Position numbers and translations under genes: made by a program
Notes under the pieces: generated by a model
Told to the model about the DNA's origin: nothing
The model's database searches: none
The model's input: only the letters and a program-made list of their open reading frames with translations
Virus record (IMG/VR): IMGVR_UViG_3300032245_000053
Coordinates: 1 to 33,917 of that record
DNA: 33,917 nt
Direction: 5' to 3' (one strand)
DNA from: a virus
Shown here: one piece after another, positions 1-33,917 of the stretch
Layout: each line of letters starts with the position of its first letter
Numbering within the stretch: the first letter of the stretch is position 1

Positions 1-79
1 CTTAGATTGAACCGACACCTTGGTTTTAAAGTGATAGCCGAAATCCCTGATGCTCACATGGATGGTGACTTAGAGATTA
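1..79. repeat. Terminal redundancy, left copy
   Basis: These 79 bases recur at the right end of the window (33839-33917) in the same orientation. Only one position differs: A at 74 against T at 33912. The coding frame of the acetyltransferase-like gene is continuous across the join. I read this as the overlap of a circular or circularly permuted genome opened at an arbitrary point; a short true direct terminal repeat is less likely because the ends fall inside a gene. Confidence 0.93.
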
Positions 80-150
80 TGGCTATGAGGCGTGAAGATT
101 GTCGATTTCTCGACATCAAATCCCCTTTAAGAACAGCACGAGGAGAATGA
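1..150 (+). CDS. GNAT-like acetyltransferase, 3' part (5' part at window end)
   Basis: This is the C-terminal 49 codons of a protein that begins near the right end of the window, read here from base 1 in frame to TGA at 148-150. Joined across the redundancy the protein is about 147 residues. The visible part carries the NRHLGFKVIAEIP segment, which matches the last conserved motif of GNAT N-acetyltransferases (Asn/Arg, then Leu-Gly-Phe). It sits between the tail stabilisation protein and the ejection proteins, so a virion or DNA-ejection role is possible, but a soluble acetyltransferase cannot be excluded. AGGAGA at 141-146 also serves the next gene, which starts one base after this stop. Confidence 0.72.
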   Translation, partial: LRLNRHLGFKVIAEIPDAHMDGDLEIMAMRREDCRFLDIKSPLRTARGE

Positions 151-151
151 C

Positions 152-1519
152 ATGGGTGGTGGTGGATTTCTAGGGTTAGGCCCAGCGCCAAGTGCGCCAG
201 CAGCGCCCGATTATACAGGCGCAGCACAAGCTACAGCTTCAGGCAATCTTGATGCTGCTAGAGTAGCTACGGCTGCCAATCGTGTAAATCAAGTTACTCC
301 TTACGGCAATTTAAACTACGCAGAAACAGGCACAGACACATACGGCAATCCTACTTGGACTGCTACTACAAGCCTTTCTGATGTAGGCCAACAGCTTTTA
401 AATAATCAAAATGCTACAAGTTTAGGCTTAGGCTCTGCTATTAATGCCCAATTAGGTCAAGTGCAGAATACAATGGGTCAACCATTTAACCCGCAAACTG
501 GCCCTATTACCACTAATGTTGGTAATGCAAATTTACAACAATTAACAGGAAATGCTAATTTACAGAATTTAAGTGGCAACGCTAATTTACAAAATCAAAC
601 TGATTATGCAGGCGGTATGCAAGGTTGGGACAGAGCAAACCAATTGTTAATGCAGCGTTTACAGCCTCAAATGGATATTCAGCAAAAAACTTTAGATGCT
701 AAATTAGCAAATCAAGGTTTAGCGCCAGGAACAGAAGCATATAACAGAGCTAAAATGGGCTTAGGTATGCAACAAAATGATTTACTAAATCAAGCGCAAT
801 TAAGTGGTTTATCTGCTGGCAATACTTTGTTTAATCAAGGATTGCAAGGCGCACAATTTGGAAATGCTGCACAACAACAAGGTTATGCAAACCAACAAGC
901 ACAACAAGCTGCCAACAATGCTTTAGCGCAACAACAATTTGGAAATTCTCAGCAACAACAAGCTGCTAATAACGCATTGGCACAACAGCAATTTGGCAAT
1001 CAATTAGCTAATGCTAATTTAGGTAATACTGCACAGCAACAACAATACAACCAAGCTATGACGCAATACAATATGCCACTTAATACTTTAAGTGCGTTGC
1101 GTAGTGGCTCACAAGTGCAAAACCCGTCTTTTGTAAACTCTGCACAACAAACAACAACACAAGGCGCAGACATTTTAGGCGCTACTCAAATGGGCTATAA
1201 CGCACAAATGGGTAACTTTAACGCACAACAAGCAGCTCAACAAGGCATGAATAGTGGCTTAATGTCACTTGGTGGCACTTTAGGCGCAGCAGCAATTATG
1301 TCTGACATACGCACCAAAGAAAATATTACCCAAGTGTATTGGTTGCCTAATGGCTTGCCTGTTTATACCTATGAATACAAGCCTGAATATAAAGATGAAG
1401 CAGGGCATGGCGTACATATTGGTGTTATGGCGCAAGAAGTCGAGCAAATTATGCCTGAAGCTGTTATTACTCGTGTTGATGGAATTAAAATGGTTGATTA
1501 TGGGGTGTTAAATGCCTAA
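152..1519 (+). CDS. Gln/Asn-rich internal virion protein with C-terminal S74-like domain
   Basis: 455 residues. The body is rich in Gln, Asn, Ala and Leu and looks helical. It holds a triple GNANLQ repeat (about residues 127-147) and a 15-residue repeat QQAANNALAQQQFGN given twice (bases 902-946 and 956-1000). Residues 383-455 resemble the peptidase S74 intramolecular chaperone domain: MSDIRTKENI, then a Tyr-rich strand, GVMAQEVEQIMPEAV and VDYGVL. Ser384 and Lys389 have the S-x4-K spacing of the self-cleavage dyad. The position after the GNAT gene and before other low-complexity proteins fits the ejection-protein (T7 gp14-like) slot. The start has AGGAGA 6 bases upstream. Confidence 0.78.
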   Translation: MGGGGFLGLGPAPSAPAAPDYTGAAQATASGNLDAARVATAANRVNQVTPYGNLNYAETGTDTYGNPTWTATTSLSDVGQQLLNNQNATSLGLGSAINAQLGQVQNTMGQPFNPQTGPITTNVGNANLQQLTGNANLQNLSGNANLQNQTDYAGGMQGWDRANQLLMQRLQPQMDIQQKTLDAKLANQGLAPGTEAYNRAKMGLGMQQNDLLNQAQLSGLSAGNTLFNQGLQGAQFGNAAQQQGYANQQAQQAANNALAQQQFGNSQQQQAANNALAQQQFGNQLANANLGNTAQQQQYNQAMTQYNMPLNTLSALRSGSQVQNPSFVNSAQQTTTQGADILGATQMGYNAQMGNFNAQQAAQQGMNSGLMSLGGTLGAAAIMSDIRTKENITQVYWLPNGLPVYTYEYKPEYKDEAGHGVHIGVMAQEVEQIMPEAVITRVDGIKMVDYGVLNA

Positions 1520-1859
1520 TCCATATATTACTAATGTAGACCCTTACATGAGTCAGCAAGACTTGTCAGGCTATGCGCCTACAATGCAAGATATTGCTCA
1601 ACAAAAATTGATGCAGCAGCTTGCTTTAGCTCAACAAAATCAACAAGTTAGCGAAGCTGGTCAACAACATGGTGGTGGCATGTCAGGTTTAAGCCCATTA
1701 GCTATGGCTATGATGTTGCGTAAGAAAAAACCTGGATTAGGCGAAACTACTGATGCTAATGGTAATGTTATTAAAGACCCAACTTATGGTACTGGTGCTG
1801 ACAAATATAACAATATGACGCCTGATGAAACAAGTAACATGATGGCATACGGAGTTTAA
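1512..1859 (+). CDS. Small Gln-rich protein, probable virion component
   Basis: 115 residues; I do not recognise the family. The first half is Gln-rich (QQKLMQQLALAQQNQQV), followed by a Gly/Met stretch, a short hydrophobic run LSPLAMAMMLRKKK near residues 59-72, and a Thr/Asn-rich tail. The start overlaps the preceding gene by 8 bases, and the next gene begins 1 base after the stop, so it is translated as part of the ejection-protein cluster. Composition and place suggest a minor internal virion protein. That is inference; no catalytic motif is visible. Confidence 0.7.
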   Translation: MPNPYITNVDPYMSQQDLSGYAPTMQDIAQQKLMQQLALAQQNQQVSEAGQQHGGGMSGLSPLAMAMMLRKKKPGLGETTDANGNVIKDPTYGTGADKYNNMTPDETSNMMAYGV

Positions 1860-1860
1860 T

Positions 1861-2964
1861 ATGGCTGCTGATAACGAATTTAATTTAACGCAAGCGATGA
1901 ATATGTCGCCTGAGATGTTTGAGCAACAACAACAGCTTAATCGCAAACAACAAATGGCTAAACTGTTGATGTCGCAAGGCGCACAACAGCCACAAGGTCA
2001 AATGGTAAGCGGGCGCTATGTGCCTACTTCATTCTTTCAAAATTTAGCACCTGTAGCTAATATGCTGACTGGCGCATATATGCAAAACAAGGGTGACGAG
2101 CAAGCTAAAGCACTTGCAGCAGAATTGCGTGGCACCCGCACTACTGAAATGGATGCAATTAATCAAGCTATTGCAAACAAAGATTTTGCTACTGCACAAA
2201 AACTTATCAACAGCTCTACAACAGGCGCTGGCAAAGAATTTTTACCTCGCTTACTTGAGCATACAATTCCTTCTGCTGAAAAGCCTCATGTTGTTGGCAA
2301 AGGTGGCGCACTTGTTGGCCCAGACGGCAAAGTTATATTTCAAAATGCTGGTGGCGGTGGCGATGGTGAAGGCTTTGGTGGCGAAGGTCGTTTTAACAAA
2401 AAAGGCGATTACATTGCACCTGGTGGCGTATTTATTGGCAAAACTGAAGTAGCTAAAGATAGAGAAATTGCTAGAGCAGCTAATGACTTGCGTCAAGGCT
2501 TACAACAGTTAAAACCTGAAGATATTAAAGCAACTGAAACTATTTTAGGCGATGTAACACAAAGCGGCTTGAAAAAGTATTTAGCAAGTCAATTTGGCAA
2601 TCCAGCATTAGGCGCACAAGCTAAAGTTAATACTTCTGCTGTTATGCAAACACTACAAAACTTGCCACCTGGCCCCGCTTCTGATAAAGACATCATGCAA
2701 GCTAAAAGCTCATTTCCTGGTTATGGCAATGCTAAAGATTTGCAAGATTGGGTTGACAATACAAACGCATTGCTTGAGCGCAAAATTAGCAATGTCAATT
2801 CTAAGTATGGCAGCGAAAATTGGTATGGCGCACAAGGTGTTAGCTCAAATACACAACCCGCTGGTGGCGCCCGTACAGTTAAGCGTACAGGCAAAGTAAC
2901 AAGCGGTGCTAATGCTGGTAAAACTGCGGTTGAATATTCAGACGGAACTGTGGAGTACAAATAA
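1861..2964 (+). CDS. Probable internal virion (ejection) protein
   Basis: 367 residues. The N-terminal third is Gln/Met-rich and helical (EQQQQLNRKQQMAKLLM). A Gly-rich segment lies near residues 156-172, a helical region follows, and the C-terminal strands GKVTSGANAGKTAVEYSDG resemble a small beta motif common at the ends of phage ejection proteins. The ATG follows the preceding stop by one base, and the TAA shares its last A with the next ATG (TAATG). No enzyme motif is visible. The assignment rests on composition and on its place between tail and tail-fibre genes. Confidence 0.72.
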   Translation: MAADNEFNLTQAMNMSPEMFEQQQQLNRKQQMAKLLMSQGAQQPQGQMVSGRYVPTSFFQNLAPVANMLTGAYMQNKGDEQAKALAAELRGTRTTEMDAINQAIANKDFATAQKLINSSTTGAGKEFLPRLLEHTIPSAEKPHVVGKGGALVGPDGKVIFQNAGGGGDGEGFGGEGRFNKKGDYIAPGGVFIGKTEVAKDREIARAANDLRQGLQQLKPEDIKATETILGDVTQSGLKKYLASQFGNPALGAQAKVNTSAVMQTLQNLPPGPASDKDIMQAKSSFPGYGNAKDLQDWVDNTNALLERKISNVNSKYGSENWYGAQGVSSNTQPAGGARTVKRTGKVTSGANAGKTAVEYSDGTVEYK

Positions 2965-4541
2965 TGGCTGAAAACATTGTCTGGGATGCGCCTAAAGAAG
3001 CTATTGCATGGGATGAGCCTAAATCTAATGAATTGACATGGGAAAATGTCAAAAAAGGCGCAATGAATATTCCTGCGTCTTTATTAATTAATACTGCAAA
3101 ACCTTTTTATGGTTTAAATCAAGCGGCATGGCAATTAGCTGGCAAAGTAGTTCCATCTGTAGCTAATATGGGTGATTACCCCGTTGATTTATTAAATAAG
3201 CGTCAAGCTGCACTAAATGCAGAAGCTGGTCCTATTGCGTCAAAGTTTACTACTGAGCCAGCAGCTTTAATTGGTGAAAATTTAGGCCCTACAGCAGTAG
3301 CAAACAAAGTTATGGCTGCAAAAAACTTTATTCCTAGTTTTGGCAATATGTTTGCAACAAACACAGCTTTAGGTGCTGGTACAGCGTATGTTAATCCAGA
3401 AAAAACTGGTTTATCACAAGATGAATTTGCAAAAGAAAAAGCTAAAAGCATGGCTCTTGGCGCAGCAGTACCAGCAGCCTTAACTATTGGTGGTGGCGCA
3501 GTCACTAACGCTATTAGCCCACAATTTACTAAAGAAGCACAAAACTTAATAAACAGAGGTGTTGAATTAACACCTGGTCAGCGCATGGGTGGTATGCTCA
3601 AATCTTTAGAAGATAAACTGACTAGCTATCCTGTAGTAGGCGGCATGATTGAAAGAGGTCGTGCAAAAAGTATTGAAGGCTTTGACAAAGCAGCATTTAA
3701 ACAAGTTTTAGAGCCTATTAATGGTGTTGCACCAAAAGAAGCTGGCAGAGAAGGTATGCAAGTCGTAGAGCAACAAGTAAAAGCTGCTTATAACGAGCTG
3801 TTACCTAAGTTAAATTTTAGCGCCACGCCCGATTTTAGAGCAAATATGGCTCAATTAACTCAGTTATCTGAAGGCTTGCCTAACAACTTAGGCGACACAT
3901 TTAAAAAGAATATTCAGCAAATAATTGGTACAAGACTAGGCCCACAAGGCACAATGGATGGCACAGACTTTAAAAAAGTAGAGTCTGAATTGTCTAAAAA
4001 AGCTAAAGCGTATGGCAAGTCTATTATTGCAAGCGAGCAAGATTTAGGTGACGCATACAAACAGGCTTTAGTCAATTTACGCACAGCACTTGCTGAAAGC
4101 AATCCAAAACAAGCTGCTGAATTAGCTAAAACTAACGCTGCTTTTGCTAGATTAAGCATTGTGCGTGACGCTGCTACAAAAGCTAATACACAAGATATGT
4201 TTACTCCTGCACAATTAGCTGCTGCTGTGCGAAAAGCAGACGAGTCAGCAGGTAAAAACAGGACAGCAACAGGCACAGCGTTAATGCAAGACTTGTCTGA
4301 TGCTGCTGTTGCTACATTACCTAACAAAATACCAGACTCAGGAACAGTAGGCAGAGGCAATGTTGCAAGTCCATTTGGTTGGGCTGCGGGTACTGTTGCT
4401 TCAATTCCTTATTCTTTAGCAGACATAGGATTAGCAAATAGACCTGATATTGTGAGAAAATTAGCAGACACGCTAAGAGGCAAGTCAGCTTATGCAACTG
4501 GCCCTGCTGTAAATAAAGCACTTGGAGAAAAAGATGAGTAG
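2964..4541 (+). CDS. Large internal virion / DNA-ejection protein
   Basis: 525 residues, Ala-rich. It opens with two near-repeats, IVWDAPKEAI and IAWDEPKSNE, typical of the N-termini of podovirus ejection proteins. The middle (about residues 197-245) carries RGVELTPGQRMGG, then LEDKLTSYPVVGGMIERGR, a block seen in many internal core proteins of P22-like and environmental podoviruses. Hydrophobic Ala/Gly stretches near 120-185 could interact with membranes. No lysozyme or transglycosylase motif was found. The start shares a base with the upstream stop, and the end overlaps the tail-fibre N-module by 8 bases. Confidence 0.76.
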   Translation: MAENIVWDAPKEAIAWDEPKSNELTWENVKKGAMNIPASLLINTAKPFYGLNQAAWQLAGKVVPSVANMGDYPVDLLNKRQAALNAEAGPIASKFTTEPAALIGENLGPTAVANKVMAAKNFIPSFGNMFATNTALGAGTAYVNPEKTGLSQDEFAKEKAKSMALGAAVPAALTIGGGAVTNAISPQFTKEAQNLINRGVELTPGQRMGGMLKSLEDKLTSYPVVGGMIERGRAKSIEGFDKAAFKQVLEPINGVAPKEAGREGMQVVEQQVKAAYNELLPKLNFSATPDFRANMAQLTQLSEGLPNNLGDTFKKNIQQIIGTRLGPQGTMDGTDFKKVESELSKKAKAYGKSIIASEQDLGDAYKQALVNLRTALAESNPKQAAELAKTNAAFARLSIVRDAATKANTQDMFTPAQLAAAVRKADESAGKNRTATGTALMQDLSDAAVATLPNKIPDSGTVGRGNVASPFGWAAGTVASIPYSLADIGLANRPDIVRKLADTLRGKSAYATGPAVNKALGEKDE

Positions 4542-4773
4542 AAACGGAAGCGGTACCTATAATCTACCGGCTGGTAATCCTGTAGTTACAGGGACAACTA
4601 TTACAAGTAGCTGGGCCAACACAACTATGCAAAACATAGCTGATGCTCTTACTCAATCAGTCGCTTCAGACGGGCAAACACCTATGTCAGGCGCATTAAA
4701 CATGGCAACAAATAACATTAATAATGTTGGTACACTAACAGCCTTAACAGGCATATTTGGCGGGACATACTAA
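4534..4773 (+). CDS. Tail-fibre N-terminal (virion-anchor) module as a separate gene
   Basis: 79 residues. The start MSRNGSGTYNLPAGNPVVTG is the sequence found at the N-terminus of many phage tail fibres, where it anchors the fibre to the tail. Here it stands alone, and the reading frame stops after FGGTY. I chose ATG 4534 over the TTG at 4522 because GGAG (4524-4527) lies at ideal spacing and the protein family starts at this Met. The larger fibre gene starts 2 bases after its stop. Such modules normally continue into a long fibre, so this is either a natural split or a short adaptor that trimerises with the next protein. Confidence 0.82.
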   Translation: MSRNGSGTYNLPAGNPVVTGTTITSSWANTTMQNIADALTQSVASDGQTPMSGALNMATNNINNVGTLTALTGIFGGTY

Positions 4774-4774
4774 A

Positions 4775-6208
4775 ATGGCACAGACAGGCTACACACCAAT
4801 TTCGATTTATTATTCTTCTACAGCTACCAATGTCCCTACGGCTGGTAACTTAGTTGCTGGCGAATTAGCCATTAATACTGCTGACGGCAAATTATTCTAC
4901 AAAGATTCTGCTGGCGTAGTGCAAGTAATTGCTGGTAAAGGTGGTGCTGGCGTAGCTGCTGGTTCAAATACTCAAGTCCAATATAACTCTAGTGGTTCAT
5001 TAGCTGGTTCTTCTGCTTTTACTTTTGATGGAACAAATTTAACCCTTGCAGCAGCAAGTGCAGCTAAACTTTATTGGTCTAGGTCAGGTTATTATGCAAA
5101 TTGGATTGAATCTGATGGTACTGTTGGTGCAGGTTTTATGCGTTTTGCAACAGGTAATGCAGAAGCAATGCGTATTGACTCTAGTGGTAATGTAGGTATT
5201 GGTACTACTAGCCCACAAGGTAAATTAGCTATTTCTGCTGCTGGTGCTCAAGGTCTTGAATTTTTAACATCTAGTGCAACTTCTATTGGCATTCAGTCCT
5301 ATAACAGAAGCACATCTGCTTACATTGACCAAGCATATGTAGGTTCAGTATTTACATGGACTACTGGTGGTGTCGGTGAACGGATGCGTATTGACTCTAG
5401 TGGTAATGTAGGTATTGGTACAAGTAGTCCAGCGGGAAAACTTGATGTTGCTGGAAATATGTATGTAAATAATTTAGCATCATCCCCAACAGGCGGTATT
5501 TATTTAGGACAATCAGGTTATCGAGCAAGCATTTTATGGAATGTAAGTACAGGAAATTTAGATATTACACCTCGTAGTGGTTTTGACACAGTATTTACTG
5601 CTGGTAATTTAAATGTTGGACAAACTTCAGGGCCAAATGGTAGCTCTAAATTAGGTATATCCAATGATTGCGGTGTTCAAGCAATGCAAATTTGGACAAA
5701 TACTGCATCAGGAACAGCTACTCAAAATATTGTTCTTATTTACAGAAATGCTAGTTTAAGTGGTTATATTCAAGCAAGTAGCACAGGTGTAAATTATGCA
5801 ACATCATCCGACTATCGTTTAAAAGAAAATATTGCACCAATGACAGGTGCTTTAGAAAAAGTTGCTCAACTTAAACCATGCACATATAAATGGAAAATTG
5901 ATGGTTCTGAAGGACAAGGTTTTATAGCCCATGAATTACAAGAAGTTGTGCCTGAATGTGTTAGCGGTGAAAAAGATGGTATGCGTACCGAGCAATATGA
6001 AATTTCACCTGCAATTAAAGCAGAAATTGATGCTGATGGAAAAGTAATTAAAGAAGCTATTGAAGCTGTTATAGGTGAGCGTGAAATTCCAATGTATCAA
6101 GGTATTGATACTTCATTCCTAGTAGCTACATTAACTGCCGCTATTCAAGAACAACAAGTTTTAATTAATAATTTAACCACCCGTTTAACAGCATTAGAAA
6201 ATAAATAA
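4775..6208 (+). CDS. Tail fibre / receptor-binding protein with S74 chaperone domain
   Basis: 477 residues from ATG 4775 (a TTG at 4757 is possible but less likely). The N-terminal half has strands such as AGNLVAGELAINTADGKLFY, a common fibre motif, and two copies of MRIDSSGNVGIGT, typical of beta-helical fibre shafts. The C-terminal 133 residues are a peptidase S74 domain: SDYRLKENIAPM with Ser345 and Lys350 in the cleavage-dyad spacing, GFIAHELQEVVPE, then a C-terminal coiled coil of about 25 residues. Known S74 domains assist trimer folding and then cleave themselves off. It should determine host adsorption together with the preceding small gene. Confidence 0.88.
   Translation: MAQTGYTPISIYYSSTATNVPTAGNLVAGELAINTADGKLFYKDSAGVVQVIAGKGGAGVAAGSNTQVQYNSSGSLAGSSAFTFDGTNLTLAAASAAKLYWSRSGYYANWIESDGTVGAGFMRFATGNAEAMRIDSSGNVGIGTTSPQGKLAISAAGAQGLEFLTSSATSIGIQSYNRSTSAYIDQAYVGSVFTWTTGGVGERMRIDSSGNVGIGTSSPAGKLDVAGNMYVNNLASSPTGGIYLGQSGYRASILWNVSTGNLDITPRSGFDTVFTAGNLNVGQTSGPNGSSKLGISNDCGVQAMQIWTNTASGTATQNIVLIYRNASLSGYIQASSTGVNYATSSDYRLKENIAPMTGALEKVAQLKPCTYKWKIDGSEGQGFIAHELQEVVPECVSGEKDGMRTEQYEISPAIKAEIDADGKVIKEAIEAVIGEREIPMYQGIDTSFLVATLTAAIQEQQVLINNLTTRLTALENK
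5168..5205 (+). repeat. 38-bp direct repeat in fibre gene, copy 1
   Basis: An exact 38-base copy of 5384-5421, 216 bases apart. Both copies encode the fibre motif MRIDSSGNVGIGT in the same frame. Identity at the DNA level, not just the protein level, suggests recent internal duplication or recombination that could shorten or lengthen the fibre shaft. Confidence 0.9.
5384..5421 (+). repeat. 38-bp direct repeat in fibre gene, copy 2
   Basis: The second exact copy of the 38-base block at 5168-5205, in frame within the tail fibre gene and encoding the same shaft motif. Confidence 0.9.
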
Positions 6209-6233
6209 TTTTTAAACCACGAAAGGAAATGAC

Positions 6234-6452
6234 ATGGAAAACATGAAAAAAAACCAAGTCACGATTGACGATGTAGAGTATGAGTTTTCAGACATGAAGC
6301 CTGAACAGCAGGCAATGGTCAATCATTTAATTGATTTAGACCGTAAGATTGGTTCAACACAATTTAACCTTGACCAACTTAATGTTGGCAAACAAGCATT
6401 TTTGACTATGTTGCGTGAGTCACTTGCTAAAGTAGATGAGGTGGTGCAATGA
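6234..6452 (+). CDS. Small DUF6447-like phage protein
   Basis: 72 residues: a short strand pair (VTIDDVEYEFSDM) followed by a long helix pair with acidic and hydrophobic heptads (residues about 23-68). This matches my memory of the DUF6447 family of small phage proteins, function unknown, often near tail or lysis genes. AGGAAA lies 5 to 10 bases before the ATG. The gene ends in an ATGA overlap with the next small gene. The name is a moderate-confidence recognition; the coding call is firm. Confidence 0.72.
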   Translation: MENMKKNQVTIDDVEYEFSDMKPEQQAMVNHLIDLDRKIGSTQFNLDQLNVGKQAFLTMLRESLAKVDEVVQ

Positions 6453-6592
6453 ATTTTACATTTACATGGATATTGGATAAGTTTGGTTTACAGCCAAAAA
6501 TTACCTTTACTGAAGCACCTAAGCCTGCTGCTAAAAAAGTAGCAAAAAAGACTGTTAAAAAAGCGACTACTCGCAACACAACTAAAAAGTGA
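6449..6592 (+). CDS. 47-residue protein with Lys-rich tail
   Basis: A small gene. ATG 6449 overlaps the previous stop (ATGA), and its own TGA at 6590-6592 overlaps the GTG start of the next gene (GTGA). The product begins MNFTFTWILDKFGLQPK and ends in a strongly basic stretch of the type AKKVAKKTVKKAT, like the tail of histone H1 or bacterial HU-like proteins. A nucleic-acid or membrane-surface binding role is possible. Coupling on both sides supports translation. The family is not recognised. Confidence 0.65.
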   Translation: MNFTFTWILDKFGLQPKITFTEAPKPAAKKVAKKTVKKATTRNTTKK

Positions 6593-6804
6593 GTATTTTC
6601 GTGGACATCGACCCTATTAAATTTGGCGTAACTTGGCAAAAAGTAGAAGCTATGGAGCATGAAGTAGCTGAATTACGCAAAGATGTTAAAGCATTACTTG
6701 AATTAGCCAATAAGGGTCGTGGTGGCTTTTGGGCTGGCATGGCAATCGTGTCAGCTTTTTCTACTTTTATAGGCTTTGTAGCTCATTACTTTACAGGCAA
6801 ATGA
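6589..6804 (+). CDS. Coiled-coil/transmembrane protein, putative holin-associated
   Basis: 71 residues from GTG 6589, which overlaps the previous stop by 4 bases. A charged helix (KVEAMEHEVAELRKDVKALL, residues about 17-36) is followed by one membrane segment (GFWAGMAIVSAFSTFIGFVA, about 46-65) and a short tail. This layout resembles XhlA-like and other lysis-cassette accessory membrane proteins. It lies directly before a two-segment membrane protein, Rz/Rz1 and the muramidase, so it may form part of the holin or anti-holin. This is inferred from topology and position; there is no diagnostic motif. Confidence 0.7.
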   Translation: MSIFVDIDPIKFGVTWQKVEAMEHEVAELRKDVKALLELANKGRGGFWAGMAIVSAFSTFIGFVAHYFTGK

Positions 6805-6974
6805 AATCACGCACAATGTGGTTTTCGTTTTTGCTTGTAGTGTTTGGCGCACTATTTGACAATTTTTCGTATTTACAAAATATTATTGACCAAAGGTACT
6901 ATGGCATATTGTTGGTTGGCGTTGGTGTTATTGTCGCTGTATTGCGTTTTCTCACTACTGGGCCTGTAAAATGA
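6801..6974 (+). CDS. Putative holin (two transmembrane segments)
   Basis: 57 residues from ATG 6801, which overlaps the preceding stop (ATGA). A longer in-frame start at 6729 lies inside the preceding gene and lacks support. Two hydrophobic segments, MWFSFLLVVFGALFDNF and GILLVGVGVIVAVLRFL, are joined by a short polar turn (LQNIIDQRYY). This is the class II holin layout, and similar small proteins ending in VAVLRFLTT precede spanins in other phages. It would permeabilise the inner membrane and release the muramidase. The gene upstream is the other candidate. Confidence 0.72.
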   Translation: MKSRTMWFSFLLVVFGALFDNFSYLQNIIDQRYYGILLVGVGVIVAVLRFLTTGPVK

Positions 6975-7375
6975 TATTCCCTATTAGCACATACATTTAT
7001 GCTGCGCTTTTTGCGTTAGCTGTTGCAGGTTTTGGCTATGGTCGTTATCAACATAATGCGCTGGTAGAATACAAAGCTGAAATTAAAGCTGTTGCAGAAA
7101 AACAAGAGGCACACATTGAGTCAATTACTAAACAGCAATTATTAGTCACTAAAGGAATTGAAAAGGAATATGATGCGAAACTTACTCTTTTGCGTAACTA
7201 TTATGCTAACGGGGTGCGTAACACCAGTAGCGGTTCAATGCCCGCCAATGGCACAACCACCTTCCCAATTGATGCTGTCACCACCTACAACTTACTTGCT
7301 GGACAATGCGCTGAAACAACGCAGCAATTAATCAGTCTGCAAGAGTGGTTAAACCAACAAATAGGCATTAAATGA
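6971..7375 (+). CDS. Rz: Rz-like inner-membrane spanin
   Basis: 134 residues. An N-terminal membrane anchor (about residues 5-24, TYIYAALFALAVAGFGYG) is followed by a charged helical stretch (about 33-68) and a C-terminal segment with a single Cys (CAETTQQLISLQEWL). This is the single-anchor, periplasmic coiled-coil plan of i-spanins, which fuse inner and outer membranes at the last lysis step. The start overlaps the putative holin by 4 bases, and the stop overlaps the muramidase start. A second reading frame inside it encodes an Rz1-like lipoprotein, which strongly supports the assignment. Confidence 0.84.
   Translation: MIFPISTYIYAALFALAVAGFGYGRYQHNALVEYKAEIKAVAEKQEAHIESITKQQLLVTKGIEKEYDAKLTLLRNYYANGVRNTSSGSMPANGTTTFPIDAVTTYNLLAGQCAETTQQLISLQEWLNQQIGIK
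7173..7331 (+). CDS. Rz1: Rz1-like outer-membrane lipoprotein, nested inside Rz
   Basis: 52 residues in the +1 frame relative to Rz, wholly inside it. The product begins MRNLLFCVTIMLTGC: Arg, a hydrophobic stretch and the lipobox LTGC, so Cys15 would be the lipidated residue. The mature part is Pro-rich (CPPMAQPPSQLMLSPPTTY), typical of Rz1 o-spanins. AAAAGGA (7161-7167) precedes the ATG by 5 bases. Nested Rz/Rz1 pairs are known from lambda. The combination of lipobox, proline content, ribosome site and position makes chance unlikely. Confidence 0.85.
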   Translation: MRNLLFCVTIMLTGCVTPVAVQCPPMAQPPSQLMLSPPTTYLLDNALKQRSN

Positions 7376-7881
7376 GTAATTTTCAAGAATGTTTAGACTT
7401 GGTGTTGAAATCTGAAGGTGGTTGGGTAAACAATCCAACAGACCCAGGTGGTGAGACAAATTTAGGGGTCACCAAGCGAGTTTGGGAAGAATATGTAGGT
7501 CATGCTGTAGATAACCTTAAAAAGCTCACCAAAGCCGATGTAGCCCCGTTATACGAATTAAAATACTGGAGACCTTGCTACTGTGAAGTATTACCTAGAG
7601 GACTCGATTTTGTTGTCTTTTCAATGGGAGTTAACGCAGGGCCAGGAAGAAGCGTTAAACTGCTTCAGCAATCTATTGGCTGCGTACCTGATGGCGTTAT
7701 TGGCCCAAAAACAAGAGACCTTATTTCATCCAGCAATGGCGCAAATCTTGTCGCAAAATTCTCTGAAGCTAGACGGGAATATTACAAGTCATTAAAAACT
7801 TTTCCTATATTTGGTAAAGGCTGGCTTGCTAGAGTGGATAAAGAAGAAGCCGAAGCCTTAAATATGGCTAAAAACGGCTAA
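7372..7881 (+). CDS. Endolysin: GH108-type N-acetylmuramidase
   Basis: 169 residues. It matches glycoside hydrolase family 108 phage muramidases: SEGGWVNNPTDPGGETNLGV has the catalytic Glu (E15) and the Gly-Gly-x-Thr-Asn-x-Gly-Val-Thr block (26-34). The C-terminal part, with LLQQSIGCVPDGVIGPKT near residue 100 onward, is the peptidoglycan-binding portion of the same family. It cleaves the glycan strand of peptidoglycan. No signal peptide is seen, so release needs the holin. The start overlaps the Rz stop (ATGA). The stop overlaps that of the convergent leftward gene cluster. Confidence 0.92.
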   Translation: MSNFQECLDLVLKSEGGWVNNPTDPGGETNLGVTKRVWEEYVGHAVDNLKKLTKADVAPLYELKYWRPCYCEVLPRGLDFVVFSMGVNAGPGRSVKLLQQSIGCVPDGVIGPKTRDLISSSNGANLVAKFSEARREYYKSLKTFPIFGKGWLARVDKEEAEALNMAKNG

Positions 7882-7907
7882 CGAATACGCATTACTTTAG
7901 CTTTTTT
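7867..7907 (+). terminator. Weak terminator candidate at end of late block
   Basis: GCTAAA at 7867-7872 can pair with TTTAGC at 7896-7901, directly followed by six T (7902-7907). The stem is short and the loop is 23 bases, so this is a weak candidate. It lies across the convergent ends of the muramidase gene and the leftward gene cluster, where a stop to late transcription would be expected. Confidence 0.3.
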
Positions 7908-8084
7908 CATTACTAATTCGTACTCTTTTTTAGCGTTGTCATCAAGTTTGCGTAATGGCAATTCTTGGTAATACTTCCATTTAGCTAAATACTCAGGTAA
8001 TTCTGATGGTGGCACATAGCCATGCAATTTCCAACGAATGGTAATGTCTGTACCTACAGGCGTATAAATATATTCGTTGTCCAT
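7878..8084 (-). CDS. Small hypothetical protein
   Basis: 68 residues from ATG at 8084, with GGAGAG upstream. Longer in-frame starts would overlap two genes and lack ribosome sites. It starts MDNEYIYTPVGTDITIRWK and is rich in Tyr, Trp, Lys and Pro (HGYVPPSELPEYLAKWKYYQ), then has a charged helix. Family not recognised. It is the last gene of the leftward cluster. Its start shares a base with the stop of the tiny membrane protein before it, and its stop overlaps the muramidase stop on the other strand. Confidence 0.68.
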   Translation of the reverse strand: MDNEYIYTPVGTDITIRWKLHGYVPPSELPEYLAKWKYYQELPLRKLDDNAKKEYELVMKKAKVMRIR

Positions 8085-8179
8085 TATTTGCTCTCCATGT
8101 GAATTAAAACAATAATTAAAACTACTACTGCCCACGCTATCATTCCGCTTAATGCCATAGCAGTCATAAAAATAGTCAT
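8084..8179 (-). CDS. 31-residue single-span membrane protein
   Basis: A tiny gene. Its ATG (8179-8177) overlaps the upstream stop (ATGA), and its TAA shares a base with the next ATG (TAATG). The product, MTIFMTAMALSGM then IAWAVVVLIIVLIHMESK, is essentially one transmembrane helix with a short polar tail. AAGG lies about 7 bases upstream. Tight coupling on both sides is good evidence of translation. Function unknown; tiny phage membrane peptides often act on host membrane proteins or the lysis timer, which is only a guess here. Confidence 0.6.
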   Translation of the reverse strand: MTIFMTAMALSGMIAWAVVVLIIVLIHMESK

Positions 8180-8376
8180 TTTTTAACCTTTTTAACATAG
8201 TTAGCTTTGCCAGCAGTATAAGTTTTAACTGGCACTTTATACTCATCAATCGCTTGTTTCAGCATAGCTAGTATTCCATATTGCACAAGAATTTCTAAGC
8301 CCGCTTTGTCAAAATGCACTAATGCGTCTGCTGACCCGTCTTTATGCTCTTTTACAATTTCAACTCTGATGTCCAT
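8176..8376 (-). CDS. Small hypothetical phage protein
   Basis: 66 residues from ATG 8376 (MDIRVEIVKEHKDGSADA). An ATG at 8388 is also in frame, but AGGA sits at good spacing only for the inner one. The pattern of a beta strand, a DGSAD turn, then a Leu/Ile-rich helix (LEILVQYGILAMLKQAIDEY) resembles small conserved phage proteins I have seen but cannot name. It overlaps the upstream gene by 17 bases and the downstream membrane peptide by 4 bases. Confidence 0.7.
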   Translation of the reverse strand: MDIRVEIVKEHKDGSADALVHFDKAGLEILVQYGILAMLKQAIDEYKVPVKTYTAGKANYVKKVKK

Positions 8377-8551
8377 ACATTTCCTCATAAGTTAACCAAG
8401 GTTTTTGTTGTAATTCATAGCCAAACACATAAAACAATGGATTAAAGTTAGTAACAATGCGTCTTTTAGCGTCTAAAGTAGTACCGCTAATCTTCAAAAC
8501 ATTGTCTATTTGACCTGCCAACTTAAACATATCATTCTTCAAATAAGTCAT
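8360..8551 (-). CDS. Small hypothetical protein
   Basis: 63 residues, MTYLKNDMFKLAGQIDN at the start and ending in EEMYGHQS. There is no recognised domain; predicted mixed helix and strand, with an aromatic C-terminal half. It overlaps the upstream Cys-containing protein by 20 bases and the downstream gene by 17 bases, so it belongs to the same leftward transcript. Moderate confidence as a coding gene, based on packing and a purine-rich leader; function unknown. Confidence 0.6.
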   Translation of the reverse strand: MTYLKNDMFKLAGQIDNVLKISGTTLDAKRRIVTNFNPLFYVFGYELQQKPWLTYEEMYGHQS

Positions 8552-8798
8552 GTATTCCCATTTCCTCTCTAGCTCTAACAGACTTTAAATAGTTTTTAAG
8601 TGCTTTGTCATCTTCTTTAAAAATTTTATTAAACAGTCTGTGCGTAGCATACCTTGGCGTATGCTCGTGAAAAGTCCCATGAAGCACATAGTAGCTAAAT
8701 GCGCTGCAAGCCAACTCAAATTCTTTACAGTCATCTTGCTGGTTGCACCTGTCGCATGGGGATTCGCCCTCAAAAACTCTGCGAATGTAGGTATCCAT
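8532..8798 (-). CDS. Cys-motif small protein
   Basis: 88 residues from ATG 8798; a TTG three bases earlier is less likely. The N-terminal half has CDRCNQQDDCKEFELACSAF, four Cys at spacing C-x2-C-x5-C-x6-C, which could bind zinc or iron-sulfur. A similar Cys block is familiar from small phage and bacterial proteins of unknown role. The rest is charged and helical (FNKIFKEDDKALKNYL). The start shares a base with the upstream stop (TGATG). Confidence 0.72.
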   Translation of the reverse strand: MDTYIRRVFEGESPCDRCNQQDDCKEFELACSAFSYYVLHGTFHEHTPRYATHRLFNKIFKEDDKALKNYLKSVRAREEMGIHDLFEE

Positions 8799-9025
8799 CA
8801 ATACTTGGATAACTTACTAAACATGACTCTACCTTGTTGATTTTTATAAGCAAAAGTAGAAAATGCTTCAGGTGACTCATTGTGCAGCTCAAACAAAACT
8901 TCATCAATTCTTTTAGATGTAGCTTCAACAAGCTCATCTGACATTTTATCTCGCAAATCGCCATATACACCGCTTGACGCTGCTTTTAAACGCTTTTGTT
9001 GCTCTATTGTTAGTTTGATATTCAT
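8798..9025 (-). CDS. Small hypothetical protein
   Basis: 75 residues from ATG 9025 (MNIKLTIEQQKRLKAASSG). In-frame upstream ATGs exist at 9037 and 9061, but 9025 makes an ATGA overlap with the preceding gene and has GGGAAAA upstream. It is helical and charged, with a C-terminal segment NQQGRVMFSKLSKY. No domain is recognised. It is the second gene of the leftward cluster. Confidence 0.68.
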   Translation of the reverse strand: MNIKLTIEQQKRLKAASSGVYGDLRDKMSDELVEATSKRIDEVLFELHNESPEAFSTFAYKNQQGRVMFSKLSKY

Positions 9026-9228
9026 ACATTTTCCCATACTTGTTTTTGAAATTTTTCCCAACCCAAAGCGTGAATCATCTCTAATACGCTAATGTCTGTG
9101 TCTGCGATACGCACATCTTCAATTTCTATGTCGCCTGTGTAGCCAATGTCATCTTCTGGCTCAATCATATAAAAATCTACATCAAGCAATGTGTCGCCAA
9201 CATATACTGAAGTCATTTGTAAGTCCAT
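9022..9228 (-). CDS. First gene of leftward cluster, small acidic beta-rich protein
   Basis: 68 residues, MDLQMTSVYVGDTLLDVDFY at the start, followed by an acidic stretch (EPEDDIGYTGDIEIEDVRI) and a short helix with WEKFQKQVWENV. The strand pattern with GDIEIEDV is common among small unnamed phage proteins. Its ribosome site is AGGGGAAA, 7 bases before ATG. The leader holds a hairpin shared with the other leftward operon and, further up, the 27-bp repeated palindrome box, which probably supplies the promoter. Confidence 0.74.
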   Translation of the reverse strand: MDLQMTSVYVGDTLLDVDFYMIEPEDDIGYTGDIEIEDVRIADTDISVLEMIHALGWEKFQKQVWENV

Positions 9229-9246
9229 TTTGTTTCCCCTTGTTAA

Positions 9247-9262
9247 GCAGCGAAATTGCTGC
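9247..9262 (-). promoter_or_regulatory. Leader hairpin upstream of leftward cluster 1
   Basis: On the minus strand GCAGC-AATTTC-GCTGC forms a 5-bp stem with a 6-base loop, 18 bases upstream of the ATG at 9228 and just before the AAGGGGAAA ribosome site. The same loop with a different but still paired stem occurs before the second leftward operon (11717-11732), so pairing appears to be conserved. Confidence 0.6.
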
Positions 9263-9285
9263 GTTAGAAGTAATTTAACTCAGGT

Positions 9286-9313
9286 TTTATGGCAAAAAAT
9301 TGACCTAGGTCAA
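9286..9313 (-). promoter_or_regulatory. Probable promoter of leftward cluster 1
   Basis: On the minus strand TTGACC (9313-9308) is a near-consensus -35 element, followed after 16 bases by CATAAA (9291-9286) as -10. Transcription would start near 9279 and leave a leader of about 50 bases containing the hairpin at 9247-9262. The -35 lies within the 14-bp palindrome TTGACCTAGGTCAA, so a dimeric regulator or repressor binding there would cover it. Confidence 0.5.
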
Positions 9314-9319
9314 GAAAAT
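9293..9319. repeat. 27-bp control-region repeat, copy 1 (holds 14-bp palindrome)
   Basis: An exact 27-base match to 12094-12120 in the same orientation. Its centre is the perfect palindrome TTGACCTAGGTCAA (9300-9313). The form TTGAC-N4-GTCAA resembles sites of CRP/FNR-family regulators and would also fit a phage repressor dimer. It overlaps the probable promoter of leftward cluster 1. Confidence 0.85.
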
Positions 9320-9389
9320 GAAAAATAGTTTATTAAAATTTCATGCACTTATACCAATGTATAACGCTGTATACCATAAGAAAAAGTTT

Positions 9390-9407
9390 CCCGAGCGGGC
9401 AATTTTG
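9390..9407. repeat. Hairpin repeat A (CCC-GAGC-GGG + CAATTTTG)
   Basis: A GC hairpin CCC/GGG with loop GAGC, followed by CAATTTTG. The block GGGCAATTTTG (9397-9407) recurs exactly 49 bases on, at 9446-9456, again directly after a GC hairpin. The surrounding DNA is AT-rich, so the pair stands out. Confidence 0.55.
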
Positions 9408-9437
9408 ATTAAAAAGTAAGCAAATATAAGGAAATAT

Positions 9438-9456
9438 GCCCGATTGGGCAATTTTG
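9438..9456. repeat. Hairpin repeat B (GCCC-GATT-GGGC + AATTTTG)
   Basis: A perfect 4-bp hairpin GCCC-GATT-GGGC followed by AATTTTG; the second member of the pair with 9390-9407. The loop differs while the stem and the 3' block are kept, suggesting a protein site or RNA element rather than chance. Confidence 0.55.
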
Positions 9457-9659
9457 TAAGATTTAGTAAATAACTCTTTAATAAGCCCTTAGCGTACTTA
9501 AACACTCTTTAATAAATCATTAAGTTTATAGTTGGTAACTTTTAAGTTACTAGTCAAACTAAAATGTGTCTAGTATTTGTATTTTTTTATACATATAGGT
9601 ATCAATGTATATACAAAATATATACCTATAGGTAACAGGGTTGTATTTGGCAGTTAACA

Positions 9660-9714
9660 CCAATGGGCGAGAAAGCCGCAAAATTACCCAATTACTGCAT
9701 CCTACATTGGCGGC
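9660..9714 (+). ncRNA. Possible pseudoknot-forming element
   Basis: CCAATG (9660-9665) can pair with CATTGG (9705-9710), and GCCG (9675-9678) can pair with CGGC (9711-9714). The two helices interleave as in an H-type pseudoknot, and their 3' strands are adjacent, allowing stacking. An alternative is the local hairpin GGC-GAGAAA-GCC (9666-9677). It lies just before the three-way junction at 9735. Structure is inferred from sequence only. Confidence 0.28.
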
Positions 9715-9734
9715 TTGACACCCTTAAATGAGGT

Positions 9735-9792
9735 GGGGGCTGGTATGCACGGACATACATGGTAGAAGAAAGGGGAAATCTCCTCAGCCCCC
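9735..9792 (+). ncRNA. Candidate structured RNA: compact three-way junction
   Basis: P1 is an 8-bp GC-rich helix, GGGGGCTG (9735-9742) with CAGCCCCC (9785-9792). Inside it, P2 is GTATG-CACGGA-CATAC (9743-9758) and P3 is AGGGG-AAAT-CTCCT (9771-9784), with a 12-base purine-rich joiner between them. There are no unpaired bases between P1 and P2 or between P3 and P1. One P3 pair is G-U on the plus strand but A-C on the minus strand, which favours a rightward RNA. It matches no riboswitch, ribozyme or tRNA that I know. It also lies 5 bases past the end of the nuclease gene on the other strand, so a 3' structure of that mRNA is the main alternative. Confidence 0.4.
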
Positions 9793-9797
9793 GTTGT

Positions 9798-10544
9798 TTA
9801 GTTTAAACCAGTTTTTAATTTATATACGCTCAACAAATGTAGAAACATCTCGTAAGCGTTTCTGACATCTTGCTCACTATGCTCACAGATTGCTACTTCA
9901 CCTGTAGTGCCATTAATATATACATTGGCGCAGCGTGCGGTGGGGGCTAGGACTTCTCTGTATGCTGCGAGCTGCATAATGTGTTCATCGTACGGCTTAA
10001 TGTCACCAGGCGTCTTTTCAGTCGTTTTAAAGTCAATGACTACACCACTAAAATCATGCTTTGATTTGCAATATAAATCGCACTTGCCACCATAGCCCTC
10101 TTGATTGACTAGACTCTGCTCTGCAATCCATAACTGGGCGCCAAAATGCGCTGTAATTGCGTCATCTATTGTACGCACATAGCTAGGCATATCAGGCAAA
10201 TACTCTTGACTGTAAAAAGACTCTAAAAAGTCATGTATAAGACTTCCTCTGTCTGCTGCTTCTCTTGATTTAGCTTTTGCTAAATATAAAATTCTATCAA
10301 CATATTCTTTTTCAGACTCTTGTAATCCTCTAGGATTGTCTGCTGCTGCAAGTAGTGCCTGGCTCTGCTTCCATGTATCAAGACCTGGCTTTGATAATTG
10401 GCCAATAATTGTTGTAACGCTTGGGACAAGTGTACCGGGTGCTGCTTTTGCGTCCCTGAGTGTTGTGCTTCTTTCTTTGCCGTTTTTACCAATGGTTGTA
10501 TAGCGTGACTGCCCGGTTTGGGCGCAATACCAATGCTCTGACAT
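9798..10544 (-). CDS. RecB/Cas4-like PD-(D/E)XK exonuclease
   Basis: 248 residues from ATG 10544, which has AAGGGGAAA upstream; a start at 10583 lacks one. RecB-type nuclease motifs appear in order: GSLIHDFLE with His104, GGKCDLY with Asp156, VVIDFKT with Asp171 and Lys173, and QLAAY (Gln191, Tyr195). These bind metal and cut DNA. Together with the ERF annealing protein and the SSB-like protein of the same operon it should resect DNA ends for single-strand annealing, in the role of lambda Exo. It is the last gene of the leftward recombination operon. Confidence 0.85.
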   Translation of the reverse strand: MSEHWYCAQTGQSRYTTIGKNGKERSTTLRDAKAAPGTLVPSVTTIIGQLSKPGLDTWKQSQALLAAADNPRGLQESEKEYVDRILYLAKAKSREAADRGSLIHDFLESFYSQEYLPDMPSYVRTIDDAITAHFGAQLWIAEQSLVNQEGYGGKCDLYCKSKHDFSGVVIDFKTTEKTPGDIKPYDEHIMQLAAYREVLAPTARCANVYINGTTGEVAICEHSEQDVRNAYEMFLHLLSVYKLKTGLN

Positions 10545-10573
10545 AAATTTCCCCTTATTTGCATAATGTGTAA

Positions 10574-10771
10574 TTAAATACACATTTTTAAAATTGCTCG
10601 TCTATCTTCATTACTAAGACAGCACTCAGCACAACGCTCAATAACGCAATTAATAACATCATTTAAGTCTTTAGGCTCAAAAGCAATTAATTGTCTTTCT
10701 TCATCAACATTAAATTGCTCCATAATCAAATTACTCTTTTCTGCTAGTAAGCTACTAATTGCGTTATTCAT
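10574..10771 (-). CDS. Small hypothetical protein in recombination operon
   Basis: 65 residues. It is helical and acidic in the middle (NVDEERQLIAFEPKDLNDV), with a C-terminal Cys cluster (CVIERCAECCLSNEDRRAILKMCI) of five Cys that might bind metal. AGGAG precedes the ATG by about 6 bases, and the start lies 8 bases after the stop of the SSB-like gene. Family not recognised. The setting between SSB and nuclease suggests a role in recombination or replication. Confidence 0.68.
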   Translation of the reverse strand: MNNAISSLLAEKSNLIMEQFNVDEERQLIAFEPKDLNDVINCVIERCAECCLSNEDRRAILKMCI

Positions 10772-10779
10772 GTTAACTC

Positions 10780-11034
10780 CTAGAATGGTACATCATCTTC
10801 AAGCGTGTTTTTAGGCAACTCATTGCTGCCCGCTTCAGTAAAGCCTTTAGGCTGCTTTTCTTTACCTATTGAAACGCTGAAAAACTTGCCTTTTTGACTT
10901 TCTTTAACCCACGCTGAAAGCCAATGCTCTTTTCCATTAACCATAATTGAGCCCGAATAGTCAGGATGAGTTTCACTTGTTTTGCGGTCATTTTTGAATA
11001 GTGAGCCACTACCTTCTTTTGGAACATAAGCCAT
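10780..11034 (-). CDS. ssb: SSB-like single-stranded DNA-binding protein
   Basis: 84 residues. GSLFKNDRKTSETHPDYSG, then GSIMVNGKEHWLSAWVKES, resembles a widespread family of small phage and plasmid proteins with an OB-like beta barrel. The C-terminus is acidic and ends EDDVPF, close to the DDDIPF tip by which SSB recruits partner proteins. It lies between ERF and the RecB-like nuclease, as expected for a recombination SSB. It is shorter than cellular SSB (about 110-180 residues) and lacks the linker. DUF736-like is an alternative label. Confidence 0.72.
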   Translation of the reverse strand: MAYVPKEGSGSLFKNDRKTSETHPDYSGSIMVNGKEHWLSAWVKESQKGKFFSVSIGKEKQPKGFTEAGSNELPKNTLEDDVPF

Positions 11035-11044
11035 TTCATACCCC

Positions 11045-11494
11045 TTAAATTTCGATTGATTTAACTACTGGTTTGTTTGATACCTTGCCTGTTGGATTGC
11101 TGGCAGCGTTGCCATCATCGTCTGCTTGCACTACACCTACTACTGCTGCTAATGCGTACCTACGCATATAGGTTAACGCAGAGCCTGCGCCTTGTGCGTC
11201 TGCTTTAGTAACTGGTACTGACATCTCTTGACTCATCCATTCGCCAGACTTGTGGCTAATAATTGTAGTCAATGACATAGACTTGTCTAATTCTGAATAC
11301 AGGCCAGGAAATTGCATAATTGCTATGCCATGCGCTGAAAGCAAGTCACGACAGGCGCCCCATACTGACTCTAAGTCAGCGTATTTAGATTTAAAGAATG
11401 GATTAGCAGAATCTTTAATTGCATGGGACATTTTGCCCTGCACATAAGACAAAGCTACTGTTAAATTAGCAATACTTTCTGATTGATTAATCAT
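11045..11494 (-). CDS. erf: ERF-family single-strand annealing recombinase
   Basis: 149 residues. It has the ERF family layout: an N-terminal helix (ESIANLTVALSYVQGKM), then FFKSKYADLESVWGACRDLL, a beta core, and the signature GAGSALTYMRRYAL near residues 101-114. ERF proteins of P22 and relatives anneal complementary single strands and can circularise terminally redundant genomes. This protein is short and lacks the longer C-terminal region of P22 Erf. Its start overlaps the upstream stop (ATGA), with GGGGG at about 7 bases. Confidence 0.9.
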   Translation of the reverse strand: MINQSESIANLTVALSYVQGKMSHAIKDSANPFFKSKYADLESVWGACRDLLSAHGIAIMQFPGLYSELDKSMSLTTIISHKSGEWMSQEMSVPVTKADAQGAGSALTYMRRYALAAVVGVVQADDDGNAASNPTGKVSNKPVVKSIEI

Positions 11495-11697
11495 TTTGCA
11501 CCCCCAAAGATTGCGCCAAAGTCATTAAAAACTTCTGTCAATACTGGATTCTTTTTCCAGCGATTAGGTTTGCCACACGCTTGACGAATACAGTCAACTT
11601 GCTCTTGTGTAAGCAGCTCGCCACCATATTCCATACAGTCAAGTGCTTCTTCTAAAAATTCTTCATGTTCAAGCATTAATTGGTTTAATTCACCCAT
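11491..11697 (-). CDS. First gene of recombination operon, small hypothetical
   Basis: 68 residues. An acidic helical N-terminal half (LMLEHEEFLEEALDCMEYGG) is followed by LTQEQVDCIRQACGKPNRW and a short tail. Three Cys are present but in no known metal motif. Function unknown. AAGGGGA precedes the ATG, and a leader hairpin at 11717-11732 lies about 20 bases upstream. Its stop overlaps the ERF start. Confidence 0.74.
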   Translation of the reverse strand: MGELNQLMLEHEEFLEEALDCMEYGGELLTQEQVDCIRQACGKPNRWKKNPVLTEVFNDFGAIFGGAK

Positions 11698-11808
11698 CTA
11701 AATTCCCCTTAGATACATAGCGAAATTGCTATAGGTTAAATGTTAACACAGGTAAATTAAAAAAGTTAAAGTTATGCAAATAAACAACATATAAGTTAAA
11801 CTCTGTGA
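11698..11808. promoter_or_regulatory. Divergent early control region
   Basis: 111 bp between the leftward recombination operon and the rightward Cro-like gene. It contains four GTTAAA/GTTAAC elements (11735-11740, 11742-11747, 11765-11770, 11795-11800), candidates for repressor half-sites. TATAAG (11790-11795) would be a -10 for the rightward gene with a poor -35 (TTAAAG, 11766-11771). This is the phage's likely early switch, comparable in layout to immunity regions, but the operator assignment is inference. Confidence 0.5.
11717..11732 (-). promoter_or_regulatory. Leader hairpin upstream of recombination operon
   Basis: On the minus strand ATAGC-AATTTC-GCTAT forms a 5-bp stem with the same AATTTC loop as the hairpin at 9247-9262. 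The two outer stem pairs differ between copies but remain paired. It lies about 20 bases before the ATG at 11697, directly ahead of the AAGGGGA ribosome site. Confidence 0.6.
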
Positions 11809-12084
11809 ATGGACAAACAATTAAAACTCACAGACAGCGCAATTATTGACCTTTTAGGGGGTACTGCAAAAGTTGCAAGAATGTGCAAAATTGACTCAGC
11901 AGCAGTTTCTAATTGGCGCATTAGAGGTATACCAGCAGATAAATATATGCTGTTAGGCGCAAGAATAGAAGAAGCAAGCCATGGACTTGTAACTAGGCAA
12001 GACTTATTCCCTAAAAACTTTTATTTAATATGGCCAGAGCTGTTGCCTAAAAGCAACGCATTTGGCGACCAAAACGAAGATTAA
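11809..12084 (+). CDS. Cro/YdaS-like helix-turn-helix repressor
   Basis: 91 residues. The N-terminal HTH is of the Cro/YdaS type: IIDLLGGTAKVARMCKIDSA, then AVSNWRIRGIP (about residues 12-42). The C-terminal segment VTRQDLFPKN, then IWPEL, is typical of this family. It should bind the divergent control region next to it. No Shine-Dalgarno is visible before the ATG, and the nearest -10 (TATAAG) would give a leader of only about 7 bases, so the mRNA may be leaderless. No CI-like partner with a cleavage domain and no integrase is seen. Confidence 0.86.
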   Translation: MDKQLKLTDSAIIDLLGGTAKVARMCKIDSAAVSNWRIRGIPADKYMLLGARIEEASHGLVTRQDLFPKNFYLIWPELLPKSNAFGDQNED

Positions 12085-12093
12085 ATTATTTTT

Positions 12094-12120
12094 CAAAAAA
12101 TTGACCTAGGTCAAGAAAAT
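12094..12120. repeat. 27-bp control-region repeat, copy 2 (holds 14-bp palindrome)
   Basis: Exact copy of 9293-9319, with TTGACCTAGGTCAA at 12101-12114. It lies between the Cro-like gene and the secreted-protein gene. Read rightward, TTGACC (12101-12106) could be a -35, with TAAAAA (12125-12130) as a weak -10 after 18 bases, driving the gene at 12174. Confidence 0.85.
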
Positions 12121-12173
12121 AACTTAAAAAGTAGGCGAAACTGACAGGACTGTTTAACTTAAAGGGGAATTAT

Positions 12174-12485
12174 ATGAAAGATTTTTTAGGAGCTTGTTTA
12201 TTGGGCGCGGTTTTAGGTGCTATGTTTGCTTATGGCATACCAGCTAAAGCGCAGACTATTCAACTGACTGACAGTCGTGGCTACAGCCAAGGCACAGTCC
12301 AAATCAACGGCAATACAGCGCAATTTGTAAATCCACAGGGCTATACAACGCAGACTGCTACGCTATATCCTAATCAGGTTGTTATTACAACACCACAAGG
12401 GTACGCAACTAGCGTAGTAGGCAACACAGGCTATACTGTGCCACCAAGCCCGCCAACACCAATGTCGCCTAAAGTTATGCAATGA
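12174..12485 (+). CDS. Secreted/periplasmic protein with signal peptide
   Basis: 103 residues. MKDFLGACLLGAVLGAMFAY is a hydrophobic signal sequence, followed by GIPAKAQ with a good signal-peptidase I site (AKA before Gln, near residue 26). The mature part is beta-rich, with imperfect repeats of the type x-Gly-Tyr-x2-x-Thr (RGYSQGT, QGYTTQT, QGYATSV), and ends in a Pro-rich tail. Family not recognised. AAGGGGAA lies 6 bases before ATG. An early, exported phage protein could alter the envelope, for example superinfection exclusion. That is inference from position and export only. Confidence 0.78.
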   Translation: MKDFLGACLLGAVLGAMFAYGIPAKAQTIQLTDSRGYSQGTVQINGNTAQFVNPQGYTTQTATLYPNQVVITTPQGYATSVVGNTGYTVPPSPPTPMSPKVMQ

Positions 12486-12598
12486 GTTTTACCATTTATA
12501 CGCATGATGGTATGAAGCAAATTCAATGGTTCTTTAATATGGATGAGCTTATTAAATCAATGTTGAATAACCCTAAAAATGTATATCATAGAAATTAG
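12482..12598 (+). CDS. 38-residue protein, translationally coupled
   Basis: Its ATG overlaps the stop of the secreted protein gene (ATGA). The product is MSFTIYTHDGMKQIQWFF, followed by NMDELIKSMLNNPKNVYHRN, with no membrane segment. No family is recognised. The coupling and the lack of other genes here support translation; confidence is limited by its size. Confidence 0.5.
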   Translation: MSFTIYTHDGMKQIQWFFNMDELIKSMLNNPKNVYHRN

Positions 12599-12610
12599 TG
12601 GTACAATCTA

Positions 12611-12674
12611 TGGGTAAGGCTAGGTTCATTACCGAAAAGCTGATTAGTCACCAGTCTGCCATACCCACCTTTTT
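12611..12674 (+). terminator. Large-loop hairpin with T-run
   Basis: TGGGTA (12611-12616) pairs with TACCCA (12662-12667); after an A-A mismatch GGC (12618-12620) pairs with GCC (12658-12660). Two C and five T follow (12668-12674). It lies in the gap between the Cro/secreted-protein unit and the replication genes, so it may be a terminator or an attenuator. The 37-base loop is long for a simple terminator, and a regulatory RNA element is possible. Confidence 0.42.
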
Positions 12675-12698
12675 ATGACTCCTTGACAAGGACAATTT

Positions 12699-13376
12699 AT
12701 GAATTTCTACCCATTCCATATTGGTGACTACATAAGTCACACCAGTCATTTAAGCGATGCAGAAGATTTGGCATACAGACGCTTGATTGACCTTTATTAT
12801 CAAACTGAAGCGCCATTTCCTCATGAGTTGGCTATGCTTGCAAGAAAAGTCAAATCAAACTCTGAAACAGTAGATTTATTGCTTAATGAGTTTTTTGAAT
12901 TTATTGATAATCAATGGCACAATACAAGAGCAGACAGAGAGATTGCTAAATATCATGCTATGCAGGATGGGGGTCGCAAAGGCGCAGCTATAAGATGGTC
13001 AAAGGGTAGCGATAGCCCCCCTAATGCTAAGCCAATGCCAACCAAGAACCAAGAACCATTAACCAAGAACCATATAAATACTATACCAGCGCCAGTCGGC
13101 GTTTCACTTGAAGTTTGGAATGATTTTGTTTTGCAACGCAAGAAGTCTAAAGCTGTGATTTCAGAGAATGTCATTAAGACTATTGCAAAAGAAGCAGCAA
13201 AAGCTAATTGGTCGTTAGAGCAAGCATTAGCTGAATGTGCAGCAAGGGGATGGCGAGGCTTCAAAGCTGAATGGGTTAAAGACAAGCAGACACAAAGCGA
13301 AAGAGGCAATGCTGTAATGTTAGGACTGACAAGAGGTTTAGTAGGAGGGGGAAATAATGGCTTACTTAGCAAGTGA
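12699..13376 (+). CDS. DUF1376-domain replication initiator (lambda O-like role)
   Basis: 225 residues. Residues 1-90 match DUF1376: FYPFHIGDYISHTSHLSDAE, then DLAYRRLIDLYYQTEAPFP. A polar linker (about 95-130) follows, with the TKNQEPLTKNH repeat. The C-terminal part ends in the ARGWRGFKAEW block, common in phage replication proteins. The partner gene downstream looks like a helicase loader, so this protein probably recognises the origin and starts theta replication with host enzymes. The linker DNA itself carries iterons. The start has AAGGA, partly inside a small inverted repeat CCTT-GAC-AAGG (12681-12691). Confidence 0.82.
   Translation: MNFYPFHIGDYISHTSHLSDAEDLAYRRLIDLYYQTEAPFPHELAMLARKVKSNSETVDLLLNEFFEFIDNQWHNTRADREIAKYHAMQDGGRKGAAIRWSKGSDSPPNAKPMPTKNQEPLTKNHINTIPAPVGVSLEVWNDFVLQRKKSKAVISENVIKTIAKEAAKANWSLEQALAECAARGWRGFKAEWVKDKQTQSERGNAVMLGLTRGLVGGGNNGLLSK
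13042..13085 (+). repeat. Iterons inside the initiator gene, probable replication origin
   Basis: CCAAGAACCA occurs three times, at 13042-13051, 13049-13058 and 13063-13072; the start-to-start distances are 7 and 14 bases. It is followed by an AT-rich stretch (ATATAAATACTATA). In lambda and relatives the origin is a set of iterons plus AT-rich DNA within the O gene, at the linker between domains, and this is the same arrangement. The repeats also encode a Thr-Lys-Asn repeat, so protein constraint is an alternative. Confidence 0.58.
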
Positions 13377-13755
13377 TTTTACTAGCCCTGACAATGGGTT
13401 AGATTATGTCTTTGGCAAGATGGGCGCCATATATGGGTCGCAATTTACAAGACATTGGGACAATGTAGATGCTTCACTTATTCGCCAAACATGGAAAGAG
13501 TTATTAGGAGTGTACGCAACATATAAGCCTAGTTTAGATTTTGCACTTGGCGCAATGAATGACAAGTACATACCTTCTGCGCTTGAGTTTAAGAATTTAT
13601 GCGTACAAGCTGGCAGAATACCAGTTAAACCAGAAAACACCATTACGCACCAGAAAACTCAAGCAGAAATAGCTAAAGCTGCACAAGACAAAGAGTTAGC
13701 ATTACTGAAGATTAAAGAATGGACTACAAAGATTAAAGGGGATAGCCATGTTTAA
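13357..13755 (+). CDS. Helicase-loader-like replication protein (lambda P-like role)
   Basis: 132 residues. FGKMGAIYGSQFTRHWDNVD, then QTWKELLGVYATYKPSLDFA and YIPSALEFKNLC, follow the pattern of phage P-type loader proteins: a Trp/Leu helix, a section counting over the active region, then Pro-x-x-x-Glu-Phe-x-x-Leu-Cys. These deliver the host DnaB helicase to the initiator complex. The gene overlaps the initiator by 20 bases and has AGGAGGGGG upstream, giving an O-P order. The C-terminal quarter is a charged helix. Family assignment is by pattern, not by a full alignment. Confidence 0.7.
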   Translation: MAYLASDFTSPDNGLDYVFGKMGAIYGSQFTRHWDNVDASLIRQTWKELLGVYATYKPSLDFALGAMNDKYIPSALEFKNLCVQAGRIPVKPENTITHQKTQAEIAKAAQDKELALLKIKEWTTKIKGDSHV

Positions 13756-14152
13756 GCAGCCAACATTAGACATATTTGACAGCAACGAAGAAGCACTCAT
13801 TGAGTCTGCATACACTAAAAAAGTGTCTGTGCCTGTTTATGTACCTCAATACCAAAAACCTAGCGTATATGAGTTATTTGACCACATGAAGTCTATGCAA
13901 ATGATTAAACGCATAAACGAGTCAAATGTGTCAACAGAAGATAAAAAATTTCTTATTTATGCTGCACAGCGTCATATTGTGTTTAACTTTTCAAAGATTG
14001 CAGACTACTACGCACACTCAAGCGCAGAGATGCAAGACTTAATGGAACAGTCAGCATTAGTCATTGTAGATTTTGACAAAGCTATTGAAAACGGGTTTGC
14101 AACGCTAAACAATGAATTGTCTAATGCTTACTTGGATGAGCAAAATGGATAA
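13748..14152 (+). CDS. Conserved phage protein of unknown function
   Basis: 134 residues. The N-terminal third is extended, and the rest is helical with the block AAQRHIVFNFSKIADYYAHS, then LMEQSALVIVDFDKAIENGF. I recall this block from phage proteins, sometimes next to or fused with ParB-like domains, but no ParB domain is present here. It overlaps the loader gene by 8 bases and the glycosyltransferase gene by 8 bases, so it could act with either. Function unknown. Confidence 0.72.
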   Translation: MFKQPTLDIFDSNEEALIESAYTKKVSVPVYVPQYQKPSVYELFDHMKSMQMIKRINESNVSTEDKKFLIYAAQRHIVFNFSKIADYYAHSSAEMQDLMEQSALVIVDFDKAIENGFATLNNELSNAYLDEQNG

Positions 14153-15044
14153 TTTTTGTGTTTTTATTCTGACACATGCTCGCCCTGACAGAGTGTTTAC
14201 TTACAAAACGCTGCGTGAAAAAGGCTATACAGGCAAAATTTACCTAGTTTTAGATGATGAAGATAAGACGCATAGCGAGTATGTTAAGGCTTATGCAGAC
14301 GAAGTTTTGACATTTTCTAAAAACGAGGTGGCCAAGACTTTTGATGTAGGGGACAACTTTACAGACAAGCGTGCTGTTGTTTATGCTAGAAACGCTGTTT
14401 TTGACTTAGCTAAAGGTATTGGCTGCAAATACTTCATGGTGTTAGACGATGACTACACAGACTTTCGTTGGTCATTCACAAATGAGCGCAAATATGTGAC
14501 TAACAAATATGTTAATAACTTAGACAAAATTTTTGCAATTATGCTGAAGTTTTACAAATCAACACCATTTACTTCAATTTGCATGGCGCAAGGTGGTGAT
14601 TTTATTGGTGGCGCAGGCAGTGGTTTAAGCAAAACATTCTTAGATGGTCAAATTTCACGCAAAGTAATGAATAGCTTTTTATGCTCAACTGACAGGCCAT
14701 TTCAATTTGTAGGTAGAATTAATGAAGATGTCAATGCTTACTGTAGCTTTGGTTTTAGGGGTCATTTATTTATGACTGTTGCACAATTACGACTAGAGCA
14801 GAAACAAACACAGTCAAATGCGGGTGGTTTGACAGATATTTATTTAAACTATGGCACCTATGTCAAAAGTTTCTATACTGTTTTGTATAACCCGTCTAGC
14901 GTTAAAATAAGACAAATGGGTCAAAGCAATAAACGCTTGCACCATAGCATTAATTGGGACACAACTGTGCCTAAGATTATTTCAGAAAAGTTTAAGAAGA
15001 ATGGAAATATACAAGCATCAATGCAAGGTGAGGCAATTACTTAA
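14145..15044 (+). CDS. TAGT-type (TET-associated) DNA-base glycosyltransferase
   Basis: 299 residues from ATG 14145; the frame opens earlier, but GGATGAG and family length favour this start. FILTHARPDRVFTYKTLREK near the N-terminus, IYLVLDDEDKT (32-42), DVGDNFTDKRAVVYARNA (67-84) and YFMVLDDDYTDF (96-107) match the TET-associated glycosyltransferase family of phages. Asp101-103 would hold the metal and sugar nucleotide of a GT-A fold. Known members are linked to sugar transfer onto hydroxymethylated bases made by TET/JBP oxygenases, protecting phage DNA. No such oxygenase, methylase or hydroxymethylase is seen in this genome, so the acceptor is open. Confidence 0.85.
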   Translation: MDNFCVFILTHARPDRVFTYKTLREKGYTGKIYLVLDDEDKTHSEYVKAYADEVLTFSKNEVAKTFDVGDNFTDKRAVVYARNAVFDLAKGIGCKYFMVLDDDYTDFRWSFTNERKYVTNKYVNNLDKIFAIMLKFYKSTPFTSICMAQGGDFIGGAGSGLSKTFLDGQISRKVMNSFLCSTDRPFQFVGRINEDVNAYCSFGFRGHLFMTVAQLRLEQKQTQSNAGGLTDIYLNYGTYVKSFYTVLYNPSSVKIRQMGQSNKRLHHSINWDTTVPKIISEKFKKNGNIQASMQGEAIT

Positions 15045-15216
15045 ATACAGAAAGGAATGGGGCAGAGAAAAATTTAGAGCATATTTAGCTAAATACAATT
15101 TTGACAAACAAACTATTGCAGATTTTGTTGAGCAATGGGAATTAGGAAATAGGGGAGAAACAAACAAATGGATATTGAAAGATACATTGTCGCAGCAACA
15201 GGGCTTGGATATTTAG
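15001..15216 (+). CDS. Small basic protein downstream of TAGT
   Basis: 71 residues. CKVRQLLKYRKEWGREKFRA, then YLAKYNFDKQTIADFVEQW and GNRG, are basic, helical and aromatic, of a kind I have seen as a small unnamed phage protein. It overlaps the glycosyltransferase gene by 44 bases, with AAGAAG before the start, and the next tiny membrane gene begins inside its 3' end. A DNA- or partner-binding role is possible. Not assigned. Confidence 0.66.
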   Translation: MEIYKHQCKVRQLLKYRKEWGREKFRAYLAKYNFDKQTIADFVEQWELGNRGETNKWILKDTLSQQQGLDI

Positions 15217-15317
15217 TAGTAGGTCTAGCTCAATACTTCAAAGGCTCGCCATCTAACGCATTTATATGGTTAGGTTACGCAGCAGCCCAAATTGGCTTAT
15301 GGATGAATTTAAAATGA
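15168..15317 (+). CDS. 49-residue two-span membrane protein
   Basis: It starts at ATG 15168 with AGGGGAG about 11 bases upstream. Two hydrophobic segments, YIVAATGLGYLVVGLAQYF and AFIWLGYAAAQIGLWMNL, flank a short polar loop (KGSPSN). The stop overlaps the next ATG (ATGA). It overlaps the preceding gene by 49 bases in another frame. Small two-span proteins in early phage operons are frequent; function is unknown. A second holin is unlikely so far from the lysis genes. Confidence 0.6.
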   Translation: MDIERYIVAATGLGYLVVGLAQYFKGSPSNAFIWLGYAAAQIGLWMNLK

Positions 15318-15643
15318 AAGATTACGACCCAAATGATGCGATTGACTTCATTTTCAAGAAAGCGCCAGATTATGCGGCTGCAAAGGGCAGATTGGCAGAG
15401 CTTGAGGCTTTTAAAAGTAGTCTTAAGGCGATTAAAATGGCGCAAACAGACGAACAAAGTCTGGGCGCCCAAGAGCGAGAGGCTTATCGCAGCCAAGAGT
15501 ACCAAGATTTATGCAAAGCTATTGGAGCTGCAACGGAACAAGCTGAGGCGCTTAGATGGCAGCTAGAAGCAGCTAAGATGCGCTTTGAAGCATGGCGCAC
15601 TCAAGAAGCAAGCAACAGAAACATAGAAAGATTAACAAAATGA
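15314..15643 (+). CDS. Conserved coiled-coil phage protein
   Basis: 109 residues from ATG 15314, which overlaps the previous stop (ATGA); a longer start at 15266 lies within the membrane gene. It begins MKDYDPNDAIDFIFKKAPDY and is nearly all helix, with AKGRLAELEAFKSSLKA, AQEREAYRSQEYQDLC and ALRWQLEAAKMRFEAWRTQE. This is a recurring small phage protein found near replication and recombination genes; no function is established to my knowledge. Confidence 0.78.
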   Translation: MKDYDPNDAIDFIFKKAPDYAAAKGRLAELEAFKSSLKAIKMAQTDEQSLGAQEREAYRSQEYQDLCKAIGAATEQAEALRWQLEAAKMRFEAWRTQEASNRNIERLTK

Positions 15644-15816
15644 CAGATTACTCTGAAAACTATTTACGCATACAAAAGCTGCTGAAGTGCTATCACAATG
15701 CAACACTTAAAAATCAGTACGAAAAAGCCACCAAAATAGCGCATGATTTAGCAGAAGAAACCATCAAGCTAGAATTTGCTACTTATGACCAAGTTAGGAA
15801 ACAATGGCTAAGCTAA
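15640..15816 (+). CDS. Small helical protein
   Basis: 58 residues from ATG 15640 (ATGA overlap with the previous gene). MTDYSENYLRIQKLLKCYHN, then KATKIAHDLAEETIKLEFAT, form a likely helical hairpin. Family not recognised. The next gene starts 13 bases before its stop. Coding status is supported by coupling at both ends. Confidence 0.66.
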   Translation: MTDYSENYLRIQKLLKCYHNATLKNQYEKATKIAHDLAEETIKLEFATYDQVRKQWLS

Positions 15817-16175
15817 TGCGTAATGCGTATGCTACGCACACAGACTATGCAGAGTTTAAAGGTGTTATACCAAATAACCCTAATTTGGTGCCTAGCAATG
15901 TAGATGGTATGCTTGAGCGCAAAGGTAAGTTTTTAATACTTGAATGGAAAAGACCAGGCGAAAAAGTAAGTGTAGGCCAAAAGATTATGTTGCAAGCATT
16001 AGCAGCTAAGTCTGACTTTATGGTATTAATTATTTATGGCAATACAGATGACGAAACTGTTATAAATTCATATTGGCTGCTTACACCTCATGGTGTACCC
16101 GTCAAAACAGGTGTAGGGTTTGAGTCTTTTAAACAGTTTTACAAACAATGGTATGAATGGGCTGATGGCAACTAA
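15804..16175 (+). CDS. Small PD-(D/E)XK nuclease-like protein
   Basis: 123 residues. NVDGMLERKGKFLILEWKRP shows the core of the fold: Asp34, then Glu47-x-Lys49, preceded by an N-terminal helix and followed by VSVGQKIMLQALAAKSDFMV, a helix-strand unit typical of small phage resolvase or nicking enzymes. The likely role is cleavage of branched or foreign DNA during replication. It overlaps the preceding and following genes by about 11-13 bases. Specific substrate unknown. Confidence 0.7.
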   Translation: MAKLMRNAYATHTDYAEFKGVIPNNPNLVPSNVDGMLERKGKFLILEWKRPGEKVSVGQKIMLQALAAKSDFMVLIIYGNTDDETVINSYWLLTPHGVPVKTGVGFESFKQFYKQWYEWADGN

Positions 16176-16452
16176 AGATGAAAAGAAGTCACTTGATAAG
16201 ATTGCAAGACTCGGATGTATTCTGTGTTCCGAAGTCCTTGGGTTTGAAGGCACACCGGCAGAACTCCATCATGTGCGCCGGTATGGAACTAAACGGGCTA
16301 CATCCCCTGTCTTGCCACTTTGCCCAGAACACCATCGTGGAAACACCGGCCTTCACGGATTGGGTGCAAAAGGTTTTGAAAATAAATGGGGCATTACCCA
16401 GGAGAGGCTCTTGGAGTGCGTCAATCAGAAACTTGGAAAGGGATATGAGTGA
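16165..16452 (+). CDS. Ref-family HNH nuclease (recombination enhancement)
   Basis: 95 residues from ATG 16165. IARLGCILCSEVLGFEGTPA, then ELHHVRRYG, LPLCPEHHRG and GLHGLGAKGFENKWG match the phage P1 Ref family and related HNH/DUF968-type proteins. The zinc site is Cys18, Cys21 and the later Cys53/His pair; His35-His36 lie in the active site. Ref cuts DNA where RecA filaments guide it. The gene is visibly more GC-rich than its neighbours and uses CGG, CTC and GGA codons that are rare elsewhere here, a sign of recent acquisition. Confidence 0.82.
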   Translation: MATKDEKKSLDKIARLGCILCSEVLGFEGTPAELHHVRRYGTKRATSPVLPLCPEHHRGNTGLHGLGAKGFENKWGITQERLLECVNQKLGKGYE

Positions 16453-16529
16453 ATGACATATTGCTTGCTTTTGGCATATTAGTCGTATTGCTGCCTGCAA
16501 TAGCCGTATGGATAACTTTACAATTTTGA
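16449..16529 (+). CDS. 26-residue single-span membrane peptide
   Basis: GTG 16449 overlaps the Ref stop (GTGA). The product, MNDILLAFGILVVLLP then AIAVWITLQF, is a single hydrophobic span. It is the last gene of the rightward early unit, directly before a hairpin at 16537. Translation is plausible because of the coupling, but the size makes chance possible. Confidence 0.42.
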   Translation: MNDILLAFGILVVLLPAIAVWITLQF

Positions 16530-16536
16530 CTCTTAA

Positions 16537-16564
16537 ACTTTACAATCCTTGGTTTTTGTAAAGT
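16537..16564. terminator. Hairpin between convergent transcription units
   Basis: ACTTTACAA (16537-16545) pairs with TTGTAAAGT (16556-16564), a perfect 9-bp stem with a 10-base loop. It lies in the 40 bases between the end of the rightward early unit and the stop of the leftward protease gene, so it can act on both strands. The stem is AT-rich and the T-runs are short, so efficiency is uncertain. Confidence 0.5.
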
Positions 16565-16569
16565 ATTGG

Positions 16570-16923
16570 CTACAATTCCAAAGGGTCGAAGCCTAATTCA
16601 GTAGCTACAAGTTTGCAACGAACTCTAAATGGTTTGCCATGTTGCATCCATTTGTCGCCTTTTTGACGATGAAAGCTGAGATGCACCATTTCATGGGCTA
16701 ATGTAGTAATGACTGTGTAGTAATGCCCGCAACGAGCAGACGAGATTGTGATGGTATGCTCGTAATCCTCGCCTGTGTCGTATAAATAGGTACCCATAGT
16801 TTCTGGGTCAGCAGTCACAACAAAGTCAATTTCTTCAGGCACAGGCATTTTCCATTTAGTAAATGGATAGCAGCAATAAAGAGAAGCGTAAAGGTTTTTA
16901 ACAACCTCTGAATTTAATTTCAT
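16570..16923 (-). CDS. SprT-like zinc metalloprotease
   Basis: 117 residues. TVITTLAHEMVHLSFH has the HExxH zinc motif (His77, Glu78, His81), and a third ligand may be His95 in MQHGKPFRVRCKLVATELGF, a pattern of SprT/Spartan-like domains. Cellular relatives remove DNA-protein crosslinks. Phage copies are common and unassigned. It is shorter than cellular SprT (about 165 residues) and lacks its C-terminal zinc ribbon. Its start overlaps the metallophosphoesterase stop (ATGA), so the two are co-expressed. Confidence 0.78.
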   Translation of the reverse strand: MKLNSEVVKNLYASLYCCYPFTKWKMPVPEEIDFVVTADPETMGTYLYDTGEDYEHTITISSARCGHYYTVITTLAHEMVHLSFHRQKGDKWMQHGKPFRVRCKLVATELGFDPLEL

Positions 16924-17879
16924 ACTTTATGTATTTTGCCACGAAACTCAACTTCATCTTCACCCCATACACGCACCATTTCAGGCTGCAATAGTTTGCT
17001 GCGCTCAAACGACAGCATTACAAATCCACTATTCCAGTCTTTAGGCGTGTCCTCAGTATATGAAAACTGTTGCCCGTTAGGGTCAGCAAGCGTGCCTGTT
17101 TGCACACCCCATCTAGTCCCATTGTAATCATTAAATGGAATGGCGCTTAAAACATGAGTATGGCCAGTAATCATATTGACCCCTGAGTTAACCGCATTGT
17201 TTCTGCCACCAGTCCAGCCACCTTTCCAACGATGTTTAATGCAAGTGTCCTCATTTACCCAAAATGACCAGCAAGGTGACCACATAGGAAAATAGTCACG
17301 CAGCGATGTGCCAAACACACCCTCAAAAGTAGGCAAATTAGCAATGATTGACATTTCCAATCTTTGGTCGTGGTTGCCCATTGGCCAAAACAACTTAGCA
17401 CCTCTTGCTACTGACTCAATTTCACCTAAATAATATTGGCAAGCGTCTAATTCTTCTTTGACAGTAGGTACTTTATTCCAGTCTTGTCTAGGAAAACGAC
17501 TTAAATTGGCGCCATCCAATGCGTCACCATTACAGACTATGGCAGTAGGCTTATATTCTTTAATCATCTCTATGAGTGCTTTAAACGCTGTAGTAGTTTC
17601 GTCAGGCCAAAAGTGAGCGTCACTAAATACAATAACTCGACCTTTTTCTATGTCCATACCTCTGCGTACATGACCTGGTGTTTGCTCAATTTTCTTAGCG
17701 TAAGCTGGGTTTTGACTTGCAAAAGTAGGCAGCTCAATTTTTAAACGATTTTCTATTGACCTGCGCCTAGACATGACATTTCTGACTGCTATACCATGTA
17801 TTTTTGCAAACTCTGCAGGACTGCCAACCTTATTCCAAGACTCTATCCATTCTTCATCTGTTAAGTGGTAGCCAGGCAT
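16920..17879 (-). CDS. Calcineurin-like metallophosphoesterase with N-terminal HTH-like region
   Basis: 319 residues. Residues 8-46 (EEWIESWNKVGSPAEFAKIH, then VRNVMSRRRSIENRL) look like a helix-turn-helix. The catalytic part has all metal motifs: VFSDAHFW (Asp87, His89), VCNGDALDG, PMGNHDQR and ITGHTHVL. Such phage enzymes act on DNA ends (Mre11/SbcD-like) or on small phosphoesters; the DNA-binding N-terminus favours DNA. AGGA precedes the start, and transcription diverges from the VRR-NUC gene. Confidence 0.82.
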   Translation of the reverse strand: MPGYHLTDEEWIESWNKVGSPAEFAKIHGIAVRNVMSRRRSIENRLKIELPTFASQNPAYAKKIEQTPGHVRRGMDIEKGRVIVFSDAHFWPDETTTAFKALIEMIKEYKPTAIVCNGDALDGANLSRFPRQDWNKVPTVKEELDACQYYLGEIESVARGAKLFWPMGNHDQRLEMSIIANLPTFEGVFGTSLRDYFPMWSPCWSFWVNEDTCIKHRWKGGWTGGRNNAVNSGVNMITGHTHVLSAIPFNDYNGTRWGVQTGTLADPNGQQFSYTEDTPKDWNSGFVMLSFERSKLLQPEMVRVWGEDEVEFRGKIHKV

Positions 17880-17926
17880 GAATATTCCTATATAATCAAT
17901 AAGTTACTGAATACTAACTGAAAAAT
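17880..17926. promoter_or_regulatory. Divergent intergenic region at start of late block
   Basis: 47 bases between the leftward phosphoesterase and the rightward VRR-NUC gene. TATAAT (17891-17896) is a perfect rightward -10, but no good -35 sits 16-18 bases upstream, which fits an activator-dependent promoter. The rightward gene at 17927 lacks a clear Shine-Dalgarno. This is the only gap where the long rightward block could begin. Confidence 0.45.
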
Positions 17927-18211
17927 ATGACATTTGCGAAAAAAATAGATAAAAACCAGAATGATGTTGTAAGGGCGCTACGGGATTATGGCGCTGATGT
18001 GCATTTACTTCACATGGTAGGCAAAGGCATACCTGATTGTTTAGTGGCTTATGAAGGACACACTATTTTAATGGAAATTAAAGATGGTGCTGATAAAAAA
18101 TTTACACCTGACCAGATTAAATTTATTGCAAGCTGGAAAGGTGGGCTTTTATACAGAGTAAATTCAAGCGAAGAAGCTATAGAAGTATTAAAATCATTAA
18201 AAATGGAGTAA
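17927..18211 (+). CDS. VRR-NUC domain nuclease
   Basis: 94 residues. KNQNDVVRALRDYGADVHLL, then GKGIPDCLVAYEGHTILMEI and KDGADKKFTPDQIKF, match VRR-NUC proteins. Asp37 and Glu50-x-Lys52 form the PD-(D/E)XK site. Phage members are structure-specific nucleases related to Holliday junction resolvases, and one here could trim branched DNA before packaging. The ribosome site is weak. It opens the rightward late block, 3 bases before the next gene. Confidence 0.88.
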   Translation: MTFAKKIDKNQNDVVRALRDYGADVHLLHMVGKGIPDCLVAYEGHTILMEIKDGADKKFTPDQIKFIASWKGGLLYRVNSSEEAIEVLKSLKME

Positions 18212-18214
18212 TTT

Positions 18215-18580
18215 ATGAATGAAACTCAAAATGTCGCTATGTTTGCCGCTACTCTCTTGCATAGCAGCACTAATACTCATTTTTTCCATTGGTCAACAAA
18301 TTCTTACTCACAGCATAAGGCTTTGGGCAAATACTATGATGCCATAATCGAGCTGGTAGATGATTATGTTGAGGCATACATGGGCTGTTATGAGCAGATT
18401 AAAGAATTCCCTAGCGTATATCACCAGCCTAAAGAGCCACTTAAATATTTAGAGTCATTAAAGAGTTTTGTAGGTGAAGCCAACGCAGATTTGCCACAGA
18501 AACAAGAATTAGTCAATATTGTTGCAGAAATACAACAATTAATTGACTCTACCATCTACAAACTCAAATACCTCAAGTAA
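18215..18580 (+). CDS. Dps/ferritin-like DUF5856 protein
   Basis: 121 residues. ATLLHSSTNTHFFHWSTNSY, then QHKALGKYYDAIIELVDDYV and EAYMGCY, match the DUF5856 family: a four-helix bundle with several His, Glu and Asp in ferritin-like positions. A role in binding iron or protecting DNA, as with Dps, is possible but not shown. The start is 3 bases after the previous stop, with GGAG in the upstream gene end. Confidence 0.75.
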   Translation: MNETQNVAMFAATLLHSSTNTHFFHWSTNSYSQHKALGKYYDAIIELVDDYVEAYMGCYEQIKEFPSVYHQPKEPLKYLESLKSFVGEANADLPQKQELVNIVAEIQQLIDSTIYKLKYLK

Positions 18581-18589
18581 GGATTCATC

Positions 18590-18820
18590 ATGCCACTCAT
18601 TAAATCTGCCAGTCCTAAGGCCGTAGGCGAAAACATCAAAGCTGAAAAAGCTGCGGGTAAACCACAAAGCCAAGCAGTGGCTATTGCGTTAAGCGTACAA
18701 GACAAAGCTAAGAAGCGTAAAAACACTATTGCTGCGTCTTATGCTAAACACATGAAGTCAGACGAAGAAACAGGCGAAACAAAGAAAGAGTCTAAAAAGA
18801 CTGAGATGAGCGAGTATTAA
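18590..18820 (+). CDS. Small basic DUF6496-like protein
   Basis: 76 residues. The start, MPLIKSASPKAVGENIKAEK then AAGKPQSQAVAIALSVQ, matches DUF6496, a widespread small phage family of unknown role. It is rich in Lys and Ala, with a Glu/Lys-rich tail. AAGGA precedes the ATG. The stop shares a base with the next start (TAATG), the first of four basic proteins in a row. Confidence 0.82.
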   Translation: MPLIKSASPKAVGENIKAEKAAGKPQSQAVAIALSVQDKAKKRKNTIAASYAKHMKSDEETGETKKESKKTEMSEY

Positions 18821-19122
18821 TGAGCAGGCAAGACCAAATCCGTAGCGCAATAGCTAAACATGACAAGCCTATTGCACACAAAACTACGGGTGCGGGCAAG
18901 ACTTACAACCCTACAGACAAAGGCGCAGGTATGACAGCTAAAGGTAGAGCTGCATACAACGCTAAGAATGGCAGTAACTTAAAAGCACCAGCACCGCATC
19001 CAAAGTCAAAAGCAGACAAAGGTAGAAAAGCCTCATTTTGTGCAAGAATGTCAGGTGTAGTAGCTCACGCTAAAGGCCCTGCTGAAAGAGCTAAAGCCTC
19101 ACTAAAGAATTGGAACTGTTAA
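18820..19122 (+). CDS. Small basic DUF6321-like protein
   Basis: 100 residues. GAGMTAKGRAAYNAKNGSNL, a Lys-rich middle, then SFCARMSGVV and a final AKASLKNWNC match DUF6321, often found beside DUF6496 in phages. The Ser-Phe-Cys-Ala-Arg-Met and Trp-x-Cys elements are its usual marks. Function unknown; strongly basic, so nucleic-acid binding is plausible. It overlaps both neighbours by one base. Confidence 0.82.
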   Translation: MSRQDQIRSAIAKHDKPIAHKTTGAGKTYNPTDKGAGMTAKGRAAYNAKNGSNLKAPAPHPKSKADKGRKASFCARMSGVVAHAKGPAERAKASLKNWNC

Positions 19123-19292
19123 TGAAACCTGGTTTATATGCAAATATCCATGCAAAACAAGAGCGCATTAAACATGGCTCTGGTGAGCGTATGCGTAAAG
19201 CTGGCAGCAAAGGGGCGCCAACAGCTTCAGACTTTAAACAAGCAGCAAAAACAAGAAAACAAGTCATTACTGACAAAATGAAGGATATGTAA
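19122..19292 (+). CDS. Small basic protein following DUF6321
   Basis: 56 residues from ATG 19122, which shares a base with the previous stop. MKPGLYANIHAKQERIKHGS, then GERMRKAGSKGAPTASDFKQ, is a recurring sequence after DUF6321 genes in phages. It is basic and Gly/Ala-rich, with no membrane segment. Function unknown. An in-frame start at 19110 lies within the previous gene and is not needed. Confidence 0.8.
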   Translation: MKPGLYANIHAKQERIKHGSGERMRKAGSKGAPTASDFKQAAKTRKQVITDKMKDM

Positions 19293-19510
19293 TGAAACAC
19301 ATGACAAGAGATTACCCGCCTGAAAATGCTATGTTGCGACCGCACAAAGAGTCAACGCTTGAGAAACAACTCAAGAAGCGCCAAGAGCATAATCCCCCAT
19401 TAGAGTTAGATGACAGCACATTGTTAAACAAAAGAGCTAATCAACGCATGAAGCGTAAACAGGCTTTAATGGATGCAATGAATAAGAACCATGACCCTGA
19501 CATTGCTTAA
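19292..19510 (+). CDS. Small basic protein, last of the cluster
   Basis: 72 residues. MKHMTRDYPPENAMLRPHKE, then a charged helical part with EKQLKKRQEHNPPLEL and KRANQRMKRKQALMDAM. Not recognised. It shares a base with the preceding stop (TAATG). It is followed by 48 non-coding bases before the terminase genes, with TAGAAT near 19520 as a possible -10. Confidence 0.72.
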   Translation: MKHMTRDYPPENAMLRPHKESTLEKQLKKRQEHNPPLELDDSTLLNKRANQRMKRKQALMDAMNKNHDPDIA

Positions 19511-19558
19511 AAAACTGTAGTAGAATTAATCCCTTACAAATCAATTACTTGAGAATGT

Positions 19559-19906
19559 ATGGAAAATAAACAATTAAAAAATATTAAGGGCGCTGGTAGA
19601 CCCGTAGGCAGCCCTAATAAATCAACTGCAATGGCTAGAGAGGCTATTGCTAAATTCGTTGAGGCCAACGCTCCTAAGATGGAACAGTGGCTAAGCCAAG
19701 TAGCTGAAGGTAAACCAAAAATAGATAAAGAAGGCAATCAAATATATAAAGATGGTGAAGCTGTATATAAGATTGAGCCTAATCCATTAAAAGCATTTGA
19801 GATGCTGCAAACTGTAATGGAATACCATGTGCCTAAACTTGCTCGTACTGAAGTCGTAGGTGACGAGAAAGCACCACAAAGAATGGTAATCAGTTGGAAG
19901 AAGTAA
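19559..19906 (+). CDS. terS: Putative terminase small subunit
   Basis: 115 residues. GAGRPVGSPNKSTAMAREAI is the Gly-Arg-Pro-x-Gly-Ser-Pro-Asn-Lys motif found at the start of many small terminase and DUF5681-like proteins, and PNPLKAFEMLQTVMEYHVPK is a conserved helix near the C-terminus. It would bind the packaging start and regulate the large subunit. It overlaps the large-subunit gene by 13 bases, which supports the call. GAGA lies just before the start. Confidence 0.78.
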   Translation: MENKQLKNIKGAGRPVGSPNKSTAMAREAIAKFVEANAPKMEQWLSQVAEGKPKIDKEGNQIYKDGEAVYKIEPNPLKAFEMLQTVMEYHVPKLARTEVVGDEKAPQRMVISWKK

Positions 19907-21240
19907 TCCTAGATGTAGAGCTAGACTACAAGCCTAGAGATGTATTCCTAGACTTTCACGAAAGAAGTCAGCGATGGGCAGTTATAGTGGCACATAGACG
20001 ATGCGGTAAAACAGTTAGCTGTATTAATGAACTCCTGTACAAAGCACTTATTGAAAACAAAGAAGATGGCAGATACGCTTATGTCGCCCCGTACTACAGC
20101 CAAGCTAAAAATATTGCTTGGGATTACTTGCTACGCTTCTCTCGCCCAGTTATGGCAAAAGCTAATCAAAGTGAATTGTGGGTCGAACTCATTAATGGTG
20201 CGAGGATTAGACTCTTTGGTGCTGATAACGCTGATAGCTTGCGTGGCCTTTACCTTGACGGCATTGTATTGGATGAATACGCTGATATGCGCCCTAGAAT
20301 ATGGGGTGAAATCATACGCCCTCTCTTGGCTGACAGATTAGGTTGGGCTGTATTCATTGGCACACCTAAAGGTCATAACGCTTTTTGGGACATATACAAC
20401 AATGCGACTAAAGACAGCAATTGGTATGCTAAGACGCTGAGAGCCAGTCAAACTGGTTTATTGCCCGCTTCTGAATTACAAGATGCAGCTAAATCAATGA
20501 CGCAGGACCAATACTTGCAAGAGTTTGAATGTGACTTTGAATCCGCAATCCTGGGCGCTTTCTATGGTAAGGAGATGCGTCAAATCACAGACCAAGACAG
20601 AATTACAGATATTGAGTACGACCCTATGTTTCCTGTGCATACAGCATGGGACCTTGGCTATTCAGACGATACGGCTATATGGTGGTTTCAAGTAGTGCAT
20701 GGTGAATTGCGTATGCTTGACTATCATTCGTCAAATGGGCAGCCTGTAGCGTTTTACTCGGGCATAATTCAGTCAAGAGAGAAAGAAAAAGGCTATGTGT
20801 ATGGTATACATTACTTACCTCACGATGCACGAGCTAAGACACTTGCCTCAAATAGAAGCATAATTGAGCAACTTTCAGACAAAATTGCGTTAAAATCAAT
20901 GAAAATTGTGCCAAGTTTGTCGTTACAAGATGGAATTCAAGCAAGCAGATTGGCGTTGACCAGGGCTTGGTTTGACCATAAATGCGAAGATGGCATTGAA
21001 TGTTTAAGGCAGTACCAGCGTGAGTACGATGAAGATAAGAAAGTGTTTAGAGATAAACCTAGGCACGATTGGACTAGCCATGGTGCAGACGCATTTAGGA
21101 TGCTTAGTATTGCATGGAAAGAAGAAGCTAAGTTACCCTCGAAAGATGACTTAATTAAAGGGCTATTTGTAGGTAAAACCGATGTTAGTTTGAATGATAT
21201 GTGGAAGCAAAACCAACAAAGTACAATTAGGAGAATTTAA
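19894..21240 (+). CDS. terL: Terminase large subunit (ATPase-nuclease)
   Basis: 448 residues from TTG 19894; no in-frame ATG occurs before residue 87. Walker A is AHRRCGKT (33-40), Walker B is IVLDE (124-128) with the following YADM, and the coupling motif is GTPKGH (156-161). The C-terminal nuclease has HTAWDLGYSDD with Asp253 and Asp258/259, and a late HDWTSHGADAFR. It cuts concatemeric DNA and drives it into proheads through the portal. It is shorter than T7 gp19 (about 586 residues), similar to terminases of many environmental podoviruses. Confidence 0.93.
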   Translation: MEEVILDVELDYKPRDVFLDFHERSQRWAVIVAHRRCGKTVSCINELLYKALIENKEDGRYAYVAPYYSQAKNIAWDYLLRFSRPVMAKANQSELWVELINGARIRLFGADNADSLRGLYLDGIVLDEYADMRPRIWGEIIRPLLADRLGWAVFIGTPKGHNAFWDIYNNATKDSNWYAKTLRASQTGLLPASELQDAAKSMTQDQYLQEFECDFESAILGAFYGKEMRQITDQDRITDIEYDPMFPVHTAWDLGYSDDTAIWWFQVVHGELRMLDYHSSNGQPVAFYSGIIQSREKEKGYVYGIHYLPHDARAKTLASNRSIIEQLSDKIALKSMKIVPSLSLQDGIQASRLALTRAWFDHKCEDGIECLRQYQREYDEDKKVFRDKPRHDWTSHGADAFRMLSIAWKEEAKLPSKDDLIKGLFVGKTDVSLNDMWKQNQQSTIRRI

Positions 21241-21241
21241 A

Positions 21242-21544
21242 ATGCCAGCAGTTTCAGCCGATTATGGATTTTATTACGAAACAGTAGCAGCCTCACAAAC
21301 AGCACAAGTATTAGGTTCAACTGGTGCAACAGGCGATTATTTACACAGACTTACTATTACAGTAGGTACAGCCTTAACAGGTACAGTAGCTTTATTAGAT
21401 GGCGCAACATCTTATCCACTAATAGCAGCAAGCACACCAATTGGTGTTTATTCCATTGAAATCAATGCTAAATCAGTAAGCGGTGCATGGAAAATTACCA
21501 CAGGCGCAGGTGCAACTGTATTCGCTGTAGGCGTATTTACCTAA
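21242..21544 (+). CDS. Small beta-rich structural-type protein
   Basis: 100 residues from ATG 21242, with AGGAG upstream. DYGFYYETVAASQTAQVLGS, then GATGDYLHRLTITV and GAWKITTGAGATVFAVGVF form short strands. Such proteins recur next to terminase or portal genes in podoviruses, and their virion role is unproved. No signal peptide or membrane segment. A decoration or connector role is a guess from composition and location. Confidence 0.68.
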   Translation: MPAVSADYGFYYETVAASQTAQVLGSTGATGDYLHRLTITVGTALTGTVALLDGATSYPLIAASTPIGVYSIEINAKSVSGAWKITTGAGATVFAVGVFT

Positions 21545-21568
21545 TAGTTAAAGAAAGTAAGGTTAGTC

Positions 21569-23842
21569 ATGGCTAATGATAAGGCAACTGTAAATCACAG
21601 TTACGAAGATTGGTATAAAACCATTATGGGCTATGAACGCTCATATAAGCGTTGGGAAGCTAGAGTAGACCGCATTGTAAAGAAATATAAAGATGATAGC
21701 CGATACGACAGAAACCCTAATGCACGCTTCAACATACTCTGGAGCAATGTTCAGACTATACAGCCAGCTATCTTTGCAAGACTTCCTCGACCTGATGTTA
21801 GCCGTAGGTTTAGGGACAATGACCCAATAGGTCGTGTAGCGTCAATGATGCTTGAAAGAGCATTAGAGTTTGAGATTGAGCATTATGGTGACTACAAATC
21901 AGCAATGAATAACGCTGTACTCGACCGATTACTAGGTGGTCGTGGCGTAGCTTGGGTGCGTTATGAGCCACATATTGTAGGTGAAGAAGCTGACTCAGAA
22001 AATATGCCTGATGATGGGCTAAGCGTAACTGAAGATAGTGACGAAGCTGAAACAGAAAGCGCAACAGAAACAGAAAGCCAAGAGCGCATTGAGTATGAGT
22101 GCTGCCCGGTCGACTATGTCCATTGGCGGGATTTCGGTCACACGATTGCCCGCACATGGGAGGAAGTAACGGCAGTCTGGCGCAGAGTGTATATGTCTAG
22201 ACCTGCGCTTGTTGAGCGTTTTGGTGAAGAATTAGGTTATAAGATACCGCTAGATACAAAGCCTGATGACTTAAAACAATCTTATAAATCTGATGACGGA
22301 GTATATGAAGCGGTGATATACGAAGTCTGGGACAAAGAAACAGGCAAAGTATTATGGATTTCTAAGTCACTCGGCAAAATTGTTGACGAAAGAGATGACC
22401 CGTTAGGTCTTGAAAACTTTTGGCCATGCCCAAAACCACTCTATGCAACACTTACAACTGACTCTTTAGAGCCTATTCCTGACTTTACTATTTATCAGGA
22501 CCAAGCAAGAGAGCTAGATGTTTTATGCGACAGAATTGATGGCTTGATTAACGCATTGAAAGTGCGTGGTGTATATGACGCTTCAGCAAGTGAGCTACAA
22601 CGCTTATTCTCTGAAGGCGAAAACAACACCATGATTCCAGTAAGTAACTGGATGGCTTTTGCTGAGAAGCAAGGCATGAAAGGTGCGATTGATTTAGTAG
22701 ATTTAGCACCATTTGCAAGCGCATTGATGTCATGCTATCAAGCAATGGACCAAGTTAAAGGTCAAATCTATGAATTAATGGGTATTGCAGATATTCAGCG
22801 TGGTCAGTCTGACCCTAATGACACGCTTGGCGCCCAAATTATTAAGTCAAATAATGCAGCAGGTCGCTTAAAAACTCAGCAGCACGCAGTCGTTGATTTT
22901 GCTACTAGCTTGTTAAGCATTAAAGCGCAGATTATTTGCAATCACTTTACTGATGACACGCTTGTTAAGATTTCTGGCGCAATGCAGTTATCTGACCAAG
23001 ATAAACAACTTATACCGCAAGCTATTGAGCTATTGCGTGATGAGTGCGCTAAAAACTTCAGAATTGAGGTCACTTCTGACTCAATGATTTACCAAGATGA
23101 GCAGCAAGAAAAAGCTGATAGAACAGCATTTTTAGCAGCAGTAGGTCAGTTTATGCAAATGGCTTTGCCAGCAGCTACACAAGCACCTGAATTAACACCA
23201 ATGTTAATGGAAATGTTGAAGTTTGGCGTAACAGCATTTAAAGCTGGTAAACAATTAGAAGGCATTATTGACCAGACTGCTGATGACTTGCGTAAACAGT
23301 ATGAACAGACTAAAGGTCAACCTAAACCACCATCACCTGATATGCAAAAAGCGCAAATGGACTCACAAGCAAAAATGCAACAAATGCAAATGCAATCGCA
23401 GCTTGAACAGCAAAAAATGCAGGCACAGATTGAGATTGAAAAAGCTAAACAAGAATTCCAAGCACAAGAAAATCAGCTTAAATTCCAGCTTGAAGAACAG
23501 CGTAATCAAATGGACAGAGAGATGGAGCTTAAAGTAGCGCAAATGAAAATGATGACAGAGCGTAATACTCAAGTGCTGTTAGCTCACATTAACAATGGCG
23601 CTAAGATTGAAGTAGCTCGTATTGGCTCTGATGACTCTGATGGCGCAATGGCTTATGCAAATGAAGAAGATATGGTACAAGCTATGCAACATCCTATGCA
23701 GCCTATTGCAGACGCTATTGGTCAAGGTAATCAGCAAATGGCAGGCGCAATCAGTCAATTAGTCAACACAATCAACGAACAGCACAACAGGCCTAAATCT
23801 GTTTTGCGTGATGAAAACGGCAAGATTATTGGAGTACATTAA
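21569..23842 (+). CDS. Portal protein
   Basis: 757 residues. The N-terminal region (SYKRWEARVDRIVKKYKDD, then NILWSNVQTIQPAIFARLP) and VDYVHWRDFGHTIARTWEEV match P22-like portal proteins of podoviruses. The central part has YELMGIADIQRGQSDPND, also typical. The last 200 residues form a long coiled coil rich in Gln, Met, Lys and Glu (about 600-700), comparable to the barrel helix of P22 portal. It forms the twelve-fold ring through which DNA is packaged. AAGTAAGG precedes the start. Confidence 0.9.
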   Translation: MANDKATVNHSYEDWYKTIMGYERSYKRWEARVDRIVKKYKDDSRYDRNPNARFNILWSNVQTIQPAIFARLPRPDVSRRFRDNDPIGRVASMMLERALEFEIEHYGDYKSAMNNAVLDRLLGGRGVAWVRYEPHIVGEEADSENMPDDGLSVTEDSDEAETESATETESQERIEYECCPVDYVHWRDFGHTIARTWEEVTAVWRRVYMSRPALVERFGEELGYKIPLDTKPDDLKQSYKSDDGVYEAVIYEVWDKETGKVLWISKSLGKIVDERDDPLGLENFWPCPKPLYATLTTDSLEPIPDFTIYQDQARELDVLCDRIDGLINALKVRGVYDASASELQRLFSEGENNTMIPVSNWMAFAEKQGMKGAIDLVDLAPFASALMSCYQAMDQVKGQIYELMGIADIQRGQSDPNDTLGAQIIKSNNAAGRLKTQQHAVVDFATSLLSIKAQIICNHFTDDTLVKISGAMQLSDQDKQLIPQAIELLRDECAKNFRIEVTSDSMIYQDEQQEKADRTAFLAAVGQFMQMALPAATQAPELTPMLMEMLKFGVTAFKAGKQLEGIIDQTADDLRKQYEQTKGQPKPPSPDMQKAQMDSQAKMQQMQMQSQLEQQKMQAQIEIEKAKQEFQAQENQLKFQLEEQRNQMDREMELKVAQMKMMTERNTQVLLAHINNGAKIEVARIGSDDSDGAMAYANEEDMVQAMQHPMQPIADAIGQGNQQMAGAISQLVNTINEQHNRPKSVLRDENGKIIGVH

Positions 23843-25713
23843 TGGCTATTACAGTCAAGCATACCAAGGTTTCAACGATACCTGATGGGGATGACACAAG
23901 CGTTGTACGACCAAGTGATTGGAACGCAGAACATCAATTAGTAGGTACTGTACCTGTAGCCAATGGTGGTACTGGCGCAGCTACATTGACAGGCTATGTA
24001 AAAGGCAATGGCACAGCTAACATGACTGCTGCTGCGACTATACCTAATACTGATGTTACAGGTTTAGGCACAATGTCAACGCAAAACAGTAACAACATTT
24101 CTGTTACTGGTGGCACGATGAATGGCGTCACAATCAGCGATTATGTTGCAACTGCAACAAAAGGTGTAGCAAATGGTGTAGCAAGTTTAGATGGCTCAGG
24201 CACAGTACCTGTCAGTCAATTACCCGCAGCAGTCTTAGGCGCATTAAGCTATCAAGGAACATGGAATGCCAGCACTAATACACCTACTCTTGTTTCTAGC
24301 GTGGGTACTAAAGGTTATTACTATGTTGTTAGTGTTGCCGGTAGCACTAATCTCAACGGCATTACTGATTGGCAAGTGGGCGATTGGGCAGTATATAACG
24401 GGTCAGCATGGCAGAAGATAGACAATACAGACGCAGTAACTAGCGTCAATGGATATACAGGTACAGTAGTTTTAAATGCTGCTGATGTAGGCGCAATACC
24501 TTATACAGGCGCAACAACTGCGGTAGATTTAAACGCTAAGTCTTTGACTAATGTAAGTCATTTAGGCATTAATACAACTAGCGTACCTACTATTTTAATG
24601 CGGGCAATAGGTGATAACAATTCATCTTCTCGTATTGCTATGCGTGGTTATTCTAGCGATGCTAATAGCTCTGCTATTCGTGTTACTAAATTTAGAGGTA
24701 CTTTTGCTGCACCGCAAGCACCTCAAAGTGGCGACAGTTTAGGCAAATTTGAATTAGCCGGTTATGGCACAACTTCTTCTGACGGATACCCACAGGCTTC
24801 TTATGAAGGCTTGGCAACAGAAGCATGGGGCGCAACAGCTAGAGGTACAAAAATTGTATTTAAAGTTACGCCTAATACAACTACAACCCAAGTTACAGCC
24901 CTTACTATTGACCAAAATTCAGCAGCTACTTTTGCAAGCACAGTAACAGCTAATGGAGTATTGCTAACAGGTAATACAGGCACAGTTACTAGCGTAGCAG
25001 CTACAGCAGGCACAGGCATTAGCATATCTGGTAGCCCAATTACTACTAGTGGCACTTTGACAGTCACTAATACTGCACCTGACCAAACTGTTGTATTGAC
25101 TGCTGGCACAGGAATATCTACTAGCGGTACATACCCTAATTTCACTATTACAAACACTAGTCCATCTAGCGGTGGTACTGTAACTAGCGTAACTGGTACT
25201 GCACCTGTAGTTTCAAGCGGTGGCAATACACCTGCAATTAGTATGGCTGCTGCAAATACTACGACTAATGGCTATTTGACAAGCACAGACTGGAATACAT
25301 TTAACGGCAAACAAGCTGCTGGTACTTATGTAAATTCAGTAAGTGGCACAGCTACACGCATTACTTCTACAGGTGGCGTAACTCCTGTAATTGATTTAGC
25401 TTCAGGTGTAGCGACTGCAGGCACAACTGGCTCAAGCAGTTTAATTCCTGTAATCACTATTGACACTTATGGTCGTGTAACAAGTATTACTACTGCTTCA
25501 AATCCACAAGGTACAGTCACCAGCGTAAGTGGCACAGGCACAGTCAACGGATTAACATTAACTGGTACAGTCACATCATCTGGCAATTTAACGCTTGGTG
25601 GCACTTTAGATTTGTCTAGTCCACCCGCTATTGGTGGCACAGCAGCAGCAGCTATAACAGGCACAACAATTACTGCTACTAAATTTGTAGGCGTGTCTGG
25701 TGGTACTTTCTAA
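23842..25713 (+). CDS. Fibre-like repeat protein next to portal
   Basis: 623 residues. The start MAITVKHTKVSTIPDGDDTS, then VVRPSDWNAEHQLVGTV, is common to tail or capsid fibre proteins of environmental phages. Repeats of the type GTVTSVxxT occur at least four times, with TSTDWNTFNGKQ and VTVLNAADVGAIPYTGA-like blocks seen in long fibres. No S74 domain or enzyme motif is seen. It ends GVSGGTF, like the GGTY end of the small fibre module at 4534. Its position between portal and scaffold is unusual for a tail fibre, so a head or connector fibre is possible. Confidence 0.8.
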   Translation: MAITVKHTKVSTIPDGDDTSVVRPSDWNAEHQLVGTVPVANGGTGAATLTGYVKGNGTANMTAAATIPNTDVTGLGTMSTQNSNNISVTGGTMNGVTISDYVATATKGVANGVASLDGSGTVPVSQLPAAVLGALSYQGTWNASTNTPTLVSSVGTKGYYYVVSVAGSTNLNGITDWQVGDWAVYNGSAWQKIDNTDAVTSVNGYTGTVVLNAADVGAIPYTGATTAVDLNAKSLTNVSHLGINTTSVPTILMRAIGDNNSSSRIAMRGYSSDANSSAIRVTKFRGTFAAPQAPQSGDSLGKFELAGYGTTSSDGYPQASYEGLATEAWGATARGTKIVFKVTPNTTTTQVTALTIDQNSAATFASTVTANGVLLTGNTGTVTSVAATAGTGISISGSPITTSGTLTVTNTAPDQTVVLTAGTGISTSGTYPNFTITNTSPSSGGTVTSVTGTAPVVSSGGNTPAISMAAANTTTNGYLTSTDWNTFNGKQAAGTYVNSVSGTATRITSTGGVTPVIDLASGVATAGTTGSSSLIPVITIDTYGRVTSITTASNPQGTVTSVSGTGTVNGLTLTGTVTSSGNLTLGGTLDLSSPPAIGGTAAAAITGTTITATKFVGVSGGTF

Positions 25714-26184
25714 ATGTTTCAAACAGCTTTTCAAGTAAATGCGTTTCAGAATGACGCATTTCAAATTGTCATTACGCCTACCAAAAATGGCGGGGATGAC
25801 GCACCTTATACAAGGGAAGAATTAAAGCGACTTAAAGGCATTCAAAAGAAACTACGCCTAGCAGAAGAAAAGCGTATTGCTGCGCTTAAAGCAGACCAAA
25901 AATTACGCAAGCAAACTATTTCGGATTTGGTAGACCCAAAACCCGTTGCAAAGAAACAACAAACTAATATACAATCCAATCAAGAAGTTAGCGTTGATAT
26001 ACCGTCAAACCTAGCAAATATTGACCGATACATCGCTAATCTTGTAACACAACAACAAGACTTGCAAAACGCTGTATTGATAAGAGCTGCAAAACTCAGA
26101 TTAGAGCAAGAGTTAGCAATCTTAGAAGTTAAGCGTCAAGCAGAATTAGACGATGAGGAAGCATTATTAGCACTCTTACTTTAA
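25714..26184 (+). CDS. Coiled-coil structural-type protein
   Basis: 156 residues. It opens MFQTAFQVNAFQNDAFQIVI, a Phe-Gln repeat that I know from small phage proteins near fibre genes, then a basic coiled coil (LKRLKGIQKKLRLAEEKRI) and a second helix (AKLRLEQELAILEVKRQ). Function unknown. It starts directly after the fibre-like gene. Its last 30 bases overlap the open 5' extension of the next gene, including a GAGGA Shine-Dalgarno sequence. Confidence 0.75.
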   Translation: MFQTAFQVNAFQNDAFQIVITPTKNGGDDAPYTREELKRLKGIQKKLRLAEEKRIAALKADQKLRKQTISDLVDPKPVAKKQQTNIQSNQEVSVDIPSNLANIDRYIANLVTQQQDLQNAVLIRAAKLRLEQELAILEVKRQAELDDEEALLALLL

Positions 26185-26321
26185 ACCCGCACACAGAATA
26201 CAAAAAAGCATACGAACACCTGCACGCTGGTCGTTTAGACGCTGGTTTTAGACTCTTTGAATATAGATGGCACCCTGAGATTATTGCTAATCAAGCGCAG
26301 CCATATCATCAAAAGTTAAAA
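26157..26321 (+). other. Coding-like 5' extension of the glycosyltransferase-like gene without a normal start codon
   Basis: The frame of the next gene is open from 26157, after TGA 26154-26156, but has no ATG, GTG or TTG before 26322. Its translation, TLNPHTEYKKAYEHLHAGRL then DAGFRLFEYRWHPE, looks like the TPR-like segment that precedes such glycosyltransferase domains, so the region is probably translated. GAGGA (26155-26159) stands 6 bases before ATT at 26166, suggesting initiation at AUU, a -1 frameshift from the preceding gene, or a base error. Confidence 0.55.
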
Positions 26322-27074
26322 ATGCCTGTTTGGCGAGGCGAAAGTCTTTTAGGCAAGACAATTACTGTGCAAGCAGAGCAAGGCTTTGGCGACATCATTC
26401 AATATGCACGCTTTTTGCCTTTTTTAAAGGTAATGGGAGCTAAATCTGTTGTTTTATTACAACATGGCTCACTACATACGCTATTTGGTCAGATGGAATG
26501 TGTTGATACATTCACAAATATGCCAGAAGAGGGTATTGCAACAGAGTCAGACTACTGGATTGGCATTATTTCCTTGCCTTATTACATTAGTTTGGCGCCC
26601 GCATACGCTAAAGCGTTGTTTCCATGCAACTTAAACAAGATTGTAGGGTCAGAAGGCTATTTAGACGCTATACCTAGCAATATCCCTAAAAAACTCGCAG
26701 TAAATTGGTCTACTTCAAAGGGTCTTTTGCACTATGTACGCACTATGCACCCCGAAAAGATGCTTGAGCTAGTAGGTCCTGACGCTTATTCGTTTAATCC
26801 TGAAGAAGATAGGTTTTGGTCACCACTTCCTAAAGATGGCTGGCAAAAAGACTGGAATAAAACTGCAAGTCATCTCAAAGCGTGCAAAGGTTTAGTGACT
26901 GTAGATACAGGAATAGCACATTTAGCAGGCGCATTAGGTATAAAGACTATTGTGATTATGCCTAAAAAAGAATTTAAATGCTGGCGATGGAAACACGGCA
27001 CATGGTACAACTCTGTAGTAATTGTTGAAGAAGAAGAATTGCACAAAATACCCGATTTGATAAGGAGAATGTAA
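26322..27074 (+). CDS. Glycosyltransferase-like (TPR-linked, GT-B type) protein
   Basis: 250 residues from the first ATG; about 52 further codons upstream are probably also coding. VWRGESLLGKTITVQAEQGF, then GDIIQYARFLPFLK, and near the C-terminus GLVTVDTGIAHLAGALGIKT match the domain that follows TPR repeats in bacterial and phage O-GlcNAc-transferase-like or heptosyltransferase-like proteins (GT9/GT41 type). The Asp-Thr-x-x-x-His-Leu-Ala block binds the sugar nucleotide. In phage genomes similar genes occur among structural genes, perhaps to glycosylate virion proteins. The final TAA shares a base with the next ATG. Confidence 0.74.
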   Translation: MPVWRGESLLGKTITVQAEQGFGDIIQYARFLPFLKVMGAKSVVLLQHGSLHTLFGQMECVDTFTNMPEEGIATESDYWIGIISLPYYISLAPAYAKALFPCNLNKIVGSEGYLDAIPSNIPKKLAVNWSTSKGLLHYVRTMHPEKMLELVGPDAYSFNPEEDRFWSPLPKDGWQKDWNKTASHLKACKGLVTVDTGIAHLAGALGIKTIVIMPKKEFKCWRWKHGTWYNSVVIVEEEELHKIPDLIRRM

Positions 27075-27466
27075 TGGCATTAGTAAAAGTCACGGTAACT
27101 TGCCCGCATTGTAAGGTTGACCATGAAGAATATGACGCAGCGCAATATGATGATAAAGAGCATTATCTTGCTTACTGGAATATCCCATTTAACACACCTG
27201 AAGCTGAAGCAGCTTGGCAAGCAAAGCTAAATATGACGCCTAAAGAAGCGCCAATGGTGATGTCTGACATACCAGGTCATATTTCAATGGCTGATGGCTC
27301 ATGGGTAGATAGTCGCAGCAAACACAGAGAAAACCTAAAACGCAACGGTTGTATCGAATTAGGCAACGATGTGCCTATGCAACAAAAAGCACCAGAAATG
27401 AGCAGACAGTCACAAGAAGCAAGAAAGCGTCAAATTGCAGAGCTGGCATACGCCAAATTACGATAA
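27074..27466 (+). CDS. Small zinc-ribbon-like protein before scaffold
   Basis: 130 residues. The start VTVTCPHCKVDHEEYDAAQY has one Cys-x2-Cys pair with a nearby His. The middle SDIPGHISMADGSWVDSRSK, then HRENLKRNGCIELGND, recurs in podovirus proteins located just before the scaffold or capsid gene, with a later helical tail (RQSQEARKRQIAELAYAKLR). Function unknown; an assembly role is inferred from position. The start shares a base with the previous stop. Confidence 0.74.
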   Translation: MALVKVTVTCPHCKVDHEEYDAAQYDDKEHYLAYWNIPFNTPEAEAAWQAKLNMTPKEAPMVMSDIPGHISMADGSWVDSRSKHRENLKRNGCIELGNDVPMQQKAPEMSRQSQEARKRQIAELAYAKLR

Positions 27467-27481
27467 CCCATTGGAGAACCC

Positions 27482-28534
27482 ATGTCAGAAGAAAACTTAG
27501 ACCGCAGAGAACAATTAATGGCTGCTTTAGATGCAGCAGAGGAAGGCACCCTTGAAGCACCCATCGAAAAAGACATTGAAGTGGTTGAAAAGGACGACAT
27601 TTCCAAGGAGTCCGCTCAAGAGGAAATTAGCGCACAAGATAACGAAGAAACTGCCGAAGATGTTGAGCCTGTTGAATTTAAGGATGAGGATGAGGCGCCG
27701 AAGGAGAAAATAACTCGCCCATCTACATGGAAAAAAGAATATGTCCAAATATGGGACAAAATGGAAGCTGGCGAGCAGATTAGTAAAGAAGATTTCACTA
27801 AATTTGCTGAATACGCTAATCAGCGTGAGTCAGAATACAAAAAAGGCGTAAGCACTTATAAAGCTGAAGCTGACAGAGCTAGAGGCTACGAAGAAGCTAT
27901 TGCGCCATTTGTACCTGAGCTGCAAGCACAGAATATTAGCCCTGCTGCATGGATTAATAACTTAGGTCGTGCCCACATGATTTTGACTAAAGCGCCATAC
28001 GAGCAGAAAGTCCAAATGTTTCAGCGACTTGCACAGGATTATGGTATACAATTAAATGGTGAAGGTGTTGCGCCTATACAACAAGACGCATATACTCAAC
28101 AACTGATGAACCAATTAAATCAGGTTAATCAAGAAGTTTCATCTATTAAGAGTCGGTTTCAGCATGAAGAAAACCAACGCTTAACAAATGAAATTGAAAG
28201 AGTAAGAAGTGATGCGGAGAAATTCCCGCATTTTGATGTGGTAAGGGAAGAAATGGCTCAATTACTTGAGCTAGGGAAAGCCCAAGACCTAGAAACGGCC
28301 TACAAGAAAGCCGTGCGTATGAATGATGATGTATGGGCATTAGAGCAAGATAGACTCTTGAAGGATGCCAGACAATCAACACTCAAAGCACAGCAAGTAG
28401 CGAAGGCTAAGGCTGCTGCGGTTAGTCCAAAGTCCACTACACCTAGTGGAAAAGTGAGTAATCCAGAAGATAAAAAGGATAGACGGTCTTTGATAGCCGA
28501 AGGATTAGGTGAGGCAATGAGCCGTCGGGTTTAA
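27482..28534 (+). CDS. Scaffolding-like protein
   Basis: 350 residues. A very acidic N-terminal 80 residues (repeated Glu and Asp), then ITRPSTWKKEYVQIWDKMEA, then a mostly helical body with QQDAYTQQLMNQLNQVNQEV, a coiled coil, and a basic C-terminus (SNPEDKKDRRSLIAEGL). This charge layout and the position directly upstream of the major capsid gene are typical of podovirus scaffolds, which guide prohead assembly and leave before packaging. GGAGA precedes the ATG. Confidence 0.82.
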   Translation: MSEENLDRREQLMAALDAAEEGTLEAPIEKDIEVVEKDDISKESAQEEISAQDNEETAEDVEPVEFKDEDEAPKEKITRPSTWKKEYVQIWDKMEAGEQISKEDFTKFAEYANQRESEYKKGVSTYKAEADRARGYEEAIAPFVPELQAQNISPAAWINNLGRAHMILTKAPYEQKVQMFQRLAQDYGIQLNGEGVAPIQQDAYTQQLMNQLNQVNQEVSSIKSRFQHEENQRLTNEIERVRSDAEKFPHFDVVREEMAQLLELGKAQDLETAYKKAVRMNDDVWALEQDRLLKDARQSTLKAQQVAKAKAAAVSPKSTTPSGKVSNPEDKKDRRSLIAEGLGEAMSRRV

Positions 28535-28569
28535 CTAGCCAATTTTGGCACATTTTTTAAGGATATATC

Positions 28570-29544
28570 ATGGCATTCGCTAACTCAGCTATTACCGATA
28601 TTATCGCTACCACTATTCAAAGTCGTAGCGGTGAACTCGCCGACAACTTAACCCAGAACAACGCTATTCTTCAGCGCCTTCAACAGAAAGGCAATGTACG
28701 CCCTTTCTCAGGCGGTAATGTAATCTTGGAAGAGATTATGTATGATGACAGCACAACCAACAATGCAAACAGCTATTCAGGCTACGAAGTTTTAAACATC
28801 GCCCCGGATAGCCCTATTTCTGCCGCACAATTTAAAATTGCTCAGTACGCTGATGCAGTAACAATGTCTGGCTTAGAAATGTTGCAGAACAGCTCTAAAG
28901 AAGCAATCATCGACTTGTTAGATGGTCGTATGCAAGTTTCTGAAGCCCGCTTGTTAAACCGTATTTCTGGTGACTTGTATGGCAATGGAACAGGCAACGG
29001 AGGCAAGAATTTGGATGGTCTAGGCGCTGCTGTTGCAGTTTCACCTACATCTGGCACATACGGTGGTATCAACCGCGCAGTATGGACTTTCTGGCAAAAC
29101 CAGATTACCACAGGGGCTACCTCTACAAACATTTTGGCTTCTATGACTACTGCTGCTATCAAGCAGATTCGTGGCACAGACAAAGCTGACTTGATTGTTG
29201 CTGGTAACACAATGTATCAATACTATGTAGGCGCACTACAGTCTATTCAGCGTATCGCTGCTGAGGAATCTGGCGCTGCTGGTTTTGCTTCCCTCAAATT
29301 CTACGGTGGCGGTACTTCAGCCGATGTAGTATTAGGTGGTGGTTATGGTTCACAAGAAACAGCTACTTATATGTATATGCTTAACACTAACTACATTTTC
29401 TTACGCCCACACAAAGAGCGTAACTTTGTACCTATTGGTGGTGAGCGTCAATCTATCAACCAAGATGCCATCGTTAAATTGTATGGCTGGGCTGGTAACT
29501 TGACTACATCTAACAGCTTCTTGCAAGGCTTGTTGACAACCTAA
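28570..29544 (+). CDS. Major capsid protein
   Basis: 324 residues, HK97-fold type by pattern: an N-terminal helical arm (NSAITDIIATTIQSRSGELA), then FSGGNVILEEIMYDDSTTNN, then AQYADAVTMSGLEMLQNSSK, and a C-terminal strand region FVPIGGERQSINQDAIVKLY. It follows the scaffold directly and is flanked by a decoration-like gene. Codon choice is richer in C- and G-ending codons than the neighbours (AAC, GGC, CGC), as expected for a highly expressed gene. AAGGA precedes the start. Confidence 0.9.
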   Translation: MAFANSAITDIIATTIQSRSGELADNLTQNNAILQRLQQKGNVRPFSGGNVILEEIMYDDSTTNNANSYSGYEVLNIAPDSPISAAQFKIAQYADAVTMSGLEMLQNSSKEAIIDLLDGRMQVSEARLLNRISGDLYGNGTGNGGKNLDGLGAAVAVSPTSGTYGGINRAVWTFWQNQITTGATSTNILASMTTAAIKQIRGTDKADLIVAGNTMYQYYVGALQSIQRIAAEESGAAGFASLKFYGGGTSADVVLGGGYGSQETATYMYMLNTNYIFLRPHKERNFVPIGGERQSINQDAIVKLYGWAGNLTTSNSFLQGLLTT

Positions 29545-29545
29545 T

Positions 29546-29565
29546 AGATTGGGCGAAAGCCCTTT
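29546..29565 (+). terminator. Short GAAA-loop hairpin after capsid gene
   Basis: GGGC-GAAA-GCCC (29551-29562), closed by a GNRA-type tetraloop, is followed by TTTCT. The T-tract is short, so this is probably a partial terminator or an mRNA-stabilising 3' hairpin. It separates the capsid gene from the decoration-like gene and may set their ratio. Confidence 0.5.
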
Positions 29566-29600
29566 CTAATTTTGTCTATTTAACATTTAAGGAAAATATC

Positions 29601-29897
29601 ATGGCATATACCATTACCCCACTATCAGGGATTGATTTAGTAGATACACAAACCGTTGCTGAACAAGCATTAAACGGTGGCGTAGTAACATTTGGCCCGC
29701 TTGGCGCTGAAGTATTTGGCTCTGATGGCCGTCGTTATGTATGGGCAACTGCAGGTGCAGCTATTACAGCTTCAACTACTACTTGTTCTATTAACGCTTC
29801 AACCTTTGTAGCTACTGGCTCTGCTGGTACTTATTTATCACCAACAGCAGCAATGGCTTCTGGTGATTATGGTTGGTTCTCAGCAGCTTCTGTTTAA
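29601..29897 (+). CDS. Small decoration-like capsid protein
   Basis: 98 residues. ITPLSGIDLVDTQTVAEQAL, then GPLGAEVFGSDGRRYVWATA, a Ser/Thr-rich strand region and DYGWFSAASV at the end. Beta-rich and without a recognised motif. It lies between the capsid hairpin and the strongest terminator of the genome, so it is co-expressed with the capsid gene at high level, which suits a decoration or head-fibre protein. AAGGA precedes the ATG. Confidence 0.66.
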   Translation: MAYTITPLSGIDLVDTQTVAEQALNGGVVTFGPLGAEVFGSDGRRYVWATAGAAITASTTTCSINASTFVATGSAGTYLSPTAAMASGDYGWFSAASV

Positions 29898-29934
29898 TAG
29901 GTTAACCCTCTTAAATTGAATATGTAGTAAAACT

Positions 29935-29971
29935 AGGGCTATCTCAAAAGGGTAGCCCTTTTTCTTTTTTT
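29935..29971 (+). terminator. Strong rho-independent terminator after capsid genes
   Basis: AGGGCTA (29935-29941) pairs perfectly with TAGCCCT (29953-29959), with an 11-base loop, followed by TTTTTCTTTTTTTA. It is the clearest intrinsic terminator of the genome. Tail genes start 31 bases later without a visible strong promoter, so read-through or an anti-terminator may control them. Confidence 0.92.
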
Positions 29972-30002
29972 ATAAACCCCTAACCACTTAGGAGCATTAA
30001 AA

Positions 30003-30620
30003 ATGGCAATAGAGAGCGATATTCAAGGTGCAGACTCAAGATTAGCAGTCCAATTCTATAAGCGGTCTATGAAGCAAGATATGGCTTCAGAAGAAGCAGG
30101 TAGACCGATTTTTAAAGAATTTGATTTTGTAAGAATTATGATACCTGGCGATAATTTGACAGAAATTGATACTTACGCACAAGAGTCACATAAACAGCGT
30201 TTTCCTCGTCAATGGGCGCATTATCAAAATCAAGTAGCAGGACATTTAGACATTATTGGCACCCCTTTGGACCAATGGCCACAAGTTACTCGTAGCCAAG
30301 CTGAAGAATTGCGTGGACTTAAATTTCACACAGTAGAGTCTATTGCTGACTGCTCTGACCAACAACTTCAAAGAATTGGTATGGTTGCTGGTATGTCACC
30401 ACATAATTTTCGTCTAAAAGCTAAGGCTTTCTTGAATTTAGCTAATGATTCTGCTGAAGTAGCACAAAGAGAAGCAGAATTGCAAGCATTAAAAGAAGAA
30501 AATGCTAAAATTAAGTCTGAAACAGAGGCGAAGCTGGCTGCTATGCAAGAGCAAGTGTCAGCACTACTTGCGACTGTTGCGAAACCCAAAACACGCAAAC
30601 CGAAAGTAGTAGAGGCCTAA
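30003..30620 (+). CDS. Conserved phage protein with coiled-coil C-terminus
   Basis: 205 residues. FDFVRIMIPGDNLTEIDTYA, then RFPRQWAHYQNQ and GTPLDQWPQVTRSQAEELRG, recur in podovirus proteins next to capsid genes. The part VESIADCSDQQLQRIGMVAG looks like a helix-hairpin-helix. The C-terminus is a coiled coil (AEVAQREAELQALKEENAKI) with a basic end. Role unknown; a head-tail or assembly function is inferred. AGGAG precedes the start. Confidence 0.74.
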   Translation: MAIESDIQGADSRLAVQFYKRSMKQDMASEEAGRPIFKEFDFVRIMIPGDNLTEIDTYAQESHKQRFPRQWAHYQNQVAGHLDIIGTPLDQWPQVTRSQAEELRGLKFHTVESIADCSDQQLQRIGMVAGMSPHNFRLKAKAFLNLANDSAEVAQREAELQALKEENAKIKSETEAKLAAMQEQVSALLATVAKPKTRKPKVVEA

Positions 30621-30621
30621 T

Positions 30622-31533
30622 ATGTCCCAAACGATGCTTCAAATGGTGCAACAGACAGCAGCCGAGTTAAACTTGGCTGTACCTTCTTTTGTAGTCGGCA
30701 ATACATCTCAAGATGTGCAGCAAATTCTTGCATTGATGAATGGCTCTGGCTATGACTTGCTAAAAGAATATGATTGGCAAGCACTCCAGGTGCAGTATCG
30801 TTTTTACACACAATCTTTAACTGCTAATGCCACAACTGTTAATGGTTCTACTACATTAACTTTTGAGGCAGGCACAGATTTAAGTGGTGTTACAAGCCAA
30901 TGGCAGTTATCAGGCTATAACATCCCGCAAGACACTTATGTTGTAAGCGCAAATAACACTACAAAAGTAGTCGTTATGAGTCAACAAGCTAGTGCTAGTG
31001 GCATTGGGTCAGTAGTCTGCGCTCAAACTGCTTATGACTTGCCTGCTGACTTTGAAACAATGACTAACAGAACCCATTGGGATAAATCCAAACATTGGGA
31101 AATGTTAGGGCCAGAAGATGCACAACAATGGCAATGGCTTAAGTCTGGTTATATCTCGACAGGCCCTAGAGTGCGTTGGCGTATTCTTGATAACCAATTC
31201 TGTATTTGGCCTATTATGAATACTCAAGAGTATTTAGGCTGGGAATACAGGTCAAAAGGTTGGGCAAGAGCAGCAGACGGCACAGTAAAAAATAGCTTTA
31301 CTGCTGACTCAGACACAACTGTTTACGATGACAGACTATTAGTTTTGTTTACTAAAATGAAGTATTGGGGCATTAAAGGCTTTGATACTACAGTCGTTGC
31401 ACAAGATTATCAGCGTGTATTAACTATTGCTAAAGCTAACGATAAGGGCGCACCTAATTTGTCATTCTCACCACAAGCAAGCAGAGTGCTTATTGGTTAC
31501 GCTAATATTCCTGACACAGGCTATGGCTCATAA
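30622..31533 (+). CDS. Head-tail adaptor (tail tubular protein A-like)
   Basis: 303 residues. The N-terminal helical part (MLQMVQQTAAELNLAVPSFV, then NGSGYDLLKEYDWQALQVQY) is typical of podovirus adaptor proteins that dock under the portal. A beta insertion with strands follows (about 60-135), then YDLPADFETMTNRTHWDKSK and WEYRSKGWAR. It corresponds in place to T7 gp11 or P22 gp4. The assignment is by pattern and order. The start lies 1 base after the previous stop; the end shares a base with the next ATG. Confidence 0.78.
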   Translation: MSQTMLQMVQQTAAELNLAVPSFVVGNTSQDVQQILALMNGSGYDLLKEYDWQALQVQYRFYTQSLTANATTVNGSTTLTFEAGTDLSGVTSQWQLSGYNIPQDTYVVSANNTTKVVVMSQQASASGIGSVVCAQTAYDLPADFETMTNRTHWDKSKHWEMLGPEDAQQWQWLKSGYISTGPRVRWRILDNQFCIWPIMNTQEYLGWEYRSKGWARAADGTVKNSFTADSDTTVYDDRLLVLFTKMKYWGIKGFDTTVVAQDYQRVLTIAKANDKGAPNLSFSPQASRVLIGYANIPDTGYGS

Positions 31534-33548
31534 TGTTATTACAGAGAGCTAAACAAAACACAGCTAAAACTGCTTCTGTGCCAGCACCTATTGGTGGCTG
31601 GAACGCAAGGGATTCTCTTGCAAACATGAACTCTATTGACGCAGTCCAGTTAGTAAATTGGTTTCCAACCCCAACCGATGTTACTATGCGTAAGGGCTAT
31701 ACCGTTTCCTCTATCCTGACTACCTCTACAGGTGTTAGGACAATTAGTAGCATTACTTTTGTAAATGCAGTAGCCACTTTAACTACAGCCACAGCACATG
31801 GTTTAGTAACAGGTGCTTATGTGTCTATTACAGGCACAACACCAGCGGCATATAGTGGTGTATTTAAAATTACAGTAACTAGCACTACAACTTTTACTTA
31901 TAACATGGCTAGTACGCCTGCTAATAACGCTACTGTAGTAGGAACATACTTAAATCAAGCAACAACCCCTATTAATACGCTGATGAATTACACCGAAGTA
32001 GGCACTTATAAGCTATTTGGTGCAGCAGGTACAGATATTTGGGAAACTAAAGCTAACCCTTCTGTTAAAGTATTTAGTGGTATTACTAGCGACAAACTTC
32101 AATCAGTTAATTTAACTAATACAGCGGGTAAGTTTTTAGTAGCTTGCAATGGTGTAGACCCTGTAATGATTTATGATGGCACTCGTTGGTTTTATGTAGC
32201 GACAACAACTACTGCACAAACTATTTCAAGCATTACAAGAGGTGGCACAGGTAATTTGACAGCTACACTTACTACCGCTTCTGCACATGGTTTAGTAACA
32301 AATAATCGAGTAACAATTACAGGCGCTACTCCTGCTGAATTTAATGGCACTTATGTTATTACTGTTACTGGGCCAACAACATTTACTTACATAATGGCTA
32401 CAGCCCCTAGTGGCAATGCTACTGTAATGGGAACTTATACCACTATAGGTATAACTGGAGTAAACAGCAACACATTTATTAATGTTAATTTGTTTAAAAA
32501 TCGCTTATATTTTACGCAAAAAGACACATTAGCTTGTTGGTATCTTGATGTAGATGCTATTAGTGGCCCTGCTTCACCTCTTTATTTTGGTGGTATTGCA
32601 AGAAATTCAGGTTATTTACAAGCAATGGGTACTTGGACATTAGATGCTGGTCAAGGTGCTGACGATTACGCAGTTTTTGTAACTTCAATGGGCGAAGTTA
32701 TTGTATATAACGGCACAGACCCAGACAATGCAGACACTTGGCAATTAAAAGGCGTATGGCAATTAGGTCAAACCTTTAACCGTAGATGCTTTTTTAAATG
32801 GTCAGGCGACCTTTTGCTACTTACCCAAGATGGTTTAGTGCCATTAGCTTCTGCGTTGCAATCAAGCCGTTTAGACCCTAGAATTAACCTTACAGACAAA
32901 ATTTATTTTGCAGTTTCACAAGCTGCAAGTCTTTATTATGCTCAATTTGGTTGGCAAATTAATTATTTTGCTGGCGAAAATATGCTTATTCTTAATATTC
33001 CAATTCCTAACGGAATAGAGCAATATGTAATGCACACCATTACTAAATCATGGGCTAGATTTGTAAATATTCAAGGTTATTGTTGGGAAGTGTCAGGCGA
33101 TGCCGATATGCACTTTGGCAGCAATGGTTTTGTTGGTATTTTTTATGACGGCTTTTCTGATGATGAAAGCAATATTACTGCAACCGCACAACAAGCATAC
33201 AGTTATTTTGACTCACCAGGTCAATTAAAACGATTTACTATGGTAAGACCTATTCTTCAATCTACAGGCGGGGTACCAGCCGTTTTATGCGGTATTAGCG
33301 TAGATTTTGACACTCAATCTCAATTAGGCGCAGTTTCATTTAATCCTACTACTCAAACAGAGGGTATTTGGAACACAGCTAAATGGGATAGAAATGTATG
33401 GGCTGGTGGTTTAATCACTACAAAGATTTGGCAAGGTGTAACTGGTATAGGTTACACAGGCTCTGTAAATCTTAACGCTGCAAGTCGAGGAATTGAGCTA
33501 CATTGGGCTTCAACTGACTATGTAATGGAAGCAGGTGGGGTAGTTTGA
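31533..33548 (+). CDS. Tail tube / DNA stabilisation protein (tail tubular B or P22 gp10-like)
   Basis: 671 residues. PAPIGGWNARDSLANMNSID, then AVQLVNWFPTPTDVTMRKGY, marks the family of podovirus tail tube or packaged-DNA stabilisation proteins. Two copies of an Ig-like insert, about residues 70-141 and 230-305, share AHGLVT, then a strand with TITG and TTFTY. The remainder is beta-propeller-like with repeated Trp/Gly strands. Its stop overlaps the TTG that can start the acetyltransferase-like gene. Confidence 0.82.
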   Translation: MLLQRAKQNTAKTASVPAPIGGWNARDSLANMNSIDAVQLVNWFPTPTDVTMRKGYTVSSILTTSTGVRTISSITFVNAVATLTTATAHGLVTGAYVSITGTTPAAYSGVFKITVTSTTTFTYNMASTPANNATVVGTYLNQATTPINTLMNYTEVGTYKLFGAAGTDIWETKANPSVKVFSGITSDKLQSVNLTNTAGKFLVACNGVDPVMIYDGTRWFYVATTTTAQTISSITRGGTGNLTATLTTASAHGLVTNNRVTITGATPAEFNGTYVITVTGPTTFTYIMATAPSGNATVMGTYTTIGITGVNSNTFINVNLFKNRLYFTQKDTLACWYLDVDAISGPASPLYFGGIARNSGYLQAMGTWTLDAGQGADDYAVFVTSMGEVIVYNGTDPDNADTWQLKGVWQLGQTFNRRCFFKWSGDLLLLTQDGLVPLASALQSSRLDPRINLTDKIYFAVSQAASLYYAQFGWQINYFAGENMLILNIPIPNGIEQYVMHTITKSWARFVNIQGYCWEVSGDADMHFGSNGFVGIFYDGFSDDESNITATAQQAYSYFDSPGQLKRFTMVRPILQSTGGVPAVLCGISVDFDTQSQLGAVSFNPTTQTEGIWNTAKWDRNVWAGGLITTKIWQGVTGIGYTGSVNLNAASRGIELHWASTDYVMEAGGVV

Positions 33549-33917
33549 GAAAAGTTACTACTGATAATCAGCAATATATGGGTGATTGGTTAGTAAGAAT
33601 GATGAATTACCCATTGCCTACAGAAACAGTATGTATAGGTCAAGAAATAGATGGTAATTTAGCAGCAGTCGTAGGTTACTGTAGTTTTATGCCAAAAGCG
33701 TGTCAAATGCACATTGCGGCAGTAGATGAAGTGAATTGGATGAGTCGAGATTTGTTGTGGGCGGCTTTCGATTATCCCTTTAATATTCTTGGAGTTAGCG
33801 TTATAATTGGGCAAATATGTGGCAGTAATGAAGATGCCCTTAGATTGAACCGACACCTTGGTTTTAAAGTGATAGCCGAAATCCCTGATGCTCACATGGA
33901 TGGTGACTTAGTGATTA
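33545..33917 (+). CDS. GNAT-like acetyltransferase, 5' part (continues at window start)
   Basis: The frame opens at TTG 33545 or ATG 33578 and runs off the window end, continuing at base 1 through the terminal redundancy to TGA 150; about 147 residues from TTG. IGQICGSNEDALRLNRHLGF, then KVIAEIPD, gives the GNAT pattern of an acetyl-CoA pyrophosphate loop followed by Asn-x2-Ala-x-Arg-Leu-x-x-x-Leu-Gly-Phe. The Gln/Arg-x-x-Gly-x-Gly loop is imperfect, so catalysis is uncertain. Similar GNAT-fold proteins occur at this position in podoviruses, between tail tube and ejection proteins. Confidence 0.75.
   Translation, partial: MRKVTTDNQQYMGDWLVRMMNYPLPTETVCIGQEIDGNLAAVVGYCSFMPKACQMHIAAVDEVNWMSRDLLWAAFDYPFNILGVSVIIGQICGSNEDALRLNRHLGFKVIAEIPDAHMDGDLVI
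33839..33917. repeat. Terminal redundancy, right copy
   Basis: Same orientation and sequence as 1-79 except T at 33912 in place of A at 74. In the acetyltransferase frame this makes Val here and Glu in the left copy. The frame is preserved across the join. Confidence 0.93.

Follow-up and report, generated by a model that had tools for sequence, protein, structure and literature searches.

A conserved three-way-junction RNA in the 3′ UTR of a phage exonuclease gene, with a loop complementary to the Shine-Dalgarno sequence of the same gene

To our knowledge, very few cases are known in which the 3′ UTR of a bacterial-type mRNA pairs with its own Shine-Dalgarno sequence (SD), and comparative evidence for such pairing is rare. 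Among phage RNAs, c4, located upstream of its target, controls an antirepressor; Rfam includes a C4 family. Staphylococcus aureus possesses small RNAs with C-rich loops, for example RNAIII and the Rsa RNAs. In the icaR mRNA of S. aureus, the 3′ UTR motif UCCCCUG pairs in cis or in trans with the SD UAGGGGG, blocks the initiation complex and makes a substrate for RNase III (PMC3868564). The UCCCC motif is present in several S. aureus sRNAs (PMC3868564). The c4 antisense RNA of phages P1 and P7 is folded, and its loops, complementary to the ribosome-binding site of a phage gene, block translation (PMC12197685).

The stretch of DNA analysed here (the window), 33,917 bases long, is a virus record. 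Among the products of its leftward early operon are an ERF recombinase, a single-strand DNA-binding protein and a PD-(D/E)XK exonuclease (exo). Five nucleotides past the exo stop codon (9798-9800), on the same (minus) strand, starts a compact RNA element, E1. It occupies the gene-free region where a sequence-only reading of the window had, rightly, placed a structured RNA candidate. The features needed for its description are the following.

Positions 9798-10544, minus strand: exo, a PD-(D/E)XK nuclease and phage exonuclease (PF12705; phrog_298 exonuclease, 9.6e-19).
Positions 9735-9792, minus strand: E1, a 58-nt three-way-junction RNA in the 3′ UTR of exo (folding, alignments of relatives, covariance models).
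Positions 9785-9792, minus strand: 5′ arm of the closing stem P1, GGGGGCUG (100% of cells paired; two pairs with compensatory changes).
Positions 9735-9742, minus strand: 3′ arm of P1, CAGCCCCC (same alignment as the 5′ arm).
Positions 9764-9784, minus strand: hairpin P2, AGGAGA/UCUUCU with a 9-nt loop (97% of cells paired; both-side changes at three pairs; one alignment position shows as many as five kinds of pair).
Positions 9770-9778, minus strand: P2 loop UUUCCCCUU, a putative anti-SD (complementarity to the exo SD; loop-SD covariation).
Positions 9743-9758, minus strand: hairpin P3, GUAUGU/GCAUAC with loop CCGU (100% of cells paired; both-side changes at three pairs).
Positions 10548-10556, minus strand: exo SD AAGGGGAAA, the proposed main target of the P2 loop (complementarity to the loop, comparison of loop and SD across loci).

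E1 and icaR both have a C-rich 3′ UTR motif complementary to the SD of the same mRNA, and the icaR SD, UAGGGGG, is that of exo in clade II described below. However, icaR is a regulator of biofilm formation encoded on the chromosome and has a long 3′ UTR, whereas E1 is a compact three-way junction of a phage, directly past the stop codon. Covariation of loop and SD across clades is a property of E1; function has been shown for icaR, and we infer it for E1. We expect the likeness to be one of mechanism only, with no homology. With c4, E1 shares its phage origin, its folding and the complementarity of a loop to the ribosome-binding site of a phage gene. Unlike c4, with its upstream position and its control of an antirepressor, E1 is found downstream of exo, and the C4 family of Rfam 15 gives no match there. 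UCCCC hairpin loops that bind G-rich SDs, putatively so in E1, would be the feature shared with the C-rich-loop RNAs of S. aureus; those are separate bacterial small RNAs, whereas E1 is linked to one phage gene. The kind of regulation is already known; what appears to be new is the E1 family and the way its loops covary with SDs from one phage clade to another, and a literature search returned no report of E1. As the sequence-only reading had also stated, the element corresponds to no known RNA family: no Rfam 15 covariance model reaches its threshold at E1, relaxed searches give only weak matches far below family thresholds, and ARAGORN finds neither tRNA nor tmRNA at this position.

A search for relatives of exo yielded 80 viral contigs, and a similar element lies directly past the exo stop codon in nearly all of them. 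The elements fall into two types, B (that of the window, GGGGGC...GCCCCC) and A (GAGGYGG...CCRCCUC). In 13 distinct close relatives of type B, window included, 99.2% of cells are paired and 8 of the 20 pairs show compensatory changes; in 30 relatives of type A, the values are 97.0% and 9 of 20. None of 500 shuffles matched the real alignments of either type in paired cells or covariation score, and in slid controls the paired cells fall to 35-61% (46-61% for the type-B alignment). A covariance model built from type A alone detects the type-B element of the window on the minus strand (25.6 bits, E 0.019), which makes a relationship between the two types probable; with the type-B model, a single copy is detected in the window. 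Both alignments and the models lend strong comparative backing to the compact three-way junction that the sequence-only reading had proposed.

The two types also differ in their P3 loops, UCCGUG in the window type and CACGGA in type A. Each is the reverse complement of the other, which would fit an inversion of the hairpin at the DNA level. In exo clades that have no E1 (L090, L143), a UUCACGG hairpin stands alone. Binding of CsrA/RsmA by the P3 loop, considered for the A-C-GGA of one type, was dropped, as the window type carries UCCGUG and other clades ACGGG or ACACGAG.

Each strand of 9735-9792 folds as a three-way junction: the minus strand at -26.4 kcal/mol (z -4.3, with none of 200 shuffles as good) and the plus strand at -28.0 kcal/mol (z -2.8). 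From a single G-U pair, the sequence-only reading had favoured a rightward transcript, with AGGGG/CUCCU (containing that G-U) as its second hairpin. One pair of this hairpin is broken in 10 of the 13 distinct relatives, window included, whereas the same site on the minus strand forms AGGAGA/UCUUCU around the loop UUUCCCCUU, a hairpin that compensatory changes maintain in 97% of cells. All 22 wobble cells of the 13 type-B sequences are G-U on the minus strand, with no A-C; the 30 type-A sequences have 31 G-U cells on that strand versus 7 A-C cells, which would be G-U on the plus strand. The broken plus-strand hairpin and the direction of the wobbles therefore identify E1 as a minus-strand RNA, and they refute a plus-strand RNA as the conserved form. 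One of the three helices had been misdrawn because the strand was read wrongly. The 8-bp closing stem holds as drawn, exact at 9735-9742 and 9785-9792; the pattern has a single occurrence in the window and none in 100 shuffles. Stems broken without compensation in relatives, named in that reading as evidence against it, are found for the rightward version, while the leftward version keeps its pairs. E1 is a real, strongly conserved minus-strand RNA of the exo 3′ UTR.

Two E1 sequence patterns, both blind to exo, were scanned across the 2.9 million viral contigs of IMG/VR and gave 83 and 37 matches, or 120 E1 copies. In 119 of them exo ends 22-36 nt ahead of the loop motif, and the remaining copy is cut by a contig end. 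The exo SD contains GGGG in all 115 copies with the exo start in view. Three loci, L066, L073 and L095, have an extra gene inserted at the very end of exo; the inserted genes look HNH-like by eye, and E1 is retained intact past them. No promoter of E1's own was found nearby, so the element must ride on the operon transcript. Nor is there an intrinsic terminator or a U tract at E1, which is followed by ACCUCAUUUAA. The carriers of E1 are a family of freshwater phages. A collection of annotated phages yielded no nucleotide relatives, and the exo relatives found there are below 50% identity. The Rfam Betaproteobacteria-1 RNA (RF02932) occurs elsewhere in L014, L016, L017, L018, L019, L033, L047 and L056, and is absent from the window; its presence in these related phages hints at betaproteobacterial hosts.

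In the window, the P2 loop UUUCCCCUU is the exact complement of the exo SD AAGGGGAAA, and folding of the exo leader revealed no strong structure that would hide the SD. Presence of loop and SD was counted over 141 non-redundant exo loci: 89 have both a C-rich loop and an exo SD containing GGGG, 45 have neither, and 7 are apparent exceptions. Five of these resolve into three insertions that keep E1, one contig end and one misassigned start (L102, where the true exo SD is inside the longer reading frame). The two real exceptions, L120 and L141, have a GGGG exo SD without the loop.

For two side branches, clades II and III, additional exo relatives were fetched. Clade II has the loop UUACCCCCUAG (CCCCCUA) and the exo SD UAUAGGGGG (UAGGGGG); clade III has the loop AUUCCCCCGAU and the exo SD UUCGGGGGAA, with UUCCCCCGA in the loop matching UCGGGGGAA in the SD, and AUUCCCCCGA/UCGGGGGAAU complementary over 9-10 nt. 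The longest complementary run averages, for own-clade pairs, 9.0 in clade I (UUUCCCCUU/AAGGGGAAA), 7.0 in clade II, where pairing ends at 7 nt, and 9.7 in clade III; foreign-clade combinations of loop and SD mostly give 5-6 complementary nucleotides, with a highest value of 7. Nearly all loci have a 3′ UTR motif complementary to the SD of the same mRNA over 7-12 nt. Within clade I, the base beside the C run (UUUCCCC or UAUCCCC) is independent of the SD except in L019/L150. On the exo tree, the three loop/SD clades are separate from each other and from a loop-less clade, with only 2-3 changes of presence; so few independent events leave an independent-pairs sign test without power. The evidence draws its weight from the fact that, clade by clade, flanks and C-run length specifically match.

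The SDs of other genes of these phages conform to classes I and II. AAGGGGA in SD position of non-exo genes reaches 3.98 per 10 kb in clade I, compared with 0.32 in clade II, 0.41 in clade III and 0.09 in the loop-less clade, which prefers AAGGAGA as its SD. Non-exo UAGGGGG in SD position reaches 2.85 per 10 kb in clade II, against 0.12, 0 and 0 in the others. The window contains AAGGGGAA five times, with 0.63 copies expected in all: once as the complement of the E1 loop and four times as an SD, on both transcripts, for exo and for genes 9022-9228, 11491-11697 and 12174-12485. The last three are possible further targets.

Positions 9234-9241, minus strand: SD AAGGGGAA of the next leftward gene (9022-9228).
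Positions 11703-11710, minus strand: SD AAGGGGAA of gene 11491-11697.
Positions 12162-12169, plus strand: SD AAGGGGAA of the early rightward gene 12174-12485.

For clade III, the count yields matches for exo and a single additional gene only, which makes the set of further targets less certain there.

We consider it likely that E1, sitting in the exo 3′ UTR, serves as a structured anti-SD riboregulator by which translation of exo is blocked, and probably that of other early genes too. P1 and P3 would act as a scaffold that holds the P2 loop out in single-stranded form. The loop would pair over about 7-10 nt with the exo SD, on the same or on another transcript, and probably also with that SD where other early genes of the phage carry it. 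Such pairing would keep ribosomes off, and the resulting duplex may become exposed to RNase III. As early transcripts build up, the outcome would be negative feedback on exo and the early operon. Several observations speak against this explanation: the three loop/SD classes are deep clades with few changes of presence, the base beside the C run in clade I is mostly independent of the SD, clade II pairs end at 7 nt, and L120 and L141 have the SD without the loop. It is possible, though we hold it only tentatively, that a private SD/anti-SD code is involved, in which a lineage-specific early-gene SD (AAGGGGAAA, UAGGGGG or UCGGGGGAA) is matched by an RNA loop at the end of exo tuned to that SD variant; early genes would be shut off together and host mRNAs with other SDs would be spared.

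How far the action would extend in trans is a matter within the anti-SD explanation itself. E1 could work mainly as a processed small RNA, an operon- or phage-wide translational switch for which autoregulation of exo is incidental. The SD usage of other early genes also fits the loop class, and every non-E1 copy of AAGGGGAA in the window is an SD, on one transcript or the other; but the tie of 119 of 120 copies to exo, the near confinement of the matching SD to exo in clade III and the lack of a separate promoter make this version rather doubtful. We find it unlikely that E1 is a 3′-end protection or RNA-processing element of the exo mRNA, such as a barrier to 3′-5′ exonucleases, whose C-rich loop serves structure or protein binding. 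A GC-rich, compact fold directly past the stop codon, followed by further structured modules such as E4 (see below), is what this explanation would lead one to find, and exo clades without the C-rich loop still have structured hairpins at the same site. It would not, however, lead one to expect that the loop fits the SD of the gene in each clade, both in its flanks and in the length of its C run, or that the loop is absent where exo has no G-rich SD.

That E1 is a feature of the DNA and not of RNA (a cruciform, a protein site or a structure of replication or recombination) is very improbable. The element is partly palindromic and the P3 loops of its two types look inverted in DNA, but the excess of G-U over A-C cells in both alignments designates a minus-strand RNA, the element keeps a constant position with respect to the exo stop codon, and a match between loop and SD is a relation at the RNA level. 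Less probable still is a rightward structured RNA at 9735-9792: the plus strand folds well when taken alone, but its second hairpin is the one broken in most close relatives and the wobbles fit the other strand. The anti-SD riboregulator is the reading we retain.

A second, separate element, E4, is situated in the same 3′ UTR, directly past E1.

Positions 9638-9723, minus strand: E4, an 86-nt pseudoknotted RNA (pattern search, covariation, no Rfam match).

The pattern search found E4 in at least 120 viral contigs. The 97 distinct sequences share a length of exactly 86 nt, with no insertions or deletions. The nested helices pair positions 1-4/83-86, 18-21/79-82, 26-30/70-74 and 34-38/56-60, and a crossing helix pairs 9-14/45-50. 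Covariation is strong: in an unbiased scan, the five strongest covarying column pairs all belong to these nested and crossing helices. For the crossing helix itself, pairing is conserved almost without exception, and just two cells are compensated. The invariant length and the crossing of helices point to a tight RNA fold, possibly of the ribozyme, aptamer or exonuclease-resistant type. E4 is mostly found past exo, and past other genes in a few contigs (L108, L168, L185, L186). Six pattern matches to bacterial genomes in a genome-collection scan were rejected as chance, being without the E4 flanks.

More generally, modules are shuffled in the exo 3′ UTR, with varied small structured elements inserted between E1 and E4 (E3-like in L008 and L038; also L019, L025 and L047), including a tRNA gene in L047. 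A hairpin, E2, lies just past E1 or exo in L016, L017, L024, L033, L152, L178 and others; its internal loop GAAA/AGUA resembles loop E (sarcin-ricin), and its closing stem varies in a compensatory manner (GGGC/GCCC, GACC/GGUC, GAGG/CCUC, GGGG/CCCC). Modules of the E1 and E2 types have -ACC ends. Upstream of the next gene, L018, L038, L042 and L058 have a leader with long paired arms, AGCAGGUC...GACCUGACCUGCU, whose inner helix changes in step (GGCCC/GGGG versus GGCUC/GGAG). In the rest of the gene-free stretch in the window, at 9383-9456 and 9590-9634, there are an imperfect palindrome, TACATATAGGTAT/ATACCTATAGGTA, and two similar GC hairpins (CCCGAGCGGG and CCCGATTGGG) followed by CAATTTTG.

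E1 is not the only conserved RNA in the 3′ UTR of exo: at least one other, E4, is present there, and no Rfam family covers it. Since loop and SD have changed together in three clades, the proposed mechanism can be put to a direct test by exchanging matching for non-matching loops and SDs. Should other early genes also obey the code, these phages would control a set of their own messages at the level of translation.
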